A stretch of DNA of 64,000 bases from Sulfurimonas sp. (GTDB taxonomy: Bacteria; Campylobacterota; Campylobacteria; Campylobacterales; Sulfurimonadaceae), in NCBI GenBank assembly GCA_028689055.1, contig JAQTWZ010000006.1:1-64000 (forward strand). Reading direction: 5' to 3'. Shown here one piece after another: positions 1 to 64,000 of the stretch. Under the pieces are notes generated by a model. That model was not told the origin of the DNA. It did not search any database and saw only the letters and a program-made list of their open reading frames with translations. Position numbers and translations under genes: made by a program. Position 1 is the stretch's first letter. The number at the start of each line of letters is the position of its first letter.

Positions 1-2
1 TT

Positions 3-107
3 AAAATACTCGGTGAAAAATACCGAAACCGCCGAAAACGATTCGGCTTACGCTTCAATCTGATCTGTGCATTTGTAAACGCTGATAGAGCTTTAGGGAT
101 AAAATGA
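3..107 (+). pseudogene. C-terminal tail of an IS5-family-like transposase (cut by window start)
   Basis: Frame 3 reads KILGEKYRNRRKRFGLRFNLICAFVNADRALGIK* ; the EKYRNRRKRFGLRFNLI motif is typical of IS5-group transposase C-termini. The 5' part is outside the window. Confidence 0.6.
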
Positions 108-164
108 TGGGTTATGCAAGAAGTCTAGTGTATCAAAACTAATTTCTTAGTTTAAGGTTCAAAA

Positions 165-698
<534 letters not shown>

Positions 699-701
699 GT
701 T

Positions 702-757
702 TCAGAATGTAACTTTTTTTAAATTTGACTGCCCAATTTTAGAGTTCGTTTGACACA
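702..757 (+). repeat. IS21-end-like repeat, copy 2
   Basis: cagaatgtaactttttttaaatttgactgcccaattttagagttcgtttgacaca; direct repeat of 165..223 with substitutions. Confidence 0.6.
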
Positions 758-800
758 GGGTTAATATTGTGTGCAGATTGGCGCACACAACATGAGCGAG

Positions 801-1157
801 CTAAAAGTGACCTTGCGGGTCTGCATCGCTAAAATGTCCCCATCTGAGTTTCGCTCCTCCAAGGATATGAAAATGAAGGTGACCAACTTCTTGACCGCCA
901 TTTTCACCAATATTTGTAATGACCCTGTAGCCGCTTTTATCGATATGAACCTCTTTGGCTACATTTTGGATAAAAGGAGTCATTTTTTGCATCATATCGG
1001 CGCTCACCTGATCAAAACTATCCACATGCACTTTTGGTATCGCCAAAATATGTACAGGAGCTTTTGGATTGATATCATGAAACGCAATAAAATTTTCATC
1101 CTCTAGGATGATATTTGAAGGGATTTCTTTATTTACTATTTTACAAAATATGCACAT
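801..1157 (-). CDS. HIT (histidine triad) family protein
   Basis: MCIFCKIVNKEIPSNIILEDENFIAFHDINPKAPVHILAIPK...GGQEVGHLHFHILGG; HxHxH triad present. Confidence 0.88.
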   Translation of the reverse strand: MCIFCKIVNKEIPSNIILEDENFIAFHDINPKAPVHILAIPKVHVDSFDQVSADMMQKMTPFIQNVAKEVHIDKSGYRVITNIGENGGQEVGHLHFHILGGAKLRWGHFSDADPQGHF

Positions 1158-1290
1158 TATCTACTTCCTTTTGTATATCTTTTTTTTGATTATAGCATAT
1201 AAAATTTTAAGCTAGTCTCTGTAATCAAGCTGTATATAAAATATATTTGACTATAATCCACGACTAATTTTACAACTATGGAGACTCTAT

Positions 1291-2283
1291 TTGAAAGAGT
1301 GGTATGACGCAATAAAAGCAGCACAGAGTGTTGAAACACTTGAAGATATTCGTATCTCTGTGTTTGGAAAAAAGGGTGTTTTGACGGATGCATTTGCCGC
1401 GATGAAAAACGCTCCGGACAATGAAAAGTCACAAATAGCAAAAGAGTTAAATACTCATAAAAATGAGCTCATGAACGAGTTTACAGCTAAAAAAATAATC
1501 TTACAAACTTTAGAATTGCAACAAGCAATGCAAGCTGAAGCTATTGATGTCTCTTTGTATGGTACATCTTCTGAAGCGGGCGCACTGCACCCTGTAATGC
1601 AGACGATGGATAGAATCGTAGAATATTTTTCTTCTATGAATTTTGCTGTAAAAACCGGCACGATGGTAGAAGATGATTTTAACAATTTTGAAGCATTGAA
1701 CCTTCCAAAATACCATCCTGCACGAGATATGCAAGATACATTTTATTTCAAAGACGAGATGCTTCTGCGTACACACACCTCACCTGTACAAATACGCACG
1801 ATGATGCAGACAAAACCGCCTATTCGTATGATAGCGCCCGGGGCTGTTTTTAGACGTGATTATGATATTACGCATACACCGATGTTTCATCAAGTCGAAG
1901 GACTGGTGGTTGATGAAGAAGGCAAAGTATCATTTGCAAATCTTAAGTATATTTTGGAAGATTTTTTGAAGTATATGTTTGGTGATGTAGAGGTGCGTTT
2001 TCGTCCTTCATTTTTCCCTTTTACAGAGCCTTCTGCAGAAGTGGATATCTCTTGCGTTTTTTGTCAAGGAAAAGGCTGTCGTGTTTGTTCACAAACGGGC
2101 TGGCTAGAAGTTCTTGGCTGTGGCATAGTGGACCCAAATGTTTTTAAAGCCGTGAAATACAAAAATGTAAGCGGTTACGCTTTTGGACTTGGAGTAGAGC
2201 GTTTTGCGATGCTTATTCATCAAATCGGAGACCTTCGCTCATTATTTGAGGGAGATATTAAGTTACTGGAGCAATTTCAATGA
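1291..2283 (+). CDS. pheS: Phenylalanine--tRNA ligase alpha subunit (TTG start)
   Basis: [14 protein letters not shown]...[12 protein letters not shown]...[23 protein letters not shown]...[10 protein letters not shown]-type class II aaRS motifs; followed by pheT. Confidence 0.95.
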
Positions 2284-4610
2284 TACTCACAAAAACTTGG
2301 CTAAACGAGTGGATAGACTTAGAAGATATTACTACAGAGACTTTGGCAAAAACACTCAATTCTATAGGTCTGGAAGTAGATAGTGTTCATACTTACAAAA
2401 TACCACAAAAGATAGTTTTTGGACGTGTTTTAGAATGTGAGAGTCATCCGGATGCGCAAAAACTCAATGTTTGTAAAGTAGATGTCGGTTCAGAAATTTT
2501 ACAGATAGTTTGTGGTGCTTCAAATGTTCGTGCGGGACTTAATGTTGTAGTTGCAACACTTGGCGCTGTTATGCCTGAGGGTCTTGTTATCAAACCTGTG
2601 GTTTTACGCGGTGTTGATAGTAACGGTATGATTTGTTCTGCTAGCGAGATTGGACTTGGAAAAGTATCTGAAGGAATTATCGAGCTTGATGAGAGTATCG
2701 GTGCATATACTTTGGGCGCAGAAGTAGCTTCCCATCCTCTTTTTTGTGATGATGTGATAGAAATAGAGCTTACAGCAAACAGAGGTGATTGTCTATCTAT
2801 TAGAGGTGTTGCTCGTGATTTGAGTGCAGCATATGACAAACCGATCAAAGAGTATAACCGCGTAGAAAATGATGACAAACGCGGCATCGGAAGAATTTTG
2901 AGTATTTCACATGACAAAGATTATAATCTTAATCTTCGTTATAAAGCCGTTGATTTAAAAAGTTTAAAAATTCCTTTTATACTGAAGCTAAGACTTGCTC
3001 AGATCGGTGAAACCATACAAAGTGATTTAGAAGCAGTTATGTCTTACGCAACACATAGTAGCGGAGTTATTTTACGTGCCTATGATTATGAATTTTTTGC
3101 AAGTGCCACAAAAGGTATGGCTAAAATCCAATTAAAGGAAGATGTCAATGGATATGCCTCTGTAAAAGGAGAACAAAAAGCTTCGATTATCGGTGTAAAT
3201 CAGGAAGATGCTTCTAAGTTTTTATCCAAAGAAGGTATTGTTCTTATAGAAGCTAGCTATATTCCGCCTGATCTTATTTCCAAAAAGATGGCAGAACATA
3301 AAGTACCGGCAGGCGCGATGTTTTATAAAACATCACGTGGAAGTGAACCTGAGCTTGAAGGGGGACTGCTTTATTCTCTTGATTTGCTTGAAGCAAACTC
3401 AGAATCGTCTATTTTTGGCGGAACGATAGAATATGAAAACTCCTATAAAGAGAAGACTGTTATAGTAAGCAAACAAGAGATTGACGAGCTTATCGGGGCA
3501 AAGATAGATAGGGTTGTTATCAATAAGATACTTACAAATCTTGGTTTTAATATCTCCAAATCTTCGACGGATAATTTTGTGATTTCTATTCCACAGTTTC
3601 GTCATGATATCATCAATAAACAAGATATTGTCGAAGAGATTGTGCGTTTAGTGGGCATTGATAATATCCCTTCAAAACCTTTCGTTTTTGGTGAAAAAAA
3701 CAGACTTGAGAGTGATTATTTTGATTACAAGAAAAGAACTATATTTAGACACAAAGCTGCACAAAGCGGTTTTTTTGAGAGTGTTCATTTTGTTTTTGAC
3801 GAAAAGAAAGTTTTACAGGAATACGGTTTTGAGACTACTTTGGAAGAGCTTGAACTTTTAAATCCTATAGTAAATACGCTAGATACACTCAGACCGACAT
3901 TGTTAAGCGGACTACTCAAAGCGGCTTCTCAGAACGCTAAAAATGGCTATTCGTGTGTCAAACTTTTTGAAGTCGGTTCTGTCTTTTCACCAATAAGAGA
4001 AGAGTCGCTCAAAATGGCCTTATTGCATTCTGGTGATAAAGAACGTGACGTTTTGGCAAACGCAGGCAAGCCAAAAAAGATAGATTTTGCTGCGTTTGTT
4101 CAAAAAGTTACTGATGTGATAGGTGCATTTGAACTCCAAGAACATCAGACAAAACACACTCTTTCTCATCCGTACCAATGTGCAAAAGTCATAGTTGGCG
4201 GTGAAATGATAGGCGAGCTTTTTAGAGTACATCCTGAAGTGGAAAAAAGTTATGATTTAGATGTGACTTATGTATGTGAACTAGACTTTGAGAAGATAGC
4301 ACACACGCTCAAAGTTGCAAATAAAACTTCTAAGTATCAGGCTTCTTTTAGAGATTTAAGCGTAATTATGCCTCAAAATATGCCATACGAAAAAGTAAAA
4401 AAAGCGATAGAAATATCTGTAAGTAATGAAATTGTTAGATTTTATCCTGTAGATAAATATAGCGATGCTACACTTGGTGAGAATATGAGTTTAACGCTGC
4501 GTTTTGTACTTCAGTCTCATGAAAAAACACTCGAAGAAGCAGATATTACTGCGTCAATGAACCAGATACTAGAAACACTCAATACACAACTAGGAATCGG
4601 TCTGAGATGA
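2280..4610 (+). CDS. pheT: Phenylalanine--tRNA ligase beta subunit
   Basis: 776 aa; tRNA-binding domain ([24 protein letters not shown]-type), B3/B4 and B5 domains, C-terminal anticodon-binding fold; overlaps pheS by ATGA. Confidence 0.95.
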
Positions 4611-5887
4611 GTAAAGTCGTTGTTGCTCCATGTGAGGGATTTACTCTAAATATTTCTGAGATTGCACCTGATAAATCGATTTCGCACCGTAGTGTGATGT
4701 TTGCAATGCTTGCGTCGGGTACGAGTGAGATTACAAATTTTTTACGTGCGGAAGATACACTCAACTCTTTAAACATCGTCAAAAATCTGGGCGCTACCGT
4801 TAAAGATGATGGAGTTACAATTAGCATTTCTTCGGAGGGCATCAAAGAGAGCAGCGAAATACTTGATTGTGGAAATTCTGGAACGGGAATGCGACTTTTT
4901 TGCGGACTTTTAAGTTCTGCAGAGGGACACTTTATTTTAACAGGAGATGAATATCTTCGCCGTCGCCCTATGAAAAGAGTTACTGCACCACTGCGTGATA
5001 TCGGTGCAAAACTAGATGGCCGAAATGATGGTGACTTGGCTCCGCTTAGCATTCGCGGGGCTTCACTCAAAGCTTTTGATTATGAAAGCACAATAGCTTC
5101 TGCTCAAGTAAAAAGTGCGATGATTCTTGCAGCGCTTCGAGCGGATGGCATTTGTACATATACTGAACCTGAACTCTCTCGTGACCATACAGAAAGAATG
5201 CTCAAAGGTATGGGTGCAGATATCAAAGTAGATGGTCTTAAAACTACTATAGCACCTATGAAAAATCTTTTATCTCCTCTCAAAATTCGTGTTCCCGCTG
5301 ATCCTTCTAGTGCATTTTTCTTTGCAGTGGCGGCAGCTATAACACCAAACGCAAGTATCATACTTCAAGGTGTTACTTTAAATGAAACGCGGATAGAAGC
5401 CTTTCGAGCGTTAGAGCGTATGGGTGCGGACATCAAGTATGAACAAACAGATGACAAATATGAACCAATCGGAAATATTCATGTCAAATATGCTCCTCTA
5501 AAAGCGATAACTGTTGAAGATAATATCTCATGGCTGATTGATGAACTGCCTGTTCTTTCTATTGCGTTTGCTTGTGCGAAAGGCGAGAGTGTCGTGAAAA
5601 ATGCGCAAGAGTTAAGAGTCAAAGAGTCAGATAGAATCTCTACCGTAGTGAATGGACTTAGAGCTTGTGGCATAGAAGTAGATGAATATGAAGATGGATA
5701 TAAAGTGCAAGGCGGTGTTTTAAAAGCTGCAAATGTAGATAGTCATGGTGATCATAGAATCGCTATGAGTTTTATCATCGCAGGACTTAGATGTGGAATG
5801 GAAGTGAGTGATTTGGATTGTATCAATACATCTTTTCCAAACTTTTTTGAATTGCTGCAAAAAATTACCAAAGTAGAATTTAAGTAA
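4607..5887 (+). CDS. aroA: 3-phosphoshikimate 1-carboxyvinyltransferase (EPSP synthase)
   Basis: PDKSISHRSVMFAMLASGTSEITNFL...DCGNSGTGMRL...DEYLRRRPMKR...VKESDRI...DHRIAMSF. Confidence 0.95.
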   Translation: MSKVVVAPCEGFTLNISEIAPDKSISHRSVMFAMLASGTSEITNFLRAEDTLNSLNIVKNLGATVKDDGVTISISSEGIKESSEILDCGNSGTGMRLFCGLLSSAEGHFILTGDEYLRRRPMKRVTAPLRDIGAKLDGRNDGDLAPLSIRGASLKAFDYESTIASAQVKSAMILAALRADGICTYTEPELSRDHTERMLKGMGADIKVDGLKTTIAPMKNLLSPLKIRVPADPSSAFFFAVAAAITPNASIILQGVTLNETRIEAFRALERMGADIKYEQTDDKYEPIGNIHVKYAPLKAITVEDNISWLIDELPVLSIAFACAKGESVVKNAQELRVKESDRISTVVNGLRACGIEVDEYEDGYKVQGGVLKAANVDSHGDHRIAMSFIIAGLRCGMEVSDLDCINTSFPNFFELLQKITKVEFK

Positions 5888-5941
5888 GAACTCTCTATAA
5901 GTGTTGAAAAATTCACTTCTTTAAAAAGGAAGACAAGTAAT

Positions 5942-6772
5942 ATGAAAATCGAGTTAGCAGAAAATTATGGATTTTGTTTTGGGGTTAAACGCGCCATTAA
6001 AATCGCTGAAGAGAATAAAAATGCTTCTACTTATGGTCCATTGATTCATAATTCCAAAGAGATAGAACGCTTAGAAAAAGATTTTAATGTCGGGCTTACA
6101 AATGACTATAAAACTTTTAAAGCTGGTGATAAGGCTATTGTCAGAACACATGGAATTCCCAAACTTGAACTTGAAGCTTTAAAAAATAACGGTGTCAATG
6201 TTGTGGATGCAACATGCCCTTATGTGACCAAACCCCAACAGATAGCGCAAGAGATGAGTGAGGCTGGATATGAAGTCATCATCTTTGGTGATGAAGAACA
6301 TCCGGAGATCAAGGGTGTAAAAAGTTACGCTACAAACGGCGCGATAGTTGTGACATCCATCGAAGAGATTAAGAAGCTTAAATTTAGTGAAAAAATTGCC
6401 ATGGTTGCGCAGACGACAAGAAAAGTGGATGAGTATATGGCAATAGTAAACTATCTGATTCCAAGACATAAAGAAGTGAGAGTTTTCAATACGATTTGTA
6501 ATGCTACATTTGAAAATCAGGTTGCTATACGGGATCTCTCAGAGCTCGCAGATGTCATGATAATCATCGGCGGTAAAAATTCATCCAATACGAAACAGCT
6601 TTTTAGTATTGCAAAAGAGCACTGTTGGGATAGTTATCTTATTGAAGATGAAAATGAGATTGATTTTTCTTGGTTTGATACAAAGGAGTTTTGCGGTATA
6701 AGTGCAGGAGCTTCTACACCTGAATGGATTATTCAAAATGTTATAAATGCAATTCAAGAAAAAGTAAAATAA
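5942..6772 (+). CDS. ispH: 4-hydroxy-3-methylbut-2-enyl diphosphate reductase
   Basis: YGFCFGVKRAIKIAEE...VRTHGIPK...DATCPYVTKPQQIA...NTICNATFENQ; LytB/IspH family. Confidence 0.95.
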   Translation: MKIELAENYGFCFGVKRAIKIAEENKNASTYGPLIHNSKEIERLEKDFNVGLTNDYKTFKAGDKAIVRTHGIPKLELEALKNNGVNVVDATCPYVTKPQQIAQEMSEAGYEVIIFGDEEHPEIKGVKSYATNGAIVVTSIEEIKKLKFSEKIAMVAQTTRKVDEYMAIVNYLIPRHKEVRVFNTICNATFENQVAIRDLSELADVMIIIGGKNSSNTKQLFSIAKEHCWDSYLIEDENEIDFSWFDTKEFCGISAGASTPEWIIQNVINAIQEKVK

Positions 6773-6877
6773 TAGAGCGTTTTTTATATTTATAAGAACT
6801 TTTACCTATCTTTAATAGAAATATAATCATATCTTTGATACAATCACGGCAATTTTTATGTAACAAGAGGATAGGTA

Positions 6878-8533
6878 ATGGCGTTCGATAACGAATCATT
6901 TGAAGAAGAAGAAAGTTTTGCAGAGATGTTCGCTGCAAGCGAAAAAAAGCAAGAAACAAGTCGCATTGTAGAGGGTCAGATAGTTGAGATCCAAGAAGAT
7001 GAAAATAGAGCACTCGTTGGTGTTGGTGATAAGCTAGAGGGTATCCTTAGTTTAGATGAAATCAGTGAAGACGGTGTGCTAAAGTTTGGTGCGGGTGATA
7101 AAATCAAAGTTATGATTTTGGGATACTACAATGAGCGTCCTAAGATTTCATACAAAAAAGTTTTAGAGCAGCAAAAAACTATTGACTTTATTGATGCACA
7201 CAAAGAAAACTTTGAAGATGTAATTATCGAAGGCACGATTACAAAGAAAAATCGTGGCGGCTACGTAGTAGAAGCTGATGATATAGTTTTCTTTATGCCT
7301 CGCTCATTAGCAGCGTTCAAAGACAACGAAGAAGTAGTCGGTCGTAAGATCAAAGCTCAAGTTGTTAAAATAGATGAAGGTGAAAACTCTATCATCGTTT
7401 CTCGTCGTAAACTCTTTAACGAAGAGAGAAAAAAGAAAAAAGAGATTATTGACCAATTGATGGCTGATGATACAGTTGTTGAAGGTGTAATCAAAAAAAT
7501 CACGAGCTACGGTATGTTCGTAGATGTAGGTGGTGTTGATGGTTTAGTTCACTATAACGAAATCAGCTACAAAGGTCCTGTAAATCCTTCAAAACTTTAC
7601 AAAGACGGTGATGTGGTTGCTGTAAAAGCAATCGCATACGATAAAGACAAACGTCATCTTTCTCTTTCAATCAAAGCGGTAAATACTGACCCTTGGGCAG
7701 AAGTTGAATCTGAATTGGATGAAGGTGATACTATCACTGTTACAGTTTCAAATATTGAAGCGTATGGTGTATTTGTTGACTTAGGAAACGATATCGAAGG
7801 TTTCTTACATATTTCTGAGATTTCATGGGACAAAAATGTTAAAAATCCAGGTGATTATTTAACTGTAGGTCAAGAAATCGATGTTGAAGTTATTGAGATA
7901 AATTCTAAAACGCATAAACTTCGTGTTTCATTGAAGAAACTTTTGGCAAAACCATTTGATGATTTTATGAAAAACTTCAAAGAAGGTGATGTTGTGACTG
8001 GAACAGTTACATCTTTAACTGACTTTGGTGCATTTGTACGTATATCAGGTGTTGAAGGTCTTTTACATAACCAAGATGTTTCTTGGGATAAAAATGTAAA
8101 ATGTAAAGACATTTTAAAAGCCGGTGATGAAGTAGAAGTGAAAATCGCAAAAATCAATGAAGAAGATCAAAAAATCTCTTTAAATCGTAAAACACTTTTA
8201 GAGAGCCCAATCGATACTTTTGCTGCAACACATAAAGCAAACGCAGTTGTAACAGGTACGATTCGTGATATCAAAGAATTTGGTGTATTTGTATCTTTAG
8301 AAGATGGTGTTGACGCACTTATCCGTGATGAAGATTTAGCTCCACTTGTAAAAGAAGAGTTGTCAGTGGGTCAAGAAATTGAAGCTGCTATAGCTATTAT
8401 CGATACAAAAAGAGATAGAATCCGTTTATCTGTTAAAAAATTAGACTATATCAAAAACCAAGCGATGCTTGATGAGATAAATGATAATGAGTCACACTCT
8501 TTAGGTGATTTAATCAAAGATAAATTCAAGTAA
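6878..8533 (+). CDS. rpsA: 30S ribosomal protein S1
   Basis: 551 aa with repeated S1 RNA-binding domains (GVVKKITSYGMFVDVGGVDGLVHYNEIS, GVFVDLGNDIEGFLHISEISWDKNVKNP, etc.). Confidence 0.95.
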   Translation: MAFDNESFEEEESFAEMFAASEKKQETSRIVEGQIVEIQEDENRALVGVGDKLEGILSLDEISEDGVLKFGAGDKIKVMILGYYNERPKISYKKVLEQQKTIDFIDAHKENFEDVIIEGTITKKNRGGYVVEADDIVFFMPRSLAAFKDNEEVVGRKIKAQVVKIDEGENSIIVSRRKLFNEERKKKKEIIDQLMADDTVVEGVIKKITSYGMFVDVGGVDGLVHYNEISYKGPVNPSKLYKDGDVVAVKAIAYDKDKRHLSLSIKAVNTDPWAEVESELDEGDTITVTVSNIEAYGVFVDLGNDIEGFLHISEISWDKNVKNPGDYLTVGQEIDVEVIEINSKTHKLRVSLKKLLAKPFDDFMKNFKEGDVVTGTVTSLTDFGAFVRISGVEGLLHNQDVSWDKNVKCKDILKAGDEVEVKIAKINEEDQKISLNRKTLLESPIDTFAATHKANAVVTGTIRDIKEFGVFVSLEDGVDALIRDEDLAPLVKEELSVGQEIEAAIAIIDTKRDRIRLSVKKLDYIKNQAMLDEINDNESHSLGDLIKDKFK

Positions 8534-8541
8534 TCTTTGAA

Positions 8542-9024
8542 ATGCAAAAGATGCTAAGATGGTTTATCCCACTGCTTGCAGTTGGGGTTGCCGTATTTAT
8601 CATCTTTTTTTTAGTATCCATCAATTCTATACATGAGCAAAAAGAATTACAGCCGCTTTCGCTCTCAAATGAGGTTACTTCAAAAAAAACAAAAGATGTT
8701 TGGTTGAGTCATTTTTCACAAACACAAAAGCTTGGATACTTTTATCCTGTCAATGAAGTTTATGTCACAGTAGATCTCAATGAAAAAATAGTTAATGTTA
8801 TAACGTATGAACTTTCGGCCTCTCTTTTAGATCCTTATCAATTATTTTGTTTAAAAGAAGAATTACGAAGACACGCTCTGAAATATTATTTAAAAAAAGA
8901 CAAAGAGAACATAACATTACTTATTTATTCACAAGATGTAAATAAATTAAATACTTTAGTGAAAGTACTAAAAAACTATCAAATTTCGGCGACTATAAAG
9001 CCATATAAAGAGGAAAAAGAATGA
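8542..9024 (+). CDS. Hypothetical membrane-anchored protein between rpsA and serA
   Basis: 160 aa, N-terminal TM segment (WFIPLLAVGVAVFIIFFLV); overlaps the serA start. Confidence 0.7.
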   Translation: MQKMLRWFIPLLAVGVAVFIIFFLVSINSIHEQKELQPLSLSNEVTSKKTKDVWLSHFSQTQKLGYFYPVNEVYVTVDLNEKIVNVITYELSASLLDPYQLFCLKEELRRHALKYYLKKDKENITLLIYSQDVNKLNTLVKVLKNYQISATIKPYKEEKE

Positions 9025-10607
9025 AAAAACATACAATAGTTGTTTGTGACCATATCCATGAAGCCGGTTTAGCGATGCTTAGAAATGATAAAGATATCAA
9101 TTTTATCATGGCTGCTGATGAAGACAAAATAAAACTTCTAGATATTATTGCACAAGCGGATGTCGCGATTACAAGAAGTTCAACAGATGTTGATGCAAAA
9201 TTTATTGCTGCTGCAAAAAATATGAAAGCTATCGTTCGTGCAGGTGTTGGTGTGGATAATGTCGATATCGACGGCTGTTCAAAAGAGGGTATCATCGTTA
9301 TGAATGTACCTACTGCAAACACTATAGCAGCAGTTGAGCTTACTATGGCGCATATGCTTTCTTGTATGAGAATGTTTCCATATTCACACAACCATCTCAA
9401 ACTTGATAGAGTTTGGAAGCGTGAAAAATGGTATGGTTATGAGATGAAAGGCAAAAAACTCGGTGTTATCGGTTTTGGTAATATCGGTTCTCGTGTGGCG
9501 AAACGTGCACAGGCTTTTGAAATGGAGATTGTTGCGTATGATCCGTATATCCATCCATCAAAAGTAACAGACTGCGATATGACATATACGAAAAATTTTG
9601 AGGATATTTTGGCATGTGATATCATTACGATTCATACACCTAAAAATCAAGAGACTATCGGAATGATTGATGCACAAGAGATTGCAAAAATGAAAGACGG
9701 TGTTGTTCTTATCAACTGTGCGCGAGGTGGTCTTTATAATGAAGAAGCGCTTTATAATGGTTTGACGTCTGGAAAAATCCGCTTTGCAGGTATTGATGTA
9801 TTTAACAAAGAGCCGGCAACAGATCATCCTCTCCTTGATCTTGATAACGTCACAGTTTCACCACACTTAGGTGCAAACACATTTGAGTCACAGTACAATA
9901 TCGGTACAGAAGCAGCGCAAAACGCAATTGAAGCAGCAAAAGGTATCTCATTCGCTCATGCAATGAATTTACCTATTGATGAGAGTAAAATACCTTCATA
10001 TGTAAAACCATTTTTAGAGATGGGACAAAAGATAGGTTTCCTTGCATCTCAAATGAATAAATCACAAATCATTGCTATCAAAGTAAGCGGGCAGGGTGAT
10101 ATCTCAAACTATGTTGAATCACTTTCTACTTTTGTAGCTGTTGGTGCTATGAGCCAAAACAGCGGTGATACTATCAACTATGTAAACGCAGAGTTTGTTG
10201 CAAAAGAAAAAGGGATCAAGATAGAGTCTGAAGCTTTGGCTGATTCATCTGTATTTAAAAATCTTATCACTGTGAAACTTACTACGGCTGAAGGAACAAC
10301 ATCCATCAGCGCTACCATTTTTGATGATGGTGTGAAACGTATGGTTGCCATTGATGGTTTTGATATAGAAGTAGCACTCAAAGGCGATATGATCATGTTT
10401 AAAAACAGTGATGTACCGGGTGTTATCGGAAGTATTGGAACTACACTTGGCAAAAACAATGTAAATATTGCCGACTTCTCTTTGGCTCGTAACAATAAAG
10501 CTCAAGCACTTGCTATCATTTTAGTTGATAGCCCGGTAGATGAAAAAACACTCAGCGAACTTGAGTCACTTGAAGCGTGTATCAGCGTAAACTACGTACG
10601 TCTGTAA
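9021..10607 (+). CDS. serA: D-3-phosphoglycerate dehydrogenase (full-length copy)
   Basis: 528 aa; NAD-binding GFGNIGSRVAKRA, INCARGGLYNEEAL, C-terminal ACT domain. Confidence 0.95.
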   Translation: MKKHTIVVCDHIHEAGLAMLRNDKDINFIMAADEDKIKLLDIIAQADVAITRSSTDVDAKFIAAAKNMKAIVRAGVGVDNVDIDGCSKEGIIVMNVPTANTIAAVELTMAHMLSCMRMFPYSHNHLKLDRVWKREKWYGYEMKGKKLGVIGFGNIGSRVAKRAQAFEMEIVAYDPYIHPSKVTDCDMTYTKNFEDILACDIITIHTPKNQETIGMIDAQEIAKMKDGVVLINCARGGLYNEEALYNGLTSGKIRFAGIDVFNKEPATDHPLLDLDNVTVSPHLGANTFESQYNIGTEAAQNAIEAAKGISFAHAMNLPIDESKIPSYVKPFLEMGQKIGFLASQMNKSQIIAIKVSGQGDISNYVESLSTFVAVGAMSQNSGDTINYVNAEFVAKEKGIKIESEALADSSVFKNLITVKLTTAEGTTSISATIFDDGVKRMVAIDGFDIEVALKGDMIMFKNSDVPGVIGSIGTTLGKNNVNIADFSLARNNKAQALAIILVDSPVDEKTLSELESLEACISVNYVRL

Positions 10608-10624
10608 GTCAAACTTTCAAATTT

Positions 10625-10655
10625 TTTTACATCAAACACTTGGTTTGATGTAAAA
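10625..10655. terminator. Bidirectional intrinsic terminator between serA and the porin-like gene (unit 1)
   Basis: Perfect 13-bp stem ttttacatcaaac-acttg-gtttgatgtaaaa between convergent genes. Confidence 0.8.
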
Positions 10656-10663
10656 CTTCTTTA

Positions 10664-12061
10664 TTATTCCCCACCTTTCCTTTGAGTCGAAAATTTATAC
10701 ACGAACTGAAAAAATAGTTTTGTCGCATCATTTTGTGCGATATTGTTTTTTGTAATAAAATCACCTGCATCAAGATACGTTCCTATTACAGTAAAACTTA
10801 AATTATCTGTGGCCGTATATTTGAGTGTAAGGTCGTATTCATTTCCTATTTCTGTATAGCTGTTTCCAGGATTGTTTTTATAGCCAAAGGTGTACCAGCT
10901 GTCTGTTGGTTCTGCAAGACTAAAGTTATGAAACGCAGCCTTTAGTGAAAGTTTTTTTGTAGGATTCATCCAATACATCGCTTGATAATCACGCATGTTA
11001 GACCAGATCATAATATCCATTCGTCCGTAGTTCGGACCTGTTTTACTTCCAAATGGCGTTTCAAATGTTCCTTTCGTGGTATCGTTTGGATTTGTATCTC
11101 CTGAGGCATAGAGTGTCCCTAGAGTAAAGTGCGTTTTGTATGTATCATCAAAATAGTAGCCTGCTTTTGCAACATAAGCGTAAGCATCGATATCTTTTTC
11201 TCCATATCTACCCGTAGCTTTGATATATGTGGCATCATAGATAAAACCAATACTTTCATCATAAGTACGTGCTCCCGCGTAATAGGCTTTTTCATAAGGC
11301 TTTACTTCATGAAAGAGACCATTTCTCCATGCGGCAAACGGTTCGATTTTGAAAGCATCTTTTTCATAGTGGCTATAGATTCCAGCACCTTGATAAACGT
11401 GTTTTTCGACGATACTAAAATCATCAGGAGCAATAGTTCTTGTCTGTCCATACCAAACATCAATGAAGTTTTTATCTACAGCATAGGAGAGATGCGCAGC
11501 ATCCCAAAAAAATCCTATTGTATTTCCCCATGCACCGGGAGCAAATATTCTTCTGTCCCCGTATTCAAGATTTAATCTTCCAAGGGAAAAAGTTAGCCCT
11601 GATGTAAGAAAGTTGTATTTGCGTATATAGGTTTCATGAAGCTCATGATGATCATCATAATAACTTGCACCATATTCATCCGCTGTACCTTTGTTCGCCA
11701 GAAAATCATCTGCTTGCAAAGAAGAGTCCCATGAGCGAGAGTCATACATATAGGCTTTTATCTCCCAATTCATAGCCGGCAGATAGGTGAAACCTGCAAG
11801 TATCTGATGGAGATAAAGTGTATCGTTTGAGACACCTTTAACATTGCCTTTTGCGTCTATTGCCGCATCACCGTAGGTGAGTTTGTTTACCCCATCGTAG
11901 CTATCTATGCGACCTCGATAATAACCATTAAAAACTAACGTCTCTTTTTCTTTTACAACCGAATCTGGAGTCTGAGCGTATGTGTTGTGCGTGAAAGCTA
12001 GCATGAGCAGTAAGAGTTTTGAGTAGTTTGTGATACTACTCACCCCAATATTTTTACGCAT
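10664..12061 (-). CDS. Outer-membrane porin-like protein (unit 1 copy)
   Basis: Probable start MRKNIGVSSITNYSKLLLLMLAFTHNTYAQ (signal peptide), then aromatic-rich beta-barrel-like sequence ending LFFQFVYKFSTQRKGGE. The ORF track extends to 12139. Confidence 0.75.
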   Translation of the reverse strand: MRKNIGVSSITNYSKLLLLMLAFTHNTYAQTPDSVVKEKETLVFNGYYRGRIDSYDGVNKLTYGDAAIDAKGNVKGVSNDTLYLHQILAGFTYLPAMNWEIKAYMYDSRSWDSSLQADDFLANKGTADEYGASYYDDHHELHETYIRKYNFLTSGLTFSLGRLNLEYGDRRIFAPGAWGNTIGFFWDAAHLSYAVDKNFIDVWYGQTRTIAPDDFSIVEKHVYQGAGIYSHYEKDAFKIEPFAAWRNGLFHEVKPYEKAYYAGARTYDESIGFIYDATYIKATGRYGEKDIDAYAYVAKAGYYFDDTYKTHFTLGTLYASGDTNPNDTTKGTFETPFGSKTGPNYGRMDIMIWSNMRDYQAMYWMNPTKKLSLKAAFHNFSLAEPTDSWYTFGYKNNPGNSYTEIGNEYDLTLKYTATDNLSFTVIGTYLDAGDFITKNNIAQNDATKLFFQFVYKFSTQRKGGE

Positions 12062-12165
12062 AATATTTCCTTCTTTATCGCTATATCTAAAATTATATAA
12101 CGATTTATATAAAATTACAAGTGTTATACTATTAAACAATGTATCAAAAAAATAAATGCAAATTT

Positions 12166-12189
12166 CATTCTCGCCTAGATGCGAGAATG
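12166..12189 (-). terminator. Stem-loop terminator after the RND operon (unit 1)
   Basis: Perfect 9-bp stem cattctcgc-ctagat-gcgagaatg just downstream of the RND stop on the minus strand. Confidence 0.65.
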
Positions 12190-12199
12190 GGGGAGGAAT

Positions 12200-13912
12200 T
12201 TATGGTTCGAAAATAGATACTGCTTTTTTCTCGTGGAAATGAAAGTGTTTTTCTAAGTCTGCGTTATAAAGCAAAACCGGAACGATAACAAGTGAAGCGA
12301 TAACAGCCGCAATGGTACCAAATATGAGAGAGACTCCAAGACCGCCAAATACTGCGTCTCCGGCTAGAAGGGTAGAAGCTAGGATAATGGCAGCAGCAGT
12401 TAAGAAGATTGGTTTAGCGCGTGTGGATGTAGCAAAGGCAATGGCTTCGGCTTTGTGCATACCTTTTTCGTGCATGAGCGACTTTGTAAAGTCTATCAGT
12501 AGAAGAGAATTACGTGAACTTATCCCGATAAGAGCGATAAATCCGATAAGAGAAGTTGCTGTTAGGAAAAAAGTATCATGTGTGAAAAGATCCATAATCC
12601 AGTGCCCAACGATAACCCCTATGATAGAGAGGAACGAACCAAGCAAAATGATACCGCTAAGTGTGTAGCTTTTGTAGTAGATAACCATAAGCAAAAAGAT
12701 AAGTACGAGTGCCGCTATAAACGCAGCTCCAAGTTCCACGAAGGTGTCGAGCGTGACTTCCATCTCACCATCCCAGATAAGTTTATAAATAGCTCCGCTT
12801 TGTTTATCTGTAAGCTCAAGGTTGAAAAGACCTATTTTTTCAATCTTATAAGTATCAGAAAAAGTATCTAAGATAATGTTTCTTGCTTCCATTAAAGGAT
12901 AGACTTGTGAAACCATATCCGTCTCAGCCATGACATTTGTCATCTGGTGCAGGTTTTTGTTCATGATCATAGGATTGGATTTTTTTGGTACAACGCTAAC
13001 AAGTTCTGTAATAGGAATCATCATTCCCATACTATTCATCAGTTTTAAAGATGCTAGTTTATATTTGACTGCGTTTATGTCTTTGGAGGTAAATTGTTTG
13101 GACTCTTGACTCAAAGAGAGATGTATAGGAATCTGATCATTATATTTATCTGAGTTTTTTACAGCAATCTGCATTCCTTCAAACGCAAGATAGAGGATGT
13201 CATTGAGTTGTTTGATAGAAACTCCGGAGAGAGAAACTTTTGTCGTGTCAACTTTAATTTCGTAGCTATCATAGATATAATCTTGCATGATATCAACATC
13301 TACTAAACCTTTTGTATTTTCAAATACATCGGCTACTCTGTTGGAGAGTGCACGGATTCCATCTGCATTTTCTCCATAAACTTCAGCGACAATAGCTGCC
13401 ATAACAGGAGGTCCTGCAGGTGGTTCGACAAAAGAGATTGAAGTGTTTTTATGGATGGCGGTACAGCTTTGCAAAATAAGCGGTCGCATTCTTTGAACCA
13501 TAAAATAAGAAGGCTCTTCTCTATCGTGTTTTTTTGTAAGGTTGAGGACTATTTCTGCAACATTTTCTGAGTTTTTGAAGTGAGAGCCTTTGATAAGCCC
13601 AGCAAAATCAAGGGGAGAGCCCATACCTAAAAAAACTTCCGTATCAAGAACTTCACTCTCTTTTTGTACAAATCCTACGACACAATCGCTTACTTCTTTC
13701 GTTTGAGAGATAGAGCTCCCCTCTGGAAGATCTATATAAATAGTAAAAGTGTCATTATTTTTTCCCGGAAGCATTTTTGCCAAAACCATCTTTGTAGGTG
13801 CAATCATCATAATAGAGAGGATAAACGCAAGTAAAGTACCAAGGAGAATCAATTTTCTTTGTGTAGCACTTTGAATACCTGACAATACTGCGTTTTCAAA
13901 TTTTTTAAACAT
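12200..13912 (-). CDS. RND efflux permease, C-terminal half (unit 1 copy)
   Basis: 570 aa; starts just before a TM segment, contains periplasmic-loop-like sequence and a terminal TM block (IGISSRNSLLLIDF...IFLTAAAIILAS); AcrB/MexF-type. Confidence 0.85.
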   Translation of the reverse strand: MFKKFENAVLSGIQSATQRKLILLGTLLAFILSIMMIAPTKMVLAKMLPGKNNDTFTIYIDLPEGSSISQTKEVSDCVVGFVQKESEVLDTEVFLGMGSPLDFAGLIKGSHFKNSENVAEIVLNLTKKHDREEPSYFMVQRMRPLILQSCTAIHKNTSISFVEPPAGPPVMAAIVAEVYGENADGIRALSNRVADVFENTKGLVDVDIMQDYIYDSYEIKVDTTKVSLSGVSIKQLNDILYLAFEGMQIAVKNSDKYNDQIPIHLSLSQESKQFTSKDINAVKYKLASLKLMNSMGMMIPITELVSVVPKKSNPMIMNKNLHQMTNVMAETDMVSQVYPLMEARNIILDTFSDTYKIEKIGLFNLELTDKQSGAIYKLIWDGEMEVTLDTFVELGAAFIAALVLIFLLMVIYYKSYTLSGIILLGSFLSIIGVIVGHWIMDLFTHDTFFLTATSLIGFIALIGISSRNSLLLIDFTKSLMHEKGMHKAEAIAFATSTRAKPIFLTAAAIILASTLLAGDAVFGGLGVSLIFGTIAAVIASLVIVPVLLYNADLEKHFHFHEKKAVSIFEP

Positions 13913-15522
13913 TAATGGTCTCCTTTTTCATTGTGATCTGGTTTTTTGAGCATTCTTACTGCGAGATACGGTGTAAATATATACGCTACAAAAAGTGAAG
14001 CGATAAGAGCTACAGGGACATTTGCAGGGATTGGTTTCATAAACTGCCCCATCATTTGTCCTACAAACGCCATAGGTACCATCGTCATGATGATAGCAAG
14101 TGTGGCTATATTTGTCGGCGGTCCTATTTCATCAGTTGCTTTTATCATCAGTTCATCAGGTGTTTCATGGATTGATTCGATGGAGTGATAGTGTCTGTGA
14201 ATGTTCTCAATAACAATAATAGCCGCATCAACGAGAAGCCCGAGTGAGAGTAAAAACGCAAAGAGGGTAATTCTATTGATAGTTTGTCCCGTGAGATAAG
14301 CGATAAAAAGGGTGATAGCCAAGATAGCCGGAACTGTAAAAGTGACGATAAGAGATTCTCTCCATCCAAGCACAAGAACAAGCAAAATTGCAATGATTAC
14401 GATAGATAAAAGTAGGTGAAATACAAGTTCGTTGACCGCTTCATTGGCTCTTTCTCCATCATTTCTAGTGATGACATAACTGATGCCGTTTTGTGCTAAA
14501 AACTCTTTGTAAATCTCTAGCTCTTTTTTCACCGCATCAGCAATGAGAACCGCGTTTGTACCTTGAAGTTTTGAGACGGTAAGCGTTACCTGCTCTTTCA
14601 TCGGAGTAAATTTGCCTGTTTCATCTTTGACACTAATAGTCGCTGATTTGAAGTTTTGTATATCATAAGAATCATCTATTTTCGCCACTTGCGAGAGATG
14701 GATAGGTGAGCCCATATATTGTGCGACGATGATATTGCCAATATCTTTAGAAGATTCTATTGCGTTTTCTACGCCCAACATCACGATAGTATTCTCTTTG
14801 CTTGTATTTTTTATAGCAGGAACACTGTATGCGAGTGATTGTACGGCTTGCGTTATTTGTCCCATTGAGAGGTTATAAGCTGAGAGTTTGTTCAAATCTA
14901 CTTCAATATTAAATTGGTGTTTATGTCCGCCTTTGAGTTGTGTGACGGCGACGTTATCAAGTCCGTTGATATGATGCTGGATTTTTTTGACTCTATCATA
15001 AAGTTCTGTGGTGCTCATGTCTTGAGTTTTTGAGAAAAACGCTACGGAAACTATAGGGATATCGATGTCTATATCCAAAGGTTTGATGATAGGATTCATT
15101 GCTCCTGCAGGAAGAATATCTAAGTTTTGCATGATTTTGTCATACACTTTTAGGTTTGAATCTTCTTTTTTTTCACCGATGTAAAACGCAGCCGTGATGA
15201 TGCCGACATTGTCCATAGCGCGGCCATAGATATGTTCAACACCTTTGACTTCTTTCATCTTGCGCTCAAGCGGTTGTACGATAACTTTTTGTATCTCAGC
15301 GGCACTTGCACCCGGAAGAGCTACGATAACAGTCGAACCGCTGACAACCATTTGCGGATTTTCTTCACGTGGCATCACCATCAGTGCTAGATATCCGATA
15401 GAGAGTAAAAATATACCCAGAACGATTGTAAGCGGATTTCTTAAAAATGTCTTCGCCAATTTACCGGCATAATCTGTTGGTACATAAGGTTTGGTATGTT
15501 TCATAGTCTCCACCTTAGTCAA
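13912..15522 (-). CDS. RND efflux permease, N-terminal half (unit 1 copy)
   Basis: 536 aa; NPLTIVLGIFLLSIGYLALMVMPREENPQ...LLSLGLLVDAAIIVIENIHRHY; stop overlaps the next ORF start (TAATG). Confidence 0.88.
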   Translation of the reverse strand: MTKVETMKHTKPYVPTDYAGKLAKTFLRNPLTIVLGIFLLSIGYLALMVMPREENPQMVVSGSTVIVALPGASAAEIQKVIVQPLERKMKEVKGVEHIYGRAMDNVGIITAAFYIGEKKEDSNLKVYDKIMQNLDILPAGAMNPIIKPLDIDIDIPIVSVAFFSKTQDMSTTELYDRVKKIQHHINGLDNVAVTQLKGGHKHQFNIEVDLNKLSAYNLSMGQITQAVQSLAYSVPAIKNTSKENTIVMLGVENAIESSKDIGNIIVAQYMGSPIHLSQVAKIDDSYDIQNFKSATISVKDETGKFTPMKEQVTLTVSKLQGTNAVLIADAVKKELEIYKEFLAQNGISYVITRNDGERANEAVNELVFHLLLSIVIIAILLVLVLGWRESLIVTFTVPAILAITLFIAYLTGQTINRITLFAFLLSLGLLVDAAIIVIENIHRHYHSIESIHETPDELMIKATDEIGPPTNIATLAIIMTMVPMAFVGQMMGQFMKPIPANVPVALIASLFVAYIFTPYLAVRMLKKPDHNEKGDH

Positions 15523-16303
15523 TGTCTATAGTTGCATACATGCCAGGATAAACAGCGTTATTTGTGTTTTTGAAAGATATTTTTATCTTAAATGTATGTG
15601 TCATCGGATTGGAGCTTGGGATAATCGCACTCACTGTTCCTATGCTTGTGATACCCAAAGATGGAATGTTGATTTTGACTTTTTTCCCAAGTTGTACAAG
15701 TGCAAGATTGTCCTCTGCGATTTCTGCAGATATTTTGAGATTACTCAAATCAGACAAAACAATCGCAGGCATTCCCGGCATAGCCATCTCTCCGACTTTG
15801 ATATTTTTGGAGATGACGACACCGTCATTTGGAGCTTGTACATTGAGGTAACGGTATTGATTTTTTACTTCAGCGAGTTGCGCTTTTGCCTGTTCTACTT
15901 GTTTGGCTGCGATGATAATCATATCGGCAAGATTTCTCTCTGCGAGCTCAAGATTTTCTACTTCGTATTTTGAGACCATATCTTTTTCCAGAAGTCTTTT
16001 GTGACGCTCAAGATTGAGTTTAATATTTGTGTATTGGTTTTGGTACATCTGCAGGCTCAGTTGCGCCTGAGAGATACCAAGCTGTACCTGCGTCATAGCA
16101 GAATCTATCTCTTTGGAATCAATCGTATATAAAAGCGCGTCTTTTTTGACATAATCGCCTTCAGAAACAGCGACTTGTGTCACAAATCCCATAAAACGGC
16201 TTGTTATCATTTTTTGGTTATCAGAAATGACACCTCCTGAGAGTGTTAATGTCTCTGCTAAAAGTGAAGCGCCAAGGGCTGCCAAAAGTAAAATTTTTCT
16301 CAT
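15515..16303 (-). CDS. RND membrane-fusion (periplasmic adaptor) protein (unit 1 copy)
   Basis: SGGVISDNQKMITSRFMGFVTQVAVSEGDYVKKDALLYTIDSKEI...VQAPNDGVVISKNIKVGEMAMPG; HlyD/AcrA-like lipoyl motifs. Confidence 0.88.
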   Translation of the reverse strand: MRKILLLAALGASLLAETLTLSGGVISDNQKMITSRFMGFVTQVAVSEGDYVKKDALLYTIDSKEIDSAMTQVQLGISQAQLSLQMYQNQYTNIKLNLERHKRLLEKDMVSKYEVENLELAERNLADMIIIAAKQVEQAKAQLAEVKNQYRYLNVQAPNDGVVISKNIKVGEMAMPGMPAIVLSDLSNLKISAEIAEDNLALVQLGKKVKINIPSLGITSIGTVSAIIPSSNPMTHTFKIKISFKNTNNAVYPGMYATIDID

Positions 16304-16833
16304 TTGTTTTCTCCGTTTGCTAATTTTTCAAGTGCAAAAATTCTTTCATTTTTTTTGTTTTTCGTCATTTGTAACTGCAGTATCTTTTGAATCTGCTCTG
16401 ATTGTTTGATGATAACATCGCTCATGGAAGAGAGTTTTTCTCTGTATCTTCCTTCATAGTTTTTATAGATTTCATCTGCGAGTGTCAGCTCTTGTTCGAG
16501 AAAAGAGATCTCTTCATCAAAAGATGTGATTTCAGTTCGGATTTTCTCGACTTGCAAAGCTATGCCTTGACGGGCAAGTTCTAGCTGCGTTTTCGTTTTA
16601 AGTTTTTCTACTTGGGATTTTTCCAGTTGTGCATTATCCGCACCACCGTGGAAAATATTCCATGAGGCTCTTGCACCGATGGTATAAGCTCTATGGTCGA
16701 TAGCGTCACCTAAAAAAGTGTCATCAGCAGTTGAAGCTTCTGCAAAAGCACCTACAGTAGGGTAAAACGCAGCTTTTGAAACATCTAGCATATTCTCTTG
16801 TATCGCAAGACCTGTATTTGCTTTTTTGAGATC
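16300..16833 (-). pseudogene. TolC-like outer-membrane factor, 3' fragment (5' part lost at duplication junction)
   Basis: DLKKANTGLAIQENMLDVSKAAFYPTVGAFAEAS... matches the C-terminal half of the intact 23525..24889 ORF, then switches to antisense serA at 16834 (ORF track 16300..17052). Confidence 0.9.
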
Positions 16834-17832
16834 TTGGCATGTGATATCATTACGATTCATACACCTAAAAATCAAGAGACTATCGGAATGATTGATGCAC
16901 AAGAGATTGCAAAAATGAAAGACGGTGTTGTTCTTATCAACTGTGCGCGAGGTGGTCTTTATAATGAAGAAGCGCTTTATAATGGTTTGACGTCTGGAAA
17001 AATCCGCTTTGCAGGTATTGATGTATTTAACAAAGAGCCGGCAACAGATCATCCTCTCCTTGATCTTGATAACGTCACAGTTTCACCACACTTAGGTGCA
17101 AACACATTTGAGTCACAGTACAATATCGGTACAGAAGCAGCGCAAAACGCAATTGAAGCAGCAAAAGGTATCTCATTCGCTCATGCAATGAATTTACCTA
17201 TTGATGAGAGTAAAATACCTTCATATGTAAAACCATTTTTAGAGATGGGACAAAAGATAGGTTTCCTTGCATCTCAAATGAATAAATCACAAATCATTGC
17301 TATCAAAGTAAGCGGGCAGGGTGATATCTCAAACTATGTTGAATCACTTTCTACTTTTGTAGCTGTTGGTGCTATGAGCCAAAACAGCGGTGATACTATC
17401 AACTATGTAAACGCAGAGTTTGTTGCAAAAGAAAAAGGGATCAAGATAGAGTCTGAAGCTTTGGCTGATTCATCTGTATTTAAAAATCTTATCACTGTGA
17501 AACTTACTACGGCTGAAGGAACAACATCCATCAGCGCTACCATTTTTGATGATGGTGTGAAACGTATGGTTGCCATTGATGGTTTTGATATAGAAGTAGC
17601 ACTCAAAGGCGATATGATCATGTTTAAAAACAGTGATGTACCGGGTGTTATCGGAAGTATTGGAACTACACTTGGCAAAAACAATGTAAATATTGCCGAC
17701 TTCTCTTTGGCTCGTAACAATAAAGCTCAAGCACTTGCTATCATTTTAGTTGATAGCCCGGTAGATGAAAAAACACTCAGCGAACTTGAGTCACTTGAAG
17801 CGTGTATCAGCGTAAACTACGTACGTCTGTAA
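16834..17832 (+). pseudogene. serA 3' fragment at the duplication junction
   Basis: LACDIITIHTPKNQETIGMIDAQEI... identical to the C-terminal portion of serA; the upstream part (MYRKTCICFFEI) is antisense tolC (ORF track 16798..17832). Confidence 0.9.
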
Positions 17833-17849
17833 GTCAAACTTTCAAATTT

Positions 17850-17880
17850 TTTTACATCAAACACTTGGTTTGATGTAAAA
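17850..17880. terminator. Bidirectional intrinsic terminator (unit 2 copy)
   Basis: Copy of 10625..10655 at +7225. Confidence 0.8.
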
Positions 17881-17888
17881 CTTCTTTA

Positions 17889-19286
17889 TTATTCCCCACC
17901 TTTCCTTTGAGTCGAAAATTTATACACGAACTGAAAAAATAGTTTTGTCGCATCATTTTGTGCGATATTGTTTTTTGTAATAAAATCACCTGCATCAAGA
18001 TACGTTCCTATTACAGTAAAACTTAAATTATCTGTGGCCGTATATTTGAGTGTAAGGTCGTATTCATTTCCTATTTCTGTATAGCTGTTTCCAGGATTGT
18101 TTTTATAGCCAAAGGTGTACCAGCTGTCTGTTGGTTCTGCAAGACTAAAGTTATGAAACGCAGCCTTTAGTGAAAGTTTTTTTGTAGGATTCATCCAATA
18201 CATCGCTTGATAATCACGCATGTTAGACCAGATCATAATATCCATTCGTCCGTAGTTCGGACCTGTTTTACTTCCAAATGGCGTTTCAAATGTTCCTTTC
18301 GTGGTATCGTTTGGATTTGTATCTCCTGAGGCATAGAGTGTCCCTAGAGTAAAGTGCGTTTTGTATGTATCATCAAAATAGTAGCCTGCTTTTGCAACAT
18401 AAGCGTAAGCATCGATATCTTTTTCTCCATATCTACCCGTAGCTTTGATATATGTGGCATCATAGATAAAACCAATACTTTCATCATAAGTACGTGCTCC
18501 CGCGTAATAGGCTTTTTCATAAGGCTTTACTTCATGAAAGAGACCATTTCTCCATGCGGCAAACGGTTCGATTTTGAAAGCATCTTTTTCATAGTGGCTA
18601 TAGATTCCAGCACCTTGATAAACGTGTTTTTCGACGATACTAAAATCATCAGGAGCAATAGTTCTTGTCTGTCCATACCAAACATCAATGAAGTTTTTAT
18701 CTACAGCATAGGAGAGATGCGCAGCATCCCAAAAAAATCCTATTGTATTTCCCCATGCACCGGGAGCAAATATTCTTCTGTCCCCGTATTCAAGATTTAA
18801 TCTTCCAAGGGAAAAAGTTAGCCCTGATGTAAGAAAGTTGTATTTGCGTATATAGGTTTCATGAAGCTCATGATGATCATCATAATAACTTGCACCATAT
18901 TCATCCGCTGTACCTTTGTTCGCCAGAAAATCATCTGCTTGCAAAGAAGAGTCCCATGAGCGAGAGTCATACATATAGGCTTTTATCTCCCAATTCATAG
19001 CCGGCAGATAGGTGAAACCTGCAAGTATCTGATGGAGATAAAGTGTATCGTTTGAGACACCTTTAACATTGCCTTTTGCGTCTATTGCCGCATCACCGTA
19101 GGTGAGTTTGTTTACCCCATCGTAGCTATCTATGCGACCTCGATAATAACCATTAAAAACTAACGTCTCTTTTTCTTTTACAACCGAATCTGGAGTCTGA
19201 GCGTATGTGTTGTGCGTGAAAGCTAGCATGAGCAGTAAGAGTTTTGAGTAGTTTGTGATACTACTCACCCCAATATTTTTACGCAT
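17889..19286 (-). CDS. Outer-membrane porin-like protein (unit 2 copy)
   Basis: Translation identical to unit 1 copy. Confidence 0.75.
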   Translation of the reverse strand: MRKNIGVSSITNYSKLLLLMLAFTHNTYAQTPDSVVKEKETLVFNGYYRGRIDSYDGVNKLTYGDAAIDAKGNVKGVSNDTLYLHQILAGFTYLPAMNWEIKAYMYDSRSWDSSLQADDFLANKGTADEYGASYYDDHHELHETYIRKYNFLTSGLTFSLGRLNLEYGDRRIFAPGAWGNTIGFFWDAAHLSYAVDKNFIDVWYGQTRTIAPDDFSIVEKHVYQGAGIYSHYEKDAFKIEPFAAWRNGLFHEVKPYEKAYYAGARTYDESIGFIYDATYIKATGRYGEKDIDAYAYVAKAGYYFDDTYKTHFTLGTLYASGDTNPNDTTKGTFETPFGSKTGPNYGRMDIMIWSNMRDYQAMYWMNPTKKLSLKAAFHNFSLAEPTDSWYTFGYKNNPGNSYTEIGNEYDLTLKYTATDNLSFTVIGTYLDAGDFITKNNIAQNDATKLFFQFVYKFSTQRKGGE

Positions 19287-19390
19287 AATATTTCCTTCTT
19301 TATCGCTATATCTAAAATTATATAACGATTTATATAAAATTACAAGTGTTATACTATTAAACAATGTATCAAAAAAATAAATGCAAATTT

Positions 19391-19414
19391 CATTCTCGCC
19401 TAGATGCGAGAATG
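19391..19414 (-). terminator. Stem-loop terminator after the RND operon (unit 2 copy)
   Basis: Copy of 12166..12189 at +7225. Confidence 0.65.
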
Positions 19415-19424
19415 GGGGAGGAAT

Positions 19425-21137
19425 TTATGGTTCGAAAATAGATACTGCTTTTTTCTCGTGGAAATGAAAGTGTTTTTCTAAGTCTGCGTTATAAAGCAAA
19501 ACCGGAACGATAACAAGTGAAGCGATAACAGCCGCAATGGTACCAAATATGAGAGAGACTCCAAGACCGCCAAATACTGCGTCTCCGGCTAGAAGGGTAG
19601 AAGCTAGGATAATGGCAGCAGCAGTTAAGAAGATTGGTTTAGCGCGTGTGGATGTAGCAAAGGCAATGGCTTCGGCTTTGTGCATACCTTTTTCGTGCAT
19701 GAGCGACTTTGTAAAGTCTATCAGTAGAAGAGAATTACGTGAACTTATCCCGATAAGAGCGATAAATCCGATAAGAGAAGTTGCTGTTAGGAAAAAAGTA
19801 TCATGTGTGAAAAGATCCATAATCCAGTGCCCAACGATAACCCCTATGATAGAGAGGAACGAACCAAGCAAAATGATACCGCTAAGTGTGTAGCTTTTGT
19901 AGTAGATAACCATAAGCAAAAAGATAAGTACGAGTGCCGCTATAAACGCAGCTCCAAGTTCCACGAAGGTGTCGAGCGTGACTTCCATCTCACCATCCCA
20001 GATAAGTTTATAAATAGCTCCGCTTTGTTTATCTGTAAGCTCAAGGTTGAAAAGACCTATTTTTTCAATCTTATAAGTATCAGAAAAAGTATCTAAGATA
20101 ATGTTTCTTGCTTCCATTAAAGGATAGACTTGTGAAACCATATCCGTCTCAGCCATGACATTTGTCATCTGGTGCAGGTTTTTGTTCATGATCATAGGAT
20201 TGGATTTTTTTGGTACAACGCTAACAAGTTCTGTAATAGGAATCATCATTCCCATACTATTCATCAGTTTTAAAGATGCTAGTTTATATTTGACTGCGTT
20301 TATGTCTTTGGAGGTAAATTGTTTGGACTCTTGACTCAAAGAGAGATGTATAGGAATCTGATCATTATATTTATCTGAGTTTTTTACAGCAATCTGCATT
20401 CCTTCAAACGCAAGATAGAGGATGTCATTGAGTTGTTTGATAGAAACTCCGGAGAGAGAAACTTTTGTCGTGTCAACTTTAATTTCGTAGCTATCATAGA
20501 TATAATCTTGCATGATATCAACATCTACTAAACCTTTTGTATTTTCAAATACATCGGCTACTCTGTTGGAGAGTGCACGGATTCCATCTGCATTTTCTCC
20601 ATAAACTTCAGCGACAATAGCTGCCATAACAGGAGGTCCTGCAGGTGGTTCGACAAAAGAGATTGAAGTGTTTTTATGGATGGCGGTACAGCTTTGCAAA
20701 ATAAGCGGTCGCATTCTTTGAACCATAAAATAAGAAGGCTCTTCTCTATCGTGTTTTTTTGTAAGGTTGAGGACTATTTCTGCAACATTTTCTGAGTTTT
20801 TGAAGTGAGAGCCTTTGATAAGCCCAGCAAAATCAAGGGGAGAGCCCATACCTAAAAAAACTTCCGTATCAAGAACTTCACTCTCTTTTTGTACAAATCC
20901 TACGACACAATCGCTTACTTCTTTCGTTTGAGAGATAGAGCTCCCCTCTGGAAGATCTATATAAATAGTAAAAGTGTCATTATTTTTTCCCGGAAGCATT
21001 TTTGCCAAAACCATCTTTGTAGGTGCAATCATCATAATAGAGAGGATAAACGCAAGTAAAGTACCAAGGAGAATCAATTTTCTTTGTGTAGCACTTTGAA
21101 TACCTGACAATACTGCGTTTTCAAATTTTTTAAACAT
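19425..21137 (-). CDS. RND efflux permease, C-terminal half (unit 2 copy)
   Basis: Translation identical to 12200..13912. Confidence 0.85.
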   Translation of the reverse strand: MFKKFENAVLSGIQSATQRKLILLGTLLAFILSIMMIAPTKMVLAKMLPGKNNDTFTIYIDLPEGSSISQTKEVSDCVVGFVQKESEVLDTEVFLGMGSPLDFAGLIKGSHFKNSENVAEIVLNLTKKHDREEPSYFMVQRMRPLILQSCTAIHKNTSISFVEPPAGPPVMAAIVAEVYGENADGIRALSNRVADVFENTKGLVDVDIMQDYIYDSYEIKVDTTKVSLSGVSIKQLNDILYLAFEGMQIAVKNSDKYNDQIPIHLSLSQESKQFTSKDINAVKYKLASLKLMNSMGMMIPITELVSVVPKKSNPMIMNKNLHQMTNVMAETDMVSQVYPLMEARNIILDTFSDTYKIEKIGLFNLELTDKQSGAIYKLIWDGEMEVTLDTFVELGAAFIAALVLIFLLMVIYYKSYTLSGIILLGSFLSIIGVIVGHWIMDLFTHDTFFLTATSLIGFIALIGISSRNSLLLIDFTKSLMHEKGMHKAEAIAFATSTRAKPIFLTAAAIILASTLLAGDAVFGGLGVSLIFGTIAAVIASLVIVPVLLYNADLEKHFHFHEKKAVSIFEP

Positions 21138-22747
21138 TAATGGTCTCCTTTTTCATTGTGATCTGGTTTTTTGAGCATTCTTACTGCGAGATACGGTGTA
21201 AATATATACGCTACAAAAAGTGAAGCGATAAGAGCTACAGGGACATTTGCAGGGATTGGTTTCATAAACTGCCCCATCATTTGTCCTACAAACGCCATAG
21301 GTACCATCGTCATGATGATAGCAAGTGTGGCTATATTTGTCGGCGGTCCTATTTCATCAGTTGCTTTTATCATCAGTTCATCAGGTGTTTCATGGATTGA
21401 TTCGATGGAGTGATAGTGTCTGTGAATGTTCTCAATAACAATAATAGCCGCATCAACGAGAAGCCCGAGTGAGAGTAAAAACGCAAAGAGGGTAATTCTA
21501 TTGATAGTTTGTCCCGTGAGATAAGCGATAAAAAGGGTGATAGCCAAGATAGCCGGAACTGTAAAAGTGACGATAAGAGATTCTCTCCATCCAAGCACAA
21601 GAACAAGCAAAATTGCAATGATTACGATAGATAAAAGTAGGTGAAATACAAGTTCGTTGACCGCTTCATTGGCTCTTTCTCCATCATTTCTAGTGATGAC
21701 ATAACTGATGCCGTTTTGTGCTAAAAACTCTTTGTAAATCTCTAGCTCTTTTTTCACCGCATCAGCAATGAGAACCGCGTTTGTACCTTGAAGTTTTGAG
21801 ACGGTAAGCGTTACCTGCTCTTTCATCGGAGTAAATTTGCCTGTTTCATCTTTGACACTAATAGTCGCTGATTTGAAGTTTTGTATATCATAAGAATCAT
21901 CTATTTTCGCCACTTGCGAGAGATGGATAGGTGAGCCCATATATTGTGCGACGATGATATTGCCAATATCTTTAGAAGATTCTATTGCGTTTTCTACGCC
22001 CAACATCACGATAGTATTCTCTTTGCTTGTATTTTTTATAGCAGGAACACTGTATGCGAGTGATTGTACGGCTTGCGTTATTTGTCCCATTGAGAGGTTA
22101 TAAGCTGAGAGTTTGTTCAAATCTACTTCAATATTAAATTGGTGTTTATGTCCGCCTTTGAGTTGTGTGACGGCGACGTTATCAAGTCCGTTGATATGAT
22201 GCTGGATTTTTTTGACTCTATCATAAAGTTCTGTGGTGCTCATGTCTTGAGTTTTTGAGAAAAACGCTACGGAAACTATAGGGATATCGATGTCTATATC
22301 CAAAGGTTTGATGATAGGATTCATTGCTCCTGCAGGAAGAATATCTAAGTTTTGCATGATTTTGTCATACACTTTTAGGTTTGAATCTTCTTTTTTTTCA
22401 CCGATGTAAAACGCAGCCGTGATGATGCCGACATTGTCCATAGCGCGGCCATAGATATGTTCAACACCTTTGACTTCTTTCATCTTGCGCTCAAGCGGTT
22501 GTACGATAACTTTTTGTATCTCAGCGGCACTTGCACCCGGAAGAGCTACGATAACAGTCGAACCGCTGACAACCATTTGCGGATTTTCTTCACGTGGCAT
22601 CACCATCAGTGCTAGATATCCGATAGAGAGTAAAAATATACCCAGAACGATTGTAAGCGGATTTCTTAAAAATGTCTTCGCCAATTTACCGGCATAATCT
22701 GTTGGTACATAAGGTTTGGTATGTTTCATAGTCTCCACCTTAGTCAA
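21137..22747 (-). CDS. RND efflux permease, N-terminal half (unit 2 copy)
   Basis: Translation identical to 13912..15522. Confidence 0.88.
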   Translation of the reverse strand: MTKVETMKHTKPYVPTDYAGKLAKTFLRNPLTIVLGIFLLSIGYLALMVMPREENPQMVVSGSTVIVALPGASAAEIQKVIVQPLERKMKEVKGVEHIYGRAMDNVGIITAAFYIGEKKEDSNLKVYDKIMQNLDILPAGAMNPIIKPLDIDIDIPIVSVAFFSKTQDMSTTELYDRVKKIQHHINGLDNVAVTQLKGGHKHQFNIEVDLNKLSAYNLSMGQITQAVQSLAYSVPAIKNTSKENTIVMLGVENAIESSKDIGNIIVAQYMGSPIHLSQVAKIDDSYDIQNFKSATISVKDETGKFTPMKEQVTLTVSKLQGTNAVLIADAVKKELEIYKEFLAQNGISYVITRNDGERANEAVNELVFHLLLSIVIIAILLVLVLGWRESLIVTFTVPAILAITLFIAYLTGQTINRITLFAFLLSLGLLVDAAIIVIENIHRHYHSIESIHETPDELMIKATDEIGPPTNIATLAIIMTMVPMAFVGQMMGQFMKPIPANVPVALIASLFVAYIFTPYLAVRMLKKPDHNEKGDH

Positions 22748-23528
22748 TGTCTATAGTTGCATACATGCCAGGATAAACAGCGTTATTTGTGTTTTTGAAA
22801 GATATTTTTATCTTAAATGTATGTGTCATCGGATTGGAGCTTGGGATAATCGCACTCACTGTTCCTATGCTTGTGATACCCAAAGATGGAATGTTGATTT
22901 TGACTTTTTTCCCAAGTTGTACAAGTGCAAGATTGTCCTCTGCGATTTCTGCAGATATTTTGAGATTACTCAAATCAGACAAAACAATCGCAGGCATTCC
23001 CGGCATAGCCATCTCTCCGACTTTGATATTTTTGGAGATGACGACACCGTCATTTGGAGCTTGTACATTGAGGTAACGGTATTGATTTTTTACTTCAGCG
23101 AGTTGCGCTTTTGCCTGTTCTACTTGTTTGGCTGCGATGATAATCATATCGGCAAGATTTCTCTCTGCGAGCTCAAGATTTTCTACTTCGTATTTTGAGA
23201 CCATATCTTTTTCCAGAAGTCTTTTGTGACGCTCAAGATTGAGTTTAATATTTGTGTATTGGTTTTGGTACATCTGCAGGCTCAGTTGCGCCTGAGAGAT
23301 ACCAAGCTGTACCTGCGTCATAGCAGAATCTATCTCTTTGGAATCAATCGTATATAAAAGCGCGTCTTTTTTGACATAATCGCCTTCAGAAACAGCGACT
23401 TGTGTCACAAATCCCATAAAACGGCTTGTTATCATTTTTTGGTTATCAGAAATGACACCTCCTGAGAGTGTTAATGTCTCTGCTAAAAGTGAAGCGCCAA
23501 GGGCTGCCAAAAGTAAAATTTTTCTCAT
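22740..23528 (-). CDS. RND membrane-fusion protein (unit 2 copy)
   Basis: Translation identical to 15515..16303. Confidence 0.88.
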   Translation of the reverse strand: MRKILLLAALGASLLAETLTLSGGVISDNQKMITSRFMGFVTQVAVSEGDYVKKDALLYTIDSKEIDSAMTQVQLGISQAQLSLQMYQNQYTNIKLNLERHKRLLEKDMVSKYEVENLELAERNLADMIIIAAKQVEQAKAQLAEVKNQYRYLNVQAPNDGVVISKNIKVGEMAMPGMPAIVLSDLSNLKISAEIAEDNLALVQLGKKVKINIPSLGITSIGTVSAIIPSSNPMTHTFKIKISFKNTNNAVYPGMYATIDID

Positions 23529-24889
23529 TTGTTTTCTCCGTTTGCTAATTTTTCAAGTGCAAAAATTCTTTCATTTTTTTTGTTTTTCGTCATTTGTAAC
23601 TGCAGTATCTTTTGAATCTGCTCTGATTGTTTGATGATAACATCGCTCATGGAAGAGAGTTTTTCTCTGTATCTTCCTTCATAGTTTTTATAGATTTCAT
23701 CTGCGAGTGTCAGCTCTTGTTCGAGAAAAGAGATCTCTTCATCAAAAGATGTGATTTCAGTTCGGATTTTCTCGACTTGCAAAGCTATGCCTTGACGGGC
23801 AAGTTCTAGCTGCGTTTTCGTTTTAAGTTTTTCTACTTGGGATTTTTCCAGTTGTGCATTATCCGCACCACCGTGGAAAATATTCCATGAGGCTCTTGCA
23901 CCGATGGTATAAGCTCTATGGTCGATAGCGTCACCTAAAAAAGTGTCATCAGCAGTTGAAGCTTCTGCAAAAGCACCTACAGTAGGGTAAAACGCAGCTT
24001 TTGAAACATCTAGCATATTCTCTTGTATCGCAAGACCTGTATTTGCTTTTTTGAGATCAAGGTTTGCATTTAAAATCTCTTCGTTGCTGTACGAGGGCAT
24101 AGGGACTTCGGTATCAGGTGTTTGTATCACATCTACTTTTTGGTTGAGTAAAAAACTGATGTAGTGATAAAGAAGTTTTTCGTTTGCGTCCATCTGCACC
24201 AAAAGTCTCTGAACATTTCCTTTTTTCGCCTGAACTTCCAAAAGATCTACATTTTTCGCATAACCTACATCTATCATAGTTTTTGTAGTGTTTTCCAAAG
24301 TTTTGATGTTCTCAAAAATAGTTGTAAGATGTTTTTTGGAACTCTGTAGCAGTGCCATATCGTAGTAGCTTTTTCTGAGTTGATAGATCTGTTCTGCGGT
24401 GATTTGCTCTTTATCAAGTGTTTTCATTTTTTGCATCGCGCTCATGATATCTTCATAGCTTGAGATGGCAAAGCCTGTGAAAAGAGGTACTTCGTATTTG
24501 AGTTTTGTCTGGAAAAAGTTTCGGGCATCTGGGTAGTTTAGGTCTTGTGGAGGGGTAGTATAATCAGGAGTTCCAGCTAAAAAATTACCCATAAATTCTT
24601 CTGCACCAAAATCCCCAAAGTTCGCCTCACGCGAAGCGAGTTTAAACCCAAAAACATTTCCTGCGTCATTGGACCTAGCTATATCCTGCGTCAAGTCAAG
24701 TTTACCCCAGTGGTTTGCTGAGACTATTTCCTTGTCCATTGCGGCAGAATCTACATCAAAACCTGCGTTTTTTATTTCAAGATTTTTTTCTTTTAAAATA
24801 TCAATTGCTTCGTTCAAACTCAAAGGAGAATCGACCTGTGAAGCGTGTAAGAATAGCGCAAGAGAGAGGATACTCACTATTTTTTTCAT
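23525..24889 (-). CDS. TolC-like outer-membrane efflux protein (intact)
   Basis: 454 aa; signal peptide MKKIVSILSLALFLHASQ, SLNEAIDILKEKNLEIKNA, coiled-coil-rich OEP domains; first gene of the RND operon. Confidence 0.88.
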   Translation of the reverse strand: MKKIVSILSLALFLHASQVDSPLSLNEAIDILKEKNLEIKNAGFDVDSAAMDKEIVSANHWGKLDLTQDIARSNDAGNVFGFKLASREANFGDFGAEEFMGNFLAGTPDYTTPPQDLNYPDARNFFQTKLKYEVPLFTGFAISSYEDIMSAMQKMKTLDKEQITAEQIYQLRKSYYDMALLQSSKKHLTTIFENIKTLENTTKTMIDVGYAKNVDLLEVQAKKGNVQRLLVQMDANEKLLYHYISFLLNQKVDVIQTPDTEVPMPSYSNEEILNANLDLKKANTGLAIQENMLDVSKAAFYPTVGAFAEASTADDTFLGDAIDHRAYTIGARASWNIFHGGADNAQLEKSQVEKLKTKTQLELARQGIALQVEKIRTEITSFDEEISFLEQELTLADEIYKNYEGRYREKLSSMSDVIIKQSEQIQKILQLQMTKNKKNERIFALEKLANGENK

Positions 24890-25050
24890 TCATATTCCTA
24901 TATTTTATTTAAGCTTTGATTATAACATATATTTTATTTTCATATATCACAAAAAAATCAAATTTTTATATATAAGAAAATAAAATAATACTCTTTTAAG
25001 AAAATGTCACTAAAATTTGATTCTTAATTACTAAAGGGGTTTTTTATTTT

Positions 25051-25494
25051 ATGAGTTATTCATGTCCTATGAGTTTTAAACAGATCGATTCCAATGTTTC
25101 GAGAGTTACTTCTTTTATTGTTGTCGCTTTTGTTATCGCATATCTATATTTTGATGCTGTATTTATTCTTTATCTTATCGCTTTTGATTTTATCATGCGC
25201 CTTTTTATTACCAAAGACAGTTCTGTATTCTACATGAGCGCGCTACTTCTCAAAGATATTTTCAATATTAAAGACAAATTTGTTGATAGCGGTTCAAAAA
25301 GATTGGCTGCGTATTTCGGTCTTGCGTTTGTGCTCATGTTGATCGTTGCACACTCTTTGCATAGTTGGATCTTGACGCTAAGTATCGCAGCCATTTTTTT
25401 GTCCTGTTCGCTTTTGGATGTGTTTTTGGACTTTTGTCTTGGCTGTAAGATTTATTATATTATCAAAAAAATCTATCCGAATTTTATGTCTTAG
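25051..25494 (+). CDS. DUF4395-like membrane protein
   Basis: MSYSCPMSFKQIDSNVSRVTSFIVVAFVIAYLYFDAVFILYLIAFDFIMRLF; small multi-TM protein. Confidence 0.65.
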   Translation: MSYSCPMSFKQIDSNVSRVTSFIVVAFVIAYLYFDAVFILYLIAFDFIMRLFITKDSSVFYMSALLLKDIFNIKDKFVDSGSKRLAAYFGLAFVLMLIVAHSLHSWILTLSIAAIFLSCSLLDVFLDFCLGCKIYYIIKKIYPNFMS

Positions 25495-25552
25495 CCTGCG
25501 TTTAAACAACACTTGGATAAAATATTGCCACTTAAATAAAGGCTCATATAAG

Positions 25553-25873
25553 ATGCAAATGGTAGTAGATTCCCTTCGTAAAAAGGGAAAGATTTATAAA
25601 AAAATGCAAGAACTTCCTCCCTCAGAACTTGGTATCAGAAACAAAATAAAAATCTACAAAGCGACAGATACTCTTGGCTATTTCTGGGCAATATTTGCCG
25701 TGAGCCAAAAAAGTCGTCTGCTCATGAAGGATGTCTATAAGTTTGAAGAGATTTATGCAAAATTAATCATTTACTACGATCATAACTTTAAGCATAAAGT
25801 TCTTTTTATCGATGCTCCGCTTTGCTCAAAAGCGCAAAAAGCTTTTAAAGAACAGGGCTGGAAAATCAACTAA
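25553..25873 (+). CDS. Conserved hypothetical protein
   Basis: MQMVVDSLRKKGKIYKKMQELPPSELGIRNKIKIYKATDTLGYFW...; internal start preferred over the ORF-track start at 25418. Confidence 0.6.
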   Translation: MQMVVDSLRKKGKIYKKMQELPPSELGIRNKIKIYKATDTLGYFWAIFAVSQKSRLLMKDVYKFEEIYAKLIIYYDHNFKHKVLFIDAPLCSKAQKAFKEQGWKIN

Positions 25874-26490
25874 TGCTCCTTTGTGACATAGGCAATACTT
25901 CGTATCATTTTTTAGACGATACAAAAGAGTACAAAGAAGATGCAAAAAACTTCGATCCTGCAACAATCAAAGAAAAAGTTTTTTATATTTGTGTCAATCC
26001 GCAGGCAAAATCGCTTCTGCAAAATCTAGTCAATTGGATAGATATCGCTGCATTTATAGATAAAACTCCATACTACACGACGATGGGCATAGACAGGATT
26101 GTGGCTTGTGAATATATCCAAGAGGGTATTGTACTTGATGCAGGAAGTGCTATCACCGTAGATCTTGTAAAAGAGGGCGTATTTCAAGGCGGATTTATCT
26201 ATCCCGGCATCCGTGCAATGCAAGCGTGTTACACAAATATCTCCTCTGCACTTGCGTATCCATTTAATTTTGAGCTAGATTTGGGTAAAATGCCGAAAAA
26301 TTCCACCGATGCTATCAGTTATGGTTACATCAAAACACTTAAGGGCGAAGTAGATGCTTTAGCTCATGAGGTTTATTTGACAGGTGGAGATGCGAGAAAA
26401 TTTGCAAAAATCTTCCCAAACGCAGTCGTGGACGAGAGACTTCTTTTCAAATCCATGCAAAAGATTATAAAAAAGGCGAAACTATGCTAA
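25873..26490 (+). CDS. coaX: Type III pantothenate kinase
   Basis: MLLCDIGNTSYHFLDD...TTMGIDRIVACEYIQEGIVLDAGSAITVDLVKEGVFQGGFIYPGIRAM. Confidence 0.9.
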   Translation: MLLCDIGNTSYHFLDDTKEYKEDAKNFDPATIKEKVFYICVNPQAKSLLQNLVNWIDIAAFIDKTPYYTTMGIDRIVACEYIQEGIVLDAGSAITVDLVKEGVFQGGFIYPGIRAMQACYTNISSALAYPFNFELDLGKMPKNSTDAISYGYIKTLKGEVDALAHEVYLTGGDARKFAKIFPNAVVDERLLFKSMQKIIKKAKLC

Positions 26491-27110
26491 CAGTTGCACT
26501 TCCTAAAGGTCGTATAGCAAAAGAGACACTTGAGATTTTTGAGACGATTTTCGGTGAATCTTTCAAATTTGATGATAGAAAACTTATCTTGGAAACCCCA
26601 AACTTCCGTTTTTTACTTGTGAGAAATCAGGATGTCGCGACTTATGTTTTTCATCAAGCAGCAGATATCGGTGTTGTCGGTTTGGATACGCTTGAAGAAC
26701 AAGGACTTGATGTTATCCGTCTTTTAGATCTAAAACGCGGTATTTGTAAAGTGGCTATCGGGATGAAAAACGGTGAAAAACTCGATCTCAACAAAGCAGA
26801 AATCAAAGTCGCTACAAAGATGGTAAACATCACAAAACGCTACTTTGAACAACGCGCTGTTTCTGTGGATATCATCAAACTTTACGGTTCTATCGAACTT
26901 GCACCGCTTATCGGGCTTGCGGATATGATTGTAGATATCGTAGAAACAGGTACGACGATGAAACAAAACGGACTTGAAGTCGTAGAAGATATCATGACAT
27001 CATCAACTTATCTCATTGCCAACAAAAACAGCTATATCGCAAAGAAAAATGAAGTTCTTGGTATCTATGAAAAGATAAATGAAGTCATCAAAGCTGAGCA
27101 GGCAAACTAG
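26484..27110 (+). CDS. hisG: ATP phosphoribosyltransferase
   Basis: MLTVALPKGRIAKETLEIFE...DVATYVFHQAADIGVVGLDTLEE...IVDIVETGTTMKQNGL; short-form HisG. Confidence 0.93.
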   Translation: MLTVALPKGRIAKETLEIFETIFGESFKFDDRKLILETPNFRFLLVRNQDVATYVFHQAADIGVVGLDTLEEQGLDVIRLLDLKRGICKVAIGMKNGEKLDLNKAEIKVATKMVNITKRYFEQRAVSVDIIKLYGSIELAPLIGLADMIVDIVETGTTMKQNGLEVVEDIMTSSTYLIANKNSYIAKKNEVLGIYEKINEVIKAEQAN

Positions 27111-27794
27111 ATGACAAATCTTGACCTCTACGCAAAAGCGGAACATCTTTTAGGTATCGAAGAGGCGACGGAAGCACTTTATGATCTCTATCGCTGTGAA
27201 CTTGATGAATATAAAATCAAAACACTTTTGGATGTTGGATGCGGTCGCGGCGGTTTTATGCAGCGTATGATAAGTGATGGTGTAGTATGCAAGGGTGTGG
27301 ATCTCAGCGCTGTGATGGTTTCTGAGTGCAAAGAGCAGGGGCTTGATGCAGAGTGTATAGATGTAAGTGAAGTAGAAGGAAAATACGACGCAGTCGTGAG
27401 TATCTTCGATGTACTCAATTTTTTGGATAAAGAGGCACTCACAAAGTTCTTAAACGCAGTGGCAGAGAAACTCAATGATGATGGTATTTTTATCGCGGAT
27501 ATCAACACACGCTACGGTTTTAGTGATGTGGCTGAGGGCACCATGAGCAACGACACGGATGCAGAATTTTTGTCTGTAGATGCTGTTTTTGAAAATGATG
27601 AACTGCATACAAAGTTTACGCTCTTTGAGAAAAACGCAGATGGAAACTATACAAAACATCAAGATACTATCGTACAATATTTTCATAAAATCACTGCGTT
27701 TTCCAAGCTTGATGCACTCAAACTGATAGAAAAACAGACTTTTTCACTCTATGATACAGAAGATAAAACGCTCCTTATTTTCAAAAAAAGATAG
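27111..27794 (+). CDS. Class I SAM-dependent methyltransferase
   Basis: TLLDVGCGRGGFMQRMI...KGVDLSAVMV motif I/II. Confidence 0.85.
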   Translation: MTNLDLYAKAEHLLGIEEATEALYDLYRCELDEYKIKTLLDVGCGRGGFMQRMISDGVVCKGVDLSAVMVSECKEQGLDAECIDVSEVEGKYDAVVSIFDVLNFLDKEALTKFLNAVAEKLNDDGIFIADINTRYGFSDVAEGTMSNDTDAEFLSVDAVFENDELHTKFTLFEKNADGNYTKHQDTIVQYFHKITAFSKLDALKLIEKQTFSLYDTEDKTLLIFKKR

Positions 27795-27796
27795 TT

Positions 27797-28216
27797 TTGT
27801 ATCAAATCCTCTCTCTTATCACGACTGCGTTTTTTATAAGCGCATGTTCGGATAACGCAAGTGTTGTCGTATTTGACAAAAATATAACGCAGACAGAAAT
27901 TTCTTGTATGCAGCTGCGTGTCTGGCCACCTGATGCAACGATAGAAAAGTATCTCCAAAGGCAGTATAGTTTTGATGGCAACTGCTCCTATTTACTTGAA
28001 GTATCTACAAAAAACGGCATCACTTGCAACTCAAATCAAAATGTACAAACAAAAGCACTCGGGACTTTTCCTACAAGTTATATCAAGATGGAAATTTTGA
28101 GGGAAAAAACCCTAGCATATAGTTATTATAAGGATTTACAAGGGGATGTAGAACTCTCTGATGTCAAGAGAGCCTGTGATAGGATGGGAGAAGATTTACT
28201 CTTTTTTTCTAAATAA
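27797..28216 (+). CDS. Putative lipoprotein (TTG start)
   Basis: MYQILSLITTAFFISACSDN lipobox-like; 139 aa; overlaps convergent 28196..28594 by 21 bp. Confidence 0.6.
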   Translation: MYQILSLITTAFFISACSDNASVVVFDKNITQTEISCMQLRVWPPDATIEKYLQRQYSFDGNCSYLLEVSTKNGITCNSNQNVQTKALGTFPTSYIKMEILREKTLAYSYYKDLQGDVELSDVKRACDRMGEDLLFFSK

Positions 28217-28594
28217 GTGGTAGTTTTCTTTTTCGAGCATACTTTCAATGTATTCTGGTGGACATTTTGAGAGTTTTGTCCATGCACCTGATGGAAGGCG
28301 CATTTCTAGTTTTTTCTTTTCACGTAATTTGATGATTTTTTTCATAGAGAGAACTTTTGTGACAGGAAGAAAATCTATGTCTGTAAGATCGACATCTTTT
28401 TTATAAAAAATCGTCTGTTTTTTAAAGTTTCCCCAACCCGGTATTCCCTCTTCAGTGTAAGGAACTTCGTAGCCGTTTTTGAATGTAACCATCATTTTAT
28501 AGTGAGACTCTTCAAAAACCTGCGTTACTTTTCCTGCACCAAAAACTATACCGTATAATTTATCGCCGACTTTTACTTTTTTAAAATAACTCAT
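28196..28594 (-). CDS. Hypothetical protein
   Basis: MSYFKKVKVGDKLYGIVFGAGKVTQVFEESHYKMMVTFKNGYEVPYTEEG; no family confidently recognised. Confidence 0.6.
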   Translation of the reverse strand: MSYFKKVKVGDKLYGIVFGAGKVTQVFEESHYKMMVTFKNGYEVPYTEEGIPGWGNFKKQTIFYKKDVDLTDIDFLPVTKVLSMKKIIKLREKKKLEMRLPSGAWTKLSKCPPEYIESMLEKENYHLFRKKE

Positions 28595-28655
28595 ATTTTT
28601 TAGCTCCTATTTTTTTGAACATACAAGTATATCAGAGAAAAGTTACCTCTTGATT

Positions 28656-29285
28656 TCATTGTATAAATTCGATTATTTCGTCAAAATCTAAACGCAACTG
28701 TGGGGATTGTTCATTGATTCGATAGCCAAAAGGTAAAAACATTGCAAGTTGATAGTGTGTTCTATCGAGTCCGAGTATCTCTTCTATGACCTCTTTTTCA
28801 AAGCCTTCTATAGGGCATGAATCTATGCCGATAAACGCAGCAGCACTCATCATATTTGCTGCGGCTATATATGTTTGTTTGGAAGTCCAAGCATAGATAT
28901 TTGCATCAGAACTGAGTGTTTCACTCAGATGTGAAGCATACAGATCGAGATAAAAATCAAGTTTTTCTTGAGGCATATTGCGTCTTTGAAATCTTTTTTT
29001 TGGCAGTGTTGATGCTGGTTTGACTGAGTCGATACCGGCCAAAATAACTACGAGATGTGAGCATGTTGTGATTTGTACTTGATTCCAGCAAAAAGGCTGT
29101 AGTTTTTCTTTAAGCTCTTGATTTGTGATAACTAAAAACTTCCATGCTTCCATACCAAAAGAGGAGGGTGATTTGCGAGCGCATTCGAGGATAAAACGGA
29201 TATCTTCATCGGATATCTTTTTTTCTTTATCAAATACTTTACAGGCGTGTCTAAAATCCATTGCTTCTAAAAATTTCTTTTTCAT
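28656..29285 (-). CDS. Nitroreductase-family protein
   Basis: MDFRHACKVFDKEKKISDEDIRFILECARKSPSSFGMEAWKFLVI...AFIGIDSCPIEGFE. Confidence 0.88.
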   Translation of the reverse strand: MKKKFLEAMDFRHACKVFDKEKKISDEDIRFILECARKSPSSFGMEAWKFLVITNQELKEKLQPFCWNQVQITTCSHLVVILAGIDSVKPASTLPKKRFQRRNMPQEKLDFYLDLYASHLSETLSSDANIYAWTSKQTYIAAANMMSAAAFIGIDSCPIEGFEKEVIEEILGLDRTHYQLAMFLPFGYRINEQSPQLRLDFDEIIEFIQ

Positions 29286-29295
29286 TTTTTTCCTT

Positions 29296-30417
29296 TTATT
29301 TTGGTTCTATAGTGATGTGTGTAATCTCTGAGCTTGCGCCCAAACGCATAGGCGGACCCCAAAATCCCGTCCCTTTGTTGACATAAATCTGGAGTGTTTC
29401 GTTGTGCTCATGCAGACCGCTTACATAGGGTTGTTGCAATTGTACTAAAAATCTAAAAGGATAGAGTTGTCCGCCGTGCGTATGACCGCTGAGCATGAGA
29501 TCGACTCCATTTTGTACCTCTTCGATAAAACGCGGCTGATGTGCGAGTAAAATGGTAGGAGATGCTTCATCTTTGCCTTTTAGCGCTAGTTCAAGTTCAG
29601 GCATATGGTGCAAAACTCTATACCCAAAAAGATCATAAACGCCCGCAAGATTGAAGCCATTATTAGGCTCTCCAATATAAACATTTTCATTTTCCAAGAC
29701 TTTTATACCCAAAGATTTGACTGCGTTTAGGATGGCATCTATATCGTGAAAATACTCATGATTTCCGACGATAAAATAGGTCCCGTATTTTGTTTGTAAG
29801 TATTGCAGCTCATGGAGCGCAGGCATAGCATGAGCGAGTTTTATATCGACAAGATCACCGGTGATAACGACGATATCAGGATTGAGAGTATTTACCCTTT
29901 GAACAAGTGAAGCGATAAACTTTGCATCGATAAGCCCGCCGATATGGATATCGCTGAGTTGGATTATTTTGTAAGATTGTTTGAGGTCTTTGAGTTTGAT
30001 AGTGACTTTTTCGAGTTTGACAAATTTTGCTTCATAGATGGCTTTTGCACTCAGAGCGAAGGCGAGACCGAAAGAGGAGATATCAAGTGTTTTTTTGAAA
30101 AATTCTCGTCTTTTTGGCACAAGAGGTACTGCGTTTAGAAAAAGTCGGGAGATATCATAAAATAGAGCTGTACAAAAGAGCAAAAACAAAATACCTATAG
30201 GTAAAGAGACTAAGAAAAAAAGCCAGTTTGGAAAATCACCCGTGTATCGGCCTATCATATAGACGATAATGCCGGCATAGTTAAAGTATAAAAAATAGCG
30301 TAACCATCGTTTGTGTTTTGCACTGAGATGCAAATGATGAATATATCTGCGGGAGATGTACATATTTAGAAGGGCAAAAACGCCTAAAAAAGCGATAATA
30401 AAAAGAGTTGTTTTCAT
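29296..30417 (-). CDS. Membrane-associated metallophosphoesterase (YkuE-like)
   Basis: IIQLSDIHIGGLIDAKF...VVITGDLVD...FIVGNHEYFHD...LMLSGHTHGGQLYPF. Confidence 0.88.
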   Translation of the reverse strand: MKTTLFIIAFLGVFALLNMYISRRYIHHLHLSAKHKRWLRYFLYFNYAGIIVYMIGRYTGDFPNWLFFLVSLPIGILFLLFCTALFYDISRLFLNAVPLVPKRREFFKKTLDISSFGLAFALSAKAIYEAKFVKLEKVTIKLKDLKQSYKIIQLSDIHIGGLIDAKFIASLVQRVNTLNPDIVVITGDLVDIKLAHAMPALHELQYLQTKYGTYFIVGNHEYFHDIDAILNAVKSLGIKVLENENVYIGEPNNGFNLAGVYDLFGYRVLHHMPELELALKGKDEASPTILLAHQPRFIEEVQNGVDLMLSGHTHGGQLYPFRFLVQLQQPYVSGLHEHNETLQIYVNKGTGFWGPPMRLGASSEITHITIEPK

Positions 30418-30514
30418 AAATGGTAGTATATCTAATCAATAGTAGAGAAAGTAGGCGAAATCTTTATGGTATAATCTTTGTATCAACAAGAATATAATAT
30501 TAGGGGTCTGCATC

Positions 30515-33500
30515 ATGGCATTAAAGGTCGTTATTTCACATAAAACACATTATAAGTATGATAGGTTTATCTCGTTATCTCCTCATGTAATCAGACTTCG
30601 TCCTGCACCTCACAGCAGGACACCAATCGAGTCTTATGCTCTCAAAATAACTCCTAAAGAACATTTTATCAACTGGCAGCAAGACCCTTTTGGAAATTAT
30701 CTTGCTAGAATTGTTTTCCCTGAAAAAGTAAAAGAATTCGGCATCGATGTGGAAATACTTGCAGATTTGATTACTATCAATCCGTTTGACTTTTTCGTTG
30801 ATGATAGTGCAAAAGATTTTCCCTTTGAGTACAACAAAGAGCTCAAAAAAGAGCTTTTACCATATCTTGAGCTAGAAGAAGATGGCAAAAAACTCAAAAA
30901 ATTTATGCAGGGGCTTGACCTTACGCCAAGACCGATTATCGACTTTTTGGTTTATCTCAATACGGAAATTTATAGTTATCTGAACTATACGGTGCGCCTT
31001 GATCCAGGTGTGCAAACCTGTGAAGTGACACTTGGAAACAAACTCGGAAGCTGTAGGGATTATGCTTGGCTTTTTGTTCAGGTATTGCGTCAGTTAGGGC
31101 TTGCAGGACGATTTGTCTCAGGATATCTCGTACAACTCAAAGCGGATGAGAAGTCACTTGATGGTCCAAGCGGTCCTGAAGAAGATTTTACAGACCTTCA
31201 TGCGTGGACGGAGGTTTATATTCCGGGTGCTGGCTGGGTCGGACTGGATGCAACAAGCGGACTTTTTGCGGGAGAGGGTCATATTCCTCTTGCGTGTACA
31301 CCAAATTTTGAAAGTGCTCATGCTATCGAAGGTTTGGGTGATAAGTGTGAAGTCGAATTTGAATATTCAAATACGGTCACAAGGGTATTTGAATCGCCTC
31401 GTGTGACAAAGCCATATAGAGAAGACCAATGGAATGCGATCTATAATCTCGGTTTTGAAGTGGATAAAGAGCTTGAAGAAAATGATGTAAGACTCACAAT
31501 GGGCGGAGAGCCTACTTTTGTCTCTATCGATGATATGGAGTCTCCTCAGTGGAATACAGATGCAGATGGTGAACATAAGCGCGAACTCGCAGACAAACTC
31601 TCAAGAAAACTTCTTGCTTCATTTACAAAGGGTGGGATGCTTCACTACGCACAAGGAAAATGGTATCCCGGAGAGCCAATACCAAGATGGCAGACATCTA
31701 TCATCTGGAGAAAAGACGGCAAGCAGATATGGAAAAATCCTGAACTTTTTGCAGACATGAATGAAACTTACACTTATACAAACGCAGATGCGCAGAAGTT
31801 TATAAGTACCTTAGCGCTCATGCTCGGTATCAGCGATAAAAATGTCATAAAAGCTTATGAAGATCCTCTTTATTACATCATGAAAGAAGCGGCACTGCCT
31901 ATAGATGTTGACCCTATGAAAGCGGATCTGAGCGATCCGCTAGAGAGACAAAACATAGCTAAAGTCCTTGCACAGGGTTTAAACAAAGAAGTAGCTTATG
32001 TTTTACCGTTGAACTTTGGAGAAGTGAAATGGCTGAGTTCTGGGTGGGAGTTTAGAAGAGGAGAGTTGTTCCTCATCCCTGGAAACTCACCTGTAGGTCT
32101 GAGACTGCCTATGGATTCGCTCATGCAAAAACCAAAAGCAGAGTTGCCTCTGCATTTTGAGCCGGATCTTTTTGCTGATGTTCCCGGTTTTGACAAGCTT
32201 CGTAAAGATGCAAGAACACGATATGAGAAGCGCTTGAAGATCAAAGATTCTCAGGAAAATGTTTTTGTAAGAACTGCATTAAATGTAGAAGTCAGAGACG
32301 GGAAACTCTATATCTTTTTGCCGCCAATCAACCATACTCAGGCGTTTTTGGATCTGATGGTGAGTATAGAAGAAGTAGCAAAAAAACTTGATATCAAAGT
32401 CGTACTCGAAGGTTATGAGCCCGCTCATGACCTCAGACTTGATCGTGTAAAAGTGACACCTGATCCTGGTGTAATTGAAGTGAATATGCAACCATCAAGT
32501 ACTTGGGGTGAACTCAATGATATTTTGGGTGTACTTTATAGAGATGCAAGAGAGTCGCGTTTGGGAACACAAAAGTTTATGCTTGATGGCAAACATACGG
32601 GCACAGGTGGAGGCAATCATGTCACTATCGGTGCGATGAACCCATCAGACTCTCCGCTTCTAAGACGCCCTGAACTTTTACGCAGTTTGATTACATTTTG
32701 GCAGCATCATCCGGGTCTTTCTTATCTTTTTTCTGGTTCTTTTATCGGGCCGACATCTCAGGCACCGCGTGTGGATGAGGGAAGAGCTGAAAATCTTTAT
32801 GAACTTGAGATTGCGTTTTCACAGATACCACAAGACGGTGAAGTGCCGTTTTGGCTTACAGACAGACTCTTCCGCCATATGCTCACGGATATCACCGGAA
32901 ATACACACCGTTCGGAGTTTTGTATAGATAAACTCTACTCACCTGATTCAAGTTCCGGACGTTTGGGTATCTTGGAGCTTCGTGCATTTGATATGCCGCC
33001 TCACTCGCAGATGGCACTTTTACAGATGCTTCTTGTACGTACCTTAGTTTCGCTTTTTTGGAAAAAACCGTATAAACACAAACTTGTTCGTTGGGGTACG
33101 CAGCTGCATGATAAGTTCTTGTTGGAGCACTATGTCAAAGAAGATATCAGAGATATTGTCGAGTTTTTAAACAATGAAGGGTATGCGTTTGAGCTTGACT
33201 GGTTTGATCCTTTCTTTGAGTTTAGATTTCCATTGTATGGAATGGCAACGGTTGAAAACTTCCATCTTGAACTGCGTGCAGCGATAGAACCGTGGAATGT
33301 TTTGGGTGAAGAGAGTGGTTCACAAGGGACTGCGCGTTATGTTGACTCTTCACTTGAACGTGTACAAGTCAAAGTCAACCACTTTACTCCTGAGCGTTAT
33401 GTGCTTACTTGTAACGGCGTGGTTGTTCCTCTGAGTCCAACGGGAGTTGAAGGTGAATTTGTTGCAGGTGTAAAATACAAAGCATGGCAACCATGGTCTG

Positions 33501-33886
33501 CGCTGCATCCGACTATCGGGGTAGATACACCACTTACTTTTGATGTGGTTGACAAATGGAATCAGCGCTCTATTGGCGGGATGACCTATCATGTAGCACA
33601 TCCAGGCGGAAGAACATATGACACTTTCCCTGTCAACTCTTATGAAGCAGAGTCCAGACGTATCAACAGATTTTGGGATTTTAATCATACTCAGGGTGAA
33701 CTTGAATATGTGCCTTCATCTATAGTACAGCAAAATATAGTTGAGGTCAACGGAACAAAACGCGCAGTTATAACAAAAGAGGCAAATAAAAATAAAGATA
33801 CGAAAAGATTTTATTTCCAAAATGTCTCACCGAGTTTGGAGTATCCAAATACGCTTGATTTAAGAAGAAAGTGGGCAAAGCAGTAG
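30515..33886 (+). CDS. Transglutaminase-like / DUF2126 protein
   Basis: 1123 aa; N-terminal bacterial transglutaminase domain, core GSCRDYAWLFVQVLRQLGLAGRFVSGYL...DLHAWTEVYIPGAGWVGLDATSGL; C-terminal HTGTGGGNHVTIGAMNPSDSPLLRRPELLRSLITFWQHHP. Confidence 0.88.
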   Translation: MALKVVISHKTHYKYDRFISLSPHVIRLRPAPHSRTPIESYALKITPKEHFINWQQDPFGNYLARIVFPEKVKEFGIDVEILADLITINPFDFFVDDSAKDFPFEYNKELKKELLPYLELEEDGKKLKKFMQGLDLTPRPIIDFLVYLNTEIYSYLNYTVRLDPGVQTCEVTLGNKLGSCRDYAWLFVQVLRQLGLAGRFVSGYLVQLKADEKSLDGPSGPEEDFTDLHAWTEVYIPGAGWVGLDATSGLFAGEGHIPLACTPNFESAHAIEGLGDKCEVEFEYSNTVTRVFESPRVTKPYREDQWNAIYNLGFEVDKELEENDVRLTMGGEPTFVSIDDMESPQWNTDADGEHKRELADKLSRKLLASFTKGGMLHYAQGKWYPGEPIPRWQTSIIWRKDGKQIWKNPELFADMNETYTYTNADAQKFISTLALMLGISDKNVIKAYEDPLYYIMKEAALPIDVDPMKADLSDPLERQNIAKVLAQGLNKEVAYVLPLNFGEVKWLSSGWEFRRGELFLIPGNSPVGLRLPMDSLMQKPKAELPLHFEPDLFADVPGFDKLRKDARTRYEKRLKIKDSQENVFVRTALNVEVRDGKLYIFLPPINHTQAFLDLMVSIEEVAKKLDIKVVLEGYEPAHDLRLDRVKVTPDPGVIEVNMQPSSTWGELNDILGVLYRDARESRLGTQKFMLDGKHTGTGGGNHVTIGAMNPSDSPLLRRPELLRSLITFWQHHPGLSYLFSGSFIGPTSQAPRVDEGRAENLYELEIAFSQIPQDGEVPFWLTDRLFRHMLTDITGNTHRSEFCIDKLYSPDSSSGRLGILELRAFDMPPHSQMALLQMLLVRTLVSLFWKKPYKHKLVRWGTQLHDKFLLEHYVKEDIRDIVEFLNNEGYAFELDWFDPFFEFRFPLYGMATVENFHLELRAAIEPWNVLGEESGSQGTARYVDSSLERVQVKVNHFTPERYVLTCNGVVVPLSPTGVEGEFVAGVKYKAWQPWSALHPTIGVDTPLTFDVVDKWNQRSIGGMTYHVAHPGGRTYDTFPVNSYEAESRRINRFWDFNHTQGELEYVPSSIVQQNIVEVNGTKRAVITKEANKNKDTKRFYFQNVSPSLEYPNTLDLRRKWAKQ

Positions 33887-36376
33887 ATGCCGATTTTCGA
33901 CGAATATGTGTTAAAAGCATCGCTTGATGAGATGTTTGATGAAAATAAAACGATAAAAAAACATTGGCAAGAAATCGCCGATAGTCTGGAGTCTTCGGGC
34001 TTTGATGAACTTGAGAGTAAACAAAACGAGATAGACTGGTTTCTAAAAGAGAATGATGTTACATACAATGTCTATGAAAACCTTGATGCTAAAGTCAATC
34101 GCTCATGGAATCTCGATCCTATCCCTTTTGTGATATCCTCTGAAGAATGGGATGAAGTAGCGATAGGTCTCAAGCAAAGGGCTAAGCTTTTAAATCTCAT
34201 TCTTAAAGACCTCTATAACGAGAGAAAACTTATCAAAGAAAATATCATACCTGCTGAGGTGCTTTTTGCTCATAAAGGTTTTGCGACTGAAGCTTTTGAC
34301 TTTGGAAGTCGGGAAAATTTTAACCTCTACTTTTATGCTACGGATATGGCAAGAGGCCCCAATGGAAAAATGTGGGTCGTTAATGATAGAACACAAGCAC
34401 CGTCGGGTCTTGGATATGCCTTAGAAAACAGGCTCACGATGAATGCCATTTCAAAAGGACTCTATCAAGAGACACCTAGAAAGAGACTGTTTCATTTTTT
34501 TGAAGATTTTAGAAATCTATTTCAGAGTCTTAGTCCAGACAAAGAGAGTGTTTCGGTACTGCTCACCCCCGGACCTTACAACGAAACCTACTTTGAACAT
34601 GCTTTTTTAAGTTCTTATCTCAATTTGACACTTGCGCAAGGTGATGACTTACTTGTCAAAAATGATACGCTTTGGCTCAAGAGTCTTGGTGGACTCAAAA
34701 AAGTGCAAACACTCTTACGAAGAGTGGACGACAGATATTGCGATCCGCTGGAGCTAAACGACAGTTCAAGACTCGGTGTATCGGGACTTTTGGATACTGC
34801 AAGAGTAGGAAATGTCAACCTGCTCAATCCTGTAGGAAGTGCAATCCTTGAAAATATTGGGCTCAATCCTTTTATGGAAAAAGCCTGCGAATATCTTTTA
34901 GGTGAAAAACTTATCTTGCCACAAATAGCGACTTGGTGGTGCGGACAGGAAAAAGCACTCAAGTTTGTACTGAAAAACCTTGAGACACTTATCGTCAAAA
35001 ATATCGACAGAACTGTAACGGTTGAAGCGTTTTTTTGTAAAAAAATGAGTAAAGAAGAGTTGGAACTCTTACGAGAGAAAATCACCAAAAATCCTTATCA
35101 GTATGTTGCGCAAGAGGAGATAAATTTCTCTACTATACCGTTTTATGCAGATAAAAAGATTGAGCCACGCAACGCTTCAATCCGTGCGTTTAGTATCAAA
35201 GCAGGAGATGAATATTCTGTTATGAATGGCGGACTTGTCCGCGTTTCAGCTACAAAAGATTCACTGCTTGTCTCTTCACAAAAAGGCGGGACAAGCAAAG
35301 ATCTTTGGATACTCGGCAAAGATGATATAGAGATGTGTATCCTCAATAGCTTTAAATACTCAAAATATGTAGATACCTCTATCGAAAACCTCTCTACACT
35401 CAAAGCAGAAAATCTCTTTTGGCTTGGACGTTATCTGGCTCGCTCGATTACTACGACAAGATTTATACTTCAAATAGTCAAAAAGCTGGCAAGTTTTTAC
35501 AGATTTGATATGCAAAGTACAAAAGAATCTCAAGAAGTTTTACATACTGCACTGACACATTTGACGATGACATATCCAGGATTTTTATCGCTCAAGGAGC
35601 ATTCAAGTGAAGCTATTATGGATGAGATACTCTCCGTAATAAAAGATACTTCACGTCCGGGAAGCCTTACTTATACCCTATTTATGCTACTAAACGCCAA
35701 TCTCAATCTCAAAGATATCTTAGCAATGGAGTCATGGAAACTACATGATAAGATGAAAAATGAATGGTTTGAGTTCTTAAACTCTGACAAAAAATCAAAT
35801 ATTTATATAGCAGGTAAACTTGAGAATACACTTATTTATCTCATGGCATATAAAGAACTTGTGCAAGAGAGTATCTTTAAAGAACAGGGGCTTTTGCTCT
35901 ATGAAATCGGTTCAAAAATAGAAGATACGATTTTGCTTCTTTCCTTGTGCCGCTCGCTCATGACACTTGATATTGATAAGTCCATGGAGTATGATATATT
36001 GGATTCTCTGCTTCATACTATGGAGAGCTTTAACGCCTATAGAGCACATTACAAGAGCTCTTTGATGCTTGAGAATGTAGTCGAGTTTGTTGTACTCAAT
36101 AGACAGTTTCCTAAGTCTATCATCCATATTTGTAAAGAACTGATAGATGACTTTAAGTTACTTCCAAAGTCTAAAGCGATAGTGAGTGATTATGAAGAAC
36201 CGATATACAAAGCGTATAAGATATTAGCGTCTATGGAAGTTTCAAAAGTGTTGCAATTAAAAGAAAATGAAGTCGTCTTTTTTGAGTTTGACACCCTGCT
36301 TGCAGAGTTGTCACAGCTTTATATTGATTGCTCCAATGAGTTTACTAAAACATATTTTTCACATAATGACGAGTAA
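33887..36376 (+). CDS. Circularly permuted ATP-grasp fused to an alpha-E domain
   Basis: 829 aa; RTQAPSGLGYALENRL, SVLLTPGPYNETYFEHAFLSSYL, RRVDDRYCDPLEL, GLLDTARVGNVNLLNPVGSAILEN, then ENLFWLGRYLARSITTTRFI (alpha-E). Confidence 0.85.
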   Translation: MPIFDEYVLKASLDEMFDENKTIKKHWQEIADSLESSGFDELESKQNEIDWFLKENDVTYNVYENLDAKVNRSWNLDPIPFVISSEEWDEVAIGLKQRAKLLNLILKDLYNERKLIKENIIPAEVLFAHKGFATEAFDFGSRENFNLYFYATDMARGPNGKMWVVNDRTQAPSGLGYALENRLTMNAISKGLYQETPRKRLFHFFEDFRNLFQSLSPDKESVSVLLTPGPYNETYFEHAFLSSYLNLTLAQGDDLLVKNDTLWLKSLGGLKKVQTLLRRVDDRYCDPLELNDSSRLGVSGLLDTARVGNVNLLNPVGSAILENIGLNPFMEKACEYLLGEKLILPQIATWWCGQEKALKFVLKNLETLIVKNIDRTVTVEAFFCKKMSKEELELLREKITKNPYQYVAQEEINFSTIPFYADKKIEPRNASIRAFSIKAGDEYSVMNGGLVRVSATKDSLLVSSQKGGTSKDLWILGKDDIEMCILNSFKYSKYVDTSIENLSTLKAENLFWLGRYLARSITTTRFILQIVKKLASFYRFDMQSTKESQEVLHTALTHLTMTYPGFLSLKEHSSEAIMDEILSVIKDTSRPGSLTYTLFMLLNANLNLKDILAMESWKLHDKMKNEWFEFLNSDKKSNIYIAGKLENTLIYLMAYKELVQESIFKEQGLLLYEIGSKIEDTILLLSLCRSLMTLDIDKSMEYDILDSLLHTMESFNAYRAHYKSSLMLENVVEFVVLNRQFPKSIIHICKELIDDFKLLPKSKAIVSDYEEPIYKAYKILASMEVSKVLQLKENEVVFFEFDTLLAELSQLYIDCSNEFTKTYFSHNDE

Positions 36377-36378
36377 AG

Positions 36379-37332
36379 ATGATATATACAATTTACCACA
36401 AAACAGAATTTAGCTACCAAAATATGGTGACATATAGCCACAATATGGCACGACTCAAGCCAAAAGAAACAGCCTATCAAAAGGTGTTGGATTTTTCACT
36501 TGATATCGATGCGTTTCCTTTTGAAAAACGTGAATTTCACAATATGTTTGGCAATGTATGTACCCATATCGTCATCAAAAATTCGCACCATTCACTGAGT
36601 GTTACGGGCAGATCCAGAGTTGAGATATTTCCTGAAATGATTGATGTACATATAGCCGATATCAAAGCAAATAGTATCACTTACAAAGCGGCAAAAGAGC
36701 GTTTAAAAAGCTTCGTAGAGAGAGATATAGAAGCCAAACAGTTTATGTTTGACTCTCAGTTGATTGCTCCTGCAACAGATGAGATGAAAGCGTATGCACT
36801 AGAATCCTTCAAAGATGAGAGAGATATGTTTGAAGCTGCTTATGAATTTATGGGAAGAATCTATCATGACTTTGAATTTCTCTCCGGATTTAGTGATGTG
36901 ACCACTCCGGTAAGTGAGATTTTTAAAGCGAAAAAAGGAGTGTGTCAGGATTTTGCACAGTTTGCTATAAGTGCGCTCAGGGGTATCGGACTTCCTTGTA
37001 AATATGTGAGCGGATATATCGAAACCCTGCCCGCAAAAGGAGAAAAAAAACTCTTTGGTGCAGATGCTTCCCATGCTTGGTTTTCGCTTTATATCCCAAA
37101 CGCAGGCTGGATAGAGTTTGATCCGACGAACAATGTTATACCAAAACAGCAGCATATTATTCTTGGATATGGACGAGATTATGCAGATATAGCGCCGCTC
37201 AAAGGTGTTGTTTTTAGCAGTGGGGCGAGTCGTTTATCGGTTATGGTCGATGTAAGAGAAGAAGTGCTTCAAGAACAAAATCAAGAACAAAGTTTTTTTG
37301 GTTTTAAGAGCCAGACACAAACACAAGGCTAG
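36379..37332 (+). CDS. Transglutaminase-family protein
   Basis: MIYTIYHKTEFSYQNMVTYSHNMARLKP...GVCQDFAQFAISALRGIGLPCKYVSGYIETL...DASHAWFSLYIPNAGWIEFDPTNN. Confidence 0.88.
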   Translation: MIYTIYHKTEFSYQNMVTYSHNMARLKPKETAYQKVLDFSLDIDAFPFEKREFHNMFGNVCTHIVIKNSHHSLSVTGRSRVEIFPEMIDVHIADIKANSITYKAAKERLKSFVERDIEAKQFMFDSQLIAPATDEMKAYALESFKDERDMFEAAYEFMGRIYHDFEFLSGFSDVTTPVSEIFKAKKGVCQDFAQFAISALRGIGLPCKYVSGYIETLPAKGEKKLFGADASHAWFSLYIPNAGWIEFDPTNNVIPKQQHIILGYGRDYADIAPLKGVVFSSGASRLSVMVDVREEVLQEQNQEQSFFGFKSQTQTQG

Positions 37333-37346
37333 TCAAACAAGAAACA

Positions 37347-38279
37347 CTAGGTATTTCTTGCTATCCTAAACGCAACTGCGTTTTCAAATATAAGTGCATT
37401 TTTATAAGAGCAGGCGATGACTCCATTGCATGGTGCAAGGATTTTATGGATAACTTTTCCCTCTAGGGCGTGAATTATTTTGCCTATCACTTCATCTTCT
37501 ATGACTTGTGTGCCTATTTTTTTTGTAGGAACAAAGATGCCACTTTTGGGTGTCTTAATAATCTGCATAGCTTCATTTGCAACTATTGTTGATTCATAGC
37601 CGCCTAAAAACTTATGTTGGAGGATGTTGTTTTTGTTGAGAAAGTTGACAATAGCTTCAAAAATCTCATCCGAGTCAGGCTGCAGTTGCATCGTACTAGG
37701 GCAGATGATAGAGTGCGCTTTTGTTTCCCAAAGTTGCCAATTGTACTGCAAAGAGACTGTGTCGGTAGGTTTGAGATCTTTATAGTGAACAATTTTTAGA
37801 CCAAACTTTTTGGCATCTTCCAAATCTTCAAAGCCAGATTTGAACTCTTTGACATAAGGCATACACGTCGAGAGATCATCTCTTGTCTCCAAGATAATCC
37901 CATGCGTATAACCGCGTACCGTATCAAAGACTTTTTTTGCAATTCTTTGTGTTGTCTCACCTTTGTCATAGCCGGGAAACATCATATTTAAGTTTGTTTT
38001 ATCCAGCGGCCAAAAGCGCTCATGTATGTTGAGTGCATAGTGGTTGATTGATGGAATTATCAAAATATTTCCGAGAATTTTTTTGGAGTCATTGATGCTG
38101 TTTTTTAAAAAATCTACAAGCTTTGAAGCAGTGTAAAGAGGTAAAATCGTCTTGCCTTCCATCGCTCCGACGATAGCAACACTTGGTGCTTTTGGGTCAC
38201 TTCCCTCAAAAAAGTAGCCCTCTACAATAAGTGGTTCACGGTTGAGTGAAGTTATTTTGAAGATTTCAATTTTTTGCAT
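37347..38279 (-). CDS. AstE/AspA-like (succinylglutamate desuccinylase/aspartoacylase) paralog with degenerate active site
   Basis: VAIVGAMEGKTILPLYTASKLVDFL...LNMMFPGYDKGE...GIILETRDDLSTCMPYVK; collinear with 38266..39216 but without HGDE and DIHS motifs. Start chosen at an internal Met; the ORF track extends to 38318. Confidence 0.75.
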   Translation of the reverse strand: MQKIEIFKITSLNREPLIVEGYFFEGSDPKAPSVAIVGAMEGKTILPLYTASKLVDFLKNSINDSKKILGNILIIPSINHYALNIHERFWPLDKTNLNMMFPGYDKGETTQRIAKKVFDTVRGYTHGIILETRDDLSTCMPYVKEFKSGFEDLEDAKKFGLKIVHYKDLKPTDTVSLQYNWQLWETKAHSIICPSTMQLQPDSDEIFEAIVNFLNKNNILQHKFLGGYESTIVANEAMQIIKTPKSGIFVPTKKIGTQVIEDEVIGKIIHALEGKVIHKILAPCNGVIACSYKNALIFENAVAFRIARNT

Positions 38280-39216
38280 CATTGCCTCCAAAAATTCGTG
38301 CAATAAGAGAACCCTCATAGACTACGGGATACTCTCTCAGGGTAAAGAGAATACCGTCATGTGGAGCATAAAGCGTCTCAAAGATATCTCCATCAAGAGG
38401 GTTGACGATGTCACCTATCTTGTCATCTTTTTTGATAACATCGCAGTGGCTAAGAGCGGGAACAAAAAGACCACTGCAGGGTGAGTTGAGATAAAAAACA
38501 TCACCGACTTCTGAAGAGAAAGGCTCACGAACTTCAAAAACTTCATCTGTTTGGATAATGCCTTCTTTTTGCATCAGGTTTAAAATACCTTTGAGAAGCT
38601 GTAAACCATACTCTTGGGTTAAGCGCATTCCCACGCCCATCTCTACGACAAGCGTTTTTGTGCCCATAGTATTGAGTGTGTGAGAAAATGTGGCTTCGAG
38701 CACAGTGACCGCGTCATGAATCCAGATAAAATCACAATTAAGCTCTTTTGCAAGAGGAAGGGTTGCGTTTGAGAACTCTTTGTTGATGCGTATTTGTGGG
38801 ATTTCTCTTAGAAATATGTTGGAGGAGTGGATATCTATAGCGATATCGCTTCCTTGGACATCCAGTGCGAGTGCATGGACAAGCTGACCGGGAAGAAAAT
38901 CATCTTCTCCGCCTGGAAAAACTCTGTTGAGATCAACTTCATACAGAGGAAAACCTCTTGTGATAGAGTCAATACCCAGAGTATTGATACCGGGATAGAT
39001 ATCTATCGTACCGCGTATTGCTTGAGGATTTTTTTTGAGCCAAGCAGCGAGAAGGTAGGTCACATACTGACCTTCAAGCTCATCTCCGTGGATACCGCTT
39101 ACAATACTGATGCGTTTAGGAGTTTGCAGTTTTGAGTTTGGCTCAAATCTGCTTTTTTTTATAACGAGGTTTTCACCTACGGGAAGTTTAGAAGAAAAAA
39201 TTTCTAGTATTTGCAT
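38266..39216 (-). CDS. AstE/AspA-like zinc hydrolase
   Basis: ISIVSGIHGDELEGQYVTYLLAAWL...YEVDLNRVFPGGEDD...DIAIDIHSSNIFLREIPQIR...LVVEMGVGMR. Confidence 0.85.
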   Translation of the reverse strand: MQILEIFSSKLPVGENLVIKKSRFEPNSKLQTPKRISIVSGIHGDELEGQYVTYLLAAWLKKNPQAIRGTIDIYPGINTLGIDSITRGFPLYEVDLNRVFPGGEDDFLPGQLVHALALDVQGSDIAIDIHSSNIFLREIPQIRINKEFSNATLPLAKELNCDFIWIHDAVTVLEATFSHTLNTMGTKTLVVEMGVGMRLTQEYGLQLLKGILNLMQKEGIIQTDEVFEVREPFSSEVGDVFYLNSPCSGLFVPALSHCDVIKKDDKIGDIVNPLDGDIFETLYAPHDGILFTLREYPVVYEGSLIARIFGGNDAKN

Positions 39217-39887
39217 TAGTTTACTATCAAATCCTGAATTTTTTTATGGATATTGTTGATAATAACTTCATAATCCATCTCTTGCGTTTGTGTCTGTTCG
39301 ACTTTGACACCTTTATCTTCTTCAAGGTTAGCGAGAATCTTATTTATCTCATCGATGATAATAATACCTGTCTCTTTCTCTTCGTCAAATCTAAAGTTGA
39401 AGTCCGCTTTTTCTATAAGTTGACCAAGTCGTAAAAAATAATCACTTATACGTTTGTATTGCGTTTTAGAAATCTCACCCCACATCTCAGAGATAAGAGA
39501 ATCTGCTTCATCAATAAGCTTATAATCAATATCGACAAAAGAATTTGAAGATTTTTGAAATAGCGCATGAAGGGCGATAATCTCTCCAAAAGCTTGTGTG
39601 TTGATATGGTTACGACAGATGATTGCGTTTTCTCTTGCATATCCTGCAAGTACCGCAATATTTGCAGAATGATCACCAAAAATCGCCTTATGTAAAAAAT
39701 CTTTGGCATTTGTATATTCGAGTTCAGTGCTAAAGTTTTCATACAAAGCAATACCTGCGTTTTTATCTACGTCAATAATCTGATCGTATGCAACCATAAT
39801 CTGTTTGAGTGTTGCTTCAATACGCTCTATATATCTTCCTAACCAGTATAAATTTGTGGCTACATTCGCTGTTAATAGTTGTTCCAT
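39216..39887 (-). CDS. Stand-alone alpha-E domain protein
   Basis: MEQLLTANVATNLYWLGRYIERIEATLKQIMVAYDQII; alpha-E hallmark NLYWLGRYIER. Confidence 0.85.
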   Translation of the reverse strand: MEQLLTANVATNLYWLGRYIERIEATLKQIMVAYDQIIDVDKNAGIALYENFSTELEYTNAKDFLHKAIFGDHSANIAVLAGYARENAIICRNHINTQAFGEIIALHALFQKSSNSFVDIDYKLIDEADSLISEMWGEISKTQYKRISDYFLRLGQLIEKADFNFRFDEEKETGIIIIDEINKILANLEEDKGVKVEQTQTQEMDYEVIINNIHKKIQDLIVN

Positions 39888-39889
39888 CT

Positions 39890-41296
39890 TTATAACTCCA
39901 TTACCCATGTATCTTTAAACCCGCCACCTTGTGATGAGTTGACTAAATAGTTTCCTGCTTCGAGTGCGTAACGAGTGAGTCCACACTGCCATACTTTGAT
40001 ATCTTCACCCATGACGACATAGGCTCTAAAGTCCGCTTTTCTATCTTTGAGTTCTTTATCAAGATAACATTTTTCATCATAAAATTCTATCAGCTCTTGA
40101 GCGATAAATCTTCTAGGATTCGCTTTTATAGCAGTTTTGAGGTCTTCAAGTTGGAGTGCACTCATCTCATGCCCAAATAAAACGCCATAACCACCTGCTT
40201 CAGCAACATCCTTTATAACGAGTTTTTCGATGTTCTTGAACACATACTCCATATCTTCTTTGAAGTAAGGAAGATATGTCGGTGCATTATGCAAGATAGG
40301 TTCTTCTCCAAGATAGTATTTAATCATTTTTGGAACAAAATAATAGATACCTTTATCATCAGCGACACCATTACCGATAGCGTTCATGAGCGCTACATTT
40401 CCTGCGAGATAAGCTTCGACAAGACCGGGAACACCGATAAGGCTTTCAGGATTGAAAAATTTCGGATCGATAAAATCATCATCAAGTCTTCTATAGATAG
40501 AACCTACACGGATACGTTTTCCGTTGTAGTTTTTGAAATAAACTTTTTTGTCTATAACTTCTAGCTCATGTGCGCGTACAAGCTGTGCATCCATCTCTTG
40601 AGCGAGATAACTGTGTTCGTAATAAGCTGAGTTAAATCTGCCCGGAGTAAGCACGACATTGATACCGCCGCAGCTTACATGGTTCATAGCAGACTTGATA
40701 TAACTAGGATACTGTTTGATAGGTTCGATCTTGAGTTGTTCAAAGAAGTCCGGATAGATTTTTCTGTAAGTGTCTCTGATGGAGAGCGGATAACTAGAAC
40801 CGCTTGGTACTCTGAGATTGTCTTCTAAAATGACCCATGAGTCATTAACAGTATCTTTGACAAGGTCGATACCATTGATATGTGTTCTGATTTTTTTTGA
40901 AGGAGAAAAACCTTTGAACTCTTTGAGATAGCCACTTGCCTGTTCTACAAACTCTTGCGGAACGATACCTTCTTTGACTATTTTCGCATCTGTATATAAA
41001 TCTTCTAGGAAAAGATTCAAAGCTTGGATTCTTTGTTGCAGTCCTTTTTCAATCTTGGAGAACTCTTCTTTTGAAATAATACGAGGAATTACATCAAACG
41101 GTAGAGATCTTTCTATGAAGTTACCATCTTTGTAGAGGTTGAAATTTATTGCAAATTTATCCATATGATTCTTAAATTCATCAATCTTCTGTCTATCTTG
41201 TTTTGAAAAAATTTCCCAAAACTTTTTATGAAGCTCATTTTCTGTTTCTAACAATGTACACCCCTTTGATTTATTAACTTGAAAATAGTATATCAC
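39890..41296 (-). CDS. Stand-alone circularly permuted ATP-grasp protein
   Basis: RVPSGSSYPLSIRDTYRKIYP...NVVLTPGRFNSAYYEHSYLAQEM...IYRRLDDDFIDP...GLVEAYLAGNVALMNAIGNGVADDKGIYYFVPKMIKYYLGEEPIL. The true start is probably slightly downstream of the ORF-track start. Confidence 0.85.
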   Translation of the reverse strand: MIYYFQVNKSKGCTLLETENELHKKFWEIFSKQDRQKIDEFKNHMDKFAINFNLYKDGNFIERSLPFDVIPRIISKEEFSKIEKGLQQRIQALNLFLEDLYTDAKIVKEGIVPQEFVEQASGYLKEFKGFSPSKKIRTHINGIDLVKDTVNDSWVILEDNLRVPSGSSYPLSIRDTYRKIYPDFFEQLKIEPIKQYPSYIKSAMNHVSCGGINVVLTPGRFNSAYYEHSYLAQEMDAQLVRAHELEVIDKKVYFKNYNGKRIRVGSIYRRLDDDFIDPKFFNPESLIGVPGLVEAYLAGNVALMNAIGNGVADDKGIYYFVPKMIKYYLGEEPILHNAPTYLPYFKEDMEYVFKNIEKLVIKDVAEAGGYGVLFGHEMSALQLEDLKTAIKANPRRFIAQELIEFYDEKCYLDKELKDRKADFRAYVVMGEDIKVWQCGLTRYALEAGNYLVNSSQGGGFKDTWVMEL

Positions 41297-41464
41297 TACT
41301 ATTCATAGATTTCATAATCCATAGTAGCTAAATTTTAATCAGTTTTTGATATATGCTGCTTATGTTTTAAGAAAATTTTGGAAATTGATTATCTTTTAGT
41401 CGGATAAGTAACGAAGAAGAGAAGGAGAGTTTCAAGTGCAACTTTTGAGTGTTGCACTTGTGTA

Positions 41465-42478
41465 TTAATTCATGTCAGGTTGCGGTGTTGTAGCTGTAGA
41501 AGCTGGAAGCATCGGTAGTGTGAGTGAAGGTTTTCTGCCATCAAGCGCTTTAAAAAACTCTTCGATAGAAGCAGCTTCTTTGTCACTTATCTCCGCTCCA
41601 AGTTGGATACGACCCATTTCGATGATTGCCTCTTTGAGATTCCATACCTTGCCGTTGTGGAAATATGGTGCAGTTTGAGTGATATTTCTAAGAGTAGGCA
41701 CTTTTACCATGCCATTTGCATCTCCTTTAAAATCTCCTACATCTTGGTATTTATAAGTACCGGTGACATTAAACGCATTCATACTTTGACCGAGTGAAAT
41801 GCCCGTATGGCATGTTGCACAGCCCTTGTCTATGAAAGTTTTGAGACCTTCTTTTTGTTTTGCAGTGAGTGCGTTTTCTTTACCGTTGAGGTAGTCATCA
41901 TAGGCAGATGGAGTGACCAAAGTTCTCTCAAAAAGCCCGATTGTGTCTGTTACTTTTACAAAGTCGATTTTTACATCTTTGCCGTACGCTTTTTCAAACG
42001 CAGCGACATACTCAGGCATAGAGTTTACAGTTGCCTCAACATGCTCTTTTGTCGCTGCCATTTCTGGGTGTGCTTGGATAGGACCTTGTGCTTGCTCTTC
42101 CAAATCTTTTGCACGGCCATCCCAAAACTGTGCGTCAAAAAAGACTGCGTTATATACAGTAGGAGAGTTTAGGTGGTGTGGATTCATAGTCCATTTATGT
42201 CCTATAGCAGCTGAAACGCCGTCATCGCCACCTTCGCTGAGATTGTGACATGTATTACAAGAGATAAGTCCGCTTTTTGAGAGTCTTGGATCAAAATAGA
42301 GTTTTTTTCCAAGTTCTGTTTTGAGATCCGTTATCTTATTTTTTGGATCATCGATGAGCTTTATGAGCGCCGCTTTGGAAGTTGGAATAGGTTTAAGCCC
42401 CGCTTCTGTTGCTTGCGTAGTAAGAGTTGAAGCCAACAAAGAGAGCGATGTAAACGCCAATGTAAGTGCTATTTTCAT
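41465..42478 (-). CDS. Di-haem cytochrome c peroxidase
   Basis: Signal peptide; LGKKLYFDPRLSKSGLISCNTCHNLSEGGDDG (first CxxCH), GCATCHTGISLGQ (second CxxCH), PTLRNITQTAPYFHNG. Confidence 0.92.
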   Translation of the reverse strand: MKIALTLAFTSLSLLASTLTTQATEAGLKPIPTSKAALIKLIDDPKNKITDLKTELGKKLYFDPRLSKSGLISCNTCHNLSEGGDDGVSAAIGHKWTMNPHHLNSPTVYNAVFFDAQFWDGRAKDLEEQAQGPIQAHPEMAATKEHVEATVNSMPEYVAAFEKAYGKDVKIDFVKVTDTIGLFERTLVTPSAYDDYLNGKENALTAKQKEGLKTFIDKGCATCHTGISLGQSMNAFNVTGTYKYQDVGDFKGDANGMVKVPTLRNITQTAPYFHNGKVWNLKEAIIEMGRIQLGAEISDKEAASIEEFFKALDGRKPSLTLPMLPASTATTPQPDMN

Positions 42479-42487
42479 TGTATATCC

Positions 42488-42566
42488 TTATAATAATTAT
42501 TAAAAGATAAACTTTATCTTTTGTATAATGATAACAGCATAATCTTAAAGTATAATAATTATTATA
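42488..42566 (-). promoter_or_regulatory. Cluster of AT-rich palindromes upstream of the peroxidase gene (PerR/Fur-type candidate sites)
   Basis: TTATAATAATTATTA (42488..42502), perfect inverted repeat aaaagataaa-c-tttatctttt (42502..42522), perfect palindrome TATAATAATTATTATA (42551..42566). Confidence 0.4.
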
Positions 42567-43479
42567 AGCTAGCCTCAAGTTTGAGTGCACTTTTGATTGC
42601 GTTTAGATAGCTGAGTGTTTTCGCTTTGCCTTGGTAGGCGATGTCAAACGCAGTGCCGTGATCTACGGATGTTCGGATGAGAGGGAGGTTGAGAGAGATA
42701 TTGACACTCTCATCAAAATAGAGCGCCTTAAGCGGTGCCAATCCTTGATCGTGATACATCGCTACAAAATAGTGATAGTTTTGTCTAAAATGCGGAGTAA
42801 ACGCAATATCAGGAACAACAGGACCTATGAATTGTTCAAAACCAACTTTTTTGTTTGCACTTTTTATAGCTTTGGTGATGATGAGCTCTTCATGTCCCAA
42901 AACACCGTTATCGCCTGCATGAGGGTTAAGACCCAGCACGGCTATTTTTTCCTCTTTTATAGAGTTATGCAGATCCAGAAAAAACTCTTTGAGTTTTTTG
43001 TATTTGATAGAAGCAGCCACATCTTTGAGCGGTATATGTTCACTAAAAAGGGCAACAAACATCTGCGGGCATCCAAGCATCATGATAGCTTCTTTGTCGA
43101 AATGTTTACGCAACAGATCCGTATGCCCTTTATAGGAAAGACCTGCGAGCATCCATGCTTCTTTGTGTATCGGCATGGTGACAAGTGCATCGGCTTGTTT
43201 TTTTTCGCAGAGTTCTATGGCACGCATAAAAGAGTCGTAGGCATATTTTCCAGAGGCTGCGTTTACCTCTGCGGGTTTGATATCAAAAACACCGCTTACT
43301 TCTGAGAGTGTAAAATCTTTTGGCACAGTAACATTTAAAAGTTTTGCACCTTGAGAGAGAAGGGCTGCGTTTATGCAGTAAATCGGTTTGCAAAGTTTGG
43401 AGACCTCTGCATGAGCACTGAGCGCTATTTCAAGTCCTACACCGCTAAGGTCACCGATACTGATGGCTATTGTCTTCAT
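42562..43479 (-). CDS. pdxA: 4-hydroxythreonine-4-phosphate dehydrogenase
   Basis: ISIGDLSGVGLEIAL...LVTMPIHKEAWMLAGLSYKGHTDLLR...GLNPHAGDNGVLGHEE...YHDQGLAPLKAL. Confidence 0.93.
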   Translation of the reverse strand: MKTIAISIGDLSGVGLEIALSAHAEVSKLCKPIYCINAALLSQGAKLLNVTVPKDFTLSEVSGVFDIKPAEVNAASGKYAYDSFMRAIELCEKKQADALVTMPIHKEAWMLAGLSYKGHTDLLRKHFDKEAIMMLGCPQMFVALFSEHIPLKDVAASIKYKKLKEFFLDLHNSIKEEKIAVLGLNPHAGDNGVLGHEELIITKAIKSANKKVGFEQFIGPVVPDIAFTPHFRQNYHYFVAMYHDQGLAPLKALYFDESVNISLNLPLIRTSVDHGTAFDIAYQGKAKTLSYLNAIKSALKLEASL

Positions 43480-44267
43480 CGGGTTGTGAGTCGTTTCATC
43501 TCTTTGACTGCGTCTGCCAAACCGCTGAAAACACTGCGTGCGATGATGCTTTGTCCGATATTGAGTTCGACTATCTCTTGTATCTGCATCATTTCATGGA
43601 CATTGTGATAATTGAGACCATGCCCGGCAGCCACTTCAAGACCTATTTTGTTTGCATGAGCGGCTGCGTTTTTGATAGCTTCTAGGGCTTGTTCGAGTCG
43701 ATCTGAGAGTTCATACCGCGGAAGTTCAAGCTCTTTTACCGAGTGGTTTGAGTAAGGCAGGGCAGAGTGGAGCATGGCAAAAAGATTTGCAAAAGTACCT
43801 GTATGAAGCTCCACCATTTCAGCTCCAAGTTCGCGTGAGGCATTCATCGCTTCGATAGTCGGATCGACAAACAAAGAGACGGGAATCAGTGAATCATGAA
43901 GCTGCTCAATCGCATAAGCAATCTCCGCCGAGTAGCCAAAAACGTCCAAGCCGCCTTCTGTCGTCACTTCTTCACGTTTTTCAGGCACCAAAGTCGCACG
44001 GTGAGGCTTCAATGCGCAGGTAATATCAAGGATATTTTTGTTTATAGAACACTCCAGATTGACAGCAACAGGAGAGTTTTGGATGATTTTTAGCGCATCG
44101 ATGTCTTGGATGTGACGTCTATCTTCACGCAAATGAATCGTTATCTGATCCGCCCCGTTTTGGCAAGCGACATAGAGTGCGTGCATGATATCAGGATCAT
44201 TGACGCGTCTTGCTTCTCGTAGCACCGCAACATGGTCTATATTTACACCGAGTCTCATCTTTTTCAC
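43476..44267 (-). CDS. pdxJ: Pyridoxine 5'-phosphate synthase
   Basis: LGVNIDHVAVLREARRVNDPDIMHAL...GADQITIHLREDRRHIQDID...VAAGHGLNYHNV. Confidence 0.95.
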   Translation of the reverse strand: MKKMRLGVNIDHVAVLREARRVNDPDIMHALYVACQNGADQITIHLREDRRHIQDIDALKIIQNSPVAVNLECSINKNILDITCALKPHRATLVPEKREEVTTEGGLDVFGYSAEIAYAIEQLHDSLIPVSLFVDPTIEAMNASRELGAEMVELHTGTFANLFAMLHSALPYSNHSVKELELPRYELSDRLEQALEAIKNAAAHANKIGLEVAAGHGLNYHNVHEMMQIQEIVELNIGQSIIARSVFSGLADAVKEMKRLTTR

Positions 44268-44968
44268 TATATTTTTTCCTTTACTTTATTGAAGAGTTCT
44301 TTATATCCGTTTTCAAGATTATGATGGTCGATGATATCACCAAAGTGAACTTCGACTATCTTTGTCTCTTTGTAGGGTGCATGTTTGAAAACTGCTTCGA
44401 GCGTGTCGTTGATATAGACGGGTACGACATCGAGACCATTTGCTTTTGCTATTTTTGCCGCACCGTTTTGAAACTCTTTGATACCTTCATTTTTGTGACG
44501 TTCACCTTCTGGGAAGATATAAACATTGAGGTTTTCTACGCGCGCGAGGGTGGATTTGAGAAGTTTGAAAAAACTCAAAAGTCCTCTGCTATGATCGAGA
44601 TCGACGCTCATGCAGCCGCTGTATTTGAAAAACTTTCCATAAAACGCATCGAAAAGTTCTTTTTTTGCGATCCAAACACCGCTTTTGTCATGCTGTGAAA
44701 AGATATGTTCCATCACGATGATATCAAGTAAAGAGCGGTGGTTGATGGCATAAAGAACCTTGTCCGCCTTAGGGACTTCGCCTACTATTTTGACCTCTAT
44801 ATTGAGAAACTCCAAGACTTTATTTGAGTAAGCCTGACGATCAAGTGAGAGTTGTTTATAAGCAGGTTTTTGCGATATAAACGGATGAAAATATGTCTCT
44901 TTAAAAACGTGTATATATTTATAACCGAGTTCGATCATAAATATATATTTCCCTAAATTTTTAAGCAT
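44267..44968 (-). CDS. plsC: 1-acyl-sn-glycerol-3-phosphate acyltransferase (PlsC-like)
   Basis: YAINHRSLLDIIVMEH (NHxxxxD) and YIFPEGERHKNEGIKEFQNGAAKIA. Confidence 0.85.
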   Translation of the reverse strand: MLKNLGKYIFMIELGYKYIHVFKETYFHPFISQKPAYKQLSLDRQAYSNKVLEFLNIEVKIVGEVPKADKVLYAINHRSLLDIIVMEHIFSQHDKSGVWIAKKELFDAFYGKFFKYSGCMSVDLDHSRGLLSFFKLLKSTLARVENLNVYIFPEGERHKNEGIKEFQNGAAKIAKANGLDVVPVYINDTLEAVFKHAPYKETKIVEVHFGDIIDHHNLENGYKELFNKVKEKI

Positions 44969-45025
44969 GAAAAAACCTTGTAAGTTAATAGATGATTATA
45001 ACCAAAATATTTAAACGCATTTTTT

Positions 45026-46963
45026 TTATGAGAGCGAATTATTGATATGTGCTTCAATCTCACTCAAATCTTTTGTATTTGCAAAACAGCTTTTTTCTCC
45101 GCAAATCATAAAACCTTCATCTTCAGAATGTTTGTACATCACAAATGGATAGGAAAGTAGCGCTAGCTCATGGAGATTCTGTGTGATGTGCTCTGTTTTT
45201 GATTTGACTATGCGATCCCCTTTGAGATAACGCAACATTTGGATAAGCATATGCGGTGAGTAGATAGGTTTTCGCGCAAAATCATAAGAGTTGTATTCCA
45301 TCGTTTTAAAGGCAAAGTGGGTGTATTTTTCATCTTCCAAGAGTGTGCCGAGAGAAAAAAGTACATCAACGATGATACTGACAGAACTTGTGTAGGTAAA
45401 GTCGTGTATCTCGGCTTTTGTCACAAATTCTCCGCGGCTAAAATCCCATTCGCCTTTGTTGTAAAACTCTTCAAGTGCTTTATTGGCAAATCTCTGTGCG
45501 TGGATGAGATAGATCTCATCTTGTGTAGAGCTAAACGCAGCGATAAGTGCTTTTGCCAAAAAGGCGTAATCCTCCAAAAACGCAGTCACTTTTGGTGTTT
45601 TGTGGATAAGTGTCGTGTGGTAAAGTATGCCCTCGATGTACATCGTCTCAAGCAGTGCATCAAGGTTTTTGATGGCTCTTTGTGTGTATTTGGTATCTAT
45701 TTTGCCTAGAGTGAAGAGTGCGTGTATCATCATACTTGACCAAGAAGTCTGGATTTTTTTATCGCAGAAAGGATACTCTCGCGTTTTGCGTAGGTTTTGA
45801 AGCAGAAGTTTGACATCCTCAAAGTAGTTTGGACGTTCATCACCTTCAAGACGGATGATATTTTTGCCCTCAAAGTTGCCGTGATGCGTGACTTGCATCT
45901 CTTGGAGCATCGCTTCGATATTTTTATAGCCGTTTTCTTGTAAAACGCGATAAACCTCTTCATAACTGTAAACAAAGTATGTTCCCTCTTCGCCCTCACT
46001 ATCGGCATCGCTTGCTGAGTACAAAAGTGCATCTTCGCTCATGAAGTTGTGCCAAAAATCAGCCACTTCTCTTGCTATGCGCAGGTGTGAGGGGTTTTTG
46101 TAAGTGAGATAAGCGTTTGTGTAAGTCTCACATAGCAGGGCATTGTCATAGAGCATCTTTTCAAAGTGCGGCACCAAAAACGCATCATCTACGCTGTAGC
46201 GGCAAAAACCGCCATCTACAAGATCATACATCCCACCTTTTATCATAGAGTCCAGCGTATGCGTAAACATCGCTTTTGCAGATGCATCGCTCTGGAGTTT
46301 ATCCACGATTAGCAGGGCGTTAAGTGTAGAGGCATGCGGAAATTTCGGTGCTGCAGAAAAACCGCCGTTTTGTGTTTGATAGTTGCCTTTGACTTGAAGC
46401 ATGAAGTTTTTTGTGATATCTTCTTTGAGTACGGTTGCCTCTTTGGGCTGCGTTTTCTTGTTCAAAAAACTCTCTACTTCATTGGCGTTTTGAAAGAGTT
46501 TCGGATCACCCTCGGCGACTTTCTCGGCGATAAGTTTTGTGAGCTGGATAAAGCCCATCCCCTGCACACTCCCCGGTGAAGACTCAGGCGGTATATATGT
46601 TCCTGCAAAAAAGGGTTTGTTTTGGGGTGTGCAGAAGATAGAAGTCGGCCAGCCGCCTGCACGGCGGTTGAGAAGTTGATGTACTTCTTGATAATGTTTG
46701 TCGATGTCGGGACGTTCTTCACGATCGACTTTGATACAGACAAAGCCTGCGTTTAGGATATCTGCACACTCCTGATTTTCAAAAACCTTCTCCTCCATCA
46801 CGTGACACCAGTGACATGAGCTATAACCGATACTGATGAAAATGGCTTTATTTTCGGCCTCTGCTTTTGCAAAAGCTTCATCACACCAAGGATACCAATC
46901 GACGGGATTGTTTTTGTGTTGCTGTAGGTAAGGGCTATCTTCTAGTGAAAGTCTGTTTGACAT
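45026..46963 (-). CDS. Thioredoxin-domain / DUF255 protein (YyaL-like)
   Basis: [24 protein letters not shown]...[22 protein letters not shown]...[12 protein letters not shown]. Confidence 0.92.
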
Positions 46964-47124
46964 AATAATTCTCTGTTTTTGATTTAATGTGTGTAGGGTA
47001 GGGAAATTTGTATGATGATTTGCTTAAATAGAAAAGGAGTATCTAGGTTTTATAAAATTGAAAAATTTGTTGAAATATCATTGTGATATTTGCTAAAATA
47101 CATAAAATAATAATTAGGATTTCA

Positions 47125-47799
47125 ATGCGTAGAGTTACTTTTTTAAGATTTATCCCTTTGGTTATTTTTCCTTTGGTTCTTTTGTTTAGCGGTTGTGCTC
47201 AAAAACAGCCTGTCATAGAAGCTCCCGCGGTGATTATGGAGCCTATCAAAATAGATCCGATTGTCGATAAAGAGGGTGAGCTGCGCAAAACGATAGTCGC
47301 TAACGCACTCAAATATCTCAATACAAAAGATGGCAGAGATTGCTCAGGTTTTGTGGCGATGGTCAATCTTGAAAACGGTGAACCTTACTATAAAGCAAGG
47401 GAGTTAGAGCAATATTTCACAAACACCAATCGCTCTAAAGCCATCTACAACGCTATGAAAGCAGAGACGAGAGTGGCAAAAAACAAGCCTCCAAAAATCG
47501 GTGATTTGGTCTTTTTCTCAGATACGCTTCAAACAACAAAACGCAAAGTAGGTGCTGCAAATATCACGCATGTTGGCATTGTCACAAATATTGATGAAGA
47601 TGAAACTGTCCATTTTATCCATCATAGCCGAGGCAAAAATGTGATGGGCGCACTCAATCTCCAGTTCCCACAAGCAGCTCAGCTTGAGGGCAAAAATATC
47701 AATACTTATATGAAAGAGTGTGATTCGAGAAAACGCAAGCAAGAGTGCTTGAGCCCATATTTTTTAAGTGCTTACGGGGCAGTAGAGAACTCGTTCTAG
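47125..47799 (+). CDS. NlpC/P60-like lipoprotein
   Basis: MRRVTFLRFIPLVIFPLVLLFSGCAQKQ lipobox; GRDCSGFVAMVN and NITHVGIVTNI motifs. Confidence 0.75.
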   Translation: MRRVTFLRFIPLVIFPLVLLFSGCAQKQPVIEAPAVIMEPIKIDPIVDKEGELRKTIVANALKYLNTKDGRDCSGFVAMVNLENGEPYYKARELEQYFTNTNRSKAIYNAMKAETRVAKNKPPKIGDLVFFSDTLQTTKRKVGAANITHVGIVTNIDEDETVHFIHHSRGKNVMGALNLQFPQAAQLEGKNINTYMKECDSRKRKQECLSPYFLSAYGAVENSF

Positions 47800-47929
47800 C
47801 GGCATGACCGAACCAGCTACGTTTTTAGCTAAAATATAATCGAAAAATTTAAGTAGCTTTTTTTATTACATAGATATTCTAACATAGGTGTAAAGAAAAA
47901 AACGAGAGTCTGAAATCCTTGTTTCTCAG

Positions 47930-48217
47930 TTATTGTAAACGCCACTCTTTTATTTTTTGCTTCACATCTTCATCTTTGTAGAGACTGTGTGTTCCGTCAC
48001 AAAAAGGGAAGAAACCGCTTGTTTTACACAAGCACATAAGATAAGGTTTTGTTTTTTCAACCTTAAGCTCGTAGGGTAAACATCCACTCCCTTCGTGACT
48101 TCCATCACAAAAAACTCCACCTTCGCTTCTTCCACAACTGCAAATCGAGTACGTTACACCGGCTTCTAGCTTAACACCTTTAGGTTTATTGTGAAATACA
48201 ATGGCATCTTTACACAT
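47930..48217 (-). CDS. CDGSH-type iron-sulfur protein, two motifs
   Basis: CSCGRSEGGVFCDGSH and CLCKTSGFFPFCDGTH. Confidence 0.9.
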   Translation of the reverse strand: MCKDAIVFHNKPKGVKLEAGVTYSICSCGRSEGGVFCDGSHEGSGCLPYELKVEKTKPYLMCLCKTSGFFPFCDGTHSLYKDEDVKQKIKEWRLQ

Positions 48218-48283
48218 TTTTATCTCCTAAAAAGTAAAATTTACCTCTATTATATAATTTTTTTTAATAGTTGTATGTTTTAA

Positions 48284-48994
48284 TCAGTATTTTATCCTCG
48301 CCAGATAAAGCCCGTTTGCGGGTGCTGGCTTGAATTTATGTTTTTCTTTGCACATGAGCTGTTCTTCTATCTCTCTTGCGTTTAACTTCAAAAGTGCTCC
48401 TACCATGAGCCGTATTTGGCTTCGTAAAAATCCGTTTGCTTCAAAATTGAGAATGATATAACCTTTGTGTCTATAGGCAAAAGCTTTGTAGATAACTCGT
48501 ATCGTAGAGCCAACATCACTTCCTGTTTTCATAAAACCTGCAAAATCATGTTCACCTACAAAAAGTTTGATATTTTTTGCAACACTCTCAAAATCAATGT
48601 TTTTGTCAAACGTGACAAACTCCTCCTCAAAAGGGTTTGACTCTGCTTGTTTGATGATGTAGCGATAGACTCTTTTTTTGGCAGAGTAGCGTGCATGAAA
48701 GGCAGGATCGACTGCGTTTATCTTCGTCACTCGGATAGTTTTTGGAAGTTTTTGGTTGAGGACATCCCGGAGTTTTTGTATGTCTGACCAAAACGCAGGC
48801 AGGTCGATATGGCATACCTGTCCAGTCGCATGAACGCCCTTATCCGTACGTCCGCTGGCTATGGCTCTTGAGCTTATTCCTAGAAGACTCAAAACACTCT
48901 CTAGTTTGCCAAGAACGGTGTTGGAAGTCTCACTCTGCGTTTGTGAACCTAGAAACGAAGTGCCATTGTAGGCAAGGGTAAGGGCAACACGCAT
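48284..48994 (-). CDS. truA: tRNA pseudouridine(38-40) synthase
   Basis: VALTLAYNGTSFLGSQTQ...AIASGRTDKGVHATGQVCHIDL...FHARYSAKKRVYRY...FLRSQIRLMVGALL. Confidence 0.93.
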   Translation of the reverse strand: MRVALTLAYNGTSFLGSQTQSETSNTVLGKLESVLSLLGISSRAIASGRTDKGVHATGQVCHIDLPAFWSDIQKLRDVLNQKLPKTIRVTKINAVDPAFHARYSAKKRVYRYIIKQAESNPFEEEFVTFDKNIDFESVAKNIKLFVGEHDFAGFMKTGSDVGSTIRVIYKAFAYRHKGYIILNFEANGFLRSQIRLMVGALLKLNAREIEEQLMCKEKHKFKPAPANGLYLARIKY

Positions 48995-50014
48995 CTAAAA
49001 TCTCGCGACGATAGTTCTTCTATAGAGAATATAGGTCAAGATAAGCCATGAAAACGCAACAAGCGGAATCGTATAGTAGCCGAAAGCTTTTTGTAGAAGC
49101 AAAGTCGCGCCATAGTAGATAAGTATGCCTAAAAAGAGATAGAGATAGATACGTGCTTTTTGGTGTCGCATATGTACGATACCGATACTTGCAACTAAAA
49201 AGAGACTGATAAGAGGAAAAAGGCTCAAAAGAGTGTCTGTGATGAGCATATATTTTTTGCTCTCTTTTCTCTCATTTGAGAGCCAATAGTCCAGTGGCGT
49301 TCTGTATTTTGTCAAGTCAGTTTTCATTGTATCATTGATATACATTGTTTTGAAATTGATCTGCGAAAATGTTTTTTTGGAGTAACTATATCCTTCACCA
49401 TCGGTGAGCTTTAAACGCAAAATACCGCTGTCATTGATGACTTCTGCCGTATTTGCACCGATTAGAATCTCCTCTTTTTTATTTTTGTTGAACAAAAATA
49501 CATCGCCAAAAGTGCCATCTTCATTTTTTTTGCCTAGATATAAAAGCCACTCTCCAAAACTGTGTCCAAATTCAGAGGCAGAGAGATTGAACTGCGCTTC
49601 ACTTTTTTTGTAGGAGAGAAAATTGCTAGAGAGCACCGTTGTGTGAGGAAAAAGTACCAAAAAGTTGAAAAAAAGTAAACCGCAAAGAAGTGCTGCCGGA
49701 ATAAGCAGTGTTCTGAGAATAAACTTCGGATGGATGCCGAGTGAAAAAATAACTACGATTTCATTTTCGTTTGAGAGTTTGAAGAGTGAAAGGGCGGCTG
49801 CTACAAAAAATGTGACCGGCAAAGTGTAAAATAAAATTTCAGGAAGAATAAAAAAATAGAGTTTACTCATCTCCCAGATAGAGAGTTGGATAATGGCTGT
49901 GTAGGTTGCGAGTTTGATGAGAAAAATCACCGAAGCAATCGAGAAAAGCGGTAAAAATATAGATATAAATAAAATTGAGAGATTACTTAGAATGTATTTT
50001 TTGAGTCTATGCAT
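48995..50014 (-). CDS. LptF/LptG-family permease
   Basis: MHRLKKYILSNLSILFISIFLPLFSIASVIFLIKLATYTA...ENEIVVIFSLGIHPKFILRTLL; YjgP/YjgQ family. Internal Met start preferred. Confidence 0.82.
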   Translation of the reverse strand: MHRLKKYILSNLSILFISIFLPLFSIASVIFLIKLATYTAIIQLSIWEMSKLYFFILPEILFYTLPVTFFVAAALSLFKLSNENEIVVIFSLGIHPKFILRTLLIPAALLCGLLFFNFLVLFPHTTVLSSNFLSYKKSEAQFNLSASEFGHSFGEWLLYLGKKNEDGTFGDVFLFNKNKKEEILIGANTAEVINDSGILRLKLTDGEGYSYSKKTFSQINFKTMYINDTMKTDLTKYRTPLDYWLSNERKESKKYMLITDTLLSLFPLISLFLVASIGIVHMRHQKARIYLYLFLGILIYYGATLLLQKAFGYYTIPLVAFSWLILTYILYRRTIVARF

Positions 50015-50015
50015 T

Positions 50016-50834
50016 CTAGTAGTTTGCCTCAATATAAGCCATAATAGGCGTATCGTAGATAAAAACGATAAAAGTAGCAAGTGCTAAAAATGGCACAAAA
50101 GGAACACGTTGCTCTTCTTTGGAGCGACTTAGCAAGGCAAGCATCACCGGCAGAGCCAAGAGGGCAGATAAAAATATAGCGACAAGAGCTAGTTTGACAC
50201 CCAAAAGTGCACCCATAGTTGCAGCAACCATGATGTCACCTTCACCCATTGCTTCGATAAAAGGATAGGTGTGATAATTTTTTGTCCATGAAGTCTGCGT
50301 TTTTTTTGCAGCTCTTTGTGCGGAGGATGTGAGCAGATAGGAGAGCGCAAAACGCAGTAAGGTAAAGCCACCAGCCAAAAGAAGAGCATTTTGAAAGTTC
50401 AGCAAGACTCCTTGAATACTCCATGTACCCAAGACGGCAAAGAGTATCGCCAAAAGGTTGAGACTATCGGGAACCATTTTATATTTGAAGTCTATCATGG
50501 AGAGTGCAAGTAACATGGAAAAACTTAGTGCTATCATCAGCAAAGGAAAATCGAGCGTATATTTACTTGCCAAAACACCAAACATGAGCCCTGTGAAAAG
50601 TTCTACAAGAGGATATTGCGCAGATATCTTGCTTTTGCAGTAGGCGCATTTGCCACCTAAAAATATCCATGAAAAAAGAGGGATATTGTGCCAGGGTTTG
50701 AGTGTTTTGTTGCAACTGTAACAGTGCGAAGCTTCAAAAACGACACTTTCATCCTTTGGAATACGGAGTATCACTACATTGAGAAAAGAACCAAAAATCA
50801 GACCAAATAAGAAAGCTATAAGAGACTCTATCAT
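50016..50834 (-). CDS. Prepilin peptidase / A24 leader peptidase
   Basis: FGSFLNVVILRIPKDESVVFEASHCYSCNKTLKPWHNIPLFSWIFLGGKCAYCKSKISAQYPLVELFTG; GEGDIMVAATMGALLG. Confidence 0.92.
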   Translation of the reverse strand: MIESLIAFLFGLIFGSFLNVVILRIPKDESVVFEASHCYSCNKTLKPWHNIPLFSWIFLGGKCAYCKSKISAQYPLVELFTGLMFGVLASKYTLDFPLLMIALSFSMLLALSMIDFKYKMVPDSLNLLAILFAVLGTWSIQGVLLNFQNALLLAGGFTLLRFALSYLLTSSAQRAAKKTQTSWTKNYHTYPFIEAMGEGDIMVAATMGALLGVKLALVAIFLSALLALPVMLALLSRSKEEQRVPFVPFLALATFIVFIYDTPIMAYIEANY

Positions 50835-51508
50835 TTGAGACCTCCAAAACGGCGCTCGATAGTTGTAAAATCTTTGATGATTTTTGCAAGTTCATCACTT
50901 GTAAAGTCAGGCCAAAGCGTATCGCTAAAGAAAAGTTCTGCATAAGCCGCTTGCCAAAGTAAAAAGTTTGAAAGTCTGTGGTCGCCACCCGTGCGGATAA
51001 GTAAATCCACATCACTTTTACAGTCAAGCGCATTGCTAAACATCTCTTGAGTAATATCACCTTCTGCGTTTTTGAGTCCATTTACAGCGCGAAGAATCTC
51101 ATCCTGTGCGCCGTAGTTGAGGGCTAAAGATTGGACAAGTCCATCACAATGAGCGGTTTTTATTTCAATCTCTTTGATAGTTTTTTGCAGAGAATTGGAA
51201 AAGGCACGGATATCTCCGATAGGTTCAAAACGTACATTGTTATTAAGATAGTCCTGTAGTTCGCTTCTAAGGTATTTTTCAAGAAGTTTCATTAAAAATT
51301 CTACTTCCAAACGCGGTCGCTTCCAGTTTTCTGTCGAAAATGCATAAAGAGTGAGTCTCTCTATATCTTTATCTCTAGAGCAAAATTTTGTGATTTTTTT
51401 GACGACTTTGGCGCCAGCCTCATGACCTTTTACTCTTTTTTTTCCTTGTAGTTCTGCCCAACGGCCGTTTCCGTCCATGATGATTGCGATATGTTTGATT
51501 TCATTCAT
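50831..51508 (-). CDS. uppS: Isoprenyl (undecaprenyl) diphosphate synthase
   Basis: IAIIMDGNGRWAELQGKKRVKGHEAGAKVVK...LYAFSTENWKRP...DLLIRTGGDHRLSNFLLWQAAYAELFF. Confidence 0.95.
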   Translation of the reverse strand: MNEIKHIAIIMDGNGRWAELQGKKRVKGHEAGAKVVKKITKFCSRDKDIERLTLYAFSTENWKRPRLEVEFLMKLLEKYLRSELQDYLNNNVRFEPIGDIRAFSNSLQKTIKEIEIKTAHCDGLVQSLALNYGAQDEILRAVNGLKNAEGDITQEMFSNALDCKSDVDLLIRTGGDHRLSNFLLWQAAYAELFFSDTLWPDFTSDELAKIIKDFTTIERRFGGLK

Positions 51509-52254
51509 ATGCTGATATCCAAAAGAGCGTGGTGTTTCGTATCATAAAGTGGTTCTATATTTTCTATGAGGCTGATATTTATAGTGTTATATGAGAAGTT
51601 TTTCAAATCATTTTCCAAAAATATTTTTGTTTGTACAAAGGCAACACAAAGCTCTATCTCTATCACACTTTCATCAAGTGCGATAACTCCTGATATCGGG
51701 CCAAGAAGCTCTAGGGCTGCATAAAAATCTATATGTGTTTTTTTTGTTTTCGTATTGTACCTTTTTTTGAATTGTACTAAAGAAAAAGAGTTGTGCAATA
51801 CGAGAGGAATCGTAAAAATATTGCTTTGAAGTGAAAGTAAAAGGGATGACGCAGAGGAGAACTCTTCTTTTGTGTTTGCAGAGCTTAAATGCTCAAGGAT
51901 ATTTTGTTTCAAAAGCGCTTCGGGCTTTTTAGCGTTTAGAAGCGTGTGGAGTTCTTTGAGAGAATATTCTATCCCTGTACTTTGAAAAGTACTGAGCAGT
52001 TGAGGCATCTTGAGAAGATGGGAAAGTTTGGGCGTAGCATCTTTGCTTTGGCTGAGTTGAGACCAGTATTTTGCCCCTTCGCTGAGCGGTTTTTCACTTT
52101 GGGCAGTGAGTGTTTTGTTTTGTAAAATCACAGAGTATTTTGACTCTCCCAAAGATTTGAGTACATCGATGCTTACAAGTTTTATGAGTGCCTTTGCCTC
52201 ATTTGGATTTGTACTCAGAAGCTTAGTGAGGGCACTGAGTTGATTTATATTCAT
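51505..52254 (-). CDS. Hypothetical protein between uppS and coaBC
   Basis: 249 aa MNINQLSALTKLLSTNPNEAKALIKLVSIDVLKSLGESKYSVILQ; overlapping starts/stops with neighbours suggest an operon. Confidence 0.65.
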   Translation of the reverse strand: MNINQLSALTKLLSTNPNEAKALIKLVSIDVLKSLGESKYSVILQNKTLTAQSEKPLSEGAKYWSQLSQSKDATPKLSHLLKMPQLLSTFQSTGIEYSLKELHTLLNAKKPEALLKQNILEHLSSANTKEEFSSASSLLLSLQSNIFTIPLVLHNSFSLVQFKKRYNTKTKKTHIDFYAALELLGPISGVIALDESVIEIELCVAFVQTKIFLENDLKNFSYNTINISLIENIEPLYDTKHHALLDISI

Positions 52255-53519
52255 AAGCTCTTTGCGTGATCTAAGATATCAAACGAGAGTGTAAACTTAT
52301 CGGCTTCTTTGAGTGTTTCGCGTTTGTCTTTTGTGATGAAATCCACTGCGTTTGTATCCGTACCAAAGCTATCAGAATTTACTAAAAGGTTGAGACATAC
52401 GGCATCAACATGCTTTTTTTCTAGCATATTCGTTGCGTTTTGCACTGCGTTTAGAGGATCCATCTCTGCTTTAAACGCAACAGTTGTGATCCCTTCTTTG
52501 TTGAGAGAACTTAAAATATCAATGTTTTCTTTGAGTGTGAGAGCAAAACTCTCTCCCAAAAGCTCTTTTTTGAGTTTACCGATTTGCGCAAATTCCGGCA
52601 CATAGTCACTCACTGCTGCCGCCATAAAAAGATAAGGTTTTTTCTGGATAAGATGGATCTGTTCATCTCTCATGAGCGTGGCTTTGGAGAGTTTGCCTTT
52701 TTTGGCGATACGTATAGAATCAACAAGATATTCTCTCATCTCTTCGCTACTTGAGACATCGATCGTGTGCATCTCTTTTGGGAGATTTGGCTCAAATCTT
52801 GTTGCTATAAGATTGACATCAGCACCACGGCAATACAGAGCCGTTGCCAAAGCAGAAGCCATCTTTCCGCTTGAGAAGTTCGAGATATAACGCACATCAT
52901 CAATCTTCTCAAGTGTTCCTCCTCCTGTGACGATAACCATACGGTCTTTCCAAAATTCTTCCATGAGCAGCTCTTTCGCGCAGGAAAAAAAGATATCCAA
53001 AGGCTCTGCCATAGCACCATCACCCGTTGTTTTACAAGCGAGTTCTTTTGTCTGCGTTTCTACGACACTATAGTTTGTGATGGCTAGCATCTTCAAGTTT
53101 GCTTGCGTGATAGGATTTTTGAGCATATGCGTATTGGCTGAGGGTGCGATTACTTTTTTCTCAGGATAAGCAAGTGCACACTGGAGCAACATTGTATCAG
53201 CTATCGCGTTTGCAAGTTTTGCGATGGTATTGGCAGTTGCGGGTGCGATGACAAACAAATCTGCCCATTGAGAGGCTTTGATATGGTTGTGATCGTTTAC
53301 CCACGACTCGTTTGTATCATCCAATACTTGGTTGGAAGTGATTGTTTCAAAGGTAAGCGGTGTGACAAATTTTTTGGCAGCTTCGCTCATGACGACTTTG
53401 ACATCAGCACCTGCTTTGACAAAGAGGCGTGCAAGTTCGATGGACTTGTAAATGGCAATAGAACCTGTTACACCAAGGAGAATTTTTTTGTTTTTAAGTA
53501 AATCAGATGGAATATTCAT
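52251..53519 (-). CDS. coaBC: Bifunctional phosphopantothenoylcysteine decarboxylase / phosphopantothenate--cysteine ligase
   Basis: ILLGVTGSIAIYKSIELARLFVKAGADVKVVMSEAAKKFV...IAPATANTIAKLANAIADTML...VTGGGTLEKIDDVRYISNFSSGKMA. Confidence 0.95.
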   Translation of the reverse strand: MNIPSDLLKNKKILLGVTGSIAIYKSIELARLFVKAGADVKVVMSEAAKKFVTPLTFETITSNQVLDDTNESWVNDHNHIKASQWADLFVIAPATANTIAKLANAIADTMLLQCALAYPEKKVIAPSANTHMLKNPITQANLKMLAITNYSVVETQTKELACKTTGDGAMAEPLDIFFSCAKELLMEEFWKDRMVIVTGGGTLEKIDDVRYISNFSSGKMASALATALYCRGADVNLIATRFEPNLPKEMHTIDVSSSEEMREYLVDSIRIAKKGKLSKATLMRDEQIHLIQKKPYLFMAAAVSDYVPEFAQIGKLKKELLGESFALTLKENIDILSSLNKEGITTVAFKAEMDPLNAVQNATNMLEKKHVDAVCLNLLVNSDSFGTDTNAVDFITKDKRETLKEADKFTLSFDILDHAKSL

Positions 53520-53702
53520 GAGTAAATCTTTAGGGTGAAATTTTGCTTTATTTTATCTAAAAAATATTTAGAATTCATTTTGTAGATGATGTTACGAGAA
53601 TATACAGTTTACTTAAAGATTTTGCGATTCGCGAGAAGAGAAAGTTCGTTTTGTGATAATTTTACTAGAATATAACCATTAGTTATAAAAAAGGCTTATC
53701 GC

Positions 53703-54509
53703 ATGACAAAAACACTTATCGCCAATATTGACTCTATACCGGCTTTACCGGAATCTGTTCAAGAAGTTGAACGCATCTATCAAGATGATAACTCTACTTT
53801 TGAGGATATGCAAAAGGCTATAGAGAAAGATCCTCTCCTTACTGCAAATATCCTTCGTATCGCAAACGCACCGATGTACGGTGTCAAAAGCAAAATCTCC
53901 AGTGTCAAGCAGGCTATCTCTTTGCTTGGAAAAGATGCCGTGAGAACATTCGTGCTCAATAGTGCAGTAAACACGAGTTTTGCTATCGATCTTTCTCCTT
54001 ATGGAATGAGTAAAGAGCAGTTCTCTTTTGCGTGTGAGAGACAACTGGCTCTGATGATCCACTGGCTTATCCGTCGTCAACCAAAACGTTTACGCGTGCT
54101 TGGACCAGCTGCGTTTTTAGTAGATATCGGTCGTATCATTATCGCAAGAACACTCATAGAAGACGGGAAAACATCTATCATCAAAGATGCGATGCAAAAC
54201 GGTACAGATGTATCAAAAGCTGAAAAAGCAGCATGCGGCGCTCAGGCTACGGACGTTACGGCGACGCTGTTTCACAAATGGAATCTTGATGCAGATATCA
54301 TCCACACGATTCGCTACAGCGATGATCCTGAAGGAACTGTAGAAGAAGAAAGAGAGATGGCGGCAGAACTCAAAGCTGTACGTGAGAGTGTTATGCCAAA
54401 CGGTGAGATCACGGATGCTTCTATCGCTACTGCGAAAGAGACTATCGAAGAATTTGGACTAGATTTGGCGAGTTATGAGAAAGCTTTAGAGAAAATTTTA
54501 AGCGTATAA
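53703..54509 (+). CDS. HDOD domain-containing protein
   Basis: IDSIPALPESVQEVERIYQDDNSTFEDMQKAIEKDPLLTANILRIANAPMYGVKSKISSVKQAISLLGKDAVRTFVL. Confidence 0.9.
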   Translation: MTKTLIANIDSIPALPESVQEVERIYQDDNSTFEDMQKAIEKDPLLTANILRIANAPMYGVKSKISSVKQAISLLGKDAVRTFVLNSAVNTSFAIDLSPYGMSKEQFSFACERQLALMIHWLIRRQPKRLRVLGPAAFLVDIGRIIIARTLIEDGKTSIIKDAMQNGTDVSKAEKAACGAQATDVTATLFHKWNLDADIIHTIRYSDDPEGTVEEEREMAAELKAVRESVMPNGEITDASIATAKETIEEFGLDLASYEKALEKILSV

Positions 54510-54516
54510 AAAATGA

Positions 54517-54546
54517 TTAGGCTCTTCAAAAAGAGCCTAATTTTTT
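54517..54546 (+). terminator. Intrinsic terminator after the HDOD gene, overlapping the glmU stop
   Basis: Perfect 10-bp stem ttaggctctt-caaa-aagagcctaa followed by tttttt. Confidence 0.85.
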
Positions 54547-55841
54547 CCGAAAAATTGATAATAAAAATCTTTGAGTGTTTTAAGTTTGGTTCTACTTATT
54601 GCCAGTGAACCTTTTGTTATCGTCCCGCTTGTCACAGTTGTTCCCGCCGCTATCATCACATCATCTTCGATAGTAACAGGCGCTACAAGTTGGCTATCGC
54701 TTCCTATAAAGACATTTTTGCCTATGATGGTTTTATACTTTTTGATACCGTCATAGTTACAAGTAATCGTGCCCGCACCTATGTTTGTACCTTCTGAGAC
54801 TTCTGCATCGCCGATATAACTTAAGTGTCCGGCTTTAACGCCTTTGAGTGTGCTTTTTTTGATCTCTACGAAGTTGCCTATATGCGTCTCTTCTATTTCC
54901 GAAGCAGGGCGTAGATGTGCCATCGGACCGACATCTGAATTTTTGACGATGCTATCTTCTATAACACTGCCTGCTTTGATATGTGAGTTCTGGATAAAAG
55001 AGTTACCCGTGATACGGCAGCCGTTTTCGATGATACATTCACCCTCAAACACAACCCCTTCTTCTATAAAAATCGTTTGTGGCAGTTGCATGATGACACC
55101 TGCGTTCATCCAATGCTCTTTGATACGATTTTGCATAATCTCTTCAGAATCTGCCAAATCTTTTTTGGAGTTGACACCTTTGAAATGCTCTTCATCTACA
55201 AGTAAAGGCGAGATACTCAAACCATCCATACGTGCCATAGAGACGACATCTGTGAGGTAGTACTCTTTTTGTGCGTTCTCATTTCTTAGAAGCGGAATGT
55301 ATTTATCTAAAACAGTTTTAGAAAAAGCATAGATACCTGCGTTTACGGTACTTACCTGAAGTTCAAGTTCTGTGGCATCTTTTTGCTCAACGATTTTTTG
55401 CACTTGCTTATTTTCTATGATAACTCTTCCATATCCATCAGGATTTTCAAGATCAAAGATAGACATGATGATATCTGCATCATTGTGCAAAAAGCCTTCA
55501 AGAGCTTTTGCGGTGATAAGCGGCATATCACCGTTTAAGACCAAAACTTTTTCATTTTTTGGTGTTATATTTTTCATAGCTCCACCCGTGCCCGGATAGT
55601 TTTCGGCATCTTGGATGACAAAGTTTATGTCATCAAAGTAAATTTCCATCTGTTTTTGCACTTCTTCTTTTTGGTGGGCGATGACAACCGTGATGTCATT
55701 TGAGAGTTCACGAGATGCTTTGATGATATGATAGAGCATCGGTTTGCCACTTATGGAGTGGAGCACTTTGGCTTTGGGTGATTTCATGCGGCTGCCTTTT
55801 CCGGCGGCGAGGATAACTATACTTATTTTATCTTTATTCAT
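54537..55841 (-). CDS. glmU: Bifunctional UDP-N-acetylglucosamine pyrophosphorylase / glucosamine-1-phosphate N-acetyltransferase
   Basis: [31 protein letters not shown]...NAGIYAF...[37 protein letters not shown]. Confidence 0.95.
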
Positions 55842-57148
55842 TTACTTCTCCTACAAGGTGTATTATCTTTTTTGATGATAAATTGGTCTGCAATTTTACC
55901 ATCTTTACTTAAAAATTTTGAGCTGAGTGTTGTCGGTGTGATTTCCAAAATCACAGAACCCATCTCCTGCAGACTAAACGGCAGAGCAGGGTGCTTGAGG
56001 TCTGCTTTGTCAAGTTTGGATGAAGAACCGCAAACTTGATAAATAGTCCCGCTGTTTTCTGTTCTCTCAAGTGCTTTTGTATAGCAACTCTCTACATCTT
56101 GAACGAGATGTTTCTTCGCATCAAAACTTTCACTTTTGCCATAATGCCCAATCATAAGTTTGGAACGCTCATAATCATGAGAATGCCCGCTGAGAACGAG
56201 GTCAACTCCATAAGCATCAAAAATAGGAACAAAGTTTTCTCTTATATCACGCAGTCTTCCACCGCTGTCATAGTCGCTATCTGAATGATGCCCGCCGTCT
56301 GTATAGGGCGGTGTATGAAACACTACGATGACCCACGGTTTTGTATTTGCTTCAAGGTCTTGTTTGAGCCATGAAGCCATTGCACCATCAGCAGCTCTAT
56401 CTGCTGTTTCACTATCGAGCATGACAAGGTGTAAATTGCCGTTGTTGAGACTGTAGTAGCGTTCATCGCCGCTTTTGATTCCTCCATTTTCCCCATTTAC
56501 AGGATAGTCAAAGATATCATAAAAAGCCCAGCGTCTGGCATCATGATTACCCATAGCAGCCCATGGCGCAAAGCGTTTGAGAAGTTCTGGATAGGCTTCA
56601 AAAAAACCTTCATTATAATCTTTTTGTGTTCCACTCGTGTAAGCATTGTCGCCAAGCAAAACCCACATATCGAGTTGGCTTAGATTGTTATCTATGTATG
56701 TGAGCATACTTTCATAGACACTTTGCTGATCTTTGCCTCTTTTACCACTGTCACCGATGAGCCAGATTTTTTGGAGTTCTGCGTTTTGGCAAGGAGTTAC
56801 GAAACTTCTATCGGTATTGTCTATCTTCAAGGAAGAAGAGGTGAGTGAGTAAAAATATTTTGTACACTCTTTGAGATTTGAGAGGGTAAGAGAGTGTTTT
56901 TTATCTGCTGCGTTTTCTGAGAGTTTTGTATCAAGTGTTGTAGAAGAGAGACCATAGGAGAGTGTGCCTATCTCTTCTTTTGGTGTTCGCCATTTGAATG
57001 TCACTGCGTTTGGCGTTTGCATCACCATATAGGGCTGTCTCTCTACAAAAACATAACTTCCATAAAGAACATCTACAAATCTTGCAATCGCATAAACAGA
57101 GATGACAAGAAAGAGATAAAGGAGGGATTTTTTAAGAATTTTTTTCAA
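55838..57148 (-). CDS. Purple-acid-phosphatase-like metallophosphoesterase
   Basis: N-terminal FN3-like segment ([24 protein letters not shown]), then [21 protein letters not shown]...[20 protein letters not shown]...AMGNHDARR...[13 protein letters not shown]. Confidence 0.85.
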
Positions 57149-57830
57149 GTTTGTCCTTCATTTTGGAATATAAAAAAAGTGTAGAGAGTGTTCCTACAAT
57201 GATGCCGGCAAAAATATCACTGATAAAATGGTCGTTTGCCAAAACTCTGCTAAGAGCTAAAATAATTGCTAAAGAGAACCATAAAAGTTTATATCTAGGG
57301 AAAAACAACAAGAGATAAACCGTTACTGCGACAATGGTCGTCGTGTGCCCTGAGGGAAAAGAGGAGTAGGTTGTAGGGGATTCAGCGAGTGTCATAAAGT
57401 GGTATCGCATCTTTTCTAAAAATCCCATGTCAAAATTTTGAAATAATAAAAAGCCATATTCATCATGTCCATCCCGAAGTCCCCAAGGTCGTATGCGCGC
57501 AAAGAGCCATTTGAGAAGAAGATTGATAACTCCTGAAAAAAGATTGATGTAGAGAAGAAAAAGAAATCTCTGCTCATGAAGAGTATTTTTTTTATAATAT
57601 TTGAAAAAAATAAACCCAAAAATACCTGTAGCAATGTACCAATGAGATTCTCCCGCGATACTGATAGTATCTCCAATAGTTTCATATGTCGCAATATTGG
57701 CTAAAAAATACTCTGCGACACTTCTGTCTATAAAAAAATAACTTGCAAAAATGAGTAGAAGCATCACACCTACAAAAAGAAGAAGGCTGCGTTTTCTAAA
57801 CATCATCGTAAACCTTGGTAGTTTGTGCAT
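57132..57830 (-). CDS. PAP2-family membrane phosphatase
   Basis: KWLFARIRPWG ... TTYSSFPSGHTTTIVAVTVYLLLFFPRYK ... SRVLANDHFISDIFAGIIVG. Confidence 0.88.
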   Translation of the reverse strand: MHKLPRFTMMFRKRSLLLFVGVMLLLIFASYFFIDRSVAEYFLANIATYETIGDTISIAGESHWYIATGIFGFIFFKYYKKNTLHEQRFLFLLYINLFSGVINLLLKWLFARIRPWGLRDGHDEYGFLLFQNFDMGFLEKMRYHFMTLAESPTTYSSFPSGHTTTIVAVTVYLLLFFPRYKLLWFSLAIILALSRVLANDHFISDIFAGIIVGTLSTLFLYSKMKDKLEKNS

Positions 57831-59248
57831 TTGACAAGCTCGATAGAGTTTACTTTTTTAGAGTTGAGGGAGATATCAAAACTCTCTAATTTCGTTGTTT
57901 TGTCACATTTTGCAAGTTCATAAATAGTTTTATGATAAAAATAAGTATTGATAAATATCAAATCTTTTCCGATTGGAGAGCTTTTTTCCCAAAAATCAAA
58001 TTGATCTTTTCTTGCATCAATAAGATAAACTTTACTTTTATTGTGCAGGTTATAATAAATTGCGCGCGATGCTACCGTCCAGTTTGTCACAGCGAGTGCC
58101 TCTTTTTGAGTGTTGTGAATATGTGTATTTGCTTTGCTCATGATCTCATTCCAGCCATAAATGTCTCGATGTACAGATTTGTACTCCGGCATAGGCGTAA
58201 ACTTAAATGCAAGTTCACCGTAAGCATAAAGAGTGACAAAAATACCAAAACCAACGATAAATGAGAGATAGACCTGTGCAGGTTTTCTCGATGCGAGTAA
58301 AAGATAATAACTTCCAAGAGGGATAAAAAGCATATAAAAAAGAGCACTCCAATGCGGAAGAGCCGTTTTATAAAGAGAGGCAAAACTAAAAAACATAAAA
58401 AGAACAAGACCAAAAAGTGCAGTGAGAAAAAGCGTATCATTTTCACTATGCAGAGCCTTATAAAGCCCAAAAAACGCAAGTGGAAATAAAAAAGGATTAT
58501 AAGCCCCAAATTGTGCAGCCAAAGAGCTTAAAAACGCAGTTGCGTTTATGCCGCTTTCGCCTACAACATGATCACTTTGATAAGCAAAACTTGCCCAGTC
58601 ATTTTGGATATTCCAAAGAATAACAGGTGAGATAATGATAAGTCCCAACATGAGCGCAGGAATAATCGCAGGGCTAGATAAAAGGTCATATCTCTGTTTG
58701 ATAAAAAAGTACAAAATTATAGGAACGAGAAACAAGACGGCTGTATATTTTGACAAACCTGCGAGTCCAAGAAGCAGAGCCAAAAAGAGCCACATCCACA
58801 AAGAGTTGTTTTTTTCTATGGCGATAACGGTGAAAATAATAGGCAAAACGAGTAAAAAGAGAAGTGTATCAGGTAGAAGCATCAAAAAAAGTGCATTAAA
58901 TAAAAACGAAGCATGCAAAGCTAAGACACCCATGAGTGCGAAGGAAGCATTTTTTGATGCATCGTAGATAAGTTTATAGATGAAAAAAGGTACGATAAAA
59001 CCTATAAGAATCGCCCACACACGTGCCGAAAGCTCACTCACGCCTAGAAGATAAATAGCACCGTATTGCATCCAACCAACCAAAGGCGGATGGTCAAAAT
59101 AGCTCAAATCAAGGTGTAAACCATATAAAACATAGTGTGCTTCATCCACTCCAAGCGCCACAAAGGGAGCGATAACTATTCTAAGAATAGCTACCAAAGT
59201 GATGAAATATAAAAAAAGTCTATACTCTGGATATGTTAAGTTCATCAA
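57803..59248 (-). CDS. GT39/ArnT-like membrane glycosyltransferase
   Basis: ALGVDEAHYVLYGLHLDLSYFDHPPLVGWMQYGAIYLLG; multi-TM; paralogous to 61432..62829. Confidence 0.82.
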   Translation of the reverse strand: MMNLTYPEYRLFLYFITLVAILRIVIAPFVALGVDEAHYVLYGLHLDLSYFDHPPLVGWMQYGAIYLLGVSELSARVWAILIGFIVPFFIYKLIYDASKNASFALMGVLALHASFLFNALFLMLLPDTLLFLLVLPIIFTVIAIEKNNSLWMWLFLALLLGLAGLSKYTAVLFLVPIILYFFIKQRYDLLSSPAIIPALMLGLIIISPVILWNIQNDWASFAYQSDHVVGESGINATAFLSSLAAQFGAYNPFLFPLAFFGLYKALHSENDTLFLTALFGLVLFMFFSFASLYKTALPHWSALFYMLFIPLGSYYLLLASRKPAQVYLSFIVGFGIFVTLYAYGELAFKFTPMPEYKSVHRDIYGWNEIMSKANTHIHNTQKEALAVTNWTVASRAIYYNLHNKSKVYLIDARKDQFDFWEKSSPIGKDLIFINTYFYHKTIYELAKCDKTTKLESFDISLNSKKVNSIELVKCTNYQGLR

Positions 59249-60452
59249 GTTTAAAGCGAAGCGTGTTAAATACCCAATCAGGTGTGATAATCTGGATACA
59301 TTGGTTGTCAGAACATGGCGTTTTTCTATGGTTGGATGCGCTTACGCACGGACTACAAGCCATACCTGCATAGATAGGAGTAGTCGGTCCAAGAGAACTG
59401 TAAAGAGCAGGTGTCTCAGGTCCAAAGATAACAAAGGTATGCATATCCGTGATAGATGCAAAGTGCGCTGGACCTGAGTCATTTGTAAGCATAAAAGCAC
59501 TTACGCTGTAGAGCGCGGGGAGCTGTAAAAACTTTACTCCTCCTGCAAAATTGATACAGCGTTTGTCATTTACATAATTAGCCAACATACCTGCACCTTC
59601 TTTTTCAGCGGGAGCGCCTGTGAGTAAAACGATAGCATTTTCATTATATACTAAAATCTTTTTGATAACATCACCATAGTTTTCTCTTTTCCAGCGACGC
59701 TGAGGAAGGAGGTCGGAAGCATTGGAATTTACGAGAATGATAGGGTTTTTTTCTCTATCAAAACCTTCGTACATCGTAGCAATAACATCCAAAACATCGA
59801 GTTTATCATCTTCTTCGATCTGCGCTTTTGCTATCATTATCTCCGAATCAGGAATAACTCTTTTTGTATGTGGTAACTCTTCCTTGTCGTTGAGAAGTGC
59901 ATCTACGAGTGAGATAAAGTTTTTGGCGATATGCTGGTGTGCATTGTAGGCAACTTTGCGGGTCAAAAAGTCTCCTCTGTAGAGTCCTTCATTGTGAAAC
60001 GCATGAAATCCTACACGGTTTACAGCACCACAGGCAGCAGTTAAAAGTGCTGTAAATCGGGAGAAAAGCTCTAAGTCTATCACAGAGTCTATCTCGTTTT
60101 TACGGCACCATTTTAAGAAGTTAAATGCACTTGTAGCAAGGTTGACGATAGAACTTTCATCTATGCAAAAAATGTTTTCTTCTTTTACCGTTCCTAAAAG
60201 CTGGAGGGAAACTTTATTTTTTGAAAAGATAACAAAAAAGAGTTCTCCTTCGATATTTGCCTGAAGTTTTCTCATAGCAGGATCAACGATGATAGCGCTT
60301 CCCATTTCTGAGAGTTCGATAAAGAGAACATTTTTAGGTTTTACTCTTTGTTCGGGTGTAATGAGATTGACTGCTTTTTTCAGTAAAGTCCCTAAAAACG
60401 TAAGCGGAACGCCTGCATAGTGGTCAATATTTCTCATTGTATCTACATTCAT
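59220..60452 (-). CDS. GT9 (heptosyltransferase-like) glycosyltransferase
   Basis: PKNVLFIELSEMGSAIIVDPAMRKLQ...FAGGVKFLQLPALYSVSAFMLTNDSGPAHFASITDMHTFVIFGPETPALYSSLGPTTPIYAG. Confidence 0.85.
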   Translation of the reverse strand: MNVDTMRNIDHYAGVPLTFLGTLLKKAVNLITPEQRVKPKNVLFIELSEMGSAIIVDPAMRKLQANIEGELFFVIFSKNKVSLQLLGTVKEENIFCIDESSIVNLATSAFNFLKWCRKNEIDSVIDLELFSRFTALLTAACGAVNRVGFHAFHNEGLYRGDFLTRKVAYNAHQHIAKNFISLVDALLNDKEELPHTKRVIPDSEIMIAKAQIEEDDKLDVLDVIATMYEGFDREKNPIILVNSNASDLLPQRRWKRENYGDVIKKILVYNENAIVLLTGAPAEKEGAGMLANYVNDKRCINFAGGVKFLQLPALYSVSAFMLTNDSGPAHFASITDMHTFVIFGPETPALYSSLGPTTPIYAGMACSPCVSASNHRKTPCSDNQCIQIITPDWVFNTLRFKLDELNISRV

Positions 60453-60474
60453 TTTGTTTTTCCTTTGTTGCGTT

Positions 60475-61380
60475 TTATGTTACTTTTTTACTTTTGATCC
60501 AGAAGTACGAGCCTGGAAGTGAAGAGATGATAAGCAGTATCCCGTAGATGATACTCATAGCCAAAACCTTTGTCTGGTCTGCACCGATAAGTAAAAATAT
60601 CCCTATCATTGCTCCTTCACGTATCCCCCATCCAGCCAAAGAAATAGGGACTATCGTGAGTAAAAATACAGGAGGCACGGCGATAAGAAAAATCTGGAAA
60701 CTTAAGTGCAAATCGATACTCAAAGAGAGTCCGTACATAGTAAGAACAGAAAGAAGGTGTATCAGTACGGAGATGGCTATATGTTTTATAAGAGTTTTTC
60801 TATCAGGATAGAGAGCGTTGAGCCTTCTAGCTAATCTATGAAAAAGATCTAAAAATTTATATTTTCCTAAAAATTTGATCTTCTCAAGGTGAAAAAGTGT
60901 GATAAAACCTAGGATGCCGCCTAAAGTTATAAGGATGATAAGCAAAGAAAACTCTTTGTCAAATGTTCCAAAAAATATAATTGTAGCCAGAAGGTTGAGA
61001 ACTAAAAGTCCTACAAGTCCGACAACTCTATCGACAAAAACACCATAAAAAGAGTCTTTTTTGTCATAGCCTTTTTGTACCAGATCAACTATTTTTATAG
61101 CATCTCCGCCGATACTGCTTGGAAGCACTTGATTGAAAAAAGAGCCTTTGAAGTAGCTTTGCACATAAAATGAAAGTTTTTCTTTAAAGATAAGAAGTTG
61201 AGAGATTTTAAACCATCTATAAGCAGCTAAATAGGTACTGGCAAGCTGTAAGAGAAGTGCTAAAAGTATCCAGCCACCATGGCTTTTGTAGAGTATGGTG
61301 TAAAGTTTTTCGAAGTCTATATACTGAAATAAATAGTAAAACAGAACAATCGTAATTAAGAGTTTAATAATGTTTTTCAT
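60475..61380 (-). CDS. Lysylphosphatidylglycerol synthase TM-region / UPF0104-like membrane protein
   Basis: YLAAYRWFKISQLL...QSYFKGSFFNQVLPSSIGGDAIKIVDLVQKGYDKKDSFYGVFVDRVVGL...WGIREGAMIGIF. Confidence 0.85.
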   Translation of the reverse strand: MKNIIKLLITIVLFYYLFQYIDFEKLYTILYKSHGGWILLALLLQLASTYLAAYRWFKISQLLIFKEKLSFYVQSYFKGSFFNQVLPSSIGGDAIKIVDLVQKGYDKKDSFYGVFVDRVVGLVGLLVLNLLATIIFFGTFDKEFSLLIILITLGGILGFITLFHLEKIKFLGKYKFLDLFHRLARRLNALYPDRKTLIKHIAISVLIHLLSVLTMYGLSLSIDLHLSFQIFLIAVPPVFLLTIVPISLAGWGIREGAMIGIFLLIGADQTKVLAMSIIYGILLIISSLPGSYFWIKSKKVT

Positions 61381-61431
61381 CAGGTGCCATATTCTAAATT
61401 GGGTGCTATTTTATCTAAAAGTTACTAAATA

Positions 61432-62829
61432 TCAGTTTATAGCATCACTAACACGATAGATATAAAAGGTTTTATTTCCCTTTGGTCCTTTTTGTACCGT
61501 AAGGGTATCCACAAGCCGGACGTTTTTATAATTTTTTGTGAGTTCCGCTTCTTTTGCATCGCTAGTAAGCACTAAACCATTTTTGAGATAACCTATTTCT
61601 CTCCACATATCATACTGAGAAAAACGCGATGCAACTGCCAAATCTGCTTGAGGATGTCCTTTAAGATAAAACTCTAAGAGTGCGGTAATAGTTAAGTGAT
61701 CTCCATAAAAAGCGTCACCTGCTTGTGCATTTTTTTCTACAAGTGTTATAGCTTCTTTGTTCCCGTACATTCTGTCTTGAAAAATTTCCAGATAAAAAAG
61801 CAGACCAAAACGCCCGATAAGCGTAAGGAAAAGAGCAATATAAAGACCGATTTTGAAACTTTTTTGTAGCTCATGTCTGGAAATAATGTAAGCCAATAAG
61901 ATAACGGCACTTACATACGCAGGAGCTGCGTAGTTAAGTGCCATCGACTTGAAAAGACTTTTGTAGAGAAAAAAGAGGAGGGTGGTAAGTGTTACAACTG
62001 CAAGAAAAAAAAGTTTTTCCTCTTTTATATAAAGTTTGTCTTTTGCAAGATAGAAAAAAAGTAAAGCGGCAAAAACAGGAGAAAACACCATAAACTGCCC
62101 GAGGATATACTCTAAAGTGCTTGAGAGAGAAATCTTAAAACTCTCAGATGAACCGTGTTCTAGTTGAAAATGAAAACTTATCCAGTCGTTTTGATAGTTC
62201 CATAGAAGCATCGGTGATACGATAGTAAGAGCAATAATTGTAGCGGTATAAAATTTTATATTAAATAGTATGTCTCTGCGTTTAAGGAGGATAAACAAAA
62301 CAATACTGACAATAAGAAGTATAGAAGTGTATTTACTCAGCATCATAAAACCAAGCATAAAACCGGCTACAATAAAATCACTCCATTTGTTATCAAAAAG
62401 TGCTTTATAAACATAATAAAGACTTAATGTCCAAAATAAAATGAGAGGAGAATCCGGTGTCGTAATGATGTAGCCCGCATGAACAAGGATGAGACTAGAG
62501 AAAATAATCACTGCGTTTAGGGCGATATGCTCATCAAACATTTCACTGGAGAGTTTAAATATGTAAAGAGCGGCGATAGAAAATGAAAAGACATTAACCA
62601 GTCTTACACCCCACTGGGACTCTGAGATAAAGTTTGTGAGATAGATAAGATAGGCAATCATGGGTGGATGGTCGTAGTAGCCGTTTTGTAAATGATGACT
62701 CCACATCCAATAGTAAGCCTCATCCCCGTGCAGAGGTAAAAAAGCGTTGTATATGGCACTGAAAATTGCTAAAAAAAGGATGATAAAATAGGCGCTTTGT
62801 TTTGGTCTGAGAGTAAAAAAATTATACAT
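61432..62829 (-). CDS. GT39/ArnT-like membrane glycosyltransferase
   Basis: LPLHGDEAYYWMWSHHLQNGYYDHPPMIAYLIYLTNF...PDSPLILFWTLSLYYVYKAL; multi-TM. Confidence 0.85.
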   Translation of the reverse strand: MYNFFTLRPKQSAYFIILFLAIFSAIYNAFLPLHGDEAYYWMWSHHLQNGYYDHPPMIAYLIYLTNFISESQWGVRLVNVFSFSIAALYIFKLSSEMFDEHIALNAVIIFSSLILVHAGYIITTPDSPLILFWTLSLYYVYKALFDNKWSDFIVAGFMLGFMMLSKYTSILLIVSIVLFILLKRRDILFNIKFYTATIIALTIVSPMLLWNYQNDWISFHFQLEHGSSESFKISLSSTLEYILGQFMVFSPVFAALLFFYLAKDKLYIKEEKLFFLAVVTLTTLLFFLYKSLFKSMALNYAAPAYVSAVILLAYIISRHELQKSFKIGLYIALFLTLIGRFGLLFYLEIFQDRMYGNKEAITLVEKNAQAGDAFYGDHLTITALLEFYLKGHPQADLAVASRFSQYDMWREIGYLKNGLVLTSDAKEAELTKNYKNVRLVDTLTVQKGPKGNKTFYIYRVSDAIN

Positions 62830-62978
62830 ATTTAGGTGTCCAGATGATTATATTGAAAGTGAATTATACCCTTTTAGTCGGTGCAGAGTAAAAAAAATGA
62901 AGAAAATCAATCTTTTTAGTGTTTGACATAATATTTTTTGTGGTATTATAAGCCAATTATTAATTACTAAGGTTTAGA

Positions 62979-63743
62979 ATGGATTTAGGTACAGTCATTG
63001 GTATAGTTTTAATTATGGCGCTTCTTCTTGGTGCTATGGCCATGGGCGTCGGTGTTGGTCCGTACATAGATATCCCTTCAGTTTTAATTGTTGTCGGTGG
63101 TAGTATCGGTGCGCTGATGATATCTTTTAAACCGGCACAGATGAAAGCATTTGTGAAAATTTTTATGATTGCCATTAAGCCTCCTGAAGAGGATGTGGCG
63201 GCACTTATAAAAAAACTTGTTGAGTTCGCTACAAAAGCAAGAAAAGACGGTATTTTGGCACTTGAGTCAGAAGTGAACAATGAAGAGAACCAGTTTTTGA
63301 AAAAAGGTTTATCTATGGCGATTGACGGGAGTGAACCCGATACAATCCGTGAGCTTTTAGAGATAGAGATGGAGCAGACAAGTACGCGTCACAAGATACA
63401 CGGTTCTATCTTCAACCAATGGGCAGGGCTTGCCGGGGCGATGGGAATGGTTGGTACGCTTATAGGTCTTGTTGCGATGCTTTTAAATATGGCTGACCCT
63501 TCAGCAATCGGTCCTTCCATGGCGGTTGCCCTCCTTACAACGATGTATGGTGCGATTATCGGGAATGTTTTTGGGACACCTATTTACAATATCCTCTCTA
63601 TTAGAAATGATGAAGAAACACTTGTCAAAGAGATGATACTTGCAGGTATTATGTCTATACAATCAGGTGACGCACCAAGGGTTTTGGAAGCAAAACTTCT
63701 GAGTTATCTCGCACCAAATCAACGCGTAAGCCAGTTTGAATAA
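62979..63743 (+). CDS. motA: Flagellar motor stator protein MotA
   Basis: MDLGTVIGIVLIMALLLGAMAMGVGVGPYIDIPSVLIVVGGSIGALMISF...WAGLAGAMGMVGTLIGLVAML. Confidence 0.93.
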   Translation: MDLGTVIGIVLIMALLLGAMAMGVGVGPYIDIPSVLIVVGGSIGALMISFKPAQMKAFVKIFMIAIKPPEEDVAALIKKLVEFATKARKDGILALESEVNNEENQFLKKGLSMAIDGSEPDTIRELLEIEMEQTSTRHKIHGSIFNQWAGLAGAMGMVGTLIGLVAMLLNMADPSAIGPSMAVALLTTMYGAIIGNVFGTPIYNILSIRNDEETLVKEMILAGIMSIQSGDAPRVLEAKLLSYLAPNQRVSQFE

Positions 63744-64000
63744 TGGCTAAGAAAAAATGTCCTGAATGTCCTGAATGTCTGCCTGCGTGGCTGGCTGCGT
63801 TTGGGGATTTGATGTCTCTACTCCTTTGTTTTTTCGTTTTGCTTCTTTCTATGTCAAGTATGGACGCTAAAAAAATATCTGAGGCGATAGGTTCTCTCTC
63901 GGGTGCGATGAGCGTGCTTGAAGGCGGTACAAAAACGGAAATATCAAAACGCCGTATCCAAGAATCTACACCTATTGAGTCTCAAGATGAGACGACAGAA
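63743..64000 (+). CDS. motB: Flagellar motor protein MotB (partial, runs off window)
   Basis: MAKKKCPECPECLPAWLAAFGDLMSLLLCFFVLLLSMSSMDAKKISEAIGSLSGAMSVLEGG; start overlaps the motA stop (TAATG). Confidence 0.9.
   Translation, partial: MAKKKCPECPECLPAWLAAFGDLMSLLLCFFVLLLSMSSMDAKKISEAIGSLSGAMSVLEGGTKTEISKRRIQESTPIESQDETTE

Follow-up and report, generated by a model that had tools for sequence, protein, structure and literature searches.

An exact 7,225-bp tandem repeat around an RND efflux operon with a split permease gene in a short-read Sulfurimonas draft genome

Comparison of a 64,000-base window with itself, the window being bases 1-64,000 of the 81,585-bp contig C73 of a Sulfurimonas draft assembly, identifies a perfect tandem repeat of most of an RND efflux operon and its neighborhood. 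Positions 9609-16833 are the same as positions 16834-24058 over 7,225 bp, with 0 mismatches and 0 indels, and the two direct copies stand head to tail, as assembled, in the interior of the contig. When the origin of the assembly is brought into this picture, we consider the chance about even that the repeat reflects a real tandem duplication in some or all of the sampled population.

The repeat unit and its genes

When the window is laid against itself at an offset of 7,225, 9609-16833 is the sole matching run of at least 15 bases. A sequence-only reading had proposed a perfect repeat free of indels, with its left breakpoint inside serA and its right breakpoint inside tolC, and the base-by-base comparison of the two units bears this out, including the edges and the junction as it quoted them. 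An exact repeat of this length greatly exceeds chance expectation, the next longest inside one contig being 251 bp in the 1.14 Mb of assembly surveyed (49% of the genome, taken in stretches).

Copy 1 (9609-16833), delimited by exact match, open reading frames, and family profiles, holds the 3' part of serA, a porin, the C-terminal and N-terminal halves of an RND permease, a periplasmic adaptor (MFP), and the 3' part of tolC, and so presents a headless operon; the serA end lies on the plus strand and all other genes on the minus strand. Its porin, an outer-membrane protein of the Alginate_exp family (PF13372, 110 bits), occupies 10664-12139 and recurs at 17889-19364. The permease halves are found at 12200-13912 (C-terminal, PF00873 profile positions 526-1017) and 13912-15522 (N-terminal, positions 2-498), with second copies at 19425-21137 and 21137-22747, and the adaptor (TIGR01730, 117.1 bits against a cut-off of 94.9) at 15515-16303 and 22740-23528. 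The identical copy 2 (16834-24058) runs on into an intact, 454-aa outer-membrane factor of the TolC family (23525-24889, minus strand; PF02321). On the other side, the phosphoglycerate dehydrogenase gene serA (9021-10607, plus strand; 528 aa; TIGR01327, 601 bits against a cut-off of 454) is likewise intact. Both outer genes are full length in relatives and collinear with them.

The fragments lie at the center of the repeat. The tolC 3' fragment (16300-16833, minus strand) retains 177 residues and lacks the first 277 codons, while the serA fragment (16798-17832, plus strand) encodes the last 332 residues of SerA behind 12 residues of antisense tolC. As it is without SerA residues 1-196, its predicted product is probably not a working enzyme on its own. 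A 13-bp hairpin separates the convergent porin and serA ends at 17850-17880, with no T tail on the minus strand, and a second is present at 10625-10655.

The division of the permease is a separate matter from the repeat. This AcrB-type protein is encoded by two genes, each of about half size (536 and 570 aa; together 12200-15522 and 19425-22747) that meet between its two internal repeats, and the profile is cleanly divided between PF00873 positions 498 and 526. Each of the 78 relatives possessing both halves also encodes them as separate genes, and in 72 the stop of one overlaps the start of the next by one base. The split is an old, conserved arrangement and no frameshift, and it is a more durable observation than the tandem repeat; a paper on a two-gene RND permease was not found in the literature searched. 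The N-terminal half (13912-15522, minus strand) has LLVDAAIIVIEN, with one Asp where AcrB has two, a one-Asp form that we take to be that of the CusA/CzcA metal pumps. Under the NCBIfam subfamily cut-offs, the permease reached no RND class.

The gene order serA, (porin), RND C-half, RND N-half, MFP, tolC is common to relatives, and none of the 80 relatives' loci contains a second copy. Across 135 genomes of the genus, a comparison that covers other species, the adaptor is found in 112, as a single copy in 110 and as two pieces on different contigs in 1, and side-by-side tandem copies occur solely in the genome studied here. Twelve of the single-copy genomes consist of one contig each, so the collapse of repeats in drafts cannot explain all single copies. 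A porin homologue of >35% identity is present at the locus only in the nearest two relatives (L004 and L005); in L006-L083 the porin slot is empty or holds other sequence.

The repeat in a k = 127 assembly

The assembly is a draft of 82 contigs and 2.317 Mb, 99.58% complete. In five pairs of contigs, the end of one matches the start of the other over exactly 127 bases; other contig ends have exactly 125 or 127 bases in common. Contig-end overlaps of exactly the largest k-mer have been reported for metaSPAdes and MEGAHIT (PMC10914622), and the 127-bp overlaps identify this as a short-read de Bruijn assembly of the SPAdes type with k = 127. The start of the present contig (1-127) is common to the ends of three other contigs (C68, C60, and C33) and adjoins an IstB-like (IS21) gene fragment at 216-698. 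Gaps of 100 N number 14 in the 1.14 Mb sampled, and 4 of these have an identical 127-mer on both sides (C14:3863-4216, C60:5211-5564, C12:26907-27260, and C17:3951-4304), a scaffolding artefact that would make false short repeats. At 2,533 bp, the smallest of the roughly 46 contigs examined is suggestive of a binned genome but no proof of one. The lack of a 16S gene was not retained as proof that the genome is a metagenome bin, as the gene could sit in the N-reading starts of C13, C15, and C18.

Because the longest other internal repeat in the sampled sequence is 251 bp, the library was unable to span, order, or count units of 7.2 kb. The k = 127 graph of the contig branches solely at the unit ends, and deletion of one unit leaves no branch. 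Tandem copies thus form one loop and are read along one path; their identity is therefore automatic and is no clock of age. The sequence-only reading offered a very recent duplication or an artefact: both readings stand, but "very recent" loses its support. SPAdes-type assemblers unroll graph loops, a behavior for which no description was found in the literature searched, and we infer that the copy number of two was the assembler's decision, and not one taken from reads crossing the unit. The sole sequence that is necessarily read-derived is the novel tolC|serA junction at 16833/16834, where 126 junction-spanning 127-mers are absent from the rest of the contig. Scaffold joins in the assembly are marked by 100 N; this join has no N and was hence traversed through sequence. 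An origin of the repeat as overlap left untrimmed in a circular long-read contig was rejected, because the genome is a short-read draft of 82 contigs and the unit is internal to a longer one.

Duplication, chimera, or mixed population

The join has 0 + 0 bp of microhomology, as the sequence-only reading had stated, and 54% of random joins (random position pairs, this window) also have 0 bp. The word TTTTGAG, pointed out near both breakpoints, is present at 9596-9602 and 24049-24055, but shared words of at least 7 bases within 15 bp of both breakpoints are found for 5.7% of random position pairs in this window. Given these random rates, neither the word nor the 0 bp is significant, and TTTTGAG was rejected as a microhomology cause of the join (p = 0.057). 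In agreement with the earlier reading, no long homology, IS, or flanking repeat was found at the breakpoints in the window and the sampled assembly, which rules out IS- or repeat-mediated unequal crossing-over. Ku-dependent end-joining was also rejected, as no Ku homologue was found in the genome.

It can be hypothesized that the contig is a short-read graph loop written twice, in the order flank A, R, junction, R, and flank B with R as the unit, and that this loop would arise since the sequenced DNA contained the tolC|serA junction. The most likely source of that junction would be an ordinary tandem duplication through illegitimate joining with little or no homology. An exact unit with a clean, N-free junction, the 126 private 127-mers in a graph that branches at the unit ends only, and outer genes that are intact and collinear with relatives all argue for such a duplication. 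Junctions of this kind are documented in bacteria, with 0-5 bp of identity in Acinetobacter baylyi (PMC9997567) and, for 3 of 5 isolates of Pseudomonas fluorescens, no evident homology (PMC7661048); against this, microhomology was seen at 40 of 40 sequenced junctions of Escherichia coli lac amplification (PMC3161906), whereas the join here has 0 bp and no Ku homologue was found. The limited span of the library and the absence of the tandem copy from the other genomes of the genus also weigh against a real duplication.

A serious competitor, which we hold to be somewhat short of an even chance, is an assembly artefact: tolC and serA would have been fused in one or a few chimeric library molecules, graph cleaning would have left the spurious edge in place, and a single traversal of the loop by the assembler would have doubled a single-copy region. 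The SPAdes-type assembly with its exact end overlaps, the doubling of sequence elsewhere at four scaffold gaps, the single copy throughout the rest of the genus, and a 0-bp join at arbitrary sites in two genes, the commonest random outcome, are consistent with it. Wrong repeat counts and artificially concatenated sequence have also been described as errors in metagenome assemblies (PMC7111523). However, the join is without N, and for a chimeric edge to arise at k = 127 all 126 junction-specific k-mers must be tiled by reads, read support that we infer for the junction. Sampling of 49% of the assembly revealed no second loop of this kind. Low-coverage graph edges are, moreover, normally pruned by assemblers.

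It is improbable, in our view, that the single copy is the majority state and that only a minority of cells has the duplication or an excised 7.2-kb circle sharing the junction, although a circle joined R to R and a tandem R-R would give the identical k-mer graph and duplications were heterogeneous within evolving P. fluorescens populations (PMC7661048). The unit shows no integrase, IS, or origin, and its content is that of a chromosomal operon.

If a real tandem duplication is accepted, the resulting cell would have intact serA and tolC and one complete tolC-MFP-RND-RND-porin operon with its upstream region, in copy 2. Copy 1 would begin at tolC codon 278 with antisense serA before it and might be read only by read-through from porin/serA' or from a chance promoter; transcripts from the operon promoter must cross both the 17850-17880 hairpin and roughly 1 kb of antisense serA. 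Such read-through may occur, as the hairpin has no T tail on the minus strand. Since copy 1 is headless and the serA fragment is probably non-working, a dosage benefit is not evident, and the lack of an obvious selected gain also counts against a real duplication. We regard a recent selected amplification of the split-gene RND efflux operon, seen at a two-copy stage in a natural Sulfurimonas population, as unlikely. A real duplication would be a further natural example, here with an efflux operon, and of modest general significance; an artefact would mean that perfect multi-kilobase tandem repeats in short-read drafts are not countable as amplification without depth or long-read evidence.

Both outcomes have known counterparts. 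The repeat-number and concatenation errors of metagenome assemblies (PMC7111523) are alike in involving an exact, identical repeat that short reads cannot span and that a repeat finder detects. Compared with the non-recurrent tandem duplications of A. baylyi cat and E. coli lac, the 0 bp seen here in the assembly falls within the 0-5 bp of the former and differs from the 40/40 microhomology of the latter. The Sulfurimonas repeat resembles both systems in that its copies are direct and head to tail, its endpoints fall inside genes and have no IS or long repeat, there is one novel junction, and the outer genes are intact.
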